In this document: positions 1 to 64,000 of the stretch, piece by piece | Layout: each line of letters begins with the position of its first letter | Position numbering within the stretch: position 1 is the first letter of the stretch | Source: an uncultured Roseiflexus sp. | Lineage (GTDB): Bacteria > Chloroflexota > Chloroflexia > Chloroflexales > Roseiflexaceae | Length of the DNA: 64,000 nt | Direction: 5' to 3' | Assembly: GCA_937935075.1 (NCBI GenBank) | Contig: CALGYB010000041.1 | Span: 1-64,000 of the forward strand | Notes under the pieces: model-generated | What the model was told of the DNA's origin: nothing | Database searches by the model: none | The model's input: only the letters and a program-made list of their open reading frames with translations | Program-made: the position numbers and the translations under genes

Positions 1-324
1 GTTTGCTGATAGACGGTGTACCACGGCGGCGGAGCGTTGGGCATCATGCGCCAGGGCGCTCCCGTGCGATGCGCTGAGCCTGCCGAAGCGCGGACGATGC
101 AATCGCCCCCCCCTTTCCCCCCCCGCAGGGGGGAAAGGGGGGGGCGCAGCGCGTGGTTGCGCTGCGGGGCGTCTTCGGTCACGAAGGTCAGGGAGGGAGC
201 GCGGCGCCTGAGCCAGTCGAAGCGACGAAGGCCCGCTCCGCGTCGCTCACATCGCTTGGATAGGGTTGACGTGTCATGCTGAAATCATACCACGTGTATC
301 TCTGAAGTGCATAACAGGCTCTAG
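1..324. repeat. Non-coding, hairpin-rich repeat DNA
   Basis: No credible gene is visible here. Positions 105-147 hold a run of C followed by a matching run of G (around a GCA centre) that would fold into a long hairpin. Positions 71-91 form GCGC/GCGC around the core CTGAGCCTGCCGAAG, and 206-226 carry a related core (CTGAGCCAGTCGAAG). These belong to the conserved-loop hairpin family seen again at 18219, 23430, 49081 and 52871. The short open frames through this stretch are composed of repeat sequence and have no family-like features. Confidence 0.6.
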
Positions 325-497
325 GGATACGATTACACCCAACCGGGCGCGTATTTCATCACTGTCGTCACGCACCACCACACGCATATGTTTGGCGAGG
401 TAGTGGGTGGGGCCATGCGGTTGAACGCATGGGGCGACATTGTGCGCGACGAGTGGTTCAAAACCGCCCAAATCCGGCCGTATGTCCAATTGTGGAA
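325..497 (+). pseudogene. Remnant of REP-associated / IS200-like (Y1) transposase
   Basis: The reading frame beginning GYDYTQPGAYFITVVTHHH and continuing MFGEVVGGAMRLNAWGDIV matches the usual N-terminal third of REP-associated tyrosine transposases: a Tyr-rich start, QPGAYF, then an LFGE-like motif and the RLN..G.IV strand. It is preceded in frame by a TAG at 322-324. Similarity stops near position 497, before the HUH (PNHVH) motif and the catalytic tyrosine, so it cannot be active. It lies beside hairpin repeats of the kind such enzymes are known to mobilise. The assignment rests on recognised motif order, not on a search. Confidence 0.7.
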
Positions 498-587
498 TCC
501 TGTTTATCTGCCATGCTTGCTTATCCATTCACACATCGCCGGTATGTCGCATTTGCGCTCATTTTCCTGTAGACCTACCCGCTATTC

Positions 588-598
588 TGTGCTATACT
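588..598 (+). promoter_or_regulatory. Extended -10 promoter for the zinc-ribbon gene
   Basis: TGTGCTATACT places TATACT at 593-598 with a TG one base upstream (extended -10). No good -35 is visible, which is usual for extended -10 promoters. The same 11-mer occurs at 10371-10381. It predicts a leader of about 150 nt before the gene at 758. Confidence 0.5.
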
Positions 599-757
599 AC
601 CGATTGTGACCCAAACCACGATCCCAGCGTCGGTATCGTTCCTCGCCGCGTTTCTATGACTTCACACTCGATTGTTTGGGTGGCGAAGGCTCGTCGGCGG
701 TATTCATCGCTGACGCAGGTCAGGCGCGGCTTGCAAATCCAGTATAAGGAGAGGACG

Positions 758-1159
758 ATGACTCAGACAGAACACGAGATGCTGCGGTGTCCGCATTGCG
801 GCGCAGAGTGGCGCCCGACAACACCGGTAACCGGCCGGGAAATCAGTTGCCCGGTTTGCTTGCACCGCTTCGAAGCGCCTGATGTCCTGGAAGAGCGCCA
901 CTCTTTCAGCGTGCGCGATTTCGCCGAACAGATCAGCGCGCTGATCAACCGTGCGCGAACCGAGGGCTTGAGCAGCGATGTCATTACCAATGTGCTGCGC
1001 GATGAACTTGCCTACAACGCGGAGTTAGCCAATCCCAGCCATACCTTCCACGTCCAGATCGTCGATCTTGGTCCGGCTGAGGGCGCTATACGCACGCTGC
1101 CCCCCAACGAAGCGCGCATGATCCTGCAGCGGCGCAGCACGTCGATCATCAAGCGCTGA
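758..1159 (+). CDS. Zinc-ribbon protein of unknown function
   Basis: 133 residues. The ATG at 758 follows a good ribosome-binding site (AAGGAGAGG at 747-755), which decides the start; the frame is open further upstream but without any family-like sequence. Residues about 9-12 (CPHC) and 28-31 (CPVC) form a two-knuckle Cys4 zinc ribbon. The rest is predicted helical and charged, with no membrane segment, and ends in a basic tail (RRSTSIIKR). The ribbon suggests nucleic-acid or protein binding, but nothing indicates a specific target. It stands alone in front of the large glucan synthase gene on the same strand, 231 bp upstream, so co-transcription is possible but not shown. Confidence 0.75.
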   Translation: MTQTEHEMLRCPHCGAEWRPTTPVTGREISCPVCLHRFEAPDVLEERHSFSVRDFAEQISALINRARTEGLSSDVITNVLRDELAYNAELANPSHTFHVQIVDLGPAEGAIRTLPPNEARMILQRRSTSIIKR

Positions 1160-1390
1160 TATGTGAAGCACAGGCTCGCCTGCGGCAAACGTCGCTTTGT
1201 CGGTGGTTCACATCTGCAAAAACCAGGCGGACTGCGAGCGGGTGGTATTTGCTGTCGCTGCCACCCGACAACCAGCGCCCAATGATGTGCGCACCTGTGC
1301 GCCGGTTCTCCGGGCATTCTCCGTGTTTCCACGCTTTCGTTCGAGCGCCCTCATCAGGGCGCGATTGAGTATTGTTATCAGGGTGTTTCC

Positions 1391-4300
1391 ATGAATCCTG
1401 CCGTGTTCGCTCGTGATCTCGTCCGTCGATTCGCATCAGTTGCGACTACTGTACAACAATCTTTGCCACGATTGCGTCAGCGTCCGCCGCTGTCGGATCG
1501 CCCGATTCGCGGGGTGATCCTGACAACGGAACAACTTGAGGAACGGGCGCGCACGCTTGCCGCTGAACACACGATTGTGATGCAGCCCGGGAAGGCGGGG
1601 GCGCTGCTGGCGTCGGTGGATCGCAATCATCGCCTGCTGCAACTGGCGTATCAGACGCTTGCCGCAGACGCTGCGCAACGCCAGCCGCTCACGCCAGCTG
1701 CTGCCTGGCTGGTCGATAACTATCACGTGATTGTTGGACAGATCCGCGAGATCCGGCAGGACCTGCCAGGCGGCTATTATCACGAACTTCCGAAACTGAA
1801 GGGGGGGCCTCACAACGGCAGGCCGCGCGTCTACGCCATGGCGCTCGAACTGGTCGAGCATACGGACGGGCGTATCGATCTCGAACAGTTGACGCGCTTC
1901 GTGCTGGCGTATGAGGCGGTGGCGCCCTTGTCGATCGGCGAAATCTGGGCGATTCCGATTATGCTGCGCGTCGGCCTGATCCAGAACCTGGGACGCCTGG
2001 CGCGCCTCATGCTCGACGAACGTCATCTCCGGCTCGAAGGCGCAGCATGGGCGGAGCGTATCCTGGCGCAGAAAGATGTCGGCTCATTCGAAGGAAATAC
2101 GGCTTTCCGCCAGCTTGCACACGCCCATCCGCAATTGCCGTTGCCGCTTGCCGTCGAGTTGATCCAGCAACTGCGCAGCCAGGAGGCCGAGTTCGACATT
2201 GCCCGGTTGATGGTCTGGCTCGAACAGCAGCCCTCTCTTCCGTACAATACTGCCGAAGAAATCATTCTCGCCGAACAGCGCCGTCAGTCCGCCAATCAGG
2301 TGTCGGTTGCCAACACGATTACGAGTATGCGGACGATGGACGCAGTGGACTGGCCCGACTGGTTCGAGCGCGTCAGCATGGTCGAGCAGATTCTGCGCCA
2401 GGACCCGGCAGGCGCGTATGGACGGAGCACCTTCGCCACCCGCGACCGCTATCGCCACGAACTCGAACGTCTGTCGCGGCGCAGCGGTCTGAGCGAAGAT
2501 GCAATTGCGCGACGTTTGATCCGGATTGCACTCCAGGCGCAGGAAGAGGGTCGTTCCTTGCGCGAAACGCATATCGGCTATTACCTGGTGGACGAAGGGC
2601 GCACGGCATTCGAGGCGGCGCTCGGATGTCGCCTGACGACTGGCGAGGTCGTGCACCGCGCCGTGCTGCGGCATCCCGAAGCTGTCTATCTGGGCGCCAT
2701 CGCCGCAGGAACGATCGCCATTACGGCGGCGGGCTGGCGCTTCGCCCGATCCGGCGGACAGGACAATGGGATTGACACGCCGCCGATCCTCTCTGCCGCA
2801 CTCTCACTCACGGCGGTGCTGCCCGCGTTTGCGCTGGCAAAAGAACTGGTTGATCGCGTCGTTACTCGCCTGACTCCGCCACGTGTTCTGCCGCGCCTCG
2901 ACTTCCGTGACGGCATTCCCCGCGAGTTGCGCACGATGGTTGTGGTGCCAACGCTGCTGTTGACGTCGGATAGCATCCGCACGCAGATCGAGTCGCTGGA
3001 GGTGCTGGCGCTTGCCAATCAGGATCCGCACCTGCACTTCGCGCTGCTCACCGACTTCGCCGATGCGCCGCAGCCGCACATGCCCGAAGATGAGGCGTTG
3101 TTGACGCTGGCGGTCGAGCGGATCAGGGCGCTGAACGAGCGCTACGGCAGTGATCGCTTCTTCCTGTTTCACCGCCGCCGCATCTGGAATGAGCGCCAGG
3201 GATGCTGGATGGGTTGGGAGCGTAAACGTGGAAAACTCGAGGAATTCAATCGCCTGCTCGTCGGTGCGGCGGATACGACCTACGAAACATTCATTGGCGA
3301 CCTCAGCGTTCTACCGCAGGTGCGCTATGTCATCACACTCGACGCCGATACGCAGTTGCCGCGCGATGCCGCGCGCGCGCTGGTCGGCACACTCGCGCAT
3401 CCGCTCAACCAGGCAGTGATCGACCCGCATACGCGGCGAGTGGTGCGGGGGTACGGCATCCTTCAGCCACGCGTCAGCATTGACCTGCCGAGCGCCCTGC
3501 GCAGTCGCTTCGCGCGCATCTCGTCGGGCAATGTCGGCGTCGATCCGTACACCACCGCCGTCTCTGATGTCTACATGGATCTGTTTGGCGAGGGGATCTT
3601 CGCCGGGAAAGGGATCTATGATCCGGCAGCGATGCGCGAGGCGCTGCATGATCGCTTCCCGGAAAACACGCTCCTCAGCCATGACCTGATCGAGGGGTGC
3701 TACGCGCGCGCGGCGTTGCTCTCGGATGTCGAGTTGCTCGACAGTTACCCGACGACCTATGCCGCCTATTCGGCGCGTCAGCATCGCTGGGTGCGCGGCG
3801 ACTGGCAGATCGCCGGTTGGTTGCTGCCGCGTGTGCCGCGCGCATCCGGCGGGTATGCGCCAAATGTCTTGCCGTTGATCAGCCGGTTCAAAATTGCCGA
3901 TAATCTGCGGCGGAGCCTGACGCCGCCGGCGACGCTGGCGTTGCTGATTGCCGGCTGGTTTGCGCTCCCCGGTCGTCCGGCGGTCTGGACGCTCCTGGCG
4001 CTTGGACATTATCTTGCGCCGCTCACGTTCGCCATCCTGAGCATACGCCTTGCACCGGCAAACTGGCGCTATGTGCACGTCAGTCTGATTGCTGCGGCGG
4101 AGAACCTGCGCTGGCCCGCGCTGCAACTGCTGTTGAACGTTGCTATGCTCCCCGATCAGGCGTGGCTGAACCTCGATGCAATAGCGCGCACGCTCTGGCG
4201 CATGGGCGTGTCGCATCGACGCATGCTTGAATGGGAAACCGCTGCACAGGCGCAGCGACGCCTCACCAACTCGTTCGACTATCTGATCAAGCGCATGGGT

Positions 4301-7300
4301 CCCTCGGCGGTCGTGTTTCTGGCGCTGGCTGTGGTGCGCACTGAGCGTCTGCGCACCTCCTGGCTCTCTACGCTGCCGGTCGCGTTGTCGTGGGGTGCAG
4401 CGCCCTTCTTCGCGCGCTGGCTCGATCAGGAGTATGTTCCTCGCCGCGTTGCGCCGCTTTCTGACGATGATCGCCGGATGCTGCGGCATGTGGCGCGCGC
4501 GACGTGGGCGTACTTCGACCGCTTCGTCGTTCCTGAACAACACTTCCTCGCGCCGGACAACTTTCAGGAGACGCCGCGACCGGTGGCAGCGGAACGCACC
4601 TCGCCGACTAACATCGGCTTGCAGTTGCTCGCCGACCTGGCGGCGGTCGATTTCGGGTACCTGGGGGCGCGCAGCCTGGTCGAGCGCGTCGGGCGCGTGT
4701 TCGAGACGATCCAGCGCATGGAGCGTTTTCGTGGACATCTGTACAACTGGTATGATACGCGCACCCTCCATCCGCTGCCGCCGCTCTATGTTTCAACCGT
4801 CGATAGCGGCAATCTCGCCGGGCATCTGCTGACACTGCGCCAGGGGCTGCTCGCGCTCCTGGAACGTCCGCCTTATGGACCCTGGATCATCGAGGGGTTG
4901 CGCGATATTCTCGAAATGATCCAGGAGCGTCTGCCTTCCGACGCCAGAGGGCGCACCTCGCTCGTTGCGCTGCTCCAGGCGCTCGACGCCACGCCTGATA
5001 CCCTGGAGGGATACCGCGCGCGCCTGCTGCAGGCTGCCGATCTGGCGATCATTCTGGCGCGCGAGGGGCGCGTGGCAGAGTGGGCGGAGGCGCTGGCGCG
5101 TCAGGCGTACCGCCTCCTCGACGACATGCCTCACGATGGACATCTCGCCGCGCCGGAGGACCCGGAGTTCCGCGCGGCTGTCGAGCAACTGTCGGATAGG
5201 TGCATCGATCTGATCGCGGAGATGGATTTCCGCTTCCTGTACGATGAGCGCCGCCGCCTGTTCGCCATCGGGTACAACGTGAGCGAAGGACGGCGTGATA
5301 ATTCGTACTATGATCTGTTCGCTTCTGAAGCGCGGCTGGCAAGTTTCATCGCAATTGCGCTTGGTGAAGTGCCGCAGGAACACTGGTTCTATATCGGGCG
5401 CAAGATTTCGCCTGCCGTGGCGATACCGACCCTGCTCGCCTGGAGCGGTACGATGTTCGAGTATCTTATGCCGCTCCTGGTCATGCGCAATTACCCCGAA
5501 ACGCTGCTCGATGCAACCTACCGCGGCGCGGTCGAGCGCCAGATTGCCTATGCCGCCGAACGTGGCATCCCGTGGGGTATTTCCGAGTCGGCGTTCAACC
5601 TGCGCGACTCGCAGATGAACTATCAGTATCGCGCGTTTGGCGTACCGGGTCTCGGGTTGCAGAGCGGTCTGGCGAATGATCTGGTCGTTGCGCCTTATGC
5701 GACGCTCCTGGCGTTGCAGGTTGCGCCGACCGAGGCGGCCGCCAATTTACGCACGCTGATGGAGTATGGCGCTTTTGGGAACTATGGCTTCTACGAGGCA
5801 ATCGACTTTACTCCGGCACGCCTGCCGCCTGGAGTGAAGAGCGCCATCGTGCAGACCTACATGGTCCACCATCAGGGCATGGGGCTGCTGGCAATCGACA
5901 ATGTGCTGAACGACAACGCGATGCAACGGCGCTTCCACGCCGAGCCAATTGTTCAGGCGACCGAATTGCTCCTTCAGGAGAAGATTCCTGCCGACCGGCC
6001 ACTGCCGTTGCCGCAGGAGAGCGCCGTTAGCGAGATTGCGGTCACACCCGATGTCGTTCTGGAACGTCACTTCACAACGCCGCATACCGCAGTTCCATAC
6101 GCATATATGCTCTCGAACGGCGTCCTGACGTCGATAGTGACAAACGCAGGCGGCGGCGGCTGCCGCTATACCCTGCCCGAACGGACGACATCCATCGCTG
6201 TTACGCGCTGGCGTCCCGACCCGACGCGCGATGCGTCCGGCAGTTTCGTCTATGTGCGCGACATTCGCAGTGGCGCCACATGGTCGCCGACGTACCAGCC
6301 ATTGCGCATTCTCGGCGAGGATTACCGCGTCACCTACGGCGCGGGGCGGGTCGAGTTCCGCCAGCAGTACGCCGGCGTCGATACACGCCTGGAAATCACA
6401 GTGTCGCCTGAAGACAATGTCGAGGTGCGCGTGCTGACGCTGGTCAACCTGACAGCGCAGCCGCGTGAACTGGAGGTCACCACATACAGCGAGATTGTGC
6501 TCACACCCGATACGGCTGATGCTGTGCATCCGGTCTTCTCGAATCTCTTCGTCGAAACCACGCTCGATCCGCACAGCGAGGCGTTGCTGGCAACGCGCCG
6601 GGCACGCTCACCGAACGATGAGCGTCTGTGGGTGGCGCAGGCAATCGGTGTGCGTGGACGCGCCCTGGGAGAGGCGGAATACGAAACCAACCGTCTCACG
6701 TTCATCGGGCGCGGGCGTGACCCATCGCGCCCACAAGCGCTCGACCGTCCGCTGAACAAAAGCGTTGGCGCAGTGCTCGACCCGATCTTCAGCCAGCGTC
6801 GCCGGGTGCGGATCGTGCCTGGCGGACAGGCGCAGGTGATCATGACGCTGGCAGTCTCGGCAGCGCGTGAGGATGCGCTACGCCTGGCAGTGCACTACCG
6901 CGATGCCGCCATTGCGATGCGCGCATTCGATATGGCGCGTACCCAGGCGCAGGTCGAACTCATGCACCTCGGCATCAACGCCGATCAGGCGCATCAGTTC
7001 CAGCGCCTGGCGTCGCTTGCGCTCCTGCCCGATCCGGCGCGCCGCACAGCAGCCGAGGCGCTGGCGCGCAACAGCAAGGGGCAGCCAGGGTTGTGGGCGT
7101 ATGGCGTCTCGGGCGACTATCCGATCGTGGTGGGGCGCATCGCGCCGACATCCGACACATCGCTGGCGCGCACCCTGATCCAGGCGCACGAGTACTGGCG
7201 GCTGAAAGGGGTGCTGATCGAACTGGCGCTGCTGGTCGAAGACGGCGCTGACTATCGGCAGGAGCGGTACGAGCAGGTCTTGGCGCTGATCCGCAGCAGC

Positions 7301-10024
7301 CGGTCGAGCCGCTGGCTGAACCAGCGCGGCGGGGTGTTCGTGCTGCGCACCGGCGTGATGCCCGAAGCCGATCAGGTGCTGTTCGAGACGGTCAGCCGCA
7401 TCACGCTCTACAGCCGACGCGGCGATCTTGCATATCATTTGCGCCGCCGCCTGCCCGATAAAGCGCCGCCTCCGCCGCCGATAACGCCGCTCCCCTTCGA
7501 TGGCGCACCGCGCTTCGACTCGCTCAGCGCACTGCTGCCGCCAGTAGACCTGACGCTGGCGACGGAGTATGGCGGGTTCACCTCCGACGGGCGTGAGTAT
7601 GTGATCGAAGTCATGCCCGACAATCCGACGCCGCTGCCGTGGGTGAATGTCGTCGCCAACCCGCATGCCGGCTTCATCGTCTCCGAGAGCGGCGGCGGCT
7701 ATACGTGGGCGGAAAATAGTCGCGAGAACCGCCTGACCCCCTGGTCGAACGACCCGGTCAGCGACCCGCCTGGTGAGGCGCTCTATCTCCGCGATGAATC
7801 CAGTGGCGCGCTCTGGTCGCCCCTGCCGCATCCCTGCGGCGCCGGTCGTGTGCGCGTCTGCCACGGGATGGGATACACCCGCTTCCTACAACGGTACGAA
7901 GAGATCGAGAGCGAAACAACGCTGAGCATCGCACCGGCCGATCCGGTGAAGATCGTTCGCCTGCGCCTGCGCAACCGGTCCGACCGCGAGCGACGCCTGA
8001 GTGCAACGATGTATGTCGAGTGGGTGCTGGGGGTGCTGCGCGAACAGACTGCGCTCTTCATCGTGACCTCGACGATGCCGGAACAGAGTGCGCTGCTGGC
8101 GCGCAATACCTACAGCCACGATTTCGCCGGGCGCGTCGCCTTCCTGGCATGCAGCGAACCACAGGCGGTCTTCTGCGGCGATCGGGCGGCGTTCATCGGG
8201 CGCAATGGCGACCTGGCGCGTCCAATCGCCCTTGCAGGCGACCACGACGGCGCCTTCGATCATCGCATCGGCGCCGGGTTCGATCCGTGCGGCGTCGTTT
8301 CAACACAACTGACCCTCGGGCCTGGCGAGGAACGCGATCTCTTCTTTATCCTGGGGCAGGGCGTAAATGAGGAGGAGGCGACGCGCCTGATCGTCCGCTA
8401 CCGCGATCCTGCCGTCGCAGCAGATGCAATTGCGGAAACCGTCGCCCGCTGGCGCGATCTGGCGAGCAGGCTCCAGGTGCGCACTCCCGATCCGGCGCTC
8501 GACGTGTTGCTCAACGGATGGTTGATCTACCAGACCCTCGCCTGCCGCATCTGGGGACGTTCGGCGTTCTACCAGTCGGGCGGCGCCTACGGCTTCCGCG
8601 ACCAGTTGCAGGATGTGATGGCGTTGATGCTGATTGAGCCGTCGATTGCGCGCGAACATATTGTGCGCGCTGCAGCGCGACAGTTCGTGGAAGGCGATGT
8701 ACAGCACTGGTGGCACCCGCCGCTTGGTCGCGGCATCCGCACTGCCTTCTCCGACGACTATCTGTGGCTGCCCTTTGTCGTGTGCCAGTATGTCGAAACA
8801 ACCGGCGACTATGCGTTGCTCGACGCGGTGGCGCCCTTCATCAGAGGGCGACCGCTGGCGGAAAACGAAGCCGAGTACTACGACCTCCCCGAACCGACGA
8901 ATGAGTATGGCAGTATCTACGACCACTGTAGTCGCGCCATTGATCGCGCGCTGACGCGCATGGGAGCGCATGGATTGCCGCTCATGGGGTCGGGTGACTG
9001 GAACGACGGCATGAATCTGGTCGGACACGAAGGGCGCGGCGAGAGCGTCTGGGTCGCCTGGTTCCTGATCGTGATCCTGAACCGTTTTGCGCCAATTGCC
9101 GAACAGCGGCGCGATGTCGGACGCGCGGCGCGCTACCGCGCCGAAGCGCACCGGCTCAGTGAAGCGCTGGATCGCCATGCCTGGGACGGCGAATGGTACC
9201 TGCGCGCTTTCTATGATGACGGCGCGCCGCTCGGCTCGTCGCGCGACGAGGAATGCCGCATCGATTCGTTGAGCCAGTCGTGGGCGGTCATTGCCGGAAC
9301 CGCCGACCCGGCGCGCGCGCGACAGGCGATGGAAGCGGTCGATACGCACCTGGTTGACCGTGAAACCGGCATCATCAAACTGTTCACCCCGCCCTTTGAT
9401 CAGACGCCGCGCAACCCTGGCTACATCAAGGGATACGTCCCGGGTGTGCGCGAAAATGGCGGGCAATACACCCACGCCGCCGTCTGGGTGGTCTGGGCGT
9501 GGACGCTGCTTGGCGATCATGCGCGCGTCGGTGAACTGCTGCGTTTGCTCAACCCGCTGTACCATGCACAGCGGAATGGGCGTGTGTATGCGGTCGAGCC
9601 GTATGTTATCGCTGCTGACATCTATGCTGCACCGCAGCATCTGGGGCGCGGCGGCTGGACGTGGTACACCGGTTCGGCGGCATGGTTCTACCGGCTCGGC
9701 ATCGAACGTGTCCTGGGCATCCGGCGCCACGGCGATCACCTGATTCTGACCCCCTGCCTGCCCCCCGACTGGTCAGGCTACGAAGCGCGGTATCGCTGCG
9801 GTTCGAGCGATTACCACATCATTGTCGAGCGCAGCAGCAGCGATGGTTACGCCTTGACGATTGACGGCGAGCCGGTCAGCGACATGCGCGTCCCACTGTA
9901 CGATGACGGACAACAGCACGTCGTTCGATTAATCCTTCCACCAGGTGGAGGAATGCCCTCGCAGGACGGTGCAAGCACAACCGTAGCATCAGAAGAAGAG
10001 CGAACGATCAGGAGCGAGGAATAA
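1391..10024 (+). CDS. ndvB: Cyclic beta-1,2-glucan synthase-like protein (NdvB/ChvB type, GT84-GH94)
   Basis: 2877 residues, the normal size of NdvB/ChvB. In that family one membrane protein polymerises glucose from UDP-glucose, cyclises the chain, and trims it by phosphorolysis. Visible parts: membrane helices near residues 431-452 and 466-486; a family-2-like transferase region with DADTQLP near 651 and the QxxRW-type QHRWVRGDW at 797; more helices at about 845-890 and 970-990; a glycoamylase-like block with NVSEGRRDNSYYDLFASEAR near 1295 and MVHHQGMG near 1490; two copies of the GH94 beta-sandwich (about 1545-1800 and 2060-2330); and a GH94 (alpha/alpha)6 catalytic barrel whose general-acid motif GDWNDG starts at 2535. 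The start is ATG 1391; the ribosome-binding site is weak. Product linkage cannot be read from sequence, so a related glucan is possible. Confidence 0.88.
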   Translation: MNPAVFARDLVRRFASVATTVQQSLPRLRQRPPLSDRPIRGVILTTEQLEERARTLAAEHTIVMQPGKAGALLASVDRNHRLLQLAYQTLAADAAQRQPLTPAAAWLVDNYHVIVGQIREIRQDLPGGYYHELPKLKGGPHNGRPRVYAMALELVEHTDGRIDLEQLTRFVLAYEAVAPLSIGEIWAIPIMLRVGLIQNLGRLARLMLDERHLRLEGAAWAERILAQKDVGSFEGNTAFRQLAHAHPQLPLPLAVELIQQLRSQEAEFDIARLMVWLEQQPSLPYNTAEEIILAEQRRQSANQVSVANTITSMRTMDAVDWPDWFERVSMVEQILRQDPAGAYGRSTFATRDRYRHELERLSRRSGLSEDAIARRLIRIALQAQEEGRSLRETHIGYYLVDEGRTAFEAALGCRLTTGEVVHRAVLRHPEAVYLGAIAAGTIAITAAGWRFARSGGQDNGIDTPPILSAALSLTAVLPAFALAKELVDRVVTRLTPPRVLPRLDFRDGIPRELRTMVVVPTLLLTSDSIRTQIESLEVLALANQDPHLHFALLTDFADAPQPHMPEDEALLTLAVERIRALNERYGSDRFFLFHRRRIWNERQGCWMGWERKRGKLEEFNRLLVGAADTTYETFIGDLSVLPQVRYVITLDADTQLPRDAARALVGTLAHPLNQAVIDPHTRRVVRGYGILQPRVSIDLPSALRSRFARISSGNVGVDPYTTAVSDVYMDLFGEGIFAGKGIYDPAAMREALHDRFPENTLLSHDLIEGCYARAALLSDVELLDSYPTTYAAYSARQHRWVRGDWQIAGWLLPRVPRASGGYAPNVLPLISRFKIADNLRRSLTPPATLALLIAGWFALPGRPAVWTLLALGHYLAPLTFAILSIRLAPANWRYVHVSLIAAAENLRWPALQLLLNVAMLPDQAWLNLDAIARTLWRMGVSHRRMLEWETAAQAQRRLTNSFDYLIKRMGPSAVVFLALAVVRTERLRTSWLSTLPVALSWGAAPFFARWLDQEYVPRRVAPLSDDDRRMLRHVARATWAYFDRFVVPEQHFLAPDNFQETPRPVAAERTSPTNIGLQLLADLAAVDFGYLGARSLVERVGRVFETIQRMERFRGHLYNWYDTRTLHPLPPLYVSTVDSGNLAGHLLTLRQGLLALLERPPYGPWIIEGLRDILEMIQERLPSDARGRTSLVALLQALDATPDTLEGYRARLLQAADLAIILAREGRVAEWAEALARQAYRLLDDMPHDGHLAAPEDPEFRAAVEQLSDRCIDLIAEMDFRFLYDERRRLFAIGYNVSEGRRDNSYYDLFASEARLASFIAIALGEVPQEHWFYIGRKISPAVAIPTLLAWSGTMFEYLMPLLVMRNYPETLLDATYRGAVERQIAYAAERGIPWGISESAFNLRDSQMNYQYRAFGVPGLGLQSGLANDLVVAPYATLLALQVAPTEAAANLRTLMEYGAFGNYGFYEAIDFTPARLPPGVKSAIVQTYMVHHQGMGLLAIDNVLNDNAMQRRFHAEPIVQATELLLQEKIPADRPLPLPQESAVSEIAVTPDVVLERHFTTPHTAVPYAYMLSNGVLTSIVTNAGGGGCRYTLPERTTSIAVTRWRPDPTRDASGSFVYVRDIRSGATWSPTYQPLRILGEDYRVTYGAGRVEFRQQYAGVDTRLEITVSPEDNVEVRVLTLVNLTAQPRELEVTTYSEIVLTPDTADAVHPVFSNLFVETTLDPHSEALLATRRARSPNDERLWVAQAIGVRGRALGEAEYETNRLTFIGRGRDPSRPQALDRPLNKSVGAVLDPIFSQRRRVRIVPGGQAQVIMTLAVSAAREDALRLAVHYRDAAIAMRAFDMARTQAQVELMHLGINADQAHQFQRLASLALLPDPARRTAAEALARNSKGQPGLWAYGVSGDYPIVVGRIAPTSDTSLARTLIQAHEYWRLKGVLIELALLVEDGADYRQERYEQVLALIRSSRSSRWLNQRGGVFVLRTGVMPEADQVLFETVSRITLYSRRGDLAYHLRRRLPDKAPPPPPITPLPFDGAPRFDSLSALLPPVDLTLATEYGGFTSDGREYVIEVMPDNPTPLPWVNVVANPHAGFIVSESGGGYTWAENSRENRLTPWSNDPVSDPPGEALYLRDESSGALWSPLPHPCGAGRVRVCHGMGYTRFLQRYEEIESETTLSIAPADPVKIVRLRLRNRSDRERRLSATMYVEWVLGVLREQTALFIVTSTMPEQSALLARNTYSHDFAGRVAFLACSEPQAVFCGDRAAFIGRNGDLARPIALAGDHDGAFDHRIGAGFDPCGVVSTQLTLGPGEERDLFFILGQGVNEEEATRLIVRYRDPAVAADAIAETVARWRDLASRLQVRTPDPALDVLLNGWLIYQTLACRIWGRSAFYQSGGAYGFRDQLQDVMALMLIEPSIAREHIVRAAARQFVEGDVQHWWHPPLGRGIRTAFSDDYLWLPFVVCQYVETTGDYALLDAVAPFIRGRPLAENEAEYYDLPEPTNEYGSIYDHCSRAIDRALTRMGAHGLPLMGSGDWNDGMNLVGHEGRGESVWVAWFLIVILNRFAPIAEQRRDVGRAARYRAEAHRLSEALDRHAWDGEWYLRAFYDDGAPLGSSRDEECRIDSLSQSWAVIAGTADPARARQAMEAVDTHLVDRETGIIKLFTPPFDQTPRNPGYIKGYVPGVRENGGQYTHAAVWVVWAWTLLGDHARVGELLRLLNPLYHAQRNGRVYAVEPYVIAADIYAAPQHLGRGGWTWYTGSAAWFYRLGIERVLGIRRHGDHLILTPCLPPDWSGYEARYRCGSSDYHIIVERSSSDGYALTIDGEPVSDMRVPLYDDGQQHVVRLILPPGGGMPSQDGASTTVASEEERTIRSEE

Positions 10025-10370
10025 ACGGTCGATCAAACACGGACGCAAGAGGCGCCGCTTCGCCCGTACTGGCGTCCCGATGCCCATGTTCGCCCTCACC
10101 CCCTGCCCCTCGCCGGCGCTGTGGGAGAGGGGAGCGTTGGGGTAAGACGCCGCCTCGCCTGTACCGGTGTTCTGCTGCCTGAAACGACTGATATGGCGCA
10201 GTGGTTTGCCGGAAAACCTACACGTGTACGCAGCCCCGGCGGGGCTTGCACGTGCGGTGAGTATGGTCGAACTGCGTCCTCAGCGAGGGCTTCAGCCCGC
10301 AGCGGGACGGCGTTTTGCGGCAAATCATGCCCGTACTCCGAACAATGTGCACTGGTATTTTCCGAACACG
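10025..10370. repeat. Intergenic repeat block
   Basis: No gene. Positions 10089-10145 hold a C-rich/G-rich hairpin of the CCCCTC...GAGGGG type. Positions 10231-10304 are one copy of a roughly 75-bp dispersed repeat whose second copy is at 47632-47705. The copies share the hairpin GCCCCGGCGGGGC and the downstream segments TCGAACTGCGTCCTCAGC and CCCGCAGCG. Confidence 0.65.
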
Positions 10371-10386
10371 TGTGCTATACTATACT
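10371..10386 (+). promoter_or_regulatory. Extended -10 promoter for the pseudokinase gene
   Basis: TGTGCTATACT (10371-10381) is immediately followed by a second overlapping TATACT (10381-10386). The upstream TG gives an extended -10; no convincing -35 is present. It predicts a leader of about 105 nt before the ATG at 10494. Confidence 0.5.
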
Positions 10387-10493
10387 GGCGTCTCTGGTCA
10401 TAAATCAACCTGTGCGCAGCCGTTTGCATTTCGCTTCACACCGCGTTATACTCAGCACACGCGCGCGCGCTGTGTTCGCACCAAAGGCAGACC

Positions 10494-12383
10494 ATGGCAA
10501 CCCTGCGGGCACAATCCCATTCCGGCAATAGCGACTCGCCCGGTCCGGCGTCGCAGGCAGGCGCTGCCCGTGAGGTGCGCAACTATCGCCTCGATCAGCG
10601 CATCGGGCAGGACGAACTCGCAGTCATCTATCGTGCCACCCACCTGACGCTTGATCGTCCTGTGCTGGTATCAGTGCTGCACCGCACCGACTGGATCTCA
10701 TCGAGCCGCTTTCAGTTAGCCGCCCGGCTCGCCGCCCATCTGACCCATCCCAATCTGCTGCCGGTCATTGACGCCGGTCATGATGACCGTATCGGGCACT
10801 ACATGGTGACGCCGTATCTCGACACCCGCTCACTCCAGGAAGTGCTGGCGAGCGGCGCGCTCGATCCGGTGGAAGCGCTGCGTATCGCCACCCAACTGGC
10901 GAGTGTGCTCGATTACCTCCACACCCAGAACGTGGTGCACCGCGATGTGCAGCCGGCAAACATCCTGATTACCCCCCAGGGAACGGTGTTTCTTACCAAC
11001 CTGAGCCTCGCGGCATCGCCGGATACGCCTGATCTGTCGAGTGTTGACGATACAGACTATCGAACGCCATACACGGCGCCGGAGCAGACGCTGCGCACTG
11101 GCCAACCAGCGCCTGCCGGCGATCTCTATAGCCTTGGCGCTGTCATTTACCACATGCTCAGCGGCGAACCGCCGCCGCCGACCGGCGCCGTGCCATCACT
11201 GGCGCTGCGCGATGAGGCGCTTGCCGCTGCCGACCGGGTTATTCAGCGTTTGATGGCGGAACAACCGTCGCAACGGTACAGTAGCGCCGGTCAGGCGATC
11301 ACAGCATTGCGACAGGCACTGCGCCCGCAGATCGACGCGGCAACGGTCGATATGGAGGAGTCACGCTGGGAGCCAATCGCCGAATGGCTCGAGAACCCGC
11401 TCGAAACCGTGCTCGGAAACATGATCGATGCCGATTTCGTGGCGCGCAGCCGCACCCGCGCCGATACTCTGCACCGGGTCGATGCCATTCGTCGCCTGCT
11501 GGATCGCTGGAGCCGCCAGAACTGGACGCACCGGCCACAGTTGGGTCATCTGATTGAACCGGAGCAGATTGTCAGTTACAACCTCTACTTCTACGAGGTG
11601 CGCGTCGCCTATGAAACGCGCACGGCGCCGCAGGCGCGCCTCAGCGTGCACCGCGGCGGCGCACTGGCGCCTGCACGCGAAATCGGCTTGTGGGAAACGC
11701 CGGTTCCTGATGTGCCGCCGTTCGAGACGCACAATCCTGAACCTGTTGTCATTCCCGGATCACAGCGTGTAGTTGGATGCCCGGAGTGCAACGGCGCAGG
11801 CCGCATCCCCTGCCGGACGTGTCATGGCTCAGGGACGGTCATGCGCACGCGCAAGGTGCAGGAACCCGACCGCAGCGTGAAGAACCAGTCACTTCCCGAA
11901 GAATGCCCGACTTGCCGCGGCTACGGGCATGAGGAATGTGAGCGATGTGAAGGAACCGGGCAACTGCTGGAAGAGAAGGTGTTCAACTGGTCGCGCCACG
12001 CTCGCGTTTACTTCAACGAAGACGACCTCAGCGGGCTGCACAAGCCGACGCTTCAGGCAAAAGCGTTGAAGGTTTTCGATGGCCCGATCTCACTGCGCGA
12101 AGGACACTGGTATCAGGTTGCGCCCCTCAAGGAGGCAATCGAAGAGGCTCAGCGCAGTTGCAATAACGACACCCGCATTATCGCCGCCGAACTGACCATT
12201 CGCGGCGTTCCGGTGACCGAAGTCGATTACCGCTTCCGCGACCAGCCGCGGACACTGGCGTTTATCGGCTTCGACAATACCCTGAAAGGCGATAGCACGC
12301 TGTACGACGTCGAACGCCTCGTGCTGTACGCTATTATTCTGGTCATGGCGATCATTCTCGTGGCAATTCTCGTGTTACGTTGA
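10494..12383 (+). CDS. Tail-anchored pseudokinase with DnaJ-type zinc finger
   Basis: 629 residues. Residues 30-270 have the fold and order of a PknB-like Ser/Thr kinase: HRDVQPANIL at 149-158, the APE motif (YTAPEQ) and DLYSLGAVIYHML. Key residues are missing. The ATP-binding lysine of the VAIK motif is Ser60 (VLVSVL), the DFG triad is Asn-Leu-Ser at 169-171, and the glycine loop is degenerate. Catalysis is therefore unlikely, although HRD and its Asn are kept. Residues 429-487 carry four CxxCxGxG repeats (CPECNGAG, CRTCHGSG, CPTCRGYG, CERCEGTG), the zinc-binding arrangement of DnaJ. A single hydrophobic segment at about 609-628 ends the protein, predicting a cytoplasmic body on a C-terminal anchor. 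It likely scaffolds or senses at the membrane; partners are unknown. Confidence 0.82.
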   Translation: MATLRAQSHSGNSDSPGPASQAGAAREVRNYRLDQRIGQDELAVIYRATHLTLDRPVLVSVLHRTDWISSSRFQLAARLAAHLTHPNLLPVIDAGHDDRIGHYMVTPYLDTRSLQEVLASGALDPVEALRIATQLASVLDYLHTQNVVHRDVQPANILITPQGTVFLTNLSLAASPDTPDLSSVDDTDYRTPYTAPEQTLRTGQPAPAGDLYSLGAVIYHMLSGEPPPPTGAVPSLALRDEALAAADRVIQRLMAEQPSQRYSSAGQAITALRQALRPQIDAATVDMEESRWEPIAEWLENPLETVLGNMIDADFVARSRTRADTLHRVDAIRRLLDRWSRQNWTHRPQLGHLIEPEQIVSYNLYFYEVRVAYETRTAPQARLSVHRGGALAPAREIGLWETPVPDVPPFETHNPEPVVIPGSQRVVGCPECNGAGRIPCRTCHGSGTVMRTRKVQEPDRSVKNQSLPEECPTCRGYGHEECERCEGTGQLLEEKVFNWSRHARVYFNEDDLSGLHKPTLQAKALKVFDGPISLREGHWYQVAPLKEAIEEAQRSCNNDTRIIAAELTIRGVPVTEVDYRFRDQPRTLAFIGFDNTLKGDSTLYDVERLVLYAIILVMAIILVAILVLR

Positions 12384-12386
12384 ATA

Positions 12387-12732
12387 TTGCCGGTTGGTTG
12401 CAGGCGCGCCGGTGGGCGTGTGTGCCAGGCGCGACGTGCGCCGGTTGCAGGCGCGCCGGAGGCGGGAGGTCCAGGCGCGACGTGCGCTGGTTGCAGGCGC
12501 GCCGGAGGCGGGAGGTCCAGGCGTGACGTGCACCGGTCGCAGGCGCGCCGGAGGCGGGAGGTCCAGGCGCGACGTGCGCCGGTTGCAGGCGTGCCGGAGG
12601 CGGGAGGTCCAGGCGCGACGTGCGCTGGGCGGAATACATTCCGCGTTACGTATGGTCTCTTCTTCCGGCGCCAGTGGGCGTGCGTGCCAGGCGCGACGTG
12701 CGCCGGTTGCAGGCGCGCCGGAGGCCGTCTGG
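12387..12732. repeat. 46-bp tandem repeat array
   Basis: Copies of a 46-bp unit containing GACGTGCGCCGGTTGCAGGC, then GCGCCGGAGGCGGGAGGTCC, with unit landmarks at 12433, 12479, 12525, 12571 and 12617 (exact 46-bp steps). A partial unit precedes it at about 12387. After an interruption (12625-12675) another partial unit lies at 12675-12727. Units differ by a few bases. Because 46 is not a multiple of three, the array is open in several frames on both strands; those frames are not genes. No spacers are present. Confidence 0.85.
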
Positions 12733-12802
12733 GACTGACACGCAGCGAGAGATATTGCAGATTGCACGTGGAACAGTGGAAGGTGAAAGGAGCGAATGTA
12801 GC

Positions 12803-12851
12803 TCCCTCACCCCTCACCTCTCACCTCTCACCTCTCACCCCTCACCCCTCC
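12803..12851. repeat. Seven-base tandem array (CACCYCT)
   Basis: At least six consecutive heptamers of the form CACCTCT or CACCCCT. The period of seven continues more loosely upstream through GTGGAAC/AAGGTGA-like units from about 12765. It lies between the 46-bp array and the DUF2892 gene. No coding capacity. Confidence 0.75.
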
Positions 12852-12937
12852 TGCGCCTGTAACATTTTTCACACACGCTACGTCTAATACAGCGAAACAA
12901 TGATCAACTACGTCATGCCCTGAAAGGAGGGACAACG

Positions 12938-13156
12938 ATGTTCCATCAAAATGTCGGTCCGATCGATCGTGGCATTCGGGCGATTCTCGGTATTGCACTG
13001 CTCGTTGCCACGTTTGTGCTGTTCAGTGGCTTCTGGCAGGCGCTCGCCGCCCTTGTGGCGGTCATTCTGCTGATCACTGCCATCTTCGGCGTGTGCCCGC
13101 TCTACACGGCGCTCGGCATCGACACCACGCCGACCAAACCGGCAGCAAAGCACTGA
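12938..13156 (+). CDS. Small DUF2892 membrane protein
   Basis: 72 residues with an excellent ribosome-binding site (AAAGGAGGG at 12921-12929). The N-terminus (NVGPIDRGIRAILG) and the two following hydrophobic helices (about 15-32 and 35-55), then CPLYTALGIDT, are typical of DUF2892, an inner-membrane family related to the C-terminal segment of YgaP. The conserved Cys-Pro (about residue 53) is present. The family has no settled function; some members accompany rhodanese or sulfur-metabolism proteins, but no such neighbour is here. It is a single-gene unit ending at a strong terminator. Confidence 0.82.
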   Translation: MFHQNVGPIDRGIRAILGIALLVATFVLFSGFWQALAALVAVILLITAIFGVCPLYTALGIDTTPTKPAAKH

Positions 13157-13204
13157 GCAGACGCATCACCGGAGCGGGACATCCAATCCGGTAGCATCCA
13201 GCGC

Positions 13205-13242
13205 CAGAAGGTCCCATCAGTACGATGGGACTTTCTGTTTGC
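13205..13242 (+). terminator. Rho-independent terminator after the DUF2892 gene
   Basis: Stem CAGAAGGTCCCATC (13205-13218), loop AGTAC, returning arm GATGGGACTTTCTG (13224-13237) with one G-U pair, then TTT. It ends the gene stopping at 13156. In the other direction it could also serve the convergent Uma2 gene ending at 13273. Confidence 0.8.
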
Positions 13243-13272
13243 CTCTGGTTTGCCGACCGATGAATATGCGCT

Positions 13273-13845
13273 TTATCTCCCGAAGATCAATGCAACGTCG
13301 AACGTCACTACTGGGAGTGTCGCTGAGGTGATCCGCTCGCCGGGAACAAACGTCAGGCGCCGTGTGTATCGGTCATTCTGCGGATCGAGATGCTGTTCGA
13401 TGGTCTCCTGGACAACATCGATCAACCAGGCTTCCGGGATCCCGGCAGCGGCATAGCGGGGAAGTTTTTCACGCCTGTCGTACTCGCGCGATGTGTCGGC
13501 GACTTCGATGACGAAGAAGATATCCTGGGGCGCAGGGTGTTGCTGCGCATAGTAGTCCGGGCGTGGACGAAGCGCGGCAAGATCAGGTTGAGGTTCGTTG
13601 AATCCATCGAGCCTGATGGGGTCCTGCACGCTGATCACGGCGTGGTCAACGACAGTCTTCGTGAGGAGCGCGTTCAGCCGTTTGACAACTGCTGCGTGAA
13701 GCGGTCCCACGGGACTCATAACGCGCACCTCGCCGTCGATCAACTCGACCCGATCATCCTCCGCCAGGATGCCTGTCTCGCGCATGCGTTGATACTCATC
13801 AACACTGAACGGTCTACGCACAATCTCGACGGTCATTGCACACAT
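13273..13845 (-). CDS. Uma2 family protein (DUF820, putative PD-(D/E)XK nuclease fold)
   Basis: 190 residues. The motifs of the family are in order: the N-terminal SVDEYQRM, ELIDGEVRVM, QPDLAAL (Asp of the nuclease core), and FFVIEVADTSREYDRREK (Glu plus Lys), then Y..AGIPEAWLID. The fold is that of restriction-type nucleases, but members are very numerous in cyanobacteria and Chloroflexota and their role is not established. Start could be residue 1 or the Met at residue 4 (MTVEIV, 13836). It is not preceded by a methylase. A second, divergent family member lies at 17329-17949. Confidence 0.85.
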   Translation of the reverse strand: MCAMTVEIVRRPFSVDEYQRMRETGILAEDDRVELIDGEVRVMSPVGPLHAAVVKRLNALLTKTVVDHAVISVQDPIRLDGFNEPQPDLAALRPRPDYYAQQHPAPQDIFFVIEVADTSREYDRREKLPRYAAAGIPEAWLIDVVQETIEQHLDPQNDRYTRRLTFVPGERITSATLPVVTFDVALIFGR

Positions 13846-14030
13846 CTTTCAGTCCGGTCCCAGCCCTCTGCGCGCTTCCTGCGCATTGACCGCCTCTGCT
13901 CCGGCACATGCTCACCTCGTCTGCCCGGTCAGTCGGCTGTAGTATATCACGGTGCGAACACGGAAGATCCATCGATCTTGCAGTGATGTTGCGGATGTGA
14001 ACGCGCATCACCCACACGCGGCATATTGTG

Positions 14031-14085
14031 ATGATTGCGCAGCAGGTTGCGGAAGATGCTGCGAAACTGTGGAAGGCGCCATTGA
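14031..14085 (+). pseudogene. Possible remnant of MntA-type nucleotidyltransferase
   Basis: The frame MIAQQVAEDAAKLWK resembles the N-terminal helix that precedes the GSxARG motif in minimal nucleotidyltransferases, the partners of HepT. Similarity ends after about 17 codons. It sits directly upstream of the HepT remnant, the order expected for a MntA-HepT pair. The match is short, so confidence is low. Confidence 0.3.
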
Positions 14086-14109
14086 CGAAGCGACAGGCGT
14101 CCGCTTCTG

Positions 14110-14280
14110 ATGGATATGCTGGACAGTGTGCATAAAGCTACGACCTATCTTGCTGACCAGAGTTACTCGGATTTTCTCGCAGATATGAAGACACAGGATG
14201 CAGTGGTGCGGAATCTAATCTGGAGATTCTGGGCGAAGCAGCGCATCTCATACCCGATACACCATATCAAGATACCGTCG
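14110..14280 (+). pseudogene. Frameshifted HepT (DUF86) toxin fragment
   Basis: From ATG 14110 the frame reads MDMLDSVHKATTYLADQSYSD and on through FLADMKTQDAVVRNL, a clear HepT/DUF86 N-terminal half. After Asn-Leu the family continues [11 protein letters not shown], but here that segment lies in another frame. The sequence AATCTAATCTGGAG contains a 5-bp tandem duplication (AATCT, 14212-14221); removing one copy restores [18 protein letters not shown]. The C-terminal half with the RX4-6H active motif is absent, because the sequence runs into the 3' end of the opposite-strand lyase gene at 14248. It is therefore a dead toxin gene of a MntA-HepT system. Confidence 0.72.
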
Positions 14281-15744
14281 TAACAGATCGCTGACGATGC
14301 CGCGAAACGGCAGCGACGCCGCCATGCCATACACCGGCGCCATGCCGCCTTTGGCGCGCGGTTCGCGGCGCACAGCGGCGACCGCGTCGCGCAGATCGGT
14401 GATGAAGCGGTCGGCGATGCCGGGTTGGGTATGCGGCAGGGTGACGCAGATGTGGATCGCTGGCGGGTGGTGCAGCCCGTTGAGGTTCCAGCCGCGCTGC
14501 GCCATCTGATCGAGCACACGGTAAATGTCGAGGTGGGTCGAAGCAAACGCGATCACCCACAGCGGATCGCCAAGGACGCGCAATTCTGGAATGGACTCGA
14601 TGCCGCTGCGGATGCGCTGCGCCGTCTCCAGAATGCGCCGGGTCGCCTCCAGATACCCCTGTTCGCCGATGCTGACCATTGCGGCCCATGCAGCGGCGCT
14701 CAGGCCGCCAGGACGGCTGCCTGCCATCGTCGGTGAAACGTACAGCCCGCCGGGCCAGTCGGCAGCAACATAGTACTGGAAACGGCGCAGGGCTTCGGTG
14801 CGGTAGAGAATGACCGACGTTCCCTTGGCAGCGTATCCGTACTTGTGGGTATCCACTGAGAGCGAGGTGACGCCAGGAACGCTAAAGTCGAACGGCGGAA
14901 CCGGGTAGCCGAGCCGACGCGCCCATGGGAGCACAAATCCGCCAAGGCAAGCATCAACGTGCATGCCAATGCGTCGCTCGCCTGCCAGGGCTGCCAGGTC
15001 GGCAATCGGGTCGATGACGCCGTGGGGGAACGACGGCGCCGATCCGACCAGTGCAATTGTGTTGCGGGTCATGGCGCGCCGCGCAGCGGCGACATCGGCG
15101 CGAAAGCGCGCATCGACCGGGATGCGCACGAGCCGGATGCCGAAGTAGTGTGCGGCTTTGTCGAAGGCTGCGTGCGCGGTGCGCGGGACGATCACTTCGG
15201 GATGATGGATGCCGCGCTGCTCGCGCGCCCAGTCGCGGTAGGTCTTCATCGCCAGCAGAATGCTCTCCGTGCCGCCGGAAGTGACCGTCCCGCAGACGCC
15301 GGGTTCGCCGCCGAGCATCGACGCGGTCATAGCGACGATTTCGGCTTCATATCGGGCGATGCTGGGCCAGAGATCGACATGCAGTGGATTACTCGCTGCA
15401 TGGAGCGTATACGCCTGACTCAGAAACGCCTGGTGGTCAGGGTCGCTATGGTAGACGGCGCCCGACACATACCCTTCACGCCAGCGCGGGGTTTCGCGTT
15501 CCGCCAGGCGACGCATCTCGGCGAGAATATCATCGCGGCTGCGCCCGATGGCGGGAAGACGGACGTAGACCGGCGTTTCATTGCGGTACGGCTTGAGTGA
15601 CGGTTCGATCTCAGCCAGCAACGTCTCGTACTGCGCTTCAAGCCGGCGCTGCACTGCCGGAATGCGCCGCAGAACCGCCTCAAGTGCAGCGGTCGCGCGC
15701 CCGCCTGCCGACTCCAGCGCCGCATAAAGTCGGAAACCTGCCAT
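14248..15744 (-). CDS. PLP-dependent decarboxylase / sphingosine-1-phosphate lyase-like
   Basis: 498 residues, group II decarboxylase fold. The PLP lysine is in [14 protein letters not shown] (around residue 303), preceded by [14 protein letters not shown] (the PLP-ring Asp) and by [11 protein letters not shown] near residue 160. The N-terminus and the wording of these motifs resemble sphingosine-1-phosphate lyases more than glutamate or aromatic decarboxylases. It is the last gene of a minus-strand unit: its ATG lies one base after the stop of the FGGY kinase gene, so the two are co-translated. A kinase that phosphorylates a polyol or sugar followed by a lyase suggests a phosphorylate-then-cleave route, but the substrate cannot be read from sequence. 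Confidence 0.82.
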
Positions 15745-15745
15745 G

Positions 15746-17332
15746 TTACCCTCGATTCAATCGTGCGTAAATGTGCCGATTCTTCCGGTAGATGCGCATA
15801 AAGGCGTGAAACAGTTCGTCGTAAGTGCGCCGGTGCTCATGGCGCGGATGGAAGGTCGCAGCCACCGGTGCACGGATGCGACCGAAGGATTGGCATCCAA
15901 TCGCCACTGCCGCAATCAGTGCCGCACCGCGCACATTGGCAAGGAGCGGATGCGTCGCCTGATGGATGGGACATCCAAGCACATCGGCGAAGATCTGGCA
16001 CCAGACGGCGGACTGCGCACCGCCGCCGGTCATGATGATCGTGCCGGGCGAGCGCCGCATAAAACGGCGAACCGCGTCACGCAGCCAGCGCATATTGTAG
16101 GCGACCCCTTCCATTACAGCGCGCGCCATCTGTGCTCGCGTCGTCGTCAGCGACAGGTTGTGAAATCCGCCGCGCAGCGTATGATCTTCAACCGGAGTGC
16201 GTTCACCGTAAAGCCAGGGGGTGAAAATCAATCCGCCGCTGCCGGGCGCTTCGCGCTCTACCATGCGGTTCAGCGCAGCATAGAACTCATCTGGGCGCGA
16301 CGTTGCCAGTTCATCGTCCGCGAACAACAGATTGTCGCGCAGGAAGGTCAGACAGGCGCCGGCGCACTCCTGCTCGTTGGTAAGCAGGTATTTCCCCGGA
16401 ATTGCCGACGGCAGCGACGCCATGTTGTGGAACAGATCGGTGCGCTTGAACGGCACATGGCAGACGAGCCACGACGATGTGCCGACATACAGGTTGGCGT
16501 CGTAGTCACGGATCGCGCCTGCGCCCACTGCCGCCGAATGAACATCCGACGACCCGACGGCCACCGGTGCGCCCGGCTCGACGCCAAGATGTTCGGCAGC
16601 CTTGGCGGTCAGCGGATCCAGGATGGCGGTTGCGCGCCGCAGATCGGGCAATTTCGCGCGCTCGACGCCGGTCAGCGCCAGCAGTTGTGGCGCATACGCG
16701 ATTTGATCAATGGCGCGATTATCGGTCAGCCAGTGGAGGGTGATCGAATCGAACGACGCGGCGCGCACTCCGGTGAGGCGCAGGTTGATGTAATCCTTTG
16801 GTTCGAGAAAGATGCTCGTGGAGCGGTACACGTCGGGGCGCGCCCGCCGGAGATACAGGATGTGCGCCAGCGAGTCCTTTCCCGCCAGACCAGGCGCGCC
16901 GCCGGTGAGTCGAATCCAGGTTGCCAGTTTCGCCAGTCCATATCCGGCGACGGTAGGCCGACCGGCGACCAGGGTATGGATGTCGGATGCGCCGCGCGAG
17001 TCCATCCAGATGATTGCGTTGGTAAGCGGAAGGTCATCGTCGCCAACGGCGACCGTGCCTGACCACTGCGCCGTCGCGCCGACCGCTGCAACACGGGTAA
17101 TGCCAGTGGTGGCCGTCAGGCGGCGCGTCGCAGCGCCAATCGCCTCCCACCATTCAAGCGCGTTTTGTTCAGCGCCTCCACCCTGCCACAGATGCAACTG
17201 TACCGGCTCGAACTCCCACGCCAGCACCTCGCCGTCGTGAGTCACGAGCGCCGCCTTGGGACCAGACGTGCCCAGGTCAATTGCCAGGATTGGCATGTCC
17301 GAGGTCATTGCTCCTGCAAATGCTCCGTTCAC
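15746..17332 (-). CDS. FGGY-family carbohydrate kinase (xylulokinase-like)
   Basis: Up to 528 residues. It has the phosphate-1 motif [13 protein letters not shown] at the N-terminus and [19 protein letters not shown] (adenosine motif) near residue 430, with the typical length and two-domain layout of FGGY kinases, which phosphorylate pentuloses, polyols or related sugars. Two starts are possible: GTG at 17332, overlapping the stop of the upstream Uma2 gene as GTGA, or ATG at 17308 (MTSDMPIL). The overlap argues for translational coupling whichever is used. Downstream it abuts the PLP-dependent lyase by one base. Xylulokinase is the nearest familiar name, but the substrate is not settled. Confidence 0.85.
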
Positions 17333-17949
17333 GACGCATCAAAGACCTCATCAACGTTCACGCTGAAGCCTTCGAGCAGCGCCGACGTCGCCCGATTACT
17401 GCGACGAAAGACCCCATGGGACGCATAGGCGTCATCGGTCAGCGACAGGACTGTGATCGTTTCGTCTATTGGGTTCACGATCCAGTACTCAGGAATCCCT
17501 GCGCTGGCATAGTCTCGCACCTTATCGACAGTGTCGCGTTCCGGGTCGTCCTCGCTCACCACTTCCAGCACCAGGTCGGCGCCGGTCCAGTAGCGGTTCT
17601 GTGCGCGTGGATCATCAGCGCGCTGCAAGAGCAGCAGGTCCGGCTCACGGAACGTCGTCGGACCAACCTGCAAGCGAAGCGGTGCGAAGAGGACCAGCCC
17701 GCCGCGTGGTTGCAGGAATGCGAAGAACACGCGGTACAGGAACGCCAGAATCATCTGATGGCGCTGCGTAGGCATTGGCAGCATCTCCAGGTTGCCATGG
17801 GAAAATTCTGCCAGACAACGTGTATGATCGGTCAGTTTCAGGTATTGTTCGACCGTCCAGAGACCCTGCAACGGTGCGAGATCGATGCTGACGCCATGGG
17901 CTTCACACACCAGCAACATCGACGAATCGCGGATGACGCCTGTCATCAC
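17329..17949 (-). CDS. Uma2 family protein (DUF820), first gene of kinase-lyase unit
   Basis: 206 residues. Family motifs are recognisable though divergent: TVEQYLKLTDH, E..HGNLEMLPMPT, FREPDLLLL (core Asp), DLVLEVVSEDDPERDTVDK (core Glu and Lys region) and Y..AGIPEYWIV. It heads a tightly packed minus-strand unit, its stop overlapping the GTG of the FGGY kinase. Such coupling of an Uma2 gene to metabolic enzymes is unusual, since these genes normally stand alone. Whether the coupling is functional or accidental is not clear. Confidence 0.82.
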   Translation of the reverse strand: MMTGVIRDSSMLLVCEAHGVSIDLAPLQGLWTVEQYLKLTDHTRCLAEFSHGNLEMLPMPTQRHQMILAFLYRVFFAFLQPRGGLVLFAPLRLQVGPTTFREPDLLLLQRADDPRAQNRYWTGADLVLEVVSEDDPERDTVDKVRDYASAGIPEYWIVNPIDETITVLSLTDDAYASHGVFRRSNRATSALLEGFSVNVDEVFDAS

Positions 17950-17960
17950 ATGCTCTCTTT

Positions 17961-18083
17961 CTACGCCGCCTGATGCACTGCCACTGCCGCGCGCAGACCA
18001 GACTCGATTGCTCCCTGGATCCAGGCATGGTACAGCGAAGCATGTTCACCGGCAAAGGCGAATGTGTGATGAAAGTGTAACAT
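17961..18083 (-). pseudogene. C-terminal fragment of FAD-dependent amine oxidase
   Basis: Only 40 codons remain, reading ...[20 protein letters not shown] and SGLRAA before the stop. This is the signature FAD-contact end of flavin monoamine oxidases (FAGEH...G...GAI.SG..AA). Nothing upstream in any frame continues the protein. The fragment sits between the Uma2 gene and a dispersed repeat, so the rest was deleted. Confidence 0.75.
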
Positions 18084-18182
18084 AAGCAGGCGAAGATCCG
18101 AAAAAGTGAATTGGGTAGGCAAAGGCGTCGCCTTTGCCCGCCCAACTGTACCTCATGAGGCGAGTTTTCAGACGCACCCAGC

Positions 18183-18284
18183 AGGAAGATTAACCGGATG
18201 TCAGACAATCTCGTGATCGGCGTTGGCTGAGCCTGTCGAAGCCAACGCCAATCGCTCCACAGGTGCAAGCGTGTTTGTTCGGGT
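18183..18284. repeat. 100-bp dispersed repeat, copy 1, with conserved-loop hairpin
   Basis: Aligned base for base with 23394-23495 at a constant offset of 5211. Shared segments include GACAATCTCGTGA and CACAGGTGCAA. Inside is a 10-bp stem GGCGTTGGCT (18219-18228) / AGCCAACGCC (18240-18249) around the loop GAGCCTGTCGA. It lies between the amine oxidase fragment and the 3' end of the rhamnosidase gene. Confidence 0.8.
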
Positions 18285-18315
18285 TTAGTCTTCTATGCGT
18301 CAGTTATATTTCACC

Positions 18316-21003
18316 CTATCCTGCCGTAAATGTGTATGCTCCCGATGCCAGGCGGTAGACCGTCGTCTCTTCGTCGCGCTGCGCGAAGGTCACGCCTTCC
18401 GCCTCTTCTGCTGGACGACCGCTTTCCCGCACAGGCGTCCCTTCCGATGCCGGAACATATGCCGTTGCTGTCGTGTTTGGCGGCACGACGATCTCCCATG
18501 TAAAGCGACCGTCGTCGATGCGCCAGGCGCTCATGGCGCGGCCATACATCGTTTCGAGCGCCGCGCGCGCCGCCGTCAACCCGCCCCCTGGTCGCGGGCG
18601 CAGGATCAGATGACGATACCCCGGTTGTTCCGGGTCCGCGTCGATGCCTGCAACGGTGGCGTACAGCCATTCGCCGATGGCGCCGTAGGCGTAATGGTTG
18701 AACGAGTTCATACCGGGGTCCTGGAACCCCCGGTCGTGGGTCCAGCCGTCCCAGCGTTCCCAGATGGTCGTGGCGCCCTGCGTCACCGGATAGAGCCACG
18801 AGGGCCAGGTTCGCTGGCACAGAAGCGCATATGCAAGATCGAGGCGTCCGGCGGCGGTTAGCACGTGCGGCAGGTATGGCGTTCCTACGAAACCGGTCGA
18901 GAGGTGCGTGTCGCGTGTCAGAATGTCGCGCGCCAGCGCATCCGCCGCTGCCGAACGCAACTCTGGCGGCAGCAGGTCGAAGTGCAGCGCCAGGACGTAC
19001 CCGGTCTGCGTTTCGCCTGCCACACGTCCTGCGCGGGTGACGTAGCGCGTGATGAACGCCTCTCGCACGCGCTCGAACAGCCGGCGGTAGCGGACGGCAT
19101 CGCGTTGATATCCGAGGATCGCGGCGATGCGACTCATCAGCCGGGCGCAGTGTGCAAAGAATGCTGTGCCGATCAGGTCCTTCGCCGTGCCGCCGTCTAC
19201 TTTGCCGCTCCCATCGAGCGCCAGCCAGTCGCCGAAGCCGCGGAAGCCGGGATAATCCTCATAGCAGCGGATGAAATCGCGACTGCTCCGCTCCAGGTAC
19301 TCGATAAATCGTTGCATCGAGGGATAGTGCGTTTCGAGCAGGCGCATATCACCATAACACAGATAGATCGTCCAGGGACAGATAATCCCCGCGTCCGCCC
19401 ACGCCGGTCCGCCGTCGGTCAATCCGCCGATGCCTGCCAGCGGCGCTACCGGCGGATATGCCCCTTCGGGACTCTGTGCGTCTTCCAGGTCCTGGGTCCA
19501 TTTCGTAAAGAACGGCGCGACATTCATATTGAACGCTGCGGTGCGAATGAACACCTGCGCATCGCCGGTCCATCCCAGGCGCTCGTCGCGCTGCGGACAG
19601 TCGGTCGGCACATCGAGAAAATTGCCTTTCTGTCCCCACACAATGTTGTGCTGCAACTGATTGATCAGCGGGTCGGAGCACTCGAACTCGCCGGTCGGCG
19701 GGGTGGCGGAATGCACGACAATGCCGGTGACCGCGTCGATGTCGGGGGCGCCCGGGTAGCCGGAGAGTTCGACATACCGGAAGCCGTGGAAGGTGAAACG
19801 CGGCTCCCAGATTTCTTCCCCCTCGCCATGCAGGGTGTAGTGGTCGGTTGCACGCGCACTGCGCAGGTTGGCGGTGTAGATTGTGCCATCCGGGTTGAGG
19901 GCTTCAGCATGGCGGATCGTGACGGTCGTTCCCGCCGGACCCTGAACACGCAGCCGGACCCATCCGACCATGTTTTGCCCCAGATCGAAGACCCAGCGCG
20001 TCGCCTGGTGTGATTGAAAGGCGGTCGGCGGCTTGATCGGGCGCAGTTCCTCGTGTCGCCGGACGGTCGGACCGCGCAGAGCGACCAGGGCGATGTCGGG
20101 TGCGGCGAAGAGTTCCACCGGTTGCCAGGAGGCGTCGTCGAAACCGGGCAGGTTCCAGCCAGGCATTTCGAGCCTGGCGTCGTAACTCTCGCCGTGCAGC
20201 ATGTCGCTCTCCAGAATTGGACCAAAGGCATAACGCCAGGAGCGATTGCTGACGATCGTCTGCGCACTGCCGTCGATGTGCGTGATCATGAGTTGCGCCA
20301 GCAGTTTCGGGCGGTCGCCGTAGTTCTGGCGCCCCGCCCATGCCACGTGTCCACAGTACCAACCATCTCCCAGAATGACGCCGATCACATTGTCGCCTTC
20401 GCGCAGGGCATCAGTCACATCGTAGACCTGGTACTGCACCCGCCGGCGATAATCGGTCCAGCCCGGCGTGAAGCAATCGTGCCCGATGCGCTGCCCATTG
20501 ATCGTGCACTCGTAGAGTCCCAGTGCGGTGATATACAGGCGCGCCTGCGCCACCGGCGCATTCAGCGTGAATGAACGGCGCAGGAACGGCGCCGGAATGG
20601 TCGTCCAACGTCCGCCGACGAGCGATGCGCCAATCCAGGATGCCGTCCAGTCCGAACGGCGCAGCAACCCCATTTCCCACCAGGCGACCGGACTGACGGC
20701 GACATTGCCATGTTCGTCCCACACCTGCACCTGCCAGAAGATGCGCTGACGCGAGCGGAGTCGCCCGCCATCGTAGGCGACGTGGATCGACTGGTCTGAG
20801 TCTACGCGACCGCTATCCCAGAGCAGGTTGCGTTCCGCCACAACGTCATCGGCAGATGGGGCCGCCACAATGCGGTATGCCGTTTGCCGCGCGCCGCGTC
20901 GGTCGCTGAACATCTGCCAGCTCAGACGCGGACGGGCGACATCGATCCCCAGCGGGTTGTCCCGGTACTCACAGCGAAGGTTTCCCAGGTTGAATGGCGT
21001 CAT
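18316..21003 (-). CDS. Alpha-L-rhamnosidase (GH78)
   Basis: 895 residues from ATG 21003. GH78 enzymes remove terminal alpha-L-rhamnose from glycans and plant glycosides. The layout is standard: N-terminal beta-sandwich domains (WWEMGLL..DW.A.WIG near residue 100, then the rhamnosidase N domain with YITALGLYECTINGQRIG), and an (alpha/alpha)6 barrel with CPQRDERLGWTGD near 466-480 containing the catalytic general acid Glu, WERWDGWT near residue 750, and a C-terminal sandwich. No signal peptide, so a cytoplasmic enzyme acting on imported oligosaccharides is expected. The start overlaps the stop of the PFK gene as ATGA, decisive evidence for this start and for translational coupling to PFK. Confidence 0.92.
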   Translation of the reverse strand: MTPFNLGNLRCEYRDNPLGIDVARPRLSWQMFSDRRGARQTAYRIVAAPSADDVVAERNLLWDSGRVDSDQSIHVAYDGGRLRSRQRIFWQVQVWDEHGNVAVSPVAWWEMGLLRRSDWTASWIGASLVGGRWTTIPAPFLRRSFTLNAPVAQARLYITALGLYECTINGQRIGHDCFTPGWTDYRRRVQYQVYDVTDALREGDNVIGVILGDGWYCGHVAWAGRQNYGDRPKLLAQLMITHIDGSAQTIVSNRSWRYAFGPILESDMLHGESYDARLEMPGWNLPGFDDASWQPVELFAAPDIALVALRGPTVRRHEELRPIKPPTAFQSHQATRWVFDLGQNMVGWVRLRVQGPAGTTVTIRHAEALNPDGTIYTANLRSARATDHYTLHGEGEEIWEPRFTFHGFRYVELSGYPGAPDIDAVTGIVVHSATPPTGEFECSDPLINQLQHNIVWGQKGNFLDVPTDCPQRDERLGWTGDAQVFIRTAAFNMNVAPFFTKWTQDLEDAQSPEGAYPPVAPLAGIGGLTDGGPAWADAGIICPWTIYLCYGDMRLLETHYPSMQRFIEYLERSSRDFIRCYEDYPGFRGFGDWLALDGSGKVDGGTAKDLIGTAFFAHCARLMSRIAAILGYQRDAVRYRRLFERVREAFITRYVTRAGRVAGETQTGYVLALHFDLLPPELRSAAADALARDILTRDTHLSTGFVGTPYLPHVLTAAGRLDLAYALLCQRTWPSWLYPVTQGATTIWERWDGWTHDRGFQDPGMNSFNHYAYGAIGEWLYATVAGIDADPEQPGYRHLILRPRPGGGLTAARAALETMYGRAMSAWRIDDGRFTWEIVVPPNTTATAYVPASEGTPVRESGRPAEEAEGVTFAQRDEETTVYRLASGAYTFTAG

Positions 21004-23225
21004 AGTTCCCTCGTGTCGTGCTTCTGTTGCGCGAGTGCACGCGCAATCGGCGCCAGCTGGCGCCACCACTGTTCCTTTGGCCGGCGGTATGCGGCATCGA
21101 CCATGTGGGGGAGTTCACCCAGGTCGAATATCCGCACCCTGCCGTTGATAAAACCGATGAATGCGGCAGCGGCTGTGCCGCGTTCCATTTCCTCGGTCAG
21201 AAAACGAATGCAACGCGCCGCCAGGCGGGTCGCCTGAATCCGGTCATACGGCGAGGGACTGCCGCCCTGTTGCAGGTGCCCGAGGACGGCGCGGCGGACA
21301 TCGAACAACTCCTTCCCTTCTTCCTCGAAGAGCGCGCAGATGACATCGGTGGTGTAGAGAGGGTTGGCGTATTCGTTGCGAATCACCAGACTGAGGCGCT
21401 TTCCGGCGCGAAACCCTGCGATCATCTCCTGAATATCGGCGCGCAGGTCATCAAGGGTGATGCCCTCTTCGTGCAGATAGACCCGTTCCGCCCCCGATGC
21501 CAGTCCGCTCATCAGCGCCAGGTAGCCACAGTAGCGCCCCATCACCTCGACGACGAAGGTGCGTCGCACCGCCACTGCCGACTGCTTGATGCGGTCGAGC
21601 GCCTCGACGATCGCATTCAGCGCCGTGTCGGCGCCGATGCTCAACTCCGAACCGGGCAGGTCGTTGTTGATCGAAGCGGGCAGGCAAATGATCGGGATGT
21701 TGAACGGTTCATACGTATCACGTTCGTGGTACAGGCGATGCGCTGCCTGATAGCCGTTCCATCCGCCGATGATCAACAACCCGTCGATGCTATGGCTGGT
21801 CAACGCCCGCGCGACAGCGGCGAGGTCGTCGCCGGACGGGACGTGCCGGCTGGTGCCAAGCTCCGCGCCGCCCATCGGTCCCCATCCGTCCACCATCTGC
21901 CACTCGCACTCGCTGACCTGACCGGCGATGAGACCATTGAACCCGTTGCGCACGACCAGCATCGTATGGCCCTGATCGAGACCAAGGCGCACAGCGGCGC
22001 GCACCGCCGTGTTCATACCGGGCGCAGGTCCGCCGGCGTGCAGCAGCGCAATCCGGCGCTTGCGCGGGCGCGTCACGCTCGGCAGGGCGCTGGTGAGCGC
22101 CTGAAACGTCTCGAACATCTCGGTAAAACTGCCGCCGCGCAACTCCATCGCGCGTCTGTAGTCGCCCGCGTTAATCGCCACGGCGACCTGCTGTGTTTGT
22201 TCGACACAATACATAAGCGGCTGGCGCGTAATGCGGTTGTAGCGCATGCCGATCAGTTGCGGTTCGTCTTCAGGCGTGGCGCTCAGCAATTCTTCAACGG
22301 CGGCGTACCCGATGAGCGTACTCATCCAGCGGTCGAAGGCGCTTGGTGTGCCGCCGCGTTGGACGTGCCCCAGGATCGTCACGCGCGCGTCTTCTTCTAA
22401 ACGCTCCTCCAGCACACGCCGCACATAGTCCGACGCGATCGGATTCCCCTCACGGTCGCGCGCACCTTCAGCAACGACCACAATACTCTCGCGGCGGCCG
22501 GCAGCGCGCCCGGCGCGCAGCAATGCGCACATGCGGTCTTCCCATCCCGGCTCAGGCGGATTTTCGGGAATAAGCACATAATCGGCGCCGCCGGCGATCG
22601 CGCCCATCAGCGCCAGATAGCCGCAGTGGCGTCCCATGACTTCGACGACGAACGTGCGCTGATGGCTGGCAGCCGTGCTGACCAGCGCATCGATCGCGGC
22701 GGTGATCCGGTGCAAGGCCGAATCCGCGCCGATCGTCATGTCGGTGCCGTAGAAATCGTTATCGATCGAGCCAACCAGCCCGACCAGCGCCAGGAAGGGA
22801 TAGTGTACAGCCGTTTCACGCGACAGTCTGCCGGTTTCGACCAGTTCCGCCAGTAAATCGGGCCACTCGCGACGGAATGTGTCGGCGCCGGTCAGGCTCC
22901 CATCGCCGCCGATCACCACCAGGCGATTGATCCCGCGTTCGATCAGGTTGGCCGCCGCTTGCAGACGTCCCTCGCGGGTGCGAAATTCACGGCTGCGCGC
23001 CGTGCCGATGATGGTTCCGCCGCGATGCATGATGCCGCCGACGTCGTCCCAACGAAGCGGGCGGATACGATTGCCGCCCTCCACCATGCCGCGGTATCCT
23101 TCATAAATCGCATACACCGGCACGCCACGACTCAGCGCGGTGCGCACGACTGCGCGCAGCGCAGCGTTCATGCCCTGCGCATCGCCTCCACTGGTCAGCA
23201 CGCCGATGCCGGTTGACTGCATCAT
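21000..23225 (-). CDS. pfkA: Tandem-domain 6-phosphofructokinase
   Basis: 741 residues, two PFK domains in one chain, as in eukaryotic PFK. The N-terminal half is complete: TSGGDAQGMNAA at 11-22, GGDGS at 106-110 (the Gly of ATP-dependent enzymes, not the GGDD of PPi-dependent ones) and SIDND at 153-157 with the catalytic base Asp155. The C-terminal half begins near residue 390 (LLHAGGPAPGMNTAV). It has GGWNG in place of GGDGS, and SINND near 519 with Asn in place of the base, so it is probably regulatory. ATG 23225 is chosen because AAGGAGAG lies seven bases upstream; an overlapping ATG follows directly. The stop overlaps the rhamnosidase start. Confidence 0.92.
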   Translation of the reverse strand: MMQSTGIGVLTSGGDAQGMNAALRAVVRTALSRGVPVYAIYEGYRGMVEGGNRIRPLRWDDVGGIMHRGGTIIGTARSREFRTREGRLQAAANLIERGINRLVVIGGDGSLTGADTFRREWPDLLAELVETGRLSRETAVHYPFLALVGLVGSIDNDFYGTDMTIGADSALHRITAAIDALVSTAASHQRTFVVEVMGRHCGYLALMGAIAGGADYVLIPENPPEPGWEDRMCALLRAGRAAGRRESIVVVAEGARDREGNPIASDYVRRVLEERLEEDARVTILGHVQRGGTPSAFDRWMSTLIGYAAVEELLSATPEDEPQLIGMRYNRITRQPLMYCVEQTQQVAVAINAGDYRRAMELRGGSFTEMFETFQALTSALPSVTRPRKRRIALLHAGGPAPGMNTAVRAAVRLGLDQGHTMLVVRNGFNGLIAGQVSECEWQMVDGWGPMGGAELGTSRHVPSGDDLAAVARALTSHSIDGLLIIGGWNGYQAAHRLYHERDTYEPFNIPIICLPASINNDLPGSELSIGADTALNAIVEALDRIKQSAVAVRRTFVVEVMGRYCGYLALMSGLASGAERVYLHEEGITLDDLRADIQEMIAGFRAGKRLSLVIRNEYANPLYTTDVICALFEEEGKELFDVRRAVLGHLQQGGSPSPYDRIQATRLAARCIRFLTEEMERGTAAAAFIGFINGRVRIFDLGELPHMVDAAYRRPKEQWWRQLAPIARALAQQKHDTREL

Positions 23226-23393
23226 ATGGTCTCTCCTTCCATCGCTGTGCGAACCGGGCATCCGGTAATGCCCGCACGCTCTCCGCTCCCCCGCCGCGTA
23301 TGATACCAGCCTTTTGCTGTTGCGCGACTCGGAACCTTCGCAGACGCCTCTTTACTGTACAGATGGATGTGTTGTGGTATGATGCAGGCTAAT

Positions 23394-23495
23394 AGGAAGA
23401 TCAATCGGATATGAGACAATCTCGTGACCGGCGTTGGCTGAGCCTGTCGAAGCCAACGCCAACTGCTTCACAGGTGCAAACGTGGTTGTCCGAAT
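23394..23495. repeat. 100-bp dispersed repeat, copy 2, with conserved-loop hairpin
   Basis: Second copy of the element at 18183, same orientation. It holds the stem GGCGTTGGCT (23430-23439) / AGCCAACGCC (23451-23460). The rest of the 23226-23757 gap contains no gene. Positions 23582-23612 carry a short motif (CACAAAGGCGC..AAGGCGCAA) that recurs near 28814 and 47470. Confidence 0.8.
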
Positions 23496-23757
23496 AGAAA
23501 AAGGGTCTGTCCGATATGAGGGTCTTCGTGGCAGGCATTCCTGCGCAGGTTGGGAATGGTGCATCGGGTCCAATACTGTTAATCTCGCACAAAGGCGCAA
23601 AGGCGCAATTTAAGCCCTCGAATATCGAATTTTGTAAAAAGCGTTGTCAGATGGGCTGTGTTGTGCAGGCTATGTCCGCAGAGATCAGTTTTGAACCTCT
23701 GATTGACAAAGGGCCGGCAACGCATCTCGTATCAATGATGAGCGAGAGGAGAGTGCA

Positions 23758-24255
23758 ATGGCGCCAATTCTTGTCATGGGTTTGGGGAATGTCATCCTGA
23801 GTGATGAGGGGTTGGGCGTGCATGCGTTGCAGCGCCTGACGGAACGCTACGCCCTGCCTGATGAGGTCGAAGTGATCGATGCCGGCGCGCTTGGGCTGTC
23901 ATTGCTCGCCTTTCTCGACGGCGTTGAAGACGTGCTGATCATCGACGCTGTGCATGGCAGAGGGCAATCGGGAACGCTTGTGCGGCTCGAAGGGGAAGAG
24001 ATCGCTCGCGCTGAAGCCCTGCACCTGTTGCCGCAGGATGTTCGTCTGCACGAACTGATCGCGCTGCACGGGATGGAAGGTTCGTCACCACGGCGGATGG
24101 TGCTCTGGGGAATGGCGCCGGAAATCTCCGAACCAGGGCTGGCGTTGACCCCCGAATGCGAAGCGCGTCTCGATGCGCTGGTCGATGCAGTGGTGCAGGA
24201 ACTCCGCTCGTGGGGGGTCGATGTACAACCGCTCCAGGAATGTCGGGCAAGCTAA
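23758..24255 (+). CDS. Hydrogenase maturation protease (HyaD/HybD/HycI family)
   Basis: 165 residues. These endopeptidases remove the C-terminal tail of the [NiFe]-hydrogenase large subunit once nickel is inserted. The N-terminal GLGNVILSDEGLG signature is present, and the three residues that bind the nickel site in HybD are matched by Glu17, Asp63 (VLIIDAV) and His98 (RLHEL). The ribosome-binding site GAGAGGAG is 7 bases before the ATG. No hydrogenase structural or hyp gene is in the window, so its substrate must be encoded elsewhere. It overlaps the convergent phosphoesterase gene by four bases. Confidence 0.85.
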   Translation: MAPILVMGLGNVILSDEGLGVHALQRLTERYALPDEVEVIDAGALGLSLLAFLDGVEDVLIIDAVHGRGQSGTLVRLEGEEIARAEALHLLPQDVRLHELIALHGMEGSSPRRMVLWGMAPEISEPGLALTPECEARLDALVDAVVQELRSWGVDVQPLQECRAS

Positions 24256-25133
24256 GAGAACGGCGCTGCCGGCTTCATCCAGTCGGGCGGAGGACCGCCG
24301 TTGCAGATCGCCAGCAACTCATCGATTGACGCATCGACTGAGATGGCGCCTGCCAGCACCGGTTCGCGGTAGCGCGCCACCCAGGTGTAGATCCGGGGCC
24401 AGCCGGTGAGAAACTCATCGTAGACCAGCCGCGCCACCGGTCCACTCGTTTCGAGGTACCCTGTCGCAATAAAGTCATAATCGGCGCGTTCACGATCATA
24501 GGGCACACGCACGATCTCGGCGCGCCATGCGCCGTCGCTCCACTCCATCCGCCCGTAACAGGCGCGCGTATCGCCATCGAACGGTAACCCCACCGAACCG
24601 ACATTCACCACCAGCGTCGCATCGATCCGCCGGATGAGCGGACGATGCGTGTGTCCAACAACGATCAGCGGGCAAGGCGGAGCGATCTGTGCCCGCAACT
24701 CATCGTCCGGCGTCGTCGCCAGCACATTGTCGCGATTATGGCGCATCGAGGCATGCACAACGCGCGCCTCGCCGCCGGCCGGATCGTGCAGACGCACAAT
24801 CTCCGGCATTGTTTCGAGATCCGCAGCCGCTACGCCGAGTTGGTTCGCCGTCCAGCGCACGTTGCGTCGCACAGCGCCCTCGATGCCGGGACGGTCGGTC
24901 GGGTCGTGGACAACGGAGATGACATAATCTTCGTGATTGCCGCGGATCAAACGCCAGCCGCTATCGGCGGCGCGCTCCTGAACGAAGCGCAGGCAGGCGA
25001 GCGACGATGGACCCCGATTGACAATATCTCCTCCGACCACGGCGGCGTCGGGATGCCAGGCGTCGATATCGGCGGCGACGGCTTCGAGTGCGGGGAAATT
25101 CCCGTGAATGTCGGCAAGAACAGCGAGTTTCAT
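24252..25133 (-). CDS. Metallophosphoesterase (calcineurin-like)
   Basis: 293 residues from ATG 25133. Di-metal phosphoesterase motifs in order: LADIHGNFPALEAV near the N-terminus (D.H), VVGGDIVNRGPSS (GD..rG), RGNHEDYVI (GNHE), and later VVGHTHRPLIRR (GHTH). A C-terminal extension of about 90 residues follows the core. The family ranges from protein phosphatases to cyclic-nucleotide and YfcE-like enzymes, and the motifs do not say which. The reading frame is open upstream of this ATG, but that part is repeat DNA. The ribosome-binding site is weak. Confidence 0.85.
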   Translation of the reverse strand: MKLAVLADIHGNFPALEAVAADIDAWHPDAAVVGGDIVNRGPSSLACLRFVQERAADSGWRLIRGNHEDYVISVVHDPTDRPGIEGAVRRNVRWTANQLGVAAADLETMPEIVRLHDPAGGEARVVHASMRHNRDNVLATTPDDELRAQIAPPCPLIVVGHTHRPLIRRIDATLVVNVGSVGLPFDGDTRACYGRMEWSDGAWRAEIVRVPYDRERADYDFIATGYLETSGPVARLVYDEFLTGWPRIYTWVARYREPVLAGAISVDASIDELLAICNGGPPPDWMKPAAPFS

Positions 25134-25184
25134 AGATTCAGTGGCGGCTCCGATAATGACATCCTTTGTATAGTACCATGATTG

Positions 25185-25348
25185 AGTAGTGAATGTTGAA
25201 GGGTGCAGGTTGAAGGTGGGGGCGCGCTGCTGGCACGCCTGCAAGAGGCGGCGCGCCCACATGCGTGATTGGAGCAAGCGGGCGGGCGTTGAACGTTGAA
25301 TGTTGCAGGTTGAAAGTGCGAAGGGTGCAGGTTGAAGGTGGAGGGTGT
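25185..25348. repeat. Degenerate seven-base array (GTTGAAN)
   Basis: From 25288 successive units read GTTGAAC, GTTGAAT, GTTGCAG, GTTGAAA, GTGCGAA, then after one extra base GTTGAAG, GTGGAGG. A shorter block of the same units is at 25190-25218. It is part of a 494-bp gene-free stretch (25134-25627). Confidence 0.6.
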
Positions 25349-25453
25349 CAGTAGCGTTACACCACAATGTCTTCGTGCCGTAAAGGCGCGGCAAACTCGT
25401 TTGGCATGCGTGTTGCAGTGTCAGTAGCGTTACACCACAATGTCTTCGTGCCC
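25347..25453. repeat. Direct repeat of 34 bp
   Basis: A segment beginning TGTCAGTAGCGTTACACC and ending TGTCTTCGTGCC occurs at 25347-25380 and again at 25418-25452. A G-rich hairpin (GTAGGGGCGCCC...GGGCGCACCTAC-like) follows at 25524-25556. No gene. Confidence 0.7.
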
Positions 25454-25627
25454 CTTGGTGTTCTTCGTGGATAGACCACCCGCAGATTGTTCGGGCGAAC
25501 CAGGCGTTGACGTTGTGCACACGTAGGGGCGCCCTCCTGTAGGTGCGCCCTTGGAGGGGCATGTTGCACGTGGAAGTGTTACACGTAGAAGCGCACTGTC
25601 GTGCACCCGTAAGCACAACGCGCGTCC

Positions 25628-26587
25628 CTACCCCACCCGAACGCGCGTCCCGGCGCAGGTTTGCACATAGGCGTCCGGCAGCGCGCGGGCAATCGCGTGC
25701 TGCGCCTTCCACCCGGTGCAGTGCCCCGGCAGCACCATCTTCGGCGCTATCTCAACCAGCGCTGCAACCGTGTCGGGGATGATCGGTTCGAACACCCGTC
25801 CCGACAGGTGCAGCCCGCCGATCACGCCGTAAACGTCGTTGACGCCGGTCAGTTTGCGGGCATAGTGGAGAATGTTCACAATTCCGGAGTGACTGCATGC
25901 CGAGAGCACGACCAGCCCCTGATTGCGCACGTTAACCACCAGCGCCTGGTCATCCCACAGCCAGGGGTCCGGCTCCCACGCTCCATCGGCGGTTCGGGCG
26001 AAGTGTCCCGGCATTCCCTTCTCGAACGGCGTCACGCGCTCGACCTGCCCCGTCACCAGCACCTGGTTGTCGATCAAGAGCGACGGATCGCGGCGCTCCA
26101 CCAGGGTGACCCCCTCACGTTCGAGATCGGCGCGATTCGGCGCCGGCAGATGAAGTTCATTCCCGTCGGGGAACACCGCCTTGCGGTCGCGCCAGGCGTC
26201 GGGATGCAGAATGAGCGGCAGTCGCCGTGGACCGAGGCGCGCCAGCAGGCCTGACAGACCGCCGTGGTGGTCGGTGTGACCATGAGATAGCACAATCGCG
26301 CGAAGATTGGCAGGATCGATCCCCAGCACATCCATGTTGTGAACCAGCGTGTCGCGTCCCATACCGGTATCGTACAGGATCGACGTCCGTTGACCTTGCT
26401 GCTCGACCGTCACCAGTGCCGCGAAGCCGTGCTCCGCCAGGAGCGGCGCCTGCTCGAAACTCTCCCAGCGCAACGGCGCGCGTTGCACGGTTGGCGTGCT
26501 CGCAAGGAGCGCATCCATGACGTTATCGACCAGAATAGTGATCTCGACAGCATCAACGGGCTGAAGTTCGACTGGTTGCGTGTCCAT
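25628..26587 (-). CDS. MBL-fold metallo-hydrolase, dihydropteroate/MptE-like subgroup
   Basis: 319 residues. The metal-binding signature SHGHTDHHGG is at 101-110, followed by ACSHSGIVNI (His ligand), GGLHL and VLPGHCTGWKA. This GGLHL / GHCTG wording is typical of the subgroup annotated as 7,8-dihydropterin-6-yl-methyl-4-(beta-D-ribofuranosyl)aminobenzene-5'-phosphate synthase-like. That name derives from an archaeal enzyme and its relevance here is unproven. Cytoplasmic, no signal peptide. It is separate from its neighbours by gene-free repeat DNA on both sides. Confidence 0.82.
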   Translation of the reverse strand: MDTQPVELQPVDAVEITILVDNVMDALLASTPTVQRAPLRWESFEQAPLLAEHGFAALVTVEQQGQRTSILYDTGMGRDTLVHNMDVLGIDPANLRAIVLSHGHTDHHGGLSGLLARLGPRRLPLILHPDAWRDRKAVFPDGNELHLPAPNRADLEREGVTLVERRDPSLLIDNQVLVTGQVERVTPFEKGMPGHFARTADGAWEPDPWLWDDQALVVNVRNQGLVVLSACSHSGIVNILHYARKLTGVNDVYGVIGGLHLSGRVFEPIIPDTVAALVEIAPKMVLPGHCTGWKAQHAIARALPDAYVQTCAGTRVRVG

Positions 26588-26848
26588 CCCACACCATCCT
26601 TTGCAACGAACAGAGAACCCGCCGGAATCAGCCAGGGGTCACGGTTGAGGACGCAGAGAAGGTTGACGGGCGAATCGCGGCGGCAGGCGTCGTTAGCGCA
26701 ATTATACGCAGGGCTGGCGTAGAAGTGATAGTTGACGTTTGCTCGCTATCAGGTTATATTCCGATAACCACGCGATATGCCGTCCGAGCCTGAAGAGAAT
26801 CTCCGCCAAGAGATATATGACTTCACCGCAAAAAGCGGTAACCACGAA

Positions 26849-27113
26849 GGTCACAAAGAGACACGGAAAAAATGCGCTTCATCTTTATTCCCCTTCGTGC
26901 GCTTCGTGTCCCTGGCGGTTCAGCCTAACCACGAAGGTCACCAAGGGACACGAAGGACATGCGCTTCATGGTTCTTCCCCTTCGTGCGCTTCGGGTCCCT
27001 GGCGGTTCAGCCTAACCACGAAACCACGAAGGTCACCAAGGGACACGAAGGACATGCGCTTCATGGTTCTTCCTCTTCGTGCGCTTTGGGTCCCTGGCGG
27101 TTCAGCCGGTGTG
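26849..27113. repeat. Three tandem copies of an ~87-bp repeat
   Basis: Units begin with GGTCAC at 26849, 26936 and 27031 (87 and 95 bp apart; the second gap has an extra 8-bp duplication of AACCACGA). Each contains TTCGTGCGCTT, then TCCCTGGCGGTTCAGCC and, in the first two copies, AACCACGAA. Copies 2 and 3 are nearly identical; copy 1 is more divergent. The open frames across it are repeat-driven. It lies in the 806-bp gap before the GH4 gene. Confidence 0.8.
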
Positions 27114-27393
27114 CAGTGGACTCATATATAATCTCAGACTTGTGACGGCTCACATCTCTGTCATTGTTCGATGCAGCGTAACAGCAGGGTCAGCGGCGTT
27201 GCGACAGCTTCTGGTCTGTCTACCGCCGGCGCCGGCATCGATGAATGAATGCCTGGTGGAATGTGAGCGAAATGGCGTTGCTGCTGCCAGCCGCGAACGA
27301 CTTTATGCGCCGCCTGAATGCAGCGCGGGTTGTGGCATAATAGCCGCACACGCGAAGCGAAATCGTTTCGCACAGGAAAAGCGAGGTTCTCCA

Positions 27394-28800
<1,407 letters not shown>

Positions 28801-28957
28801 GGCCTGTCGCATAATCTCACACAAAGGCGCGAAGGCGCAAAGGCTCCACGATTTCTCGCACTCCTGTGTTAGTCCTGTTAACTTATGGTTAACCTTGTGT
28901 TATCGTTCTGCAACGTCGAGGGGATCGAAGCATAACTCTCTTTTCGACGCAGTGCGG
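28801..28957. other. Intergenic spacer, no gene
   Basis: Contains a short dispersed motif at 28815-28843 (CACAAAGGCGCGAAGGCGCA) also found in variant form near 23588 and 47474. Nothing else was recognised. Confidence 0.5.
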
Positions 28958-28963
28958 TATACT
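28958..28963 (+). promoter_or_regulatory. -10 box of the structured RNA
   Basis: TATACT at 28958-28963 ends seven bases before G28971, the first base of the folded RNA. That is the spacing expected for a transcription start at the beginning of the structure. No consensus -35 is apparent. Confidence 0.5.
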
Positions 28964-28970
28964 ATGCTCA

Positions 28971-29120
28971 GAACCGGGACGCAAGCCATTGGGCGAGCGT
29001 AGGAAGCCGAAAGGTTTCCAGGGGGGTCATTGGATCCCCCGGCCCGGTTAAATTATTGCCTGTAGGTCCTGACACCACGAAGCGACGCGATTTCCCAACC
29101 GCGTCGCTTCGTGTATTTAT
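28971..29120 (+). ncRNA. Candidate structured small RNA with own terminator
   Basis: Closing stem AACCGGG (28972-28978) / CCCGGTT (29043-29049) encloses three arms. Arm 1 is ACGC/GCGT plus GCC/GGC around loop ATTG (28979-29000). Arm 2 is GGAAGCC-GAAA-GGTTTCC (29002-29019, a GNRA tetraloop). Arm 3 is GGGGGGTC-ATTG-GATCCCCC (29021-29040). Single-base linkers separate the arms. A 14-bp terminator stem follows at 29076-29113. It lies between two convergent protein genes, so it is not a leader of a plus-strand gene. It does not match any RNA family I can name. The sense strand is supported by the -10 box and the downstream TATTTAT tail, but the stems alone would fold from either strand. Confidence 0.55.
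29076..29120 (+). terminator. Perfect 14-bp terminator hairpin
   Basis: CACGAAGCGACGCG (29076-29089), loop of 10, CGCGTCGCTTCGTG (29100-29113), then TATTTAT. It ends the candidate RNA. Read on the minus strand the same stem lies just past the galT stop, so it may serve both directions. Confidence 0.75.
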
Positions 29121-30184
29121 AACGATCGATAGTGGCGCTCCGGCAACGCGCGTAGTCGTTCCGCAGCCTGTTCGGGGGTAATATCACGCTGCGCTTCGGC
29201 AAGCAACTCGAAGCCGACCATGAATTTGCGCACCGTCGCTGAGCGCAGGAGCGGCGGGTAGACGTGCGCGTGGAGATGCCATGCCGGATGGGGCGCGCCA
29301 TCGGTGGGACGCTGATGGAAACCGAGCGAGTAGGGGAATGATATCTGAAATAGATTATCGTAACGGGTAGTCAGGCGTTTCAGAATATCCGCCAGCCCCA
29401 TGCACTCATGCGCTGTCAGGTCGCTGATGGCGCCAATATGTCGACGGCTGATGATCATGGTCTCAAAGGGCCAGACAGCCCAGAATGGAACCAGCGCCAC
29501 GAAGTCGTCATTGGCGCAGACGAGACGCTCTTCACGTTCGAGTTCGAGCGCCAGGTAATCCGCCAGCAACGAACGTCCGGTTGCCGCCAGGTAGTCGCGC
29601 TGTGCGGCGTCCTCGCGCATGATCGTCAACGGCAGGCGCTCGGTGGCCCAGATCTGACCGTGAGGATGCGGGTTGCTGGCGCCCATCATCGCTCCGCGAT
29701 TCTCGAAGATCTGCACATAGCCGATATACGGCAACGCCCCAATTTCTTCATACTCCCGCGCCCACACGTCGACCACGTGTGCGATCGCGGTCACGTCCAT
29801 CTCTGGCAGCGTCAGGTCGTGGCGCGGCGAGAAGCATACCACTCGACAGATGCCGCGCTCGCTGCGGGCGTAGAGGAGCGGCGGCGCAGCATCATCGGGC
29901 GACCCCGCGCTCAAAGCGTACTCGCCGGATGGAATATCCGGCAAAAGCGCCGAGAAATCGTTGGTGAACACAAACGTGCGCTCGTAGTGCGGATTGACTT
30001 CGCCATTCGCTCGGACGTTCCCAGGGCAAAGGTAGCAATTCGGGTCATACACCGGGCGTTGCTCCGGCAGCGGCGGCTCGACCTGTCCCTGCCAGGGGCG
30101 CCTGGTGCGGTGCGGCGAGACCAGCACCCACTCGCGCGTCAACGGGTTGTAGCGTCGGTGCGGATGGTCTGTAAGCGAAAACAT
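29117..30184 (-). CDS. galT: Galactose-1-phosphate uridylyltransferase
   Basis: 355 residues from ATG 30184. GalT exchanges UMP between UDP-glucose and galactose-1-phosphate in the Leloir pathway. Residues 50-53 (CYLC) form the first zinc ligand pair, and [10 protein letters not shown] near 166-175 carries the active-site HPH whose second histidine is uridylylated. [16 protein letters not shown] and the C-terminal [12 protein letters not shown] are also typical. The open frame upstream of the ATG is palindromic repeat DNA. No galK or galE lies in the window. Confidence 0.93.
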
Positions 30185-30200
30185 GGGCGCCTCCCGTCCC

Positions 30201-30326
30201 CCGGAGGGGCAGGTCGGAGACCTGCCCCTCCGGCCTGTCCCTCCGGCTGGCGCGTGTACGGGCAGGTCGGAGACCTGCCCCTGCTGTTGCGATCGGTCCC
30301 CGTAAGGGCAGGTCGGAGACCTGCCC
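30201..30326. repeat. Three near-identical palindromes between thiolase and galT
   Basis: Each has GGGCAGGTC-GGA-GACCTGCCC: stems at 30201-30233 (extended to 15 bp, CCGGAGG...CCTCCGG), 30260-30280 and 30306-30326. A fourth family member with loop TCA is at 52795-52817. Lying directly after the thiolase stop, they could act as terminators or mRNA-stabilising hairpins; they are also typical REP-like dispersed elements. Confidence 0.85.
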
Positions 30327-31508
30327 CTACTGCCCCAACATCTCCACCACACCCGCTGCGCCCATGCCGCCGCCGATGCACATGGTGATCAACCCGTACC
30401 GTCCGCCGCGCCGCCGCAGTTCGTGCAGGATCTGCACCGTCAGTTTCGCGCCGGTGCATCCCAGCGGATGCCCCAGGGCGATGGCGCCGCCGTTGACGTT
30501 GACCTTCTCTTCGTCGAGTTCGAGCGCCCGGATGACCGCCAGCGCCTGTGCGGCAAAGGCTTCATTCAGTTCGATCAGGTCGATCTGATCAAGGGTCAGT
30601 CCGGCCAGTTTCAGCGCCTTCGGCACTGCCAGCACCGGGCCGATTCCCATGACCTCCGGCGGTACGCCTGCGACCGCGAACGACACAAAGCGCGCCAGCG
30701 GCTTCAACCCCAGCGCGTCAGCCTTTTCGCGGCTCATCACCACTACTGCTGCCGCGCCATCGCTCGTCTGCGACGAGTTGCCGGCAGTGACCGTGCCGTT
30801 CACCGCGAAAACCGGCTTCAACTTCGCCAGCGCCTCAGCCGATGTGTCGCGGCGCGGTCCTTCGTCGGTGTCGAAAACGGTGGCAGTGCGCTGCACTTTA
30901 CCATTCTCGAACCAGACATGTTCGACTTCGACCGGCACGATCTCCTCTTTGAATCGCCCGGCATCGATGGCAGCGATCGCGCGCTGGTGCGACCGCAGCG
31001 CAAAGGCGTCCTGGTCTTCGCGGCTGACCTCGTAGCGCTTTGCCACGTTCTCGGCAGTCAACCCCATGCCAAGGTACACATCGGGGCTCATCTCGGCCAT
31101 TGCCGGGTTCGGCGCGAAATGATGCCCGCCCATTGGCACGGCGCTCATACTCTCCGCGCCTCCGGCGACGATCACATCGCCCATCCCGCTCATCACCTGT
31201 TGCGCCGCCAGCGCAATCGTCTGCAACCCCGAGGCGCAGAAACGGTTGACCGTCTGCCCCGGCACGTCGTTTGGCAGACCGGCGCGCAGCAGCGCGACGC
31301 GCGCCATATTCAGGCCCTGCTCCGCTTCCGGCATGGCGCATCCCAGGATGACGTCGTCGATCTCTTTTGGGTCGAGACCAGGCGCGCGCTCGACTGCTGC
31401 CTTGATAACAGTCGCTGCCAGGTCGGTCGGATGCACACTGCGCAGCGCGCCGCGCGGCGCTTTGCCAACCGCAGTGCGAACGGCGCTGACAATCACTGCT
31501 TCCCGCAT
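30327..31508 (-). CDS. fadA: Acetyl-CoA acyltransferase (3-ketoacyl-CoA thiolase)
   Basis: 393 residues. It carries out the last step of beta-oxidation, thiolytic release of acetyl-CoA. The nucleophilic Cys is in [14 protein letters not shown] near residue 87. [15 protein letters not shown] near 347 holds the catalytic His, and the last catalytic Cys is in [12 protein letters not shown] near 381. [11 protein letters not shown] is also present. It is the distal gene of the beta-oxidation operon, 13 bases after the FadN-type gene. An acetyl-CoA acetyltransferase role cannot be excluded by sequence alone. Confidence 0.93.
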
Positions 31509-31521
31509 GGTTCTTTCTCCT

Positions 31522-33945
31522 TTAATTCCGCAATGGCTTGCCGGTTTGCAGGATGGCCATGATCCGTTCCTGCGTCTTCGGTTGCTGGATCAACTGGCTC
31601 GCCTGCTCGAACTCCAGATCGAGGAAGTACTGCTCGGTGACCCACTGCGGCTGTGACAGGTCGCCGCCGCACATCACATACGCCAGCGAGCGCGCCAGTT
31701 TCATGTCGTAGTCGCTGATGTAGCCGCCCTGGCGCATGCCGTACACCATCGCATTCACGGCAGCGATGCCGCGCCGTCCGATGGCGTACACCGGCTCGCC
31801 CTCCGGTGGAACCGGCGTGTACCCCTCGGCGACCATCAGCAGCACTTCCTTCTTCGCCTCGGCGATCAGGCGCTCGCGGTTCATCACGATCTTGTCGTCG
31901 TCCATCAGGTAGCCGAGTTGTTTTGCCTGCACAGCGCCAAGTTCGCTGACCTTCGCCATGGCAATCGTCTCGAACGCCTGTTGCAGGTAGGGGAGCGGAT
32001 CGGCGCCAGGGGTTTTGACATGCGGCGACACGTGGCGCCGGACAAACTCCTTGCAGCCGCCCCACGCCGGGATCAGACCGACCCCCAGTTCCACCAGACC
32101 CATGTACGTCTCGGCGGCTGCCACCCGTCGCGCTGCTGCCAGGCAGACCTCAACGCCGCCGCCGAGCACGCGGCCATACGGCGCGGCGACAATCGGCTTC
32201 GGGCAAGTGCGAAAGCGGAAGAACAGGTCCTGCGTTCCTTTGGCGAATTTCGCCGACTCCTCCGGCTTGCCGCCCATAACGCCCATCAGCACCACCCCCA
32301 GGTTTACGCCGGCGCAGAAGTCGGATGACTGATTGCCGATGACCATGCCGACCCAGCGGTCGTCCTGGAGCGTTTCGAGCGCCTTCCAGCCCATTTCGGT
32401 GATTAGCGGGTCAATGGCATTGACTTTAGCGTGGAACTCGAAGCAAAGCACGCCATCTCCCAGGTCGATGAGCGAGGCGCTGTGGTTGCGCGCGACTTCT
32501 CTGCCCTGCGCGCGCAGATCGTCGAGCGACAGCACCCCTTCCGGCGGCGTGTACTCGACATAACGCGACTCGATGGGATTCCAGACGCTGACGATCCGCC
32601 CGTTCTCGCGCTGGTAGAAGCTTTCGCCGCCTTTTGCCAGCATCTCCTCGACCCACGGCGCAATGGCGATGTCACGTTCACGCATGCGCTCGGCGGTCTT
32701 GCGCACACCGAGGGTGTCCCACACCTCGAACGGACCGAGTTGGTGGCTGAACCCCCAGCGCATTGCGCGATCAATATCCACAATGCTATCGGAAATCTCC
32801 GGGATGCGGCGCGCCGTGTACGCCAGCGTGCGCAGCATCGTCTCGCGGATGAAGACGCCGGCGCGGTCTGTATCGGCGTTGTCGATCAGGAAGCGCAGGC
32901 GCTCCTGAAGGTCTTCGATCTTGCGCGCCTTGCCGACGAGGTCGAAGCGCGGCTTTTTCGGCGCTTCGTGCTCCATCGTCTGGAGGTTGAGGTGCCAGAA
33001 CTCACGCCCGGATGCGCCTTTGGTTTCTTTGTAGAAACCGACGCCGGTCTTATTGCCCAGCCATCCTTTTGCCGCCATCGCCTCGACTTCGGGCGCGATC
33101 TTGAGCGCCTCGCGCTCCTCATCGTCGGGCAGCGCTTCGTAGAGGTTGCGTTGCACGTGGAGCATCACATCAATGCCGACCAGGTCGAGCAGGCGGAAGG
33201 TGGCGGTCTTGGGTCTGCCGATCAGTTCACCGGTCAGACTATCGACTTCCTCGACCGTATAGCCATTGCGCAGCGCATACCCAACGGTCGTAGCGATGTC
33301 GTAGCTGAAGATGCGGTTGCCGATGAAGTTAGGGCGATCCTTGCACACCACCACGCCCTTACCGAGGGTCACATCGGCGAAGCGGCTAATCGCTGCAACG
33401 ACAGCGGGATCGGTATCGGGAGTTGGAATGACTTCGAGCAGGTAGAGATAGCGTGGCGGATTGAAGAAGTGCGTTCCCAGGAAATGGCGGCGGAACTCCT
33501 CGGAGCGCCCGGCAGCGATGGCGGCAATCGGAATGCCGGAGGTGTTGGATGACACGATGCTGCCCGGCTTGCGCACCTGTTCGATCTTCTCCATGAGGGT
33601 GCGCTTGGGTTCGAGTTGTTCGATAATCGCCTCCACGATCCAGTCGGCGTCCGCAATCAGTCCAAGGTCGTCCTCGACGTTGCCGATGACGATCTTTGTG
33701 ATCGACTGTGGATCGAACAGCGCCGCCGGGCGGGCGTTCTTGATACGTTCCAGACCGGCTTTGACGAAGCGGTTGCGCACCTCCTTCGATTCGAGCGTCA
33801 GACCGCGCTTTTCCTCATCGGGCGTCAGGCCAGGCGGAACCGCATCGAGCAGCACGACCTGCAATCCGGCATTGATGCAATGTGCGGCAATGCCGCCGCC
33901 CATCGTACCGGCGCCAATGACGGCCACTTTCTTGATCTGGGTCAT
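31522..33945 (-). CDS. fadN: 3-hydroxyacyl-CoA dehydrogenase / enoyl-CoA hydratase fusion (FadN type)
   Basis: 807 residues, combining beta-oxidation steps 2 and 3. The dehydrogenase comes first: the NAD-binding [17 protein letters not shown] is at residues 8-24, with SSNTSG and HFFNPP further on (substrate and His-Glu pair regions), then the C-terminal dimerisation domain up to about residue 420. The hydratase domain follows at about 480-700 with [12 protein letters not shown] and [12 protein letters not shown], which hold the two catalytic glutamates. This order (dehydrogenase then hydratase) is that of Bacillus FadN, opposite to Escherichia coli FadB. A C-terminal helical extension is present. 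Confidence 0.92.
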
Positions 33946-34028
33946 CGGTGACTCCTTGATTTACAGAAACAGAGAAGCGGGGACGCTTCACCGGCGCCCC
34001 CTGCTTCACCTTCGCACGACCATGCGCA

Positions 34029-35285
34029 TCAGCGCAACTCGCGGCTCGTATAGCCAAGCAGGCGTCGCGCAACGATCAGGCGATTGATCTGACCGGTGCC
34101 CTCGTAGATATCGTTGATGCGGGCGTCGCGCATCCACTTTTCGACCAGCAATTTGCACGAATATCCTTCGGGACCGAGCAACTCGACCGCCTTTTGCGAG
34201 ACGTATGTCGCCACTTGACCGGCTTTGACCTTTGCCATCGACGCTTCGAGCGCATTCTCCTGACCCGCGTCCATCTTGGTGACGGCTTTCAGCACCAGGA
34301 GCCAACCTGCGCGATGCTGCATCTCCATATGGATCAGGTCGCGCTCGACAGCCGTTTGCAGATGGGGCGCGACGCCATAGCGCACCTTCACCCCGCGATC
34401 CTTCAGGTACGAGACGGTGAACTCGAGCGAGGCGCGCGCAATGCCAAGCGCCGACGCCGCCACCAGCGGACGGGTGGCGTCGAACGTCTTCATCGCCCCC
34501 TTGAACCCCTTGTGTTCCGTGTCGCCCTTCACGACTTCGGGGCTGCCCAGAATATTATCATATGGAATGCGACAATCGTTGAACACAATCGCCGCCGTAT
34601 CCGACACCCGGATGCCGTGCTTGTGCTCCAGTTTCGTGACCGTCATCCCCGGCGTGCCGGCTTCGACGACGAACGGCTTCATCCCGGCGCGCCCCGCTGA
34701 CGGATCGACCGTCGCCCACACGACGACGAAGCCGCGCGACTCTTTGGCGGCCATCAATCCGCCGGTGACGAAGATCTTCTCGCCGTTCAGGATCCACTCT
34801 TTGCCGTCCTCCGAGAGGCGCGCCGTTGTGCGAATAGCGGCGGTATCGGAGCCGGCATGCGGCTCGGTCATCGCCATTGCCGCCCACTTCGGCTCACCCT
34901 CGCCGAAGCGTTTCAGGAAGCGTTCCTTCTGCTCCGGCGTGCCGGTTGCATCGACCGCCGCGCCGCCGAGCGCGCCGCCGGGGGTGCATAGATACAACCC
35001 GGCATCGCCCCACGAGAGCGCCTCGACCACATGCGCCAGCATGAGGTAGCCGATGCGCGGGCGCGGCTTGCCCTCCTTGTCCGTCTTTTCCGTGCCATCT
35101 TCGACCGAGAACGAACGCCCGCCGCGGTCGCGGATGGTGGGCCAGATCAGGTTGATATAGTCCCACGGGCGCTCTGATTCGTGCTCATCGTAGTAGCGCG
35201 CAACCGGCCGCATCACCTGCTCGCCGAGCATGGTGATGAACTGCACCTGGCGCTTGATCGGGGTTGGTATCTCAAAATCGATCAT
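34029..35285 (-). CDS. Acyl-CoA dehydrogenase, Glu-bearing member of a pair
   Basis: 418 residues from ATG 35285, with GAGGAG upstream; the frame is open further but this start has the ribosome-binding site. It catalyses the FAD-dependent first step of beta-oxidation. The catalytic Glu is present in DIYEGTGQINRL near residue 398. Substrate-site MAMTEPHAGSD and NGEKIFVTGG are intact. The usual FAD-contact motifs are altered: the RxxFG element reads VRYG (KVRYGVAPHLQ) and the LGGxGY element reads LLGPEGY. Its neighbour shows the reverse pattern. Confidence 0.9.
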   Translation of the reverse strand: MIDFEIPTPIKRQVQFITMLGEQVMRPVARYYDEHESERPWDYINLIWPTIRDRGGRSFSVEDGTEKTDKEGKPRPRIGYLMLAHVVEALSWGDAGLYLCTPGGALGGAAVDATGTPEQKERFLKRFGEGEPKWAAMAMTEPHAGSDTAAIRTTARLSEDGKEWILNGEKIFVTGGLMAAKESRGFVVVWATVDPSAGRAGMKPFVVEAGTPGMTVTKLEHKHGIRVSDTAAIVFNDCRIPYDNILGSPEVVKGDTEHKGFKGAMKTFDATRPLVAASALGIARASLEFTVSYLKDRGVKVRYGVAPHLQTAVERDLIHMEMQHRAGWLLVLKAVTKMDAGQENALEASMAKVKAGQVATYVSQKAVELLGPEGYSCKLLVEKWMRDARINDIYEGTGQINRLIVARRLLGYTSRELR

Positions 35286-35295
35286 GGTCGTCTCC

Positions 35296-36396
35296 TCACA
35301 CCATCGCAAGACCAAGGAACGTGCTGAACCCGCGCCCATTGCGCAGCCAGCGCTCGACCGGATGTTCGCGAATATAGCCGTGACCGCCGAGGATCTGTAC
35401 GGCGCGGTCGGTCACCATAAGCGCCATTTCGTCGGCGTATGCTTTGGCAAGCGCCGCCTGCTGCACGGCATTGTGCTCTTTATCGATGTGCCAGGCGGCT
35501 TCATACGTCATCAGGCGCGCCGCCTCGACTTCAATCGCCATCTCCGCCAGCATAAAGGCAATCGACTGGTTCTGGGCGATCGGTTTGCCGAACGCCTCGC
35601 GTTGTTTAGCGTAATCGCGCGCATACTCGAAGGCGCCGCGCGCCACGCCGACCGCCAGCGCCGCCAGCGCCACCCGCGAATAGTTCATCAGATGGTCGAT
35701 ATCGATGCCCTGTTCGCCGCCCAACCGACACGACGCCGGCACATGGACATCGTCCAGCCGCAGTTCATAGGTCGGCAGCGCGCGGATGCCCATGAAACTT
35801 TCGCGCTCCAGCACCGCCAGCCCTTCCGTGCCGCGCTCGATAATGAATGCCTGCGTCGTCTCCCCCTCACGGGCGTACACCAGGAACGCCTGTGCATCGG
35901 CAGCGAGCGGCACGAGCGCTTTGTGACCGGAAATCTCGTAGACATTCCCTTCCCGCTCGGCGACCGTATGGAGCGCGTGCGGATCGAAACTCCAGCGTGG
36001 CTCAATCAGCGCTGCGGTGTAGGGAGCAAAACCGCCCTCTACCAGCCGAGGGAGCCATTTCTGCTTCTGCTCTTCGGTACCGTAGTGCAGGATGGGAATC
36101 GCAAACAGATTGGGAGTCATCAGGTAGAGCGCCATCGACAGGTCGCCGTAGCCGAGTTCTTCCGCCGCCAGCACGCCGGTCAGCGCCTGATGCGTCTCGC
36201 CGAAGCCGCCGTACTGTTCCGGAATGGCGCTCGGCAGCAGGCCGAGATCCCACCCGCGGGCAATAATGTCCTGCGGAATCGTGCGCTTCTCATCCGCTTC
36301 GTAGGCGGCGGGGCGCATGCGATCCGATGCGTAGCGACGCACCGTATCGATGATTAACTGCTGTTCTTCCGACGGAGTAAACGAGATCATAGCCAT
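35296..36396 (-). CDS. Acyl-CoA dehydrogenase, FAD-motif-bearing member lacking the usual catalytic Glu
   Basis: 366 residues, somewhat short. The FAD-contact motifs are complete: KQREAFGKPIAQNQ and QILGGHGYIREHPVERW. The C-terminal segment that normally reads IxEGTxEIQ is missing; the protein ends RNGRGFSTFLGLAMV. No Glu stands at the alternative isovaleryl/long-chain position either (NYSRVALAALAVG). It lies ten bases upstream of the next acyl-CoA dehydrogenase gene, which has the Glu but weak FAD motifs. This suggests a heteromeric enzyme (see findings). Start MAMISFT has AAGGAG just upstream. Confidence 0.88.
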   Translation of the reverse strand: MAMISFTPSEEQQLIIDTVRRYASDRMRPAAYEADEKRTIPQDIIARGWDLGLLPSAIPEQYGGFGETHQALTGVLAAEELGYGDLSMALYLMTPNLFAIPILHYGTEEQKQKWLPRLVEGGFAPYTAALIEPRWSFDPHALHTVAEREGNVYEISGHKALVPLAADAQAFLVYAREGETTQAFIIERGTEGLAVLERESFMGIRALPTYELRLDDVHVPASCRLGGEQGIDIDHLMNYSRVALAALAVGVARGAFEYARDYAKQREAFGKPIAQNQSIAFMLAEMAIEVEAARLMTYEAAWHIDKEHNAVQQAALAKAYADEMALMVTDRAVQILGGHGYIREHPVERWLRNGRGFSTFLGLAMV

Positions 36397-36408
36397 GTCT
36401 CCTTTGTG

Positions 36409-36960
36409 TCAACCGCTCAGCGCGCCGATCTGCATCAGCAGCGGCAGGCTGCCTTCAAACCGCAACTTACCCATCATAAACGCCATCTGCCCATTCAACT
36501 CACCCGACAGCATCTGCCGGTAATCATCGGTGGTCATCCGCAGCGTGACCGAAGGTTCGGGTTGGCCGCCAAAGATGCTGACGCTCTCGAACAGGCTCTC
36601 GTCAGAGCGGGTCAGTTCCAGTTTGACCGTTCCGCGCAGATTTTTCACCACCTCGACCTTCCGCCGCAGAAAGTAGTCGATAAACGGCTCGTGCGCATCG
36701 CTTTCCGCAGCGGAGCGCCAGTTGTCGTAGGAGAGCGTCAGTTGCAGATCGGCGCCTTCGATGCCGCCATCGACGAATTCGATGGATGAACCCGCGATCT
36801 TCAACCCAAACACGCCGCCCTGATCGCCTTCACCCTCGATCGTGTACGTCACCGTCAATTCAGGCTGCGAGAGAACCTCTTCCGATGCGCCCGCAATCGC
36901 TTCCGCGAATCGCTGTGGCACAATCTGCGAAAAGTACGCTGCCGGAGTCATGTCGCTCAT
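36409..36960 (-). CDS. SCP2 sterol-binding-domain lipid carrier protein
   Basis: 183 residues, first gene of the beta-oxidation operon. The C-terminal SCP2 signature is clear (LRMTTDDYRQMLSGELN, then AFMMGKLRFEGSLPLLMQIG). The N-terminal half is a second, weaker SCP2-like repeat. The family binds lipids or acyl-CoA in a hydrophobic tunnel, so it may deliver or buffer acyl substrates for the enzymes encoded downstream. The start has GGGAGG 14-19 bases upstream, a loose spacing. Spacing to the next gene is 12 bases. Confidence 0.88.
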   Translation of the reverse strand: MSDMTPAAYFSQIVPQRFAEAIAGASEEVLSQPELTVTYTIEGEGDQGGVFGLKIAGSSIEFVDGGIEGADLQLTLSYDNWRSAAESDAHEPFIDYFLRRKVEVVKNLRGTVKLELTRSDESLFESVSIFGGQPEPSVTLRMTTDDYRQMLSGELNGQMAFMMGKLRFEGSLPLLMQIGALSG

Positions 36961-37303
36961 GGGGTGTGTGTCCTCCCTGTCGTGTTGGAATACCTGTTTT
37001 CGTGGCAGATTGTCATGGTTGAACCAGACGCCGACCGTTGCGATGTGACGGGTGTGGCGCAGGTGTTCTCAGGATAAGGTGCGCGATGAAGAACGCTGCG
37101 GTAACGCAGGCGCGAACCATGTTGCGCAGACCGGCGCATGCGTCGAAGGAGCATGACTGCGCAACTCACAGGCCATCCATCACTGGCGTCATTCCTGTCC
37201 ACACTGACACTATCAGACATCGTCGGGTCGGGGGTGGTCATTCCTATAACGCAATGTACCATGAGGATGTTGTGAACATGTTGCGGGAATGTTGAGAAAG
37301 GTG

Positions 37304-37443
37304 TGAGGGGCGAGAGGGGCGAGAGGGGCGAGGGGCGAGGGGCGAGAGGGGCGAGAGGGGCGAGGGGCGAGAGGGGCGAGAGGGGCGAGGGGCGAGAGGG
37401 GCGAGAGGGGAGAGGGGCGAGAGGGGCGAGGGGCGAGAGGGGC
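37304..37443. repeat. G-rich short tandem array (GAGGGGC / GAGAGGGGC)
   Basis: About fifteen consecutive units of 7 bases (GAGGGGC) or 9 bases (GAGAGGGGC) in irregular order. It lies in the 624-bp stretch between the SCP2 gene and the hypothetical at 37585, of which 36961-37303 holds nothing recognisable. Very strong purine bias on the plus strand. Confidence 0.85.
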
Positions 37444-37481
37444 GCCCGGCGCGTCAAGCGGGCGGGCAGGCGGGCAGGCAG

Positions 37482-37607
37482 ACTCCTCACGCCTCGCGCC
37501 TCGCGCCTCACGCCTCGCGCCTCGCGCCTCACGCCTCACGCCTCACGCCTCACGCCTCACGCCTCACGCCTCACGCCTCGCGCCTCACGCCTCGCGCCTC
37601 ACGCCTC
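37482..37607. repeat. Seven-base tandem array (RCGCCTC), 18 units
   Basis: Eighteen exact-period heptamers, ACGCCTC or GCGCCTC, follow the G-rich array with the opposite strand bias. The array runs into the 3' end of the minus-strand gene, supplying its last residues and stop codon. Confidence 0.9.
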
Positions 37608-38187
37608 GCTCCCCGGCAACTTCCAGAACCAGCACCTGCTCGAGCGGCGGGTCGGGCGGCAGATCGACGATCAGCGTCAACCCGCGCCCTTTGGGTACCG
37701 GAACAGTAAACTCGAAGTCGGTCGTGGCGCCGGGGGCGAGGGTGGCGCCGCCGCTCGACGCAGTGGCGTACCGGATGCCGCGACTGTCGCGAAAGGTAAA
37801 GGCGCCTGGCGGAATCGTCACCTCGCGATCGCCAGGATTACGCACGCTGCCGCGCACGACCATCTGATCACCGTTGCGGCGCAGATCGCTGACGCGCACC
37901 TCGATGCGCGGACCGGCGACCGTTGGCGTTAGCGCGGGTGCGACCTGCCCGCCGGAGAGTCGTTTGTGCAGATCATCCAGCGCGCGCAGGAGATCAGGCG
38001 GCGCCTGCGGCGCTTCGATCCGGGGCAGGTCGAGCGCCAGATCGTTCGGAGCGGGCGACTGTGCTGCAAAACGGCGGGTCAACTCCGTCATGCCAGACCT
38101 GTTGTTCATGCCGCCGATGGTGATGAGCGCCAGCGCAATCAGCACGCCGAGCGCAACGAATAATAATGTTGGGCGCTGTTCGTTCAT
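37585..38187 (-). CDS. Membrane-anchored hypothetical with Ig-like C-terminal domain
   Basis: 200 residues. An N-terminal hydrophobic segment (about residues 8-26, LLFVALGVLIALALITIGG) acts as a signal anchor. A Pro-rich linker follows, then a beta-rich domain from about residue 95 (RIEVRVSDLRRNGDQMVVRG, then SVRNPGD...LAPGATTDFEF) resembling DUF4352/FxLYD-type extracellular domains. The last eight or nine codons (GERGVRREA) are encoded by the heptamer array, so the original C-terminus was probably replaced. Function unknown; no enzyme motif is seen. Confidence 0.72.
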   Translation of the reverse strand: MNEQRPTLLFVALGVLIALALITIGGMNNRSGMTELTRRFAAQSPAPNDLALDLPRIEAPQAPPDLLRALDDLHKRLSGGQVAPALTPTVAGPRIEVRVSDLRRNGDQMVVRGSVRNPGDREVTIPPGAFTFRDSRGIRYATASSGGATLAPGATTDFEFTVPVPKGRGLTLIVDLPPDPPLEQVLVLEVAGERGVRREA

Positions 38188-38225
38188 GCCTCTACTATAT
38201 CAGGATTTTCCATACTTAACGAAAC

Positions 38226-38254
38226 TTGACAAATCCGCTTGATATGGGTACACT
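38226..38254 (+). promoter_or_regulatory. Sigma-70-type promoter for livJHMGF
   Basis: TTGACA (38226-38231), 17-bp spacer, TACACT (38249-38254). The predicted start near 38261 leaves a leader of about 360 nt before livJ. Confidence 0.7.
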
Positions 38255-38261
38255 CCCATCA

Positions 38262-38623
38262 TCACATCCCAAGGAGTTGGTTCTTTTGCCCTACCGCCGA
38301 CAGCGGCCGCATCCTGTCGGTATCGGGGATATACCTCTCGTCTACAGATGCGTGTCGCTTTCAGGATCGGGCAATCGCAGCCATCGGTGCAATGCAGCGC
38401 CGCCTCTCCGTCGAGGTTCTTCGCCTGGATCAACAACAGAGGTGCAATCCAGGGGCTGTGAGTGCAGAAAGGAGGTGGCAGGCTCGGAATTGCAGCAAAT
38501 GCCTCGCATATGCGAAAAGGTTCGATGCGGGTAGCCGCCGCGATTGGGATGCTTCGGAAACACATATTTCCGGTACAGATGCTCTGCGCAACAGATTCTC
38601 TAACACAAAGGAGAAGCACCACG
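38262..38623 (+). promoter_or_regulatory. Long 5' leader of livJ
   Basis: About 360 nt with no recognised gene or known riboswitch class. Purine-rich pieces such as AAAGGAGG (38469-38476) and the real livJ ribosome-binding site (AAAGGAGAAG, 38608-38617) are present. The length suggests room for regulation, but no alternative hairpins were proven. Confidence 0.35.
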
Positions 38624-39883
38624 ATGAAACGTATCAGTGCGTTTCTCATCTTTGCGCTGCTGGGCGCACTCCTGGCGGCCTGTGGCGGCGCGCCGGCGGC
38701 GGCGCCTACGGCTGCGCCGACGACTCCGCCTGCAGAAGCGACAGCAGCGCCGGCGCCGCCTTCTGGCGGCATGACCGGCGTGATCAAGATCGCCACCCAA
38801 AGCCCGCTCTCCGGCCCGCAGGCCGCGCTTGGCGTCGGTATTCGCAATGGCGCCGAACTCGGACTCGAGCAGCTTGGCAAGACATTGACCGATATGGGCT
38901 TTACGGTCGAACTGGCGCCGTTCGATGACCAGGCGAAGCCGGAGGTCGGCTCGGCGAACGCCAAGAATATCATTTCCGACAACGACATCCTCTGCCTGGT
39001 CGGGCACCTGAACTCGGGTGTGGCGCTCGCCTCGCTGCCCGACTACCAGGCTGCCAGTCTGGTGATGGTCTCACCGGCCAATACCAACCCGAAGATTACT
39101 GAGAGCGGCTATCCGAACGCCTTCCGCATCGTGGGGCGCGACGATGTGCAGGGCGCAGTCGGCGAGGAGTTCGCCCGCACCGAACTAAACATCAAGAGCG
39201 TCTACATCATCCACGACAAAACCGACTACGGTCAGGGCGTGGCGGAGTTCTTCCGCCAGAACGCCGAGAAGAACGGCATTACGGTGCTGGGCTTCGAGGG
39301 TACTGAAGAGAAGTCGGTGTTCGACTCGATCCTGACCCCCATCCAGGCGGCGAACCCGGATCTGATCTACTTCGGCGGCATTTACGACCAGGCGGCGCCG
39401 CTGTTCAAGCAGGCGCGCGATCGTGGCATCACGGCGGCGTTCCTGGGTCCGGACGGTCTCGACTCGCCGGTGCTGCTTGAAGTTGCCGGCGATGCGGTGA
39501 AGGGCATGTACTACACCTCGGTTGCGGCGCCGGTCAGTCAGTTCCCCGATGCTGCGAAGTTCGCCGAAGACTATCAGGCGAAGTACAACGAGGCGGCGCC
39601 GCCCTTCTCGGCGCAGGCGTATGATGCGGCAGGCATCTGCATCCAGGCGATTGCCAATGCTGCAACGGCAGCCAACGGCAAGCCGACCCGCGCGCAGGTG
39701 CTGGAAGCCATGAAGACCCTGGGCACATTCAAAGGGATTACCGGTTCGTATGAGTTCAATGCTAAAGGCGACCCGGTGAAGGGCGCCTACTTCGTGCTCC
39801 AGGTCAGCACTGAGGCGGGCGCGCCTGCGGAAGTCTGGAACAAGAACGCGGTCGTCAAGCGTCTCGAGATCGCAGCGCCGTAA
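38624..39883 (+). CDS. livJ: Branched-chain amino-acid ABC transporter, substrate-binding lipoprotein
   Basis: 419 residues from ATG 38624 (AAAGGAGAAG upstream). Signal peptide with lipobox LLAAC (Cys20), then a Pro/Ala/Thr-rich linker to about residue 50, so it is lipid-anchored outside the membrane. The mature part is a type I periplasmic-binding fold: IKIATQSPLSGPQAALG, GHLNSGVALASLPDYQ (the ligand-contact loop) and YIIHDKTDYGQGVAEFF. Followed by livHMGF on the same strand. The ligand is probably a branched-chain amino acid, but amides and urea are bound by relatives. Confidence 0.92.
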   Translation: MKRISAFLIFALLGALLAACGGAPAAAPTAAPTTPPAEATAAPAPPSGGMTGVIKIATQSPLSGPQAALGVGIRNGAELGLEQLGKTLTDMGFTVELAPFDDQAKPEVGSANAKNIISDNDILCLVGHLNSGVALASLPDYQAASLVMVSPANTNPKITESGYPNAFRIVGRDDVQGAVGEEFARTELNIKSVYIIHDKTDYGQGVAEFFRQNAEKNGITVLGFEGTEEKSVFDSILTPIQAANPDLIYFGGIYDQAAPLFKQARDRGITAAFLGPDGLDSPVLLEVAGDAVKGMYYTSVAAPVSQFPDAAKFAEDYQAKYNEAAPPFSAQAYDAAGICIQAIANAATAANGKPTRAQVLEAMKTLGTFKGITGSYEFNAKGDPVKGAYFVLQVSTEAGAPAEVWNKNAVVKRLEIAAP

Positions 39884-39917
39884 GGAAGCCCTCTTCAAGC
39901 GTCAGTAGAACCGAATT

Positions 39918-39955
39918 GACCCGAAGTGTCGATGTTGAACACTTCGGGTCTTATC
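39918..39955 (+). terminator. Attenuating hairpin between livJ and livH
   Basis: GACCCGAAGTGT (39918-39929) / ACACTTCGGGTC (39939-39950), 12 bp perfect, followed by TTATC rather than a strong T run. Partial termination here would give more binding protein than permease, a usual arrangement in such operons. Confidence 0.75.
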
Positions 39956-39980
39956 AAAATCAGCGGAAGAGTCACGATTC

Positions 39981-41162
39981 ATGGCAGTTGAAGCAACGAC
40001 AGGTTCGGATCTGGTCATCACCCGTCGCTCCTTTCGCTCGTTTATGAGCGAAGTCTTTGGTCCTCTCCTTCAGGTGTTCCTGTTTGTCATCGGCAGCGCC
40101 GTCGTGCTCGGCGGCATTGTCCTTTTGCTCGCCCTGGCGCTCCGCGGCGCCCGTACCGATATCGATCTGTTGCAGGGTACGATCACGATCCTGCCACAGG
40201 TGATCATCGATGGTCTGGTGCGCGGATTTCTCTACGCCACCATCGCGCTTGGCTATACGATGGTGTATGGCGTGCTAGAGTTCATCAATTTCGCCCACGG
40301 CGAGATCTTCATGGTGGGCGCCTTTGTGGGCGCCTTTTTCAGCGCTGCACTGGCGTCATCGGGCATGCTGACGACCCTCAGCCCGATTCTGTTTGTCATC
40401 GCCGCCGTGTTCCTTGGTATGGCGGTCTCAGGACTCCTGGCGATGTCGATTGAACGGGTCGCCTACCGTCCCTTGCGCGGCGCGCCGCGTCTGGTGCCGC
40501 TGATCTCGGCGATTGGCGTTTCGCTGGTGTTGCAGGACGTGATGCGCATGATCGCCGTCAACACTGGTCTGGGCTTCAATGCGCAGTTCCGCACGCCGGA
40601 CCTCGGGCAGCCGCTGGTGCTGGCGCAAATGCCGATTGCCGACGATCGCACCATACCGGTCAGTATCGATAGCCGCTCGCTGATCTTTATCGTGGTGGCG
40701 ATCATCATGTTGATCGGGCTGAATTATCTGGTCAATATCACCAAACTCGGCAAGGCGATTCGCGCAGTGGCGCAGGACCGACCGGCGGCCAGTCTGATGG
40801 GGATCGACGTGAATCGCGTGATTGCCGTTACCTTTCTGATCGGCGGCGCGCTCGGCGGCGCGGCCGGCATCCTGTTCGGCATGCGCGTTGGTTCGATCAA
40901 CCCCTACGTCGGGTTTCTGCCCGGTCTCAAAGCCTTTACTGCTGCGGTGCTCGGCGGCATCGGCAATATCACCGGCGCAATGGTCGGCGGGATTGTGCTT
41001 GGCTTCCTGGAAGCGTTCGTCGCTTCGTACCTCTCGCTCTTTACCCGCGGGCAATTCTCAGGAGCGAGTTATGCCGACATTGTGGCGTTCAGCATTCTCA
41101 TCCTGATCCTGATCTTCCGGCCTTCCGGCTTGCTGGGCGAAGTGGTGACGCAAAAGGTGTGA
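39981..41162 (+). CDS. livH: Branched-chain amino-acid ABC transporter permease LivH
   Basis: 393 residues. An N-terminal extra hydrophobic segment (about 30-55) precedes the LivH core, which starts at ILPQVIIDGLVRGFLYATIA. GYTMVYGVLEFINFAHGEIFMVGAF is the family hallmark. AIRAVAQDRPAASLMGIDVNR is the cytoplasmic EAA-like loop that contacts the ATPases. About eight membrane segments in the core. Longer than the usual ~300 residues because of the N-terminal addition and the loop at about residues 195-225. Confidence 0.92.
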   Translation: MAVEATTGSDLVITRRSFRSFMSEVFGPLLQVFLFVIGSAVVLGGIVLLLALALRGARTDIDLLQGTITILPQVIIDGLVRGFLYATIALGYTMVYGVLEFINFAHGEIFMVGAFVGAFFSAALASSGMLTTLSPILFVIAAVFLGMAVSGLLAMSIERVAYRPLRGAPRLVPLISAIGVSLVLQDVMRMIAVNTGLGFNAQFRTPDLGQPLVLAQMPIADDRTIPVSIDSRSLIFIVVAIIMLIGLNYLVNITKLGKAIRAVAQDRPAASLMGIDVNRVIAVTFLIGGALGGAAGILFGMRVGSINPYVGFLPGLKAFTAAVLGGIGNITGAMVGGIVLGFLEAFVASYLSLFTRGQFSGASYADIVAFSILILILIFRPSGLLGEVVTQKV

Positions 41163-41166
41163 TCGT

Positions 41167-42531
41167 ATGACAGCAGACAATCGGCAGGTTGGTCAATCGG
41201 CGTCGCTCTGGGGGCAACTCCGCGCTATGGCGGGGCGCGGTCCTGCGCCGTATGTGCTGACTCTGGCGTATGCCGCCATTGTGTCGGCGTTGCTGCTCCT
41301 CAACCCGACAACCGGACTCGGTACCGACATGGTCGTTGTGCTCTTCCTGCTGCTGATGTTCGTGATCTACCGCGCGCCGACCATGCTAGCGTTCAAGCTG
41401 ACGCTTGGCACCATCCTGCTGGCGGTTGTGATGCCGGTCTTTGGCGTGCTCAACCCGTTCTACATCGATGTGGTCACCAAGGCGGGCATGTTTGCCGCGC
41501 TGGCGCTCGGGCTGAATGTGGTGGTCGGGTTTGCCGGTCTGCTCGATCTGGGGTACGTGGCGTTCTTTGCGGTTGGCGCGTATCTGTGGGGCATCTTCAG
41601 TACGCCGCAGATTTCCAATATCGTGCCGGGTATGGAACCGCTGCATGGGTCGTGGTTCTGGCTCTTCCTGGCGATCGGGCTGGCGGTCGGCGCTTTTTTC
41701 GGTGTGCTCCTCGGTCTGCCGGTGCTGCGGCTGCGCGGCGACTACCTGGCGATCGTCACCCTCGGTCTCGGTGAGGTGATCCGCGTGCTGGCGACGAACC
41801 TCGACCGGCCGATCAATATCACGAACGGTGCGCAGGGCATCAAAGATGTGGGGCGGCCGCCGTTGTTCATCGAGCCGTTGTTTCAGTCGCTGGGGATTAC
41901 GATTTCGCGGTTGCAGGAGTATCAACTCTATTTCTATTTCCTGGTGCTGCTGGTGCTCGCGCTTACGGTGTTCGTCGTCCATCGGCTGAACGACTCGCGC
42001 ATCGGACGCGCGTGGACGGCCATCCGCGAGGATGAAACCGCCGCAATTGCGATGGGTATTCCGCTGGTGCGGATGAAACTGCTGGCATTCGCCGTTGGTG
42101 CGTCGTTTGCGGGCACGATGGGGGTGATCTTCAGCGCGCTGCAAACGTTCATCAATCCGCCGACGTTCGATCTGCTGCGGTCGATTGGTATTCTGTCGAT
42201 GGTCATTCTTGGCGGGATGGGGAGCATCCCCGGTACGATGCTCGGCGCGGTGATCGTGACTCTGCTCGATCTGCAACTGCTGCCGCGTATCGCCAATGAA
42301 CTGGCGGCGCTTCAGCGGCGCGGCGTGCCGATTCCGTCGTGGTTCGATCCGGCGCAGTATCAGCGCCTGCTCTTCGGGTTGCTGCTCGTGATCATGATGA
42401 TTTTTCGACCAGAGGGCTTGCTGCCGGAGGATCGTCGCCGTCAGGAGTTGCACCACGACGAACCTGAACCGGCCCCAGAGGCAAAGACATCCCCCGCGGT
42501 TCCAGAGTCTGCACAAAGCGTTGAAGGGTAA
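41167..42531 (+). CDS. livM: Branched-chain amino-acid ABC transporter permease LivM
   Basis: 454 residues, starting four bases after livH. Core motifs: ALALGLNVVVGFAGLLDLGYVAFFAVGAY, LRGDYLAIVTLGLGEVIRV, and AWTAIREDETAAIAMGIP as the ATPase-contact loop. Two or three extra N-terminal helices precede the core, as is common for LivM. A charged C-terminal tail (EDRRRQELHHDEPEPAPEAK) extends past the last helix. Confidence 0.92.
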   Translation: MTADNRQVGQSASLWGQLRAMAGRGPAPYVLTLAYAAIVSALLLLNPTTGLGTDMVVVLFLLLMFVIYRAPTMLAFKLTLGTILLAVVMPVFGVLNPFYIDVVTKAGMFAALALGLNVVVGFAGLLDLGYVAFFAVGAYLWGIFSTPQISNIVPGMEPLHGSWFWLFLAIGLAVGAFFGVLLGLPVLRLRGDYLAIVTLGLGEVIRVLATNLDRPINITNGAQGIKDVGRPPLFIEPLFQSLGITISRLQEYQLYFYFLVLLVLALTVFVVHRLNDSRIGRAWTAIREDETAAIAMGIPLVRMKLLAFAVGASFAGTMGVIFSALQTFINPPTFDLLRSIGILSMVILGGMGSIPGTMLGAVIVTLLDLQLLPRIANELAALQRRGVPIPSWFDPAQYQRLLFGLLLVIMMIFRPEGLLPEDRRRQELHHDEPEPAPEAKTSPAVPESAQSVEG

Positions 42532-42542
42532 GAGGGTTTGTT

Positions 42543-43337
42543 GTGGCGCTTCTGGAAGCAAAACATGTTACCAAGCAGTTCGGCGGCCTCACAGCGGTGA
42601 ACGATGTATCGCTCACGATTGAGGCGGGCAGCATCGTCAGCGTGATCGGTCCCAACGGCGCCGGGAAGACGACGTTTTTCAACGTGCTGACCGGCATCTA
42701 TAAACCGACGAGCGGGGCGATCGTGTTCGATGGCAAAGATATTACCGGTTTGCGTCCCGACCAGATTACGGCGCTGGGCATCTGCCGGACGTTCCAGAAC
42801 ATTCGTCTGTTCAATGCGATGACTGTGCTCGAGAATGTGCTGGTGGGCATGCATACGCGCCTGAATGCCGGTTTGTGGCAGATTCTCTTTGGCACTCCTG
42901 CCGTTCGCGCCGAGGAGCGGGCGTCGCTCAACCGTGCACGCGAGTTGCTCAAGTTCGTCAATCTCGATCATCAGCGTAACCAACTGGCGCGCAATCTTCC
43001 CTACGGCGATCAGCGTCGCCTGGAGATTGCACGGGCGCTGGCGGCGTCGCCGAAATTGATCCTGCTCGATGAGCCGACGGCCGGCATGAATCCGCAGGAG
43101 ACCGCCGAGGCGACGGAATTGATCCGGCGGCTGCGCGATGAATTGGGTATCACCGTCGTTTTGATCGAACACGATATGCGGGTGGTGATGACGATTTCAG
43201 AGCGCATCACCGTGCTCGACTATGGCACCAAGATTGCTGAAGGGCTTCCCGACGAGATCCGCTCCAACCCGCGCGTGATCGAAGCCTACCTGGGCAAGGG
43301 CGCCGCCGCCCATGGGGTGGAACAGGTGGGAGGTTGA
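42543..43337 (+). CDS. livG: Branched-chain amino-acid ABC transporter ATPase LivG
   Basis: 264 residues with a GTG start at 42543 (AAGAGG upstream). Walker A GPNGAGKTT near residue 38, signature NLPYGDQRRLEIARAL (an LPYG... signature typical of LivG) and Walker B LILLDEPTAGMNPQE. The long insertion between Walker A and signature (LFNAMTVLENVLVGMHTRL...) is characteristic. The last codons overlap the start of a degenerate seven-base array. Confidence 0.93.
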   Translation: MALLEAKHVTKQFGGLTAVNDVSLTIEAGSIVSVIGPNGAGKTTFFNVLTGIYKPTSGAIVFDGKDITGLRPDQITALGICRTFQNIRLFNAMTVLENVLVGMHTRLNAGLWQILFGTPAVRAEERASLNRARELLKFVNLDHQRNQLARNLPYGDQRRLEIARALAASPKLILLDEPTAGMNPQETAEATELIRRLRDELGITVVLIEHDMRVVMTISERITVLDYGTKIAEGLPDEIRSNPRVIEAYLGKGAAAHGVEQVGG

Positions 43338-43401
43338 TGGTGAATGTGGAAAGGTGAAAGGGGACAGGGGGAGGGTTGAAGGTCGCAGGTGGAGGCTGGT
43401 C
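43332..43401. repeat. Degenerate seven-base array between livG and livF
   Basis: Ten consecutive 7-base units, each starting with G: GGTTGAT, GGTGAAT, GTGGAAA, GGTGAAA, GGGGACA, GGGGGAG, GGTTGAA, GGTCGCA, GGTGGAG, GCTGGTC. The 205-bp livG-livF gap is unusually long for a liv operon and is made largely of this repeat-like DNA. Confidence 0.6.
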
Positions 43402-43506
43402 GCGCCCGTATGCCGGCGAGACGCCCGCGCTCCCGGTGAGCAGAAGGGAGGGCTGGTCGCCGGCAAACTGTGGGGATTGAAGGCGCTGAGGATAAGCAGG
43501 CGCTCG

Positions 43507-43541
43507 AACCCCTCACCCATCGTTCTCAGTTCTTGGTTCTC
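43507..43541. repeat. Seven-base array occupying the livF ribosome-binding position
   Basis: AACCCCT, CACCCAT, CGTTCTC, AGTTCTT, GGTTCTC, followed by one T and the livF ATG. No Shine-Dalgarno-like purine run is present within 30 bases. Confidence 0.6.
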
Positions 43542-43542
43542 T

Positions 43543-44256
43543 ATGCCGCTTCTCGAACTCAAAAACGTCCATACCTACTATGGCAGCATCCACGCCCTGA
43601 AAGGGATCTCACTCTCGGTGGAAGAGGGTGAGATTGTCACGCTGATCGGCTCGAATGGCGCTGGCAAGAGCACAACCTTGCGCACGATTTCGGGGCTGCT
43701 GAAACCCAGGCAGGGCGAGGTGCTGTTCAGAGGCGAACGGATTGATCACCTGCCGCCGCACAAGATCGTCGAGATGGGCGTCATTCAGTCGCCGGAAGGG
43801 CGCCGTATCTTTCCACGCCTGACGGTGCGCGAGAACCTGGAAGTCGGTGCGTTTCTCCGCAACGACAAAGCTGAAATTGCCAGAGATATGGAGCGGGTAT
43901 TTCACCTGTTCCCGCGTCTGTATGAGCGTCTCAACCAGCGCGGCGGCACCCTTTCCGGCGGTGAACAGCAGATGCTGGCGATCGGACGGGCATTAATGGG
44001 TCGTCCACGGGTGCTCCTCCTCGATGAGCCGTCGATGGGTCTCGCGCCGGTGCTGGTCGAGCAGATTTTCAGCATCATTGGCGACATCAACGCCCAGGGA
44101 ACGACGATCCTGCTTGTGGAGCAGAACGCGCTCATGGCGCTGGCAATCGCCCATCGCGGCTATGTGCTGCAAACGGGGGAGATCGTTCTGGCAGATACCG
44201 CAAACGCGCTGCGTGAGAATAAACTTGTCCAGCATGCGTACCTCGGCATAGGGTAG
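43543..44256 (+). CDS. livF: Branched-chain amino-acid ABC transporter ATPase LivF
   Basis: 237 residues from ATG 43543, the standard length and N-terminus (MPLLELKNVHTYYGSIHALK). Walker A GSNGAGKST, the LivF hallmark VIQSPEGRRIFPRLTVRENL, signature LSGGEQQMLAIGRALM, Walker B VLLLDEPSMGLAP, and the switch His replaced by LVEQNA as usual for LivF. The frame is open upstream to 43312 but that part is repeat DNA. The ribosome-binding region is replaced by a heptamer array. Confidence 0.92.
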   Translation: MPLLELKNVHTYYGSIHALKGISLSVEEGEIVTLIGSNGAGKSTTLRTISGLLKPRQGEVLFRGERIDHLPPHKIVEMGVIQSPEGRRIFPRLTVRENLEVGAFLRNDKAEIARDMERVFHLFPRLYERLNQRGGTLSGGEQQMLAIGRALMGRPRVLLLDEPSMGLAPVLVEQIFSIIGDINAQGTTILLVEQNALMALAIAHRGYVLQTGEIVLADTANALRENKLVQHAYLGIG

Positions 44257-44308
44257 GGCGCAGCAGACCTGCCTCCAACAGCGCTGTTGCTTGTGAAATG
44301 ATGCGTGT

Positions 44309-44872
44309 ATGAGGTTGCGCCTGCTTTTTGCAACGGTGGGGCTGGCGCTTGCTGGTTCGTTGGCGGTCATGTTCGCCTTGATCAGCGGAACGAACATATC
44401 TGGAGCGCGCGACGAACAGATGCGCGCTGAGCAGATATGGTACGCGCAGCCTCGCAATCACTACCGGATCGTCATTCGGCAGCGGACGCGCACCGGCGTC
44501 TGCGAACAGGATCTCGAAATCCGCGACGACCGCGTGCAGATGGTGCACCTCAATCAGTGTGCGCAACCTCCGATCTGGACAGTGCCCCGCCTCTTCAGTT
44601 GGGTGAAGCAGCTTAGCCAACCTGCTGGCCTCTGTTACCCTTCGTCCCTTCAGTGCACCTGTCGTGTTTCCACGCACCTGCAGGTTCTGTTCGATCCACA
44701 ATCGGGATATCCCAAACAGGTTCTCTACGAATGGGGGTTGCGCCCAAACTAGGAAAACCTGCACTACTGGCAATCGCTCGTGTTCGATAGCAATGGGATT
44801 GACTGCGCCCGGCGTGCGCGGGGTGGCGGTGCAGTCGAGTTGACCGTCGTCTCGTTGATGCCTCTTCCCTGA
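44309..44872 (+). pseudogene. DUF6174-like secreted protein interrupted by an amber codon
   Basis: From ATG 44309 a signal-anchor (LLFATVGLALAGSLAVMFAL) precedes a domain with YRIVIRQRT, CEQDLEIRDDRV and VLFDPQSGYPKQVLYEW, the pattern of DUF6174 (a D..GYP motif followed by a final strand). A TAG at 44750-44752 stops it after 147 codons. The same frame then continues for 39 more codons (ENLHYWQSLVFDSNGID ... ELTVVSLMPLP) to a TGA at 44870, the ending expected for the family. A single change from TGG would create the stop. The truncated form may still be made. Confidence 0.65.
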
Positions 44873-44887
44873 CCTGCAAAACGTGGC

Positions 44888-47443
44888 TTATTCGAGAATC
44901 TCCCGCGGCACCCGCGGCAGAATCGTCGCCACCACGTCGTAACTGATCGTCCCCAGCCACCCGGCAACCTCGTCAGCCGTGATCCGCTCATCGCCCTGTG
45001 CGCCAATCAGCGTGACGAGGTCGCCGCGCTGGACGCCAGGAATGTTGGTGACATCGATCATCGCATAGTCCATACAGATTCGCCCGACGATTGGTGCACG
45101 CTGGCCGCGCACCAGCACCGCGCGCCACGCCGGCGCCCGCCGTAGACCATCGGCGTATCCTACCGGGATCGTTGCAATGCGGGAGGCGTGCCGGGTCACG
45201 AATGTTCCGCCATACGACACCGGCGTTCCAGGTGGAAGGTCACGCACCTGCGCAACCTCGGCGTGAAACGAAAGCGCCGGGCGCAGTGCCGGCGGCAGCG
45301 GCGTCGATGGCGAAGGCGCCAGCCCGTAGCAGGCAATACCAGGGCGCACCATGTCGAATCGCGCTGCCGGCAGACGCAACAGTGCTGCGCTGTTGGCGGC
45401 ATGGACGAGTGGCGGGCGCAAGCCAGCGGATGTGATTGTTTCCAGTGCTGCGCAAAAGCGGTTGAGTTGCGCTTCTGCGGCGCTCAGGTCGGCGGCGTCG
45501 GCATCGGCAAAATGGGTGTACAATCCCTCGACGCGCACACCCGGCATAGCGGCAAGCGTCTGCAAAAACGGTCCCAACTCCTCAACGCTCAGTCCGGTAC
45601 GCGCCATGCCGGTATCCACCTCGATGTGCACAGTGATGTTCAACCCGGTCTCTGTCGCTGCGGCGCATGCGCGGGCAGTATCCGGATCAAAGACAGTAAT
45701 GGCGACACCCAGTCGCGCCGCGTGCGCCACCTGCCATGGCGGAGTGTAGCCGAGCACCAGAATGGGCGCGCCGATCCCGGCTTCCCGCAGGGTTCGCGCC
45801 TCGCCGAGCGTCGCCACTGCCAGCGTTGTTGCGCCGCCAGCCAGCGCAGCGCGCGCGGCGCGCACCGCACCGTGACCGTAGGCGTCCGCCTTGAGCACCG
45901 CCATGAGCGGCACACCGGCAATCGCGCGCAGTGCGCGCACATTGTCGCGGATCGCGTCCAGATCGATCCGCACCCACGTCGGGCGGTCGGGATCGGCGAT
46001 GCGCGTCGCACGCCATCCGGCATCCTGACGAACCAGCGCCTGCGCAACGTTCACCGACGGAGCGACCAGTGCTGCAACCAGGCGTTCCAGGCGTGCAGCA
46101 GCGCCGCCGCACACCAGGATCAGATCGCCTGCGCCGAGGTCCGAGGGAATGGCGTCGAGCGCCGCCGTGATCGTGTGAACGACTGTCACCGGCAGATCGG
46201 GACGCAGCCGTTGCACTGCGCGGATTACCGGCGTTCCGGCATCGCCTTTCCAGACCAACACATCGGCGACCTGCGCTGCGAGTCTGCCGATAGCCGCGTA
46301 CATGTCGCCCCCTGCGTCAGGATCGTCACTGTCGGCAGGGAGGTCTCCCAGCACTGCAATCCGGCGTTGTGCCGGGAGCGCTGCCAGGGTGCGCAGCGCT
46401 GCCAGCATCGCCGCCGGTTCAGCGCCGATGGTATCGTCAAGGAGCAGTGCGCCGTTGCGCACCGGGTGCGGACGCAGACGACCCGCAGGCGGCTCGACGT
46501 GCGTCAGCCGTGCAGCGGCTCGCTCCAGGCTCATCCCGCACGCCAGCCCTGCGCCTACTGCCGCCAGCGCCGCGCCGACTGCCGGTTCGCCGATCAGCGG
46601 AATGACGGTATCGACCGACGCGCCGCGATACAACAGGCGTATGTGGGCGCCGTCAAGACCATACCGGCGCACCTCCGCACGCAGATCGCACCCGGCGCCG
46701 GTTCCGAATGTCAGCACCTGAGCGTGGGTCATCGCGCGCAGCGCCGCCACCGCCGGATCGTCGCCATTGAGCACAACCCATCCGTCGTCGGGCAACGCTG
46801 CAGCCAGCGTCCCAAACTCGCGCACCAGCCCGGCCACCGAGCCAAATGCCGACAGACGCATTGGGCTGGCGGATGTCATCACCGCCACATGCGGCGGAAA
46901 CAGCGCCGTCAGGCGCTGGAGTTCGCCGGGATACGCCGTCCCATATTCCAGCACAGCGAAGCGGTGATTATCCCGAAGACGCGCAAGCGACACCGGTAGC
47001 CCAATCAACGAATTGAAACTGCGGCGGCTGCGGAATGTCGGTGCAATGCCCGCCAGAACCGCAGCAATGGCGCGGGTTGCCGATGTTTTGCCGACGCTGC
47101 CGGTCACACCGACGACCAGCGGCGCAACCTGGCGCAACCGGGCGGATGCCCAGCGTGCTGCGAGCAGCGCCGGGTCATCGGCGATAATCACCGTAGTTGT
47201 GGCGCTTACCGTCGGCGGGGTTTCACAGACGACGCCAGCAGCGCCGGAAGCCAGCGCATCGGCGATATACGCATGACCATCGTTGCGTGGGGTGCGAAGC
47301 GCAAGGAACAATTCCCCCGCACCCGTCAGCCGCGAGTCATACGAAAAACCGGTGAAACGGCGCGCAACCGGGGGCGCTGCCAGCCGCCCGCCAGCCGCCA
47401 GGAGGTCGTCAAGGTCGATCATCCCGTTCTCCCGTCGCAACAT
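44888..47443 (-). CDS. MurF-like ligase / alanine racemase fusion
   Basis: 851 residues (or 844 from the Met at 47422). The N-terminal half is a Mur ligase: VGVTGSVGKTSATRAIAAVL (P-loop) near 112 and AVLEYGTAYPGELQ. MurF normally adds D-Ala-D-Ala to the UDP-MurNAc-tripeptide. The YNAN motif of MurF reads LDDTIGAEPAAM here, and the usual TNVGPAHL reads TSASPMRL, so this half is divergent. The C-terminal half (from about 480) is a complete alanine racemase: VLKADAYGHGAV (PLP Lys near 516), VDTGMARTGL, SYGGTFVT (catalytic Tyr) and VGRICMDYAMIDVT. Similar fusions are known from Bacteroidetes. Both activities serve peptidoglycan precursor synthesis. Confidence 0.88.
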   Translation of the reverse strand: MLRRENGMIDLDDLLAAGGRLAAPPVARRFTGFSYDSRLTGAGELFLALRTPRNDGHAYIADALASGAAGVVCETPPTVSATTTVIIADDPALLAARWASARLRQVAPLVVGVTGSVGKTSATRAIAAVLAGIAPTFRSRRSFNSLIGLPVSLARLRDNHRFAVLEYGTAYPGELQRLTALFPPHVAVMTSASPMRLSAFGSVAGLVREFGTLAAALPDDGWVVLNGDDPAVAALRAMTHAQVLTFGTGAGCDLRAEVRRYGLDGAHIRLLYRGASVDTVIPLIGEPAVGAALAAVGAGLACGMSLERAAARLTHVEPPAGRLRPHPVRNGALLLDDTIGAEPAAMLAALRTLAALPAQRRIAVLGDLPADSDDPDAGGDMYAAIGRLAAQVADVLVWKGDAGTPVIRAVQRLRPDLPVTVVHTITAALDAIPSDLGAGDLILVCGGAAARLERLVAALVAPSVNVAQALVRQDAGWRATRIADPDRPTWVRIDLDAIRDNVRALRAIAGVPLMAVLKADAYGHGAVRAARAALAGGATTLAVATLGEARTLREAGIGAPILVLGYTPPWQVAHAARLGVAITVFDPDTARACAAATETGLNITVHIEVDTGMARTGLSVEELGPFLQTLAAMPGVRVEGLYTHFADADAADLSAAEAQLNRFCAALETITSAGLRPPLVHAANSAALLRLPAARFDMVRPGIACYGLAPSPSTPLPPALRPALSFHAEVAQVRDLPPGTPVSYGGTFVTRHASRIATIPVGYADGLRRAPAWRAVLVRGQRAPIVGRICMDYAMIDVTNIPGVQRGDLVTLIGAQGDERITADEVAGWLGTISYDVVATILPRVPREILE

Positions 47444-47463
47444 ACCAGACCAGCATAATGTAC

Positions 47464-47740
47464 CACTTTGTGATCACACGGAGGCGCGAAGGCGCAAAGG
47501 TGAATGGTTCCTGGTTCTCATCGAGCGATTAACCCAACCCGGATAATCTCACACGAACGTGCGGTCAGTCAGACAAGATGTTCGCGCGCCCGGTTCGCAC
47601 GGCGTACCGATCCACAACGCCCTGGCATCAGCAGCCCCGGCGGGGCTTGCACGTGCGGTGAGCGCAGTCGAACTGCGTCCTCAGCAAGGGCTTTCGCCCG
47701 CAGCGCCCCGGCAGTATGGCACGAATGACCGCGCATGAGT
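47464..47740. repeat. Intergenic repeats upstream of the epimerase
   Basis: Positions 47466-47500 carry the motif GGAGGCGCGAAGGCGCAAAG, related to copies near 23588 and 28815. Positions 47632-47705 are the second copy of the ~75-bp dispersed repeat at 10231-10304. No gene. Confidence 0.65.
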
Positions 47741-47743
47741 ATC

Positions 47744-47799
47744 GGTTCTCGGTTCTCAGTTCTCGGTTCTCAGTTCTCAGTTCTCGTCACCCCTAACCC
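47744..47799. repeat. Seven-base tandem array (RGTTCTC)
   Basis: GGTTCTC, GGTTCTC, AGTTCTC, GGTTCTC, AGTTCTC, AGTTCTC, then GTCACCC and CTAACCC in the same seven-base register. Upstream of the dipeptide epimerase gene. Confidence 0.8.
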
Positions 47800-47863
47800 C
47801 AACCCATCGAGTATACTTATGATCTCTGCATATGTACGCTCAGCAGCGAGGCACAGCACACCC

Positions 47864-48967
47864 ATGACCACACCCACAACCATTCGTTCCCTGACTGTAA
47901 CACCACTCGACATTCCGCTCCACGAACCCTTTGGTATTGCTGGCGGCGTACAGGACATAGCGCGCAACCTGCTGGTCACCATCGAACTGGCCGATGGAAC
48001 GCGCGGCTACGGCGAAGCAGCGCCATTTCCGGCATTCAACGGTGAAACGCAGGAGACGGCGCGTGCGGCCATCCTGGCGGGGCAATCGATGATCGAAGGC
48101 GCCGACGTGCGCGAATGGCGTCGGATTGCGCTGGCGCTTCCTGCCATTGCCGGCATGACCGGCTCGGCGCGTTGCGCCATTGAAACGGCGCTCATTGATG
48201 CATTGACGCGCCGCGCGCGCCTGCCGCTCTGGGCATTTTTCGGCGGCGTGGCAACTACCCTGGAAACCGATGTGACCGTTACCACCGGCAGTGTGGCGGC
48301 GGCGGCGCGCGCGGCGCAGGCGATTGCCGCGCGGGGCGTCACAACGATCAAGATCAAGATCGGTTCCGGCGACCCGGAAACAACGACGATCCGCACAATG
48401 GAACACGACCTGGCGCGGATCGTTGCGGTCAGGGATGTCGCGCCGGAGGCGCGCCTCATCCTCGATGGCAATTGCGGCTACACCGCCGATGATGCGCTCA
48501 GGCTGCTCGACATGCTGAGCGTTCACGGCATCGTTCCGGTGTTGTTCGAGCAACCGGTTGCAAAAGATGACGAAGCCGGACTACATCGCCTGACCGCCGC
48601 GCGGCGTGTGCCGGTCGCCGCCGACGAAAGCGCCGCGAGCGCCGTGGATGTTGCGCGGCTGGCACAGACCGGCGCAGTCGATGTAATCAACATCAAATTG
48701 ATGAAATGCGGCATCATAGAAGCGCTCGATATTGCCGCCGTCGCGCGTGTTGCCGGTCTGTGTCTGATGATCGGCGGCATGGTCGAGTCGTTCCTGACAA
48801 TGACCGTCTCCGCCTGTTTTGCTGCCGGTCAGGGCGGTTTCTCCTTCGTGGACCTGGATACGCCCCTCTTCCTGGCGGAAAACCCGTTCGACGGCGGCAT
48901 GGTCTATCGCGGCGGCGTCATTGATCTGTCATCGATCCATGCCGGACATGGTGTTACGCCACGGTGA
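47864..48967 (+). CDS. Dipeptide epimerase (L-Ala-D/L-Glu epimerase type)
   Basis: 367 residues from ATG 47864; the reading frame extends upstream into heptamer repeats, so this ATG, which begins the family-like sequence, is preferred. It belongs to the enolase superfamily, muconate lactonising subgroup. Catalytic Lys pair in TIKIKIG (about 161-167). Metal ligands in LDGNCGY (Asp), FEQPV (Glu) and AADES (Asp). Opposite Lys in INIKLMKCGI. IGGMVES is also typical of dipeptide epimerases. In peptidoglycan recycling this enzyme converts L-Ala-D-Glu to L-Ala-L-Glu, which fits the MurF-Alr gene next to it on the other strand. Confidence 0.85.
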   Translation: MTTPTTIRSLTVTPLDIPLHEPFGIAGGVQDIARNLLVTIELADGTRGYGEAAPFPAFNGETQETARAAILAGQSMIEGADVREWRRIALALPAIAGMTGSARCAIETALIDALTRRARLPLWAFFGGVATTLETDVTVTTGSVAAAARAAQAIAARGVTTIKIKIGSGDPETTTIRTMEHDLARIVAVRDVAPEARLILDGNCGYTADDALRLLDMLSVHGIVPVLFEQPVAKDDEAGLHRLTAARRVPVAADESAASAVDVARLAQTGAVDVINIKLMKCGIIEALDIAAVARVAGLCLMIGGMVESFLTMTVSACFAAGQGGFSFVDLDTPLFLAENPFDGGMVYRGGVIDLSSIHAGHGVTPR

Positions 48968-49441
48968 GACGAGCAGCACGCGGAACGTTGCAGGCGGGAA
49001 GCGTACAGGTGTAGCGTTTTTGTCAAGCCCTTCGACTCAATCGCCTGCTTGAGGGCATTCGGACGCCGGTGCGGGCGCGGTTCGGCAGGCTCAGCGCAGG
49101 GGGCGCCGCCTCGCCCCAACGCCTGCTTCTTCCCTTGTGGGAGAAGGGGGTTGGGGCGAGGCGGGGAAAACGGGCGTCGGGACGACGAAAACGCGCTGCA
49201 CATCTGGAAAATCCACCCTTGTGAGCGGGCGAGAAGGCGGAAGCGTTCGGCGCTGCGTGAACTATTGCCAGCAAGAAAGATGGAGTGGGAAAGGTGTGTA
49301 GAGCGCAAGAGAAAGTGAATCCTACCCCCTACCCCCTCATCCCTCATCCCTCATCCCTACCCCCTCGTTTAGTTATTCCATCCAAACTATTCCCGCCGAT
49401 CTTCGTACCGAGTCGCCCTACCGCAAACGCCTCCCAATACC
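48968..49441. repeat. Gene-free stretch with nested inverted repeats and a heptamer array
   Basis: CGCCTCGCCCCAAC (49107-49120) pairs with GTTGGGGCGAGGCG (49150-49163); between them CTTCTTCCC and GGGAGAAG form an inner stem. The conserved-loop core in reverse orientation (TTCGGCAGGCTCAG) is at 49081-49094. From 49322 to 49367 runs a seven-base array of CTACCCC and CTCATCC units. Confidence 0.75.
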
Positions 49442-49447
49442 TATAAT
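49442..49447 (+). promoter_or_regulatory. -10 box of glnA
   Basis: Perfect TATAAT at 49442-49447, about 120 bp before the glnA start. No consensus -35 stands 16-18 bp upstream, so an activator or alternative sigma factor may be needed. Confidence 0.5.
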
Positions 49448-49566
49448 CGGAGCATTGAACATTTCTAGTGCATGTCATGCAATGGTGCAGCGCGGATGAC
49501 CTCGACCGTTATCTGCGTTGTACGTTGTTAACAGCATGGAGCACATCATTTCAGGAGGAAGACCCC

Positions 49567-50991
49567 ATGGGAATGACACCAAAAGATGTCCTGGCGATAA
49601 TCAAGGAGCATGACATCAAAATGGTGGATGTCCGCTTCACTGACATCCCGGGCACGTGGCAGCACTTTTCACTGCCCGCCAGCGCACTGACAGAAGATGA
49701 TTTTGTGAAAGGCATTGGCTTCGACGGATCGTCGATCCGCGGCTTCCAGGCTATCAACGAGAGTGACATGCTTGTTGTTCCTGACCCGGATACGGCATTT
49801 ATCGACCCGATGCTGAAAATCCCAACGCTGGCGTTGATCTGTGATATTCGTGACCCTATCACCGGCGAAAATTATACGCGCGATCCGCGTTTCATCGCCA
49901 AGAAAGCGGAAGAGTATCTGCGCAGCACCGGCATCGCCGACACCGCCTATTTCGGTCCGGAAGCCGAGTTCTTCCTGTTCAACGATGTGCGTTTCGATCA
50001 GGGCAGCCACTTTGGCTATTACTTCCTCGATAGCGACGAAGGCATCTGGAATAGCGGCGCCGACCGGCACGGCAAGAACCTGGCGTACCGTCCGCGCTAC
50101 AAAGAGGGCTATTTCCCCTGCCCGCCGCTCGATACGTTGCAGGATGTCCGTTCGCAGATCACGCTCAACATGATGGCGGCAGGTATCGAAGTCGAGGTGC
50201 ATCACCATGAAGTCGCCACTGCCGGTCAGTGCGAAATCGACATGCGGTTCGACTCGCTGCTGCGTATGGCGGACAAACTCATCAAATACAAGTATATCGT
50301 CAAGAACACCGCGCGCGAGTTCGGCCTGACCGCTACGTTCATGCCCAAGCCGCTCTTTGGCGATAACGGCAGCGGTATGCACTGCCATCAAAGCCTCTGG
50401 AAGGAAGGGCAGCCGCTCTTCTATGATCCAAAGGGATATGCGCTCCTTTCGGACACGGCGCGCTGGTACATTGGCGGTATTCTGACCCATGCCCCGGCGC
50501 TGCTGGCAATCTGCGCGCCGACGACGAACTCCTACCGCCGCCTGGTGCCGGGGTTCGAGGCGCCGATCAACCTGGTCTACTCGCAGCGTAACCGGTCGGC
50601 GGCGGTTCGTATTCCAACCTATTCGGACTCGCCCAAAGCGCGGCGCATTGAGTTCCGTGCGCCTGATCCAACCTGCAACCCATATCTGGCGTTCGCCGCG
50701 ATGCTGATGGCAGGCGTCGACGGCATCAGGAACCGGATCGAGCCGCCGCCGCCGCTGGATGTCGATATCTACGAATTGACGGCGGAGGAGAAGGCGCATA
50801 TTCGCGGAACCCCCGGCTCACTGGCGGAGTCGCTTGATGCGCTCGAAGCCGACCATGCGTTCCTGCTCGAAGGCGGTGTGTTTACGCCTGATGTGATCGA
50901 AACCTACCTGGATTACAAGCGCTCGCGCGAGTTGATCCAGGTAGCGATTCGACCACACCCCTACGAGTTCTTCATGTATTTCGACGCATAA
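49567..50991 (+). CDS. glnA: Glutamine synthetase type I
   Basis: 474 residues from ATG 49567 (CAGGAGGAAG upstream). It makes glutamine from glutamate, ammonia and ATP. Motifs: the N-terminal latch with [25 protein letters not shown] (metal Glu), [18 protein letters not shown], the ATP-binding [16 protein letters not shown] and the Asp-latch/ammonia region [11 protein letters not shown]. Near residue 398 DIYELTAEE retains the Tyr that is adenylylated in GSI-beta enzymes. Length and this Tyr point to the beta form regulated by adenylylation. amtB and gltB follow on the same strand but with their own promoters. Confidence 0.95.
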
Positions 50992-51018
50992 GCCTCCTGC
51001 TGTTCGTTCGCTCTCAAT

Positions 51019-51061
51019 CACGCCGGTAGGGATGTTGCATGGCAATGTCCTTACCGGCGTG
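51019..51061. terminator. 20-bp near-perfect hairpin after glnA
   Basis: CACGCCGGTAGGGATGTTGC (51019-51038), loop ATG, and a complete returning arm (51042-51061) with three G-U pairs on the plus strand. It is not followed by a T run (TATGTTC), so it may stabilise the glnA mRNA end or need Rho. The perfect length makes it stronger than other terminators here. Confidence 0.65.
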
Positions 51062-51093
51062 TATGTTCATTCTATACGAGGTTTGCGATCAGA

Positions 51094-51099
51094 TATAAT
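51094..51099 (+). promoter_or_regulatory. -10 box upstream of amtB
   Basis: TATAAT at 51094-51099 within an unusually AT-rich stretch (51062-51140). A second candidate, TATAAA at 51121-51126, follows. The predicted leader is 200-230 nt; nothing further was recognised in 51140-51333. Confidence 0.4.
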
Positions 51100-51333
51100 C
51101 TTACATATAAGCATGAATTGTATAAAATGAACAAGAACGAAACCGGATATTTCATACGAACTGGACGTAGCCTGAGCGCTGTTTCTGTCGTACTCTTCAG
51201 CATGTCATAAGCCCACGCGCCTAATCCGGTGCAACGAAGCAGTATCCTGCGTCCGCGCGCGTCGCAGGATTATTTTGCATTCTGCATCGGTCAGGTCGTA
51301 TAAAGCCTCATCTACACAGGAGAAAGGTCAGGT

Positions 51334-52770
51334 ATGGTCAGGCGACGAACAAAACTCATGCTCGGCATCGGCGCGCTTGCCGGTCTGTTGATCGGCACAA
51401 CCGGCACCTCCTTCGCCCAGGAGATCGACCCCGCTATCGCGGAAATGGGCGTGGTCACCGACACCATGTGGTTGCTTATTGCGGCGTTCCTGGTGTTCTT
51501 TATGCAGGCGGGCTTCGCGCTGGTCGAAGCGGGGTCCACGCAGTCCAAGAACATGATCAACATCATGTTCAAAAACTTTATGGACTTTTGTATTGGCGCG
51601 CTGGCGTTCTGGATGGTGGGCTGGGGGATCGCATACGGCGCCAGCGTCGGCGGTTTCTTTGGTTCTGATCAGTTCTTCCTGGGTGATGTGCGCGAAGCGG
51701 GGAGCGTGCCGACGCTCGCCGTCTGGCTGTTCCAGGTCGTGTTCGCCGGAACGGCAGCGACAATCGTCTCCGGCGCGATGGCTGAACGCACGAAGTTCAG
51801 CGCTTATCTGATCTACAGCGTCGCGATCTCGGTGCTCATCTATCCGGTCGTTGTTCACTGGGTGTGGAGCGGCGCCGGCTGGCTCAATGACTATGACCCG
51901 ACAACCACTGGCGACTGGGGCTTCACCGATTTCGCCGGTTCGACGGTGGTTCACAGTGTTGGCGGTTGGGCGGCGTTGATGGGCGCCTGGCTCCTGGGTC
52001 CGCGCATGGGGCGCTACGGTCCCGATGGCAAGCCGCGTGAGATTCCCGGTCACAGCGCAGCGCTTGCCGGTCTCGGCGTTTTCATCCTCTGGCTCGGCTG
52101 GTATGGCTTCAACCCTGGCAGCCAACTGGCGTTCAAGTCACAGGGCGATGCCGACGCAATTGCGCTGGTTGCGGTGACCACCACGCTGGCTGCTGCGGCT
52201 GGCGCTGTGGGCGCGATGATTGCCAGTTGGGTTAAGAGCGGCAAGCCGGAACTCGGCGCAACGCTCAACGGTGTGCTCTCCGGCTTGGTGGCGATTACAG
52301 CAGGGTGCGCCTATATGCGTCCGCTCGATGCGGTCATCGTCGGTCTGGTCGCCGGTCCGCTCTACGTCATCTCGATGAAGTGGATGGAGTCGCTCAAGAT
52401 CGATGATCCGGTCGGCGCTGTGCCGGTCCACCTGGTGAATGGCGTCTGGGGGACGCTGGCGGTCGGCCTGTTTGCGACGATTGAAGGCAATACCGGTACG
52501 GTTGGCTTGTTTGCCGGCGGCGGTCCGCAACTGTTGATCGCTCAGATCGTCGGCGTGCTGGCGATTGGCGCCTGGACTGCATTGACGAGCTTCCTGCTCT
52601 TCTTTGTCCTCAAGCGCACGATGGGTCTGCGCGTGTCGCCCGAAGAGGAGGATTTTGGTCTCGACATCGGCGAGCATGGGACGGTCGCTTACCCGGATAT
52701 CCACAAGATGCCAGAGCCGGAGACGGTTCGCGCGATCACCGGCAAGCCGCTCTCAAGCGCGGCAGAGTGA
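51334..52770 (+). CDS. amtB: Ammonium transporter
   Basis: 478 residues. Signal peptide (about residues 1-29, ending TSFA before QEID), as in AmtB. Eleven membrane helices follow: FMQAGFALVEAGSTQSKN, FAGSTVVHSVGGWAALMGAW (first pore His), LGWYGFNPGSQLAF and VHLVNGVWGTLAVGLF (second pore His). The C-terminal cytoplasmic tail (residues about 430-478) is long and includes the region that GlnB-type PII proteins contact, though no glnK/glnB gene is in the window. The ribosome-binding site is GGAGAAAGG. Confidence 0.94.
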   Translation: MVRRRTKLMLGIGALAGLLIGTTGTSFAQEIDPAIAEMGVVTDTMWLLIAAFLVFFMQAGFALVEAGSTQSKNMINIMFKNFMDFCIGALAFWMVGWGIAYGASVGGFFGSDQFFLGDVREAGSVPTLAVWLFQVVFAGTAATIVSGAMAERTKFSAYLIYSVAISVLIYPVVVHWVWSGAGWLNDYDPTTTGDWGFTDFAGSTVVHSVGGWAALMGAWLLGPRMGRYGPDGKPREIPGHSAALAGLGVFILWLGWYGFNPGSQLAFKSQGDADAIALVAVTTTLAAAAGAVGAMIASWVKSGKPELGATLNGVLSGLVAITAGCAYMRPLDAVIVGLVAGPLYVISMKWMESLKIDDPVGAVPVHLVNGVWGTLAVGLFATIEGNTGTVGLFAGGGPQLLIAQIVGVLAIGAWTALTSFLLFFVLKRTMGLRVSPEEEDFGLDIGEHGTVAYPDIHKMPEPETVRAITGKPLSSAAE

Positions 52771-52794
52771 CGGCGCGCGGATAGGGCGGCGGAA

Positions 52795-52817
52795 GGGGCA
52801 GGTCTCAGACCTGCCCC
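52795..52817. terminator. Palindrome after amtB
   Basis: GGGGCAGGTC-TCA-GACCTGCCCC, 10-bp perfect stem 25 bases past the amtB stop. It is the same element as the three between thiolase and galT, with a changed loop. Confidence 0.65.
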
Positions 52818-52870
52818 AACGGGTCTCAGAGAGCGATCAACCAAGACCCGGACCATCAAGGACATGGAGC

Positions 52871-52909
52871 GGCTGACGTTGGCTGAGCCTGTCGAAGACA
52901 ACGTCAGCC
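52871..52909. repeat. Conserved-loop hairpin, variant stem
   Basis: GGCTGACGTTG (52871-52881) / CAACGTCAGCC (52899-52909) around a loop holding GCTGAGCCTGTCGAAGA. The loop matches the copies at 18229 and 23440 but the stem differs on both arms. Confidence 0.75.
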
Positions 52910-53021
52910 GCAAGACGGTCAACACGGACAATGATTGTGCAACATCTGGATCAGAGGCTCCAGCGGTAAAAACCCCTCTCTCGCGGTCCCCTGCGTTCAT
53001 GCACATCGTTGCGTCAACGGC

Positions 53022-53050
53022 TTGACAAATCGCCTCTGAGCCGTTATAGT
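53022..53050 (+). promoter_or_regulatory. Sigma-70-type promoter for gltB
   Basis: TTGACA (53022-53027), 17-bp spacer, TATAGT (53045-53050). The predicted leader to the gltB ATG is about 275 nt and holds a small GAGCAAC/GTTGCTC stem but no recognised element. Confidence 0.7.
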
Positions 53051-53333
53051 AACCCTTAACCTGATTTTGCGGATTGCAACGACGCCCGCAGCCTGCTCGA
53101 TTGGAGAGTGTGTGCTGTGGGCGTTTGGTGTATCAGACCGAGCAACGCCCCCGCTGTTGCTCGCTGGCGCATACATATCACCTGATCGCAGTACGCTTCT
53201 CGAAGCGGCAAAATCGCGCATTATTCAGGCCATCCCGTCAGACTCAGCATCTGCGAACGGCAGTGTCGCTCCCCCAAGATCGTGGAGCGCTGGTTTTGTG
53301 TACGCCATGTCAGGGAGCAAGGTGACAGACACG

Positions 53334-57998
<4,665 letters not shown>

Positions 57999-58256
57999 AC
58001 ATCGTTGCCTCTGCCGGTTGTCTCTGCATCCCCCCCACCCCCTGCTCCCACACGGGGAGCAGGGGGCGTCCATTCCCGTGGACGCCGCCGACGTAGGGGC
58101 GCCCCTCTGTGGGCGCCCGCGCACGGGTGGCTCATCCCCCCACCTCCTTCTTCCACGAGGGGAGAAGGGGATGACGGGGACAGGCACAGGGGACCTGCCT
58201 CTACCGCCTGGCGCGTGGGGCGGCGGGGCGTCCATTCCCGTGGGCGCCCTATCGCG
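57999..58256. repeat. Intergenic G/C-rich hairpins
   Basis: CCCCCTGCTCCC (58038-58049), loop ACAC, GGGGAGCAGGGGG (58054-58066). A second, weaker hairpin (CTCCTTCTTCC...GGGGAGAAGGGG) is at about 58143-58170. They follow gltB and may terminate it and the convergent lipoprotein gene. The phrase GCGTCCATTCCCGTGG occurs twice (58066 and 58228). Confidence 0.65.
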
Positions 58257-59378
58257 TCATCGCCACCCCACAACAATCGCCTGCGCCGGCAGATCGACAC
58301 TCTCTGTCGCCCCGGTGGCAAGGTTGACCACGGTTGCGCGGTTTTCTCCCATGTGCTGCATCACCAGCCATTGCCCGTTGGTGCGAAGGATGGCTTCGAC
58401 CGGGGCGGATGCCGTCACCTGCTCCACGGCGTCCGAGGCGACATCCAGGCGCCACACGCCGAGCGAAGACGCCGGGTCATCGTAGAGATCGCCGGGGCGG
58501 AGGAGCAAGTACAACGCACGACTGTCGGGCGACCAGGTCAACCTCCAGGCGTGGCCTGGCGCCTGCGGCAGCGTGATCACGCGCGGTTCGGCAGTCGAGG
58601 CGGACAGATCGTAGAGCAGCAGCGCCCATCCTTCCGGCGCTCCGGCGGATGCCGTGCGCCGCGCCGCGGTCGCCAGGAAACGACCGTCGGGGGAAATGGC
58701 GGCGAACAACTCGCCCTCGATGGCGCGTTCCTGGCGTATCTGCCCGTTGCTGCTATCGACGACCAGCAGCGTACTGAAGGCTGGGTCCTGACCAACCGGC
58801 AGCAGGAAAAGATTCTGTTGATCGGCGCTCAGGTGGAGCACGCGGACATTCCGGGCAAGTGTGAGGATGGCGTCCGATGCGTCGTTTCCTGCCTGGCGCC
58901 GCCCGATTGCCGTGCCCACACCGAACTCCGCCTGTGCATTATCGATTTTCGTCTCATAGAGGATGGTGGAATCGTCAGGGTGCGTCAGCGCACCGGTACG
59001 CGCGGTCTGATCGAAGGACCAGAAGCGGGCATCGCCGTCTGCCAGCCGGATGCGCTGAAGCCCCTGCTCGTGCGGCACTACGACGACACCCGCAACGGTC
59101 GTCCCATCCAGAATCCGTCCTTTCTCTGCGACCTCCGCCAGACGTTGCGGCGCCTGACCGGTGCGTTGCTCAATCAATGCGCGCTGCGCGCTGTCGATGA
59201 CGAGCAGCGCAGGAAATGCTGCTCCAGCAGGAGAAGGAGTGACAGCAGCAGGGATCGCGGCGGGGGTGGGCGTGGGTGGGGCAGTGTCGGTTTGCCCGAC
59301 TGCGCACCCGCTCGCCAGTACGCCAGGACCCGCGCAGATCAGCAGCCAGCGAAGGAGATGATTGATAGAGCGCATCAT
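58257..59378 (-). CDS. Beta-propeller-like lipoprotein
   Basis: 373 residues from ATG 59378 (the adjacent Met at 59375 is equally possible). Signal peptide with lipobox LASGC, then a Thr/Pro/Ala linker to about residue 50. The rest shows repeated beta-blade-like patterns (LLVIDSAQRALI, LHLSADQQNLFLLPVG, FAAISPDGRFLATAA, LTWSPDSRALYLLLRPG), typical of WD40/TolB-like propellers. It is therefore lipid-anchored outside the membrane with a protein- or ligand-binding role; no enzyme residues are apparent. Downstream of gltB and convergent with it. Confidence 0.8.
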   Translation of the reverse strand: MMRSINHLLRWLLICAGPGVLASGCAVGQTDTAPPTPTPAAIPAAVTPSPAGAAFPALLVIDSAQRALIEQRTGQAPQRLAEVAEKGRILDGTTVAGVVVVPHEQGLQRIRLADGDARFWSFDQTARTGALTHPDDSTILYETKIDNAQAEFGVGTAIGRRQAGNDASDAILTLARNVRVLHLSADQQNLFLLPVGQDPAFSTLLVVDSSNGQIRQERAIEGELFAAISPDGRFLATAARRTASAGAPEGWALLLYDLSASTAEPRVITLPQAPGHAWRLTWSPDSRALYLLLRPGDLYDDPASSLGVWRLDVASDAVEQVTASAPVEAILRTNGQWLVMQHMGENRATVVNLATGATESVDLPAQAIVVGWR

Positions 59379-59512
59379 GATGACCTCACACAGACACACG
59401 AAGCAGGGCAGGAGCAGTTATTCTCCCACCCTGCCTATGGCGAACTTACATATCAAGGGCACACATTGTTGTACCGGCGCGGTACGTAACCGGATAGACT
59501 GCTCAGGCATTA

Positions 59513-61075
59513 TAGGTGTACACCACCCGGTCATAAGCGTTGGAGGTTGTGGACTCGTAGCCGTATACGCCATTCGAACCAAAGTCGGCAAAGAGGATGA
59601 CATGAGAGCCAGCTTTGTTCAGGATGTCGCCACGTCTCAGATCGTTCGTGGAAGGATCGTTCGTGGAAGAAAGCTGCTAGGAGATGTTCGGAAGGGTTGA
59701 TGTGCTGTTATTTGCTGGAGAGCCGCCAGACTCGACTGACGAAGCCGGAGCAGTCAACACCGCGCGAGCAACTCTCAACTCCAGCGGTATCAATGTCCCC
59801 TGCCTGATACGTGCCGGGACTCATAGAGCCATTGTAGCCATTGACCGTGTCCCAGCATCCCCAATCGTATGCGACACTGGCATAAGTGTCAGCTCCTGCG
59901 ATATAACGTGGTTTTCCTCTTCCTGAAAACGAGCCGTCCGTATTCGTCTGGCTGAGATACTTTGAGTTGTTCACGTATTCACGAGCAATACTCATCATCG
60001 AGTCCCGTGAAACACAACGTTGTGTGATAAACATGCCTCCTGTGTCTTGGTTGGTTCGGTTGAGATCCCCTGGTGCAAGAATCGGCTCAAGGGTCTGTGC
60101 AAAGCGCAATCGCTGCACTTCCACACGATCCGGTCGCGTAACCAGGGCATAGACCGCGCTATCAGGTCCAACAGCGAGACCGTGTGCCACATACGTGTGC
60201 TGCTGGGTCAGGGGAACGCGATCTATTCCCTGTAATCCTCCAGCAGCGTCATACTGACGTACGGTCTGGTCGACTTGAATTTCGCCCGCATCATTGAGCG
60301 TCACCTCTTCCACAACAACGTAGAGTCCTCCATCCGGTCGAGCGCCGAGAATATACAAGCCTCCCAAATGATGAGGTACCGTGATTGCAGTACTGAGCTT
60401 GCCATGGGTAATGAGTCCATTGTCAGCATGCGCAGTCCTCATATCGGCTGAACGAGCGGTATACGTACGCCCATTATAGGTGTATCCTTCCAGAGGCGCG
60501 AAAGTGACAGATCTTCCCGTGTCGATGAGGCGAAAGATAGAAGCGCCACCCTCACGCTCAATCACCACATCACCCTTATCGATAAGAGCGATGCCGCTTA
60601 GACCATGCTCGCGTCGCAGGTATTCGGGAAGTTCATAGCGAGCCGTTATCTCGCCATCGAGTGATATCCGAAGGGCGCCGGGAGTTGTTGCAGCAATATC
60701 GAGCACCCAGATCGCAGATGAGGAAACTTCTAAATCACTGATGCCAACCGCATGACCTATGAGATCGATCACTTGCAGCGCACTGCCTGAAGAACTGTAG
60801 CGAAGCAGCCGATTGCCAACTGTATCAGCAATCCAGAAGCTTCCGTCGGGAGCAATAGCCAGCGGGAGCAATAGCCAGCGCCGCCGGTCCCCAAGTCAAC
60901 ATCTCGATCTGTTCGCCTTCGTAATGCACGCCTCCTTACCAACAGGGACTGCAAACACGACTTCGCGCCCAGATGGATCAACCTTCTGAGATGGCGTTAC
61001 TACGCTGCTTCCAGCACTCAGAGACAGCCATAGCGCCAGAAGCGAGCCGACGATAGCAAGACTTCTCGCATGCAT
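59513..61075 (-). pseudogene. Decayed secreted propeller / NlpC-P60-type peptidase gene
   Basis: ATG 61075 has AAAGGAGG upstream and a signal peptide (SLAIVGSLLALWLSLSAGSS). The frame stops at 60896. A segment HYEGEQIEMLTWGPAALAIA follows in another frame, then the first frame resumes at APDGSFWIADTVGNRLLRY, with NHL/propeller blades. The cause is visible: one base is missing near 60927, and a 16-bp tandem duplication (GCTGGCTATTGCTCCC, 60850-60881 on the plus-strand complement) shifts the frame back. The C-terminal catalytic Cys is present (GVDCSGFVSRVW). The frame then breaks again at 59708, and a TAG and another frame lie before the His-bearing end (GDILNKAGSHVILFADFGSN), which stops at 59513. 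At least four lesions. Confidence 0.75.
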
Positions 61076-61283
61076 AGCAGACCTCCTTTGTGGAGAGATC
61101 GATATGGACACCCTGAATGAGGTCATCTTCTCCCAGACAACGGGCGCCAATGCATCGCGGGTCTCGGCACTGGCATTGCGTTGTCCGGGAAAGACTTATC
61201 CTCTGCTGCTGAGTATAAGCCTTGCGTGGAAAAAACCCCAGAGTTTTTATCCGGTTTTTGCTTTGGGGAGCGCCGTTCTCTCG

Positions 61284-61430
61284 TTATTGCCGCCTCCCGA
61301 CATTGACGACGAAGCACGCCAGCGGACCCAGGAACGGCACAAGCAGCACCGTCAGCGTCCACACCGCGCGCGCCACGTCCGACAGCGCGCTGCGACGGAT
61401 TGCAGGAGAGGCGTTGCAATGCAACGCCTC
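61284..61430 (-). pseudogene. Truncated PLDc_N-type membrane protein
   Basis: The frame ending at 61284 reads SDVARAVWTLTVLLVPFLGP then LACFVVNVGRRQ. This is the second half of a PLDc_N (cardiolipin-synthase N-terminal-like) two-helix protein, as in the intact paralogue at 62286. The first helix is missing. A perfect 23-bp palindrome (61408-61430) stands where the upstream sequence should join, and a stop lies just beyond it. No ATG remains. Confidence 0.5.
61408..61430. repeat. 23-bp perfect palindrome
   Basis: GAGGCGTTGCA, one central base, TGCAACGCCTC. An 11-bp stem with essentially no loop, typical of dispersed palindromic elements. It lies at the break of the truncated PLDc_N gene. Confidence 0.7.
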
Positions 61431-61476
61431 CACAAACGGGGATGGTCCTCACAACCGGTTTCCTTCAACCCCGTGT

Positions 61477-61611
61477 TCACCCGACAGCCCGCATCCGCTC
61501 GACCCGCTCGAGGAGCGTCACCACAACGGCGGCGAATGCTCCCAGGATCACCCCTAACCCTAACGCCGCCGCCGTCCATTGCATCCATCTCTGGACCAAA
61601 GATATGCGCAT
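61477..61611 (-). CDS. Small single-pass membrane protein
   Basis: 44 residues from ATG 61611: a short amphipathic start (MRISLVQRWMQWTA), one hydrophobic helix (ALGLGVILGAFAAVVVTLL) and a charged end (ERVERMRAVG). It lies 24 bases downstream of the lipoprotein gene end and on the same strand, so it may belong to that transcript. No family was recognised. Short length keeps confidence moderate. Confidence 0.45.
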   Translation of the reverse strand: MRISLVQRWMQWTAAALGLGVILGAFAAVVVTLLERVERMRAVG

Positions 61612-61635
61612 ATGTTTGTGCAAACCATTCAATTC

Positions 61636-62311
61636 TCATCCTTCCGATGGGATCGGCGGGAAGAACGGGATCCACTCCCGACCTGGAACCAGCGGGACGA
61701 TGCGCGTTTCCTTCGGGTCCATCGCCAGCGTCAACCACGCTGGCTGCGGTCCGTCGAAATACTGCGGCGGCAGAAACGGCAGAAACGTGACCACGGCGGA
61801 GACGACGTGCACATACCCGTCATCTGGCATTGGTACATCTATCCGGGATTGCCAGCACGCTGCGGAGCAGTTGTCCAGGTTCGAGGTGCAGTGTCCGGGT
61901 CATATCCCGCCGATCCAGGGCGGACTCCTGGTAGGGGATCATCGTCGCCGTGATTCGACCGCTGAACTGAAACGAGGTGCGGGAGGGCGGGACGAACGGC
62001 GGCGGGGTGGGATGGAGCGGGATCTGGCGCAGGTCTGCAGCCTGGAGATAGATCGACGACTGCGGGTCGTCCAGGTGCAGGCGCTGCCGGATCTGCGGGT
62101 CGCGCTGCACACGGGGGTCATCCGCTGGCAGCGGCGTAGCGGGCTTCGGCCACGCCTCCGGGGTTTGCAGGACGCGGATGGGCAGCGGTTCTGGCAATTC
62201 CGGCGGCGGTTGGGCGCAGCCCGGCAGGGTCCCGATGATCAGGAGCGTTGCAAGAAAGCATCGGCGGAGCCAGCGGACGCTGCGGTCAGGTTTCGTTCTC
62301 ACGTTTTCCAT
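61636..62311 (-). pseudogene. Lipoprotein gene split by a frameshift
   Basis: From ATG 62311: signal peptide with lipobox TLPGC, then a Pro-rich domain (PPPFVPPSRTSFQFSGRITA, then MIPYQESALDRRD) ending LAIPDRCTNAR at 61820. The sequence continues sensibly in the next frame as VPMPDDGYVHVVSAVVTFLP and on to PFFPPIPSEG, stopping at 61636. Dropping one T after GATAGA (about 61837) joins the two into one protein of about 222 residues. Alternatively, the second part could be a separate gene starting at ATG 61830. No family name can be given. Confidence 0.5.
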
Positions 62312-62513
62312 CGCGTGTGCTGGTAGAGAGAAAGAAGAACGCCGGCGCGCCCAGCACCGGGATCGCCAGTACAACGAGCGTCCACAAGACGCGCTGCGGT
62401 TCAGGCAGATTCTGACGCCTGATCCAAAGGACGGCCAGCACAGCCAGGGTGGGCCATAAGACCAGCACAGCAATATTGATGATCTGGATGATCAAGATGG
62501 CGTCAACTCCCAT
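62286..62513 (-). CDS. PLDc_N-domain two-helix membrane protein
   Basis: 75 residues from ATG 62513. Two membrane helices (about 6-27 and 42-63) with the PLDc_N signature RVLWTLVVLAIPVLGAPAFF in the second. Such domains stand at the N-terminus of cardiolipin synthases or alone as small membrane proteins of unknown role. The 3' end overlaps the start of the lipoprotein gene by 26 bases, implying co-expression. Confidence 0.7.
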   Translation of the reverse strand: MGVDAILIIQIINIAVLVLWPTLAVLAVLWIRRQNLPEPQRVLWTLVVLAIPVLGAPAFFFLSTSTRDGKRENET

Positions 62514-62575
62514 ATGGAAACTCCTTCGCAAGGGTGATGAGGGTTGCACAAAGGCTTCGGCGATGAGACGAAGAT

Positions 62576-63172
62576 CTAGTAAAGCTGGTACGTGAACGTG
62601 CAACTCACGGGCTGCGAGAAGACGGCGATGCCGCCTTCTATAACAAGATAGACATTGATAATGCCACCTCCCGTTACTGAAATGGAGGTTGCTGTTTGAT
62701 TGTGAGCATAACTGTAATCATTAGTGAGATTTACTCCGGTTGTAATACCTGTTAAACCAATACGTGTGTTTAGCACGCTGTCAATCCATCGAAAAGATCC
62801 GGTATAACCGACTCGTATATCTGCCCATGTGTTAAACGTGGCCAAACCTGAATTAACCGAGCAACTCCTGGTTATGACGGTATAGTTAACTGAAGCCTGG
62901 CTGATGAAAGAAGATATATCATCCGGATAGTAGAAATCCTCGTGAGATTTCTGTCTTATCGAGGACAAAAATATGTCCGAACTGACAGGATCTGTGAACT
63001 CCAGAGGCGTGATGCCTTCTGGGACAAGTTCAACAAACTATAGTCCGTATTCTTCGAATATATCCTGGTAGGATAGCAGTGATGGATCTGCGTGAGCGGC
63101 GACATCTTTTACCGCCACAAAGACCATTATCAGTACGAATATCAGCCGCAATAATGTATTGGTAGGTTTCAT
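62576..63172 (-). pseudogene. Secreted protein gene interrupted by an amber codon
   Basis: ATG 63172 begins a clear signal peptide (MKPTNTLLRLIFVLIMVFVA, cleavage about VAAHA). The frame continues DPSLLSYQDIFEEYGL and meets TAG at 63040-63038. In the same frame it goes on FVELVPEGITPLEFTDPVSS through a beta-rich domain (TGSFRWIDSVLNTRIGLTG, ...CTFTYQLY) to the stop at 62576. That makes about 198 codons with a single internal stop. Codon use and GC (visibly lower than neighbours) suggest acquired DNA. Function unknown. Confidence 0.65.
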
Positions 63173-63224
63173 TTCTCACTCCTCTATCGAGTATTGTAAG
63201 CTTTTCAAGCGCCTTCAAAACCAT

Positions 63225-63903
63225 CCGACCTCACTCCGCTAAGTCCAGGCTATCATACTAGACATGATACTCCCTCATTCCAAAAACACCGCTGTTGTCT
63301 GCATCTACTCAACCGCGGTGTACAAGGTCGCCCCTTAGTCGCCTGCTGCTGCGATATGCATAACGGACGCGGGCGTCATGGAGGTGACGTGTGCCACGCT
63401 TACTGACGACCGACGCTTCGCCGCTGTTCTGATGCGTTGAGTCTACCACGCTGGCGACGCACTGTCTATTGGGGAAATACCCTTAATTTCTTTGTCGGCG
63501 CCCACCAGAGGCGCCCCGACGACAATCCGTTCCGAGCGCACAGTAGTGCGCCCTCTTCGCTTCCGCCTCCTTGCGTCGCGTCTTACGCTGAACACCGGGC
63601 GGCGCCACAGTACAACTGTGACAGTGCGATGCACTGTCCCTACCCGCGCCCTGGCGCGCTTCGCGCCCCATGACTTGCGGCGTTGCGACGATGGTGTGGT
63701 GCGCCAGTGCGCGGCGTTGCGGCGCTGCGCCATTGTGGTGCGCTGGTACGCTGCGCTGGTGTTACGGGTGATGCGCCTTCACACTTTTCACCTTCCGCGC
63801 CAAATGCAGGAGAGCGACCGCGATAGTACGCATAGCGCTTTCCATCGTTTTCTGCAATCACACGCTCATACGCCTCAAAGAGGCAAAGACGAGTGCGAGC
63901 GAC
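63225..63903. other. Gene-free stretch with small inverted repeats
   Basis: Nothing convincing is coded. The minus frame around 63790-63880 (FEAYERVIAENDGKRYAYYRG) looks protein-like but lacks a start and a recognisable family. Repeated GCGTTGCG/CGCTGCGC-like words and a GGCGCC...GGCGCC pair occur at 63500-63760. Confidence 0.4.
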
Positions 63904-64000
63904 TCTAAACGAGCTGACAAATGTAGAACTGCACGATCTGTTTGAAAAACTCCGCCTGACTCGCCTCGAGATAGCCTTTGCCGAGGATAAGGCGCTCATC
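63904..64000 (-). CDS. C-terminal end of a gene running off the window
   Basis: The minus frame from the window edge reads DERLILGKGYLEASQAEFFK then QIVQFYICQLV and stops at TAG 63906-63904. Amphipathic, no stop within the 31 visible codons. Only the end is visible, so neither start nor product can be judged. Confidence 0.4.

Follow-up and report, generated by a model that had tools for sequence, protein, structure and literature searches.

A predicted small RNA gene with two invariant AUUG hairpin loops next to galT in Roseiflexus and a sister genus

The locus and its predicted fold

The window, by which we mean the whole 64,000-nucleotide stretch of uncultured Roseiflexus sp. DNA analysed here, contains a segment between a GH4 alpha-galactosidase gene and a galT gene that is predicted to encode a structured RNA (Table 1). 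The next gene after the RNA is galT, on the opposite strand, and its end coincides with the RNA terminator; no gene on the same strand lies downstream, and the first-pass annotation was thus right to place the RNA between convergent genes and to set aside a riboswitch acting on a neighbour. Two other simple identities can be dismissed as well. A small protein gene would have to do without any ORF of at least 14 codons common to all six copies of the locus described below, two of which (in genomes G002 and G004) have none at all, and a mobile element or repeat is at odds with the single full-length match in the window's own genome, the other seven matches (E<=10) being short or falling on the opposite strand of the terminator.

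Table 1. Window coordinates of the RNA, its parts and the flanking genes.
Feature	Positions	Strand	Details and evidence
GH4 alpha-galactosidase gene	27382..28800	+	Pfam, NCBIfam; start codon uncertain, mechanical ORF from 27079
GCANTGCG block, directly 5' of the -10 box	28949..28956	+	invariant in six of six copies; possible extended -10 or operator
-10-like box TATACT	28958..28963	+	invariant in six of six copies; no promoter pair in consensus scan
RNA core, predicted four-way junction	28971..29049	+	folding z, covariation, covariance-model matches
P0 closing stem, 5' arm AACCGGG, 7 bp	28972..28978	+	partner 29043-29049; 42 of 42 cells paired
P1 hairpin, CC-ATTG-GG loop	28979..29000	+	arms 28979-28987 / 28992-29000 with 2x2 internal loop; loop ATTG 28988-28991; loop and two flanking pairs invariant in six of six copies; also in G010
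P2 hairpin, GAAA loop in the window	29002..29019	+	arms 29002-29008 / 29013-29019; loop 29009-29012; two pairs changed on both sides; loop variable elsewhere; arm absent in G010
P3 hairpin, TC-ATTG-GA loop	29021..29040	+	arms 29021-29028 / 29033-29040; loop ATTG 29029-29032, invariant in six of six copies; also in G010
P0 closing stem, 3' arm CCCGGTT	29043..29049	+	covariation analysis
Tail, mostly single-stranded, well conserved CCTGTNGGTYCTGA	29050..29075	+	3-bp hairpin 29058-29060 / 29065-29067
Intrinsic terminator hairpin, 14 bp	29076..29119	+	arms 29076-29089 / 29100-29113; fold; 3 of 14 pairs changed on both sides; weak T run in the window
galT, convergent with the RNA	29117..30205	-	Pfam, NCBIfam; start codon uncertain, mechanical ORF from 30352

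Repetitive sequence is found around both flanking genes. Upstream of the alpha-galactosidase gene (26840-27107) an 86-nt repeat occurs three times, with 88-100% identity to the reference copy and spacings of 87 and 95, and an AAAGG/GAAGG-type stretch of similar flavour occurs upstream of the RNA promoter (28820-28843) and again at 47477-47500. A palindromic unit, GGGCAGGTCGGAGACCTGCCC, is present three times at the 5' side of galT (30199-30334), and two identical 35-nt copies of GTGTCAGTAGCGTTACACCACAATGTCTTCGTGCC stand 73 bases apart, start to start, at 25345-25452. At and upstream of the galT start of genome G002 (L010:1476-1955) the sequence is also repetitive and reads as a repeated HSFIR/PFVYSLPHSLT frame.

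In the predicted fold of the core, the closing stem P0 encloses the hairpins P1, P2 and P3, and the same fold is obtained for all six copies. The 7-bp closing stem lies exactly where the first-pass annotation had put it, and the two arms said to share a C-ATTG-G loop do share it, both CATTGG loops being invariant in the six copies while stems and linkers vary. Three stem-loops are present as described, but they are not joined throughout by single-base linkers: one base separates P1 from P2 and P2 from P3, two (GG) stand between P3 and the 3' arm of P0, and between P0 and P1 there is either none or one, because A28979 can pair with T29000. Likewise, the GAAA tetraloop is correct for the window sequence but is not a conserved feature, the P2 loop being GAAA in two copies, GGAA in one and five bases long in three. 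The predicted structure is not a product of chance, with a minimum free energy of -79.4 kcal/mol for the 163-nt stretch (z -6.2; 0 of 200 shuffles as low) and z values from -5.7 to -6.5 for the 80-nt core in each of the six copies (0 of 300 shuffles each). Core and terminator are still found in the fold predicted at 60 C; the 3-bp hairpin of the tail, which is otherwise unpaired and carries the well-conserved motif CCTGT-GGTYCTGA, is missing from that predicted at 55 C. An outer TCAG/CTGA extension of the closing stem was rejected, as it fits only three of the six copies and lies mostly upstream of the likely start.

The signals that would delimit a transcript are present with some reservations. 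The upstream TATACT box of the first-pass annotation is there, 8 bases before the closing stem, and conservation extends over this box and about 30 bases further upstream, but no sigma-70 promoter pair is called by the consensus scan and no TTGACA-like -35 element was seen by eye. Near-copies of the promoter block elsewhere show a modest excess over a reversed-pattern control in each of six genomes. On contig G000:C219 (797-888), two near-copies of the GCANTGCGNTATACT promoter block, one exact and one with 2 mismatches, stand 74 bases apart on one strand and may point to a further promoter of this kind. The 14-bp terminator proposed earlier holds up as a hairpin (29076-29113), which is found in every copy and keeps its fold despite different letters in G009 and G003. 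In the window the T run is weak (TATTTATAA) and the consensus scan gives no terminator call, but all five other copies have 5 or 6 T. The controls are weaker for the terminator than for the core: 8 of 500 shuffles equal it in pairs with changes on both sides, 14 of 500 in the percentage paired and 442 of 500 in the number of pair types, and G009 looks out of register in the alignment used.

Conservation and distribution among relatives

When 60 genomes were searched at the DNA level, six matched strongly (E <= 6e-18), namely the window itself, four of the five other genomes of the genus and G009, which belongs to a sister genus; the best E-value among the remaining 54 genomes was 0.037 or weaker. 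A covariance-model search of the 26 genomes of the family recovered strong matches to the four-way junction in the same six, that is, in five of the six genus genomes (window included) and in the one from the sister genus, with one strong copy per genome. The RNA adjoins galT in convergent orientation in each of them, and the alpha-galactosidase gene lies on the other side in five; in G002 that side is cut by a contig end. When the covariance model R1 was run on 158 genomes of the class, with only 25 candidates per genome scored so that distant members could be missed, seven genomes reached E<=0.1, the same six and G119. We judge the G119 match (25.1 bits) to be a chance one, as it falls inside an ORF on the other strand. 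The distribution is narrow, with 6 of the 158 class genomes carrying the RNA.

Searches of the rest of the genome of the sixth genus member, G001, with the covariance models found nothing. We do not count its site as empty, because on the galT side the gene is followed by an insertion sequence, where the contig ends, and the contig with the alpha-galactosidase gene stops about 85 bases after that gene. The insertion sequence (L140:2596-3607, about 1 kb) has a DDE transposase fragment and 14-bp inverted ends and lies near the position that the terminator takes in the relatives.

The alignment of the six sequences supports the fold in several ways. Standard pairs make up 98.9% of its 190 cells, RNAalifold independently gives the same 32 pairs, and 4 of these 32 have changed on both sides. 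One pair of P0 switches from GC to AU in G009, and P3 has one A-A mismatch in G003. The covariation score is reached by none of 500 shuffles and by none of the slid controls, whereas 16 of 500 shuffles have as many pairs with changes on both sides, so that this second measure is less striking; these counts are not probabilities, because the six sequences are related and three of them (G002, G004 and G005) are close. Alignments A4-A7, in which G010 or G003 is out of register, were left out of the counts. The structure is genuine and conserved. A conserved structure with compensatory changes is also what one looks for in an independently transcribed intergenic sRNA. The first-pass annotation had asked for a covariance model from relatives and for compensatory changes, and had staked its claim in part on stems being conserved where relatives share the gene order; the model was built, the changes were found, and with stems conserved in six genomes the claim survives this half of its own test.

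A probable second architecture in a third genus

Outside the six copies, one further element deserves attention. Contig C644 of G010, a genome of a third genus, contains a predicted three-way junction with a 10-bp closing stem and two 7-bp hairpins, without P2, in which the hairpins follow each other in the same order as in the window, CC-AUUG-GG and then UC-AUUG-GA. In the search of the 26 family genomes, R1 scores it at 18.0 bits (E 0.78). R2, a model derived from four window-type cores after removal of P2, with G010 not included, scores it at 33.1 bits (E 0.0028 in the G010 genome), which on score alone corresponds to an E-value of about 0.1 over 40 genomes. The z value is -4.7 for the 64 nt of the element itself and only -1.9 for the surrounding 201-nt stretch, where 7 of 200 shuffles are as good. 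A TAGACT box stands 6 bases before its closing stem. The element is apparently intergenic, outside the gene for a PEP-utilising enzyme that is its neighbour in place of the gal genes and outside family-supported ORFs, with short mechanical ORFs overlapping it.

To what extent such pairs of hairpins arise by chance can be gauged from a scan for twin hairpins with the same loop (stems of at least 5 contiguous pairs, gap of at most 30), which considered all 256 C-NNNN-G loops and found six unique cases in 2.49 Mb of fetched DNA, a total that covers both strands, counts overlapping loci repeatedly and is not a random sample, some loci having been fetched for carrying CATTGG twice. Only that of G010 has a closing stem of at least 7 among the six. 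The contiguous-stem rule misses the window-type RNA, whose P1 has 3 bp and then an internal loop. The fetched loci contain 860 strong C-NNNN-G hairpins (at least 7 bp). Nine of them carry an ATTG loop, and six of the nine belong to the window-type RNA or the G010 element.

Searches for additional members were otherwise without success. In the 26 family genomes, R1 reached E<=1 in eight genomes with three weak extra matches, one of which is the G010 element and the other two of which overlap ORFs and have no twin loops. Among 40 relatives, R2 gave 14 matches in 11 genomes at E<=3: the six, G010 and seven weak ones. For these seven, neither the alignments nor the twin-hairpin scan reveal a pair of C-AUUG-G hairpins; four of the seven lie in or against long ORFs (L226, L227 and L229 fall outside this check). 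One of the weak R2 matches, L230, likewise in G010, shows a loop like that of P1 and some similarity in P3, but is antisense within an ORF and has z -1.2. A pattern search for CATTGG..CATTGG was run on eight genomes, and the matches listed exclude the rows of G000, G001, G006 and G012. Flanks were fetched for 33 of 33 matches in G010, 2 of 2 in G007, 14 of 29 in G008 and 13 of 100 in G011, in addition to 30 loci from the pattern search itself, and among the fetched CATTGG..CATTGG loci only G010:C644 has twin stems of at least 5. The twin-hairpin scan found no such pairs in 61 scattered contig matches to a short pattern or in 18 viral matches; two of the 61, compared with R2, and one of these also with R1, gave no match, nor did phage records.

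We consider the G010 element to be probably a second architecture of the window RNA. It might instead be an unrelated coincidence, so that the family would be reduced to one locus in two genera; the marginal score across 40 genomes, the modest z of the 201-nt stretch and the fact that its genus is represented by one genome in the family set all speak for such caution. We nevertheless find a coincidence improbable, considering that the order of the loops and two closing pairs per hairpin agree (CCATTGGG then TCATTGGA), that the stems are of 7 and 10 bp in an apparently intergenic place, that a promoter-like box lies at similar spacing and that the background rate of twin hairpins is low. Because the G010 element keeps both AUUG loops in order without P2, these loops look like the conserved core of the RNA, and the earlier suggestion that the twin loops matter as possible binding sites gains strength from it.

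Possible functions of the RNA

Comparison with known RNAs places the window RNA in none of the classes considered. Against Rfam 15 (4227 families) the window gave no match at gathering thresholds and the segment 28880-29180 none at E<=10, in keeping with the first-pass description of no recognised class, and ARAGORN called no tRNA or tmRNA gene in the window. Hfq and CsrA are the usual partners of sRNAs, as chaperone and as titrated protein, respectively. Neither Hfq (PF17209) nor CsrA (PF02599) was found in any of the six genus genomes, with controls detecting them in 5 of 14 and 3 of 14, so that an Hfq-dependent sRNA does not fit. CsrB/RsmY-type sRNAs titrate CsrA via GGA loops; the window RNA resembles them in lying between genes, in repeating one hairpin loop and in having a terminator hairpin of its own, but its P1 and P3 loops are AUUG rather than GGA in all six copies, there are only two of them, and CsrA was found in none of the six genus genomes. 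Guanidine-II (mini-ykkC) elements also have two hairpins with the same four-base loop. Their ACGR loops contact each other, and the element lies upstream of the gene it controls, whereas AUUG cannot pair with itself by sequence, the window RNA has no same-strand gene downstream, as a cis-regulatory riboswitch would, and Rfam shows no such match. Bacterial Y RNAs (YrlA) are likewise compact multi-arm RNAs with a closing stem of tRNA-like length, but here there is neither a tRNA call nor an Rfam match.

Structured RNA candidates confined to one Chloroflexota lineage are not without precedent. A table in PMC2864571 names the Chloroflexi-1 and pan motifs for Chloroflexota, and Chloroflexi-1 (RF01698) is listed for Chloroflexus aggregans; the window RNA shares this kind of lineage restriction but differs from Chloroflexi-1, as from everything else in Rfam, in giving no match at E<=10. 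A term search of PMC8632094 returned neither Roseiflexus nor Chloroflex-. In our searches of open-licence literature we found no sRNA in print from the genus Roseiflexus and no match for an AUUG tetraloop. As far as sequence can tell, then, the locus is most likely an uncatalogued sRNA gene of a new family, novelty being meant with respect to Rfam and the open-licence literature searched. The earlier claim of an independent RNA gene is supported by the conserved box, fold, terminator and orientation in six genomes, by the lack of an Rfam match and by the lack of a same-strand gene downstream.

What might such an RNA do? The reading we consider best, at a little short of an even chance, is that of an independently transcribed, trans-acting sRNA that presents two AUUG hairpins to a protein. 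The promoter box, the terminator, the orientation and the distance lead us to infer transcription of the RNA on its own, as a molecule of about 145 nt with its 5' end near 28970-28971 and its 3' end near 29115-29119. This transcript would form a junction that is stable to heat and closed at the 5' end, and would display two hairpins with the same AUUG loop, CC-AUUG-GG and then UC-AUUG-GA. The two are not equivalent; their second closing pairs are different, and to call them one site in two copies would be inexact. The pair of hairpins would most likely be offered in trans to a protein, as a scaffold or as a decoy, while P2, the third arm, would be replaceable structure, as would the outer stems. 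A protein seems a better partner than an RNA because few bases would be free to pair in a loop of four closed by C-G. Moreover, selection keeps both AUUG loops and their closing pairs constant, while stem lengths and letters, the P2 loop and, if the G010 element is kin, the whole P2 arm vary, and such fixed loops on variable stems fit hairpins read by a protein better than they fit pairing through four bases. The partner, if there is one, would have to be a protein other than Hfq and CsrA, because neither is detected in the genus.

Let us consider, however, that the RNA acts by base-pairing, the junction being merely a stability cap and the mRNAs being paired either by the tail 29050-29075 or by the CAUUGG loops binding CCAAUG at start codons. 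We regard this as unlikely, yet it keeps an appreciable share of the probability because the tail is open, save for its 3-bp hairpin, and conserved; a CCAAUG target would, moreover, include the start codon. The complement of the tail (at most 2 mismatches) occurs 49 times in the six genus genomes compared with 30 for the reversed control, an excess that is small; the RNA gene itself accounts for five of the 49, and few of the matches were inspected. Two tail-complement sequences recur, but their copies in the window genome make unconvincing start-codon targets. One copy lies inside a gene on the opposite strand, and because of this the mRNA would not contain the complement; the second is found past the 3' end of a gene and is directly followed by a mechanical TTG ORF, which runs antisense to that gene. 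Tetraloops are in general poor kissing partners, Hfq was found in none of the six genus genomes, and the G010 element retains the loops but not the tail.

An action in cis, either as the structured 3' UTR of the alpha-galactosidase mRNA together with its terminator or through antisense regulation of the galT 3' end, appears to us less probable still. The constant convergence with galT and the alpha-galactosidase gene on the other side in five copies would suit it, as would the end of galT at the terminator and the fact that read-through from either side would contain the RNA. A conserved -10 box with some 30 conserved bases upstream would be purposeless in a 3' UTR, however, the conservation extends to the loops and thus beyond a mere stable stem, and local control of the gal genes is unlikely because the G010 element adjoins another gene. 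We give least credence, very little indeed, to a free-standing ligand-binding RNA or other device that binds no protein: a multi-arm junction with conserved loops may be aptamer-like in outline, but no same-strand gene lies downstream and the strongest conservation is in the hairpin loops.

Returning to the protein-read pair of hairpins, one may go a step further and imagine, within this bacterial family, a family of sRNAs built on the ordered pair of AUUG hairpins that has survived changes in arm number and in gene neighbourhood and is read by a putative AUUG-hairpin-binding protein. This extension is tentative, and we hold it to be possible though on the doubtful side. Were it true, it would reveal a system of post-transcriptional control in bacteria where neither Hfq nor CsrA could be detected. 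The covariance models would allow annotation of the RNA in further genomes, and a single-copy RNA that uses one invariant loop twice would provide a defined bait for an RNA-binding regulator in this group.

Follow-up and report, generated by a model that had tools for sequence, protein, structure and literature searches.

Two acyl-CoA dehydrogenase (ACAD) genes stand next to each other in an uncultured Roseiflexus sp., and the question that they raise is whether their products are two enzymes or the two halves of one, and which reaction such an enzyme would serve. The window analysed here is the whole stretch of 64,000 nucleotides in which they lie. An earlier note, made from the letters of this window alone, had proposed an obligate heteromer in Chloroflexota, perhaps for bulky substrates.

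The locus and the division of FAD-binding residues

Both open reading frames were found on the minus strand where that note had placed them, and both are acyl-CoA dehydrogenases, exceeding the Pfam gathering scores for the N-terminal, middle and C-terminal ACAD domains (subunits A and B; Table 1). They share 28% identity with each other, and the closest named records of B come from Roseiflexus (93-96% identity). The reading frame of B is listed as 35296-36396 with its start at 36396; translation more probably begins with the ATG at 36390 (MISF...), since homology to orthologues is shared only from that point. As had also been claimed, a gene for an SCP2 domain protein heads the operon, upstream of B. 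Against NCBIfam Staph_FadB, the FadN-like fusion scores 551 bits over its full length, under the cut-off of 999, and the thiolase scores 614 bits against PRK07661 (cut-off 633). The window's genome holds eight further ACAD genes beside the pair, and an ETF alpha gene was found in it.

Table 1. Genes of the operon, listed in their order on the minus strand
Feature	Coordinates	Strand	Evidence
SCP2 domain protein, first gene of operon	36409..36960	-	Pfam PF02036, E 4.9e-13
Subunit B (beta-like), short acyl-CoA dehydrogenase homologue	35296..36390	-	Translation, Pfam, motif table, AF2
Subunit A (alpha-like), acyl-CoA dehydrogenase	34029..35285	-	Translation, Pfam, motif table, AF2
FadN-like 3-hydroxyacyl-CoA dehydrogenase/enoyl-CoA hydratase fusion	31522..33945	-	Pfam 3HCDH_N, 3HCDH, ECH_1
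FadA-type thiolase, last gene of operon	30327..31508	-	Pfam Thiolase_N/C; TIGR01930 over cut-off

Repeats occur on both sides of the operon. Between the thiolase and galT-like genes (30207-30326), the 21-bp palindromic GGGCAGGTCGGAGACCTGCCC is present three times, with no other exact copies in the genome. In addition, two tandem arrays lie 5' of the SCP2 gene (37305-37444 and 37485-37607), made of GAGGGGCGA-type repeats with periods of 9, 16 and 25 bp and of the heptamer CCTCACG in 17.6 copies. Elsewhere in the same genome, an ACAD-like gene on contig 71 (L163, 1755-2960) has ...RDARAGLTHPPNDDA where the EGT loop is expected.

In MCAD, as is established for the family (reportedly by Kim et al. 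1993), the ADP half of FAD is contacted by R281, F284, Q349 and G353 of the neighbouring subunit. Subunit A keeps the flavin-ring side (TEPHAGSD, NGEKIFVT) together with the catalytic glutamate in IYEGTGQ, which is Glu395 of the EGT loop at the position of MCAD Glu376; the helix-G site holds Thr. The normal RxxFG of the ADP side is missing and VRYG stands instead, and MCAD Q349 and G353 have become E and P (AVELLGPEGY). These last two losses are certain; at the R281 position, a three-residue insertion leaves the alignment in doubt. The description of A in the earlier note, with its YEGTG glutamate retained and its FAD-contact motifs (VRYG, LLGPEGY) degenerate, was accurate.

For B the same note had reported intact REAFG and LGGHGY motifs, and the ADP side is indeed kept (QREAFG, AVQILGGHGY). 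What had gone unnoticed is that the isoalloxazine side is lost as well (IEPRWSFD versus TEPGAGSD; HKALVPL versus QKMWITN), with T136 changed to I, GSD to SFD and W-x-T to L-x-P, and this makes the complementarity of A and B complete. Nor does B end before the EGT segment, as had been thought: the segment is present as STFLGLAMV (versus QIYEGTSQI), YEGT having become FLGL with Leu in place of the catalytic Glu, and the C-terminus ...RNGRGFSTFLGLAMV reaches its stop five residues past this Leu. The absence of a Glu from the alternative site was correctly seen, as helix G of B carries Ser. The FAD half-sites are split between adjacent genes and the catalytic Glu belongs to A only; this division of motifs is confirmed, and is stronger than first reported.

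AF2 models of A (pLDDT 87.0, pTM 0.89) and B (pLDDT 90.2, pTM 0.90), each as a single chain, predict an MCAD fold for both. The best VIA-align match is MCAD 4p13 for A (Z 49.8, rmsd 2.2 over 376 residues) and MCAD 1egd for B (Z 47.2, rmsd 1.9 over 359 residues). MCAD/SCAD homotetramers (1ukw, 3mdd) are the nearest solved structures to the two proteins, yet each chain of the MCAD homotetramer has both FAD half-sites and the Glu, unlike A or B. The best 60 matches were ordinary ACADs only, with no solved relative of the window's lineage among them, and no ChsE chain appeared among the VIA-align matches listed for A or B.

The complex that we infer for A and B, with its FAD stoichiometry, activity and substrate, would be an obligate heteromer, most likely A2B2, holding one FAD per A/B dimer. 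A would grip the flavin ring, bind the acyl-CoA and supply Glu395, and B would hold the ADP half of A's FAD through Arg266, Phe269, Gln334 and Gly338. The mirror-image site, formed by the ring face of B and the ADP face of A, would be dead, and A-A and B-B homodimers would have no complete FAD site. Such an enzyme would most likely catalyse the FAD-dependent reaction with which the beta-oxidation of long-chain fatty acyl-CoA begins, passing its electrons to ETF. This combined reading, an obligate heteromer performing a long-chain beta-oxidation step, is in our judgement the best explanation and a likely one; the heteromer taken apart from its pathway is more likely still.

The precedent that the earlier note had named fits. 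In Mycobacterium tuberculosis, ChsE4-ChsE5 (FadE26-27) and ChsE1-ChsE2 (FadE28-29) of cholesterol side-chain catabolism are encoded by adjacent genes, like A and B. Their alpha subunits provide the isoalloxazine side, the Glu and the substrate site, and the beta subunits contact the ADP-ribose (PMC11153573); a single FAD is bound per alpha-beta dimer, and activity requires the heteromer (PMC8399759). The window pair matches this published division, with ring side, Glu and substrate site in one subunit and ADP-side contacts in the other.

The place of FadE and the substrate

The pair is often found in an SCP2-B-A-fadN-fadA operon or a similar order, adjoining FadN and/or FadA in Roseiflexaceae and in families f13, f58 and f67. 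In Chloroflexota without the pair, the slot beside FadN/FadA is taken by a Bacillus-type FadE, as in the fadNAE operon, which scores 683-691 bits against NF058590 (cut-off 600) and is a 600-aa single chain with all motifs, where A and B are two proteins. A and B reach 163.3 and 181.6 bits against this model, short of its cut-off. FadN was present in 43 of 121 genomes, of which 17 carry the pair, 13 carry FadE and none carries both, FadE being absent from all 17 pair-bearing genomes with FadN (hypergeometric p 2.8e-4 for mutual exclusion among the 43, uncorrected for relatedness). The pair fills the fadN-fadA operon slot in genomes that lack FadE, though not in every family that carries it: in family f3 it is unlinked and FadN lies far away.

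This operon context and the absence of FadE argue for ordinary long-chain beta-oxidation, and A and B most likely do the job of FadE. The argument is correlative, since both FadE and the pair are missing from the remaining 13 genomes with FadN and the f3 pairs are unlinked; in addition, the eight other ACADs of the window's genome could serve long chains, which counts against this role.

A real heteromer might instead act on bulky or branched acyl-CoAs derived from sterols, hopanoids or isoprenoids, with SCP2 as their carrier, in line with the substrates first suggested for the pair. In 40 of 43 distinct A proteins a proline stands in helix E at the position of MCAD Glu99, where it is not among the common residues of solitary enzymes, and LCAD and ChsE4 owe a wider pocket to a proline in this helix (PMC11153573). 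Helices 80-98 and 105-114 of the A model are separated by a break, which together with the proline would allow for branched or bulky substrates, and the SCP2 gene at the head of the operon is also consistent with them. However, the proline of A is displaced downstream from the LCAD Pro132 column, by some four residues on a hand count, LCAD accepts long straight chains as well, and A falls outside the steroid-type alpha lineage. A canonical fadN-fadA set in the operon and genomes that have the pair without FadE speak further for long chains. Bulky substrates are not established, although a widened pocket is conceivable, and we consider a specialisation for them rather unlikely.

Conservation and co-occurrence of the two subunits

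In profile searches of 400 Chloroflexota genomes, A and B were detected in the identical 44, which belong to 10 families, and their genes are side by side by coordinates in every one. With the B profile these 44 genomes score at least 424 bits and the remainder at most 360; those examined among the high scorers under this gap (L142-L145) are unpaired, normal proteins with all motifs present. All B homologues of at least 56% identity, from Roseiflexaceae and the related family f3, have A alongside and SCP2 before B. The ring side and the Glu are present and the ADP side is lost in each of the 43 distinct A proteins, and the ADP side is present and the ring side lost in each of the 44 distinct B proteins, 40 of which also lack the catalytic Glu. 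For comparison, 82 solitary ACAD homologues of other bacterial and archaeal origin were inspected, and 75 of them have ring side, ADP side and Glu all intact. Relative to close relatives, dN/dS is 0.043-0.066 for B and 0.025-0.055 for A, and values as low as these indicate that B is not decaying and is maintained as a functional protein. The proposed obligate heteromer is well supported, as the motif losses are exactly reciprocal, the two genes strictly occur together and side by side, and purifying selection acts on both; it is the complex itself that we infer.

Departures from these patterns were also seen. A catalytic-site Glu is retained in four B homologues, the L126/L127-type, L007 and L008, so that its loss is not universal; LEGL, LEGM and LEGT are found in L126 (1501-2589), L007 (1014-2111) and L008 (4737-5837), respectively, all with ring motifs lost and an equally short C-terminus. 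Three unpaired ACAD homologues from Firmicutes (L066, L072 and L078) read CGT for EGT (PSCGTSEIQKM), so that the loop Glu is absent.

One genome (G133) carries an additional A copy without an adjoining B. This lone A-type gene (L238, 3107-4300) lies near an ordinary-looking ACAD gene and an acyl-CoA synthetase-like open reading frame. Such a copy could be expected if A were active alone, forming homo-oligomers in which the ADP site is altered, and B were a regulatory or structural pseudoenzyme, and A does have every ring-side and substrate-side residue. In G133, however, a normal A-B pair is present too, which makes B available in trans, and the lone A may share it. Moreover, A and B always co-occur, and B retains in 44 of 44 cases precisely the ADP-side residues that A has lost, for which a mere scaffold has no need; we therefore regard activity of A alone as improbable.

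That A and B might be two ordinary, independent dehydrogenases agrees with their place in the ACAD superfamily (Pfam) and their MCAD-like predicted folds, yet it is scarcely credible. Every distinct homologue, across many assemblies and several phyla, shows the same losses, purifying selection is strong and the solitary controls are intact, which refutes drift or a sequencing or assembly artefact as the source of the motif differences.

Origin of the split and its meaning

The earlier note placed the heteromer in Chloroflexota, where it is indeed present, but this range is too narrow, as pairs of the window's lineage also occur in Myxococcota, a deltaproteobacterium and Mycolicibacterium. The genomes with these distant pairs hold many other ACAD pairs. 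Two genomes, G425 and G426, have 97 and 60 Acyl-CoA_dh_1 matches, many as adjacent pairs, and these bacteria possibly possess dozens of heteromeric ACADs.

We placed the pairs in a tree of 85 proteins, built by a quick method with SH-aLRT support only, in which the steroid-type group was labelled by motif pattern only, without a match to a solved ChsE chain. Pairs occupy two places in this tree. The window's A and B fall among MCAD-like enzymes together with L164, L173, L174, L178, L183, L184 and L188, and the other pairs lie elsewhere, most of their alphas having a helix-G Glu (NHERV or similar) and a GGGT-like loop. Within the 85 proteins and with the comparison set labelled by motif, the window pair does not group with the steroid-type heteromers. 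Trees constrained to unite every heteromer subunit are rejected (delta lnL 85.4, p-AU 0.0017), and the result is borderline when only the alphas are united (p 0.048). Judging from the motifs of the pairs, the steroid-type alphas compared here presumably use the helix-G Glu. In contrast to the MCAD-loop Glu of A, the steroid-type alphas, a group assigned by motif, have this Glu in HERV and a GGGT loop, and A has no Glu at that site. Descent of A and B from ChsE is improbable given the rejected clade and the MCAD-position Glu in A. The two tree positions and the rejected single clade suggest that the split architecture probably arose twice, in the window's lineage independently of the steroid-type heteromers. 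A fuller scenario, which we moderately favour, is that shared-FAD heteromers arose at least twice and that the second lineage, descended from an MCAD-like ancestor, serves fatty acids in general and has taken over from the one-piece FadE in the core beta-oxidation operon of many Chloroflexota and their relatives.

Two Myxococcota/deltaproteobacterial pairs, L178 and L188, are basal in the window's lineage, with more divergent motifs and long branches; they are possibly a third variant. Another heteromeric ACAD, the heterotetrameric IpdE1-IpdE2, is widespread in steroid degraders according to the title of a reference in PMC11153573, and B scores only 52.5 bits against the NCBIfam model of IpdE2 (cut-off 450).

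In the Mycolicibacterium pair (L164), the beta is 38% identical to B and the alpha 44% to A, the neighbours include an inositol monophosphatase gene, and no fadN-fadA operon was seen at this pair. Its neighbourhood fits the fadE24-fadE23 region of M. tuberculosis (Rv3139-Rv3140), a tentative assignment by synteny rather than by sequence; FadE17-FadE18, considered as the mycobacterial counterpart, was dropped in its favour owing to the neighbour genes of L164. If this identity holds, FadE24-FadE23 belongs to the same lineage as A and B, and the lineage is already known. The FadE23-FadE24 complex has been tied to fatty-acid recycling and beta-oxidation (PMC11980559).

Previous studies present the heteromeric ACAD as an unusual arrangement that belongs to steroid catabolism (PMC6678751, PMC8399759). 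The A/B pair varies this known enzyme type and is not a new one; in the accessible literature we found no description of its Chloroflexota branch, its operon role or a separate origin of the lineage. If our reading holds, metabolic models of these organisms are wrong to annotate A or B as an acyl-CoA dehydrogenase that works by itself. A second such lineage, located in an operon of housekeeping fatty-acid metabolism, would separate the split architecture from steroid substrates, and would provide a natural repeat of one evolutionary split, with matching losses in both partners. The splitting of the enzyme would then be no steroid adaptation.
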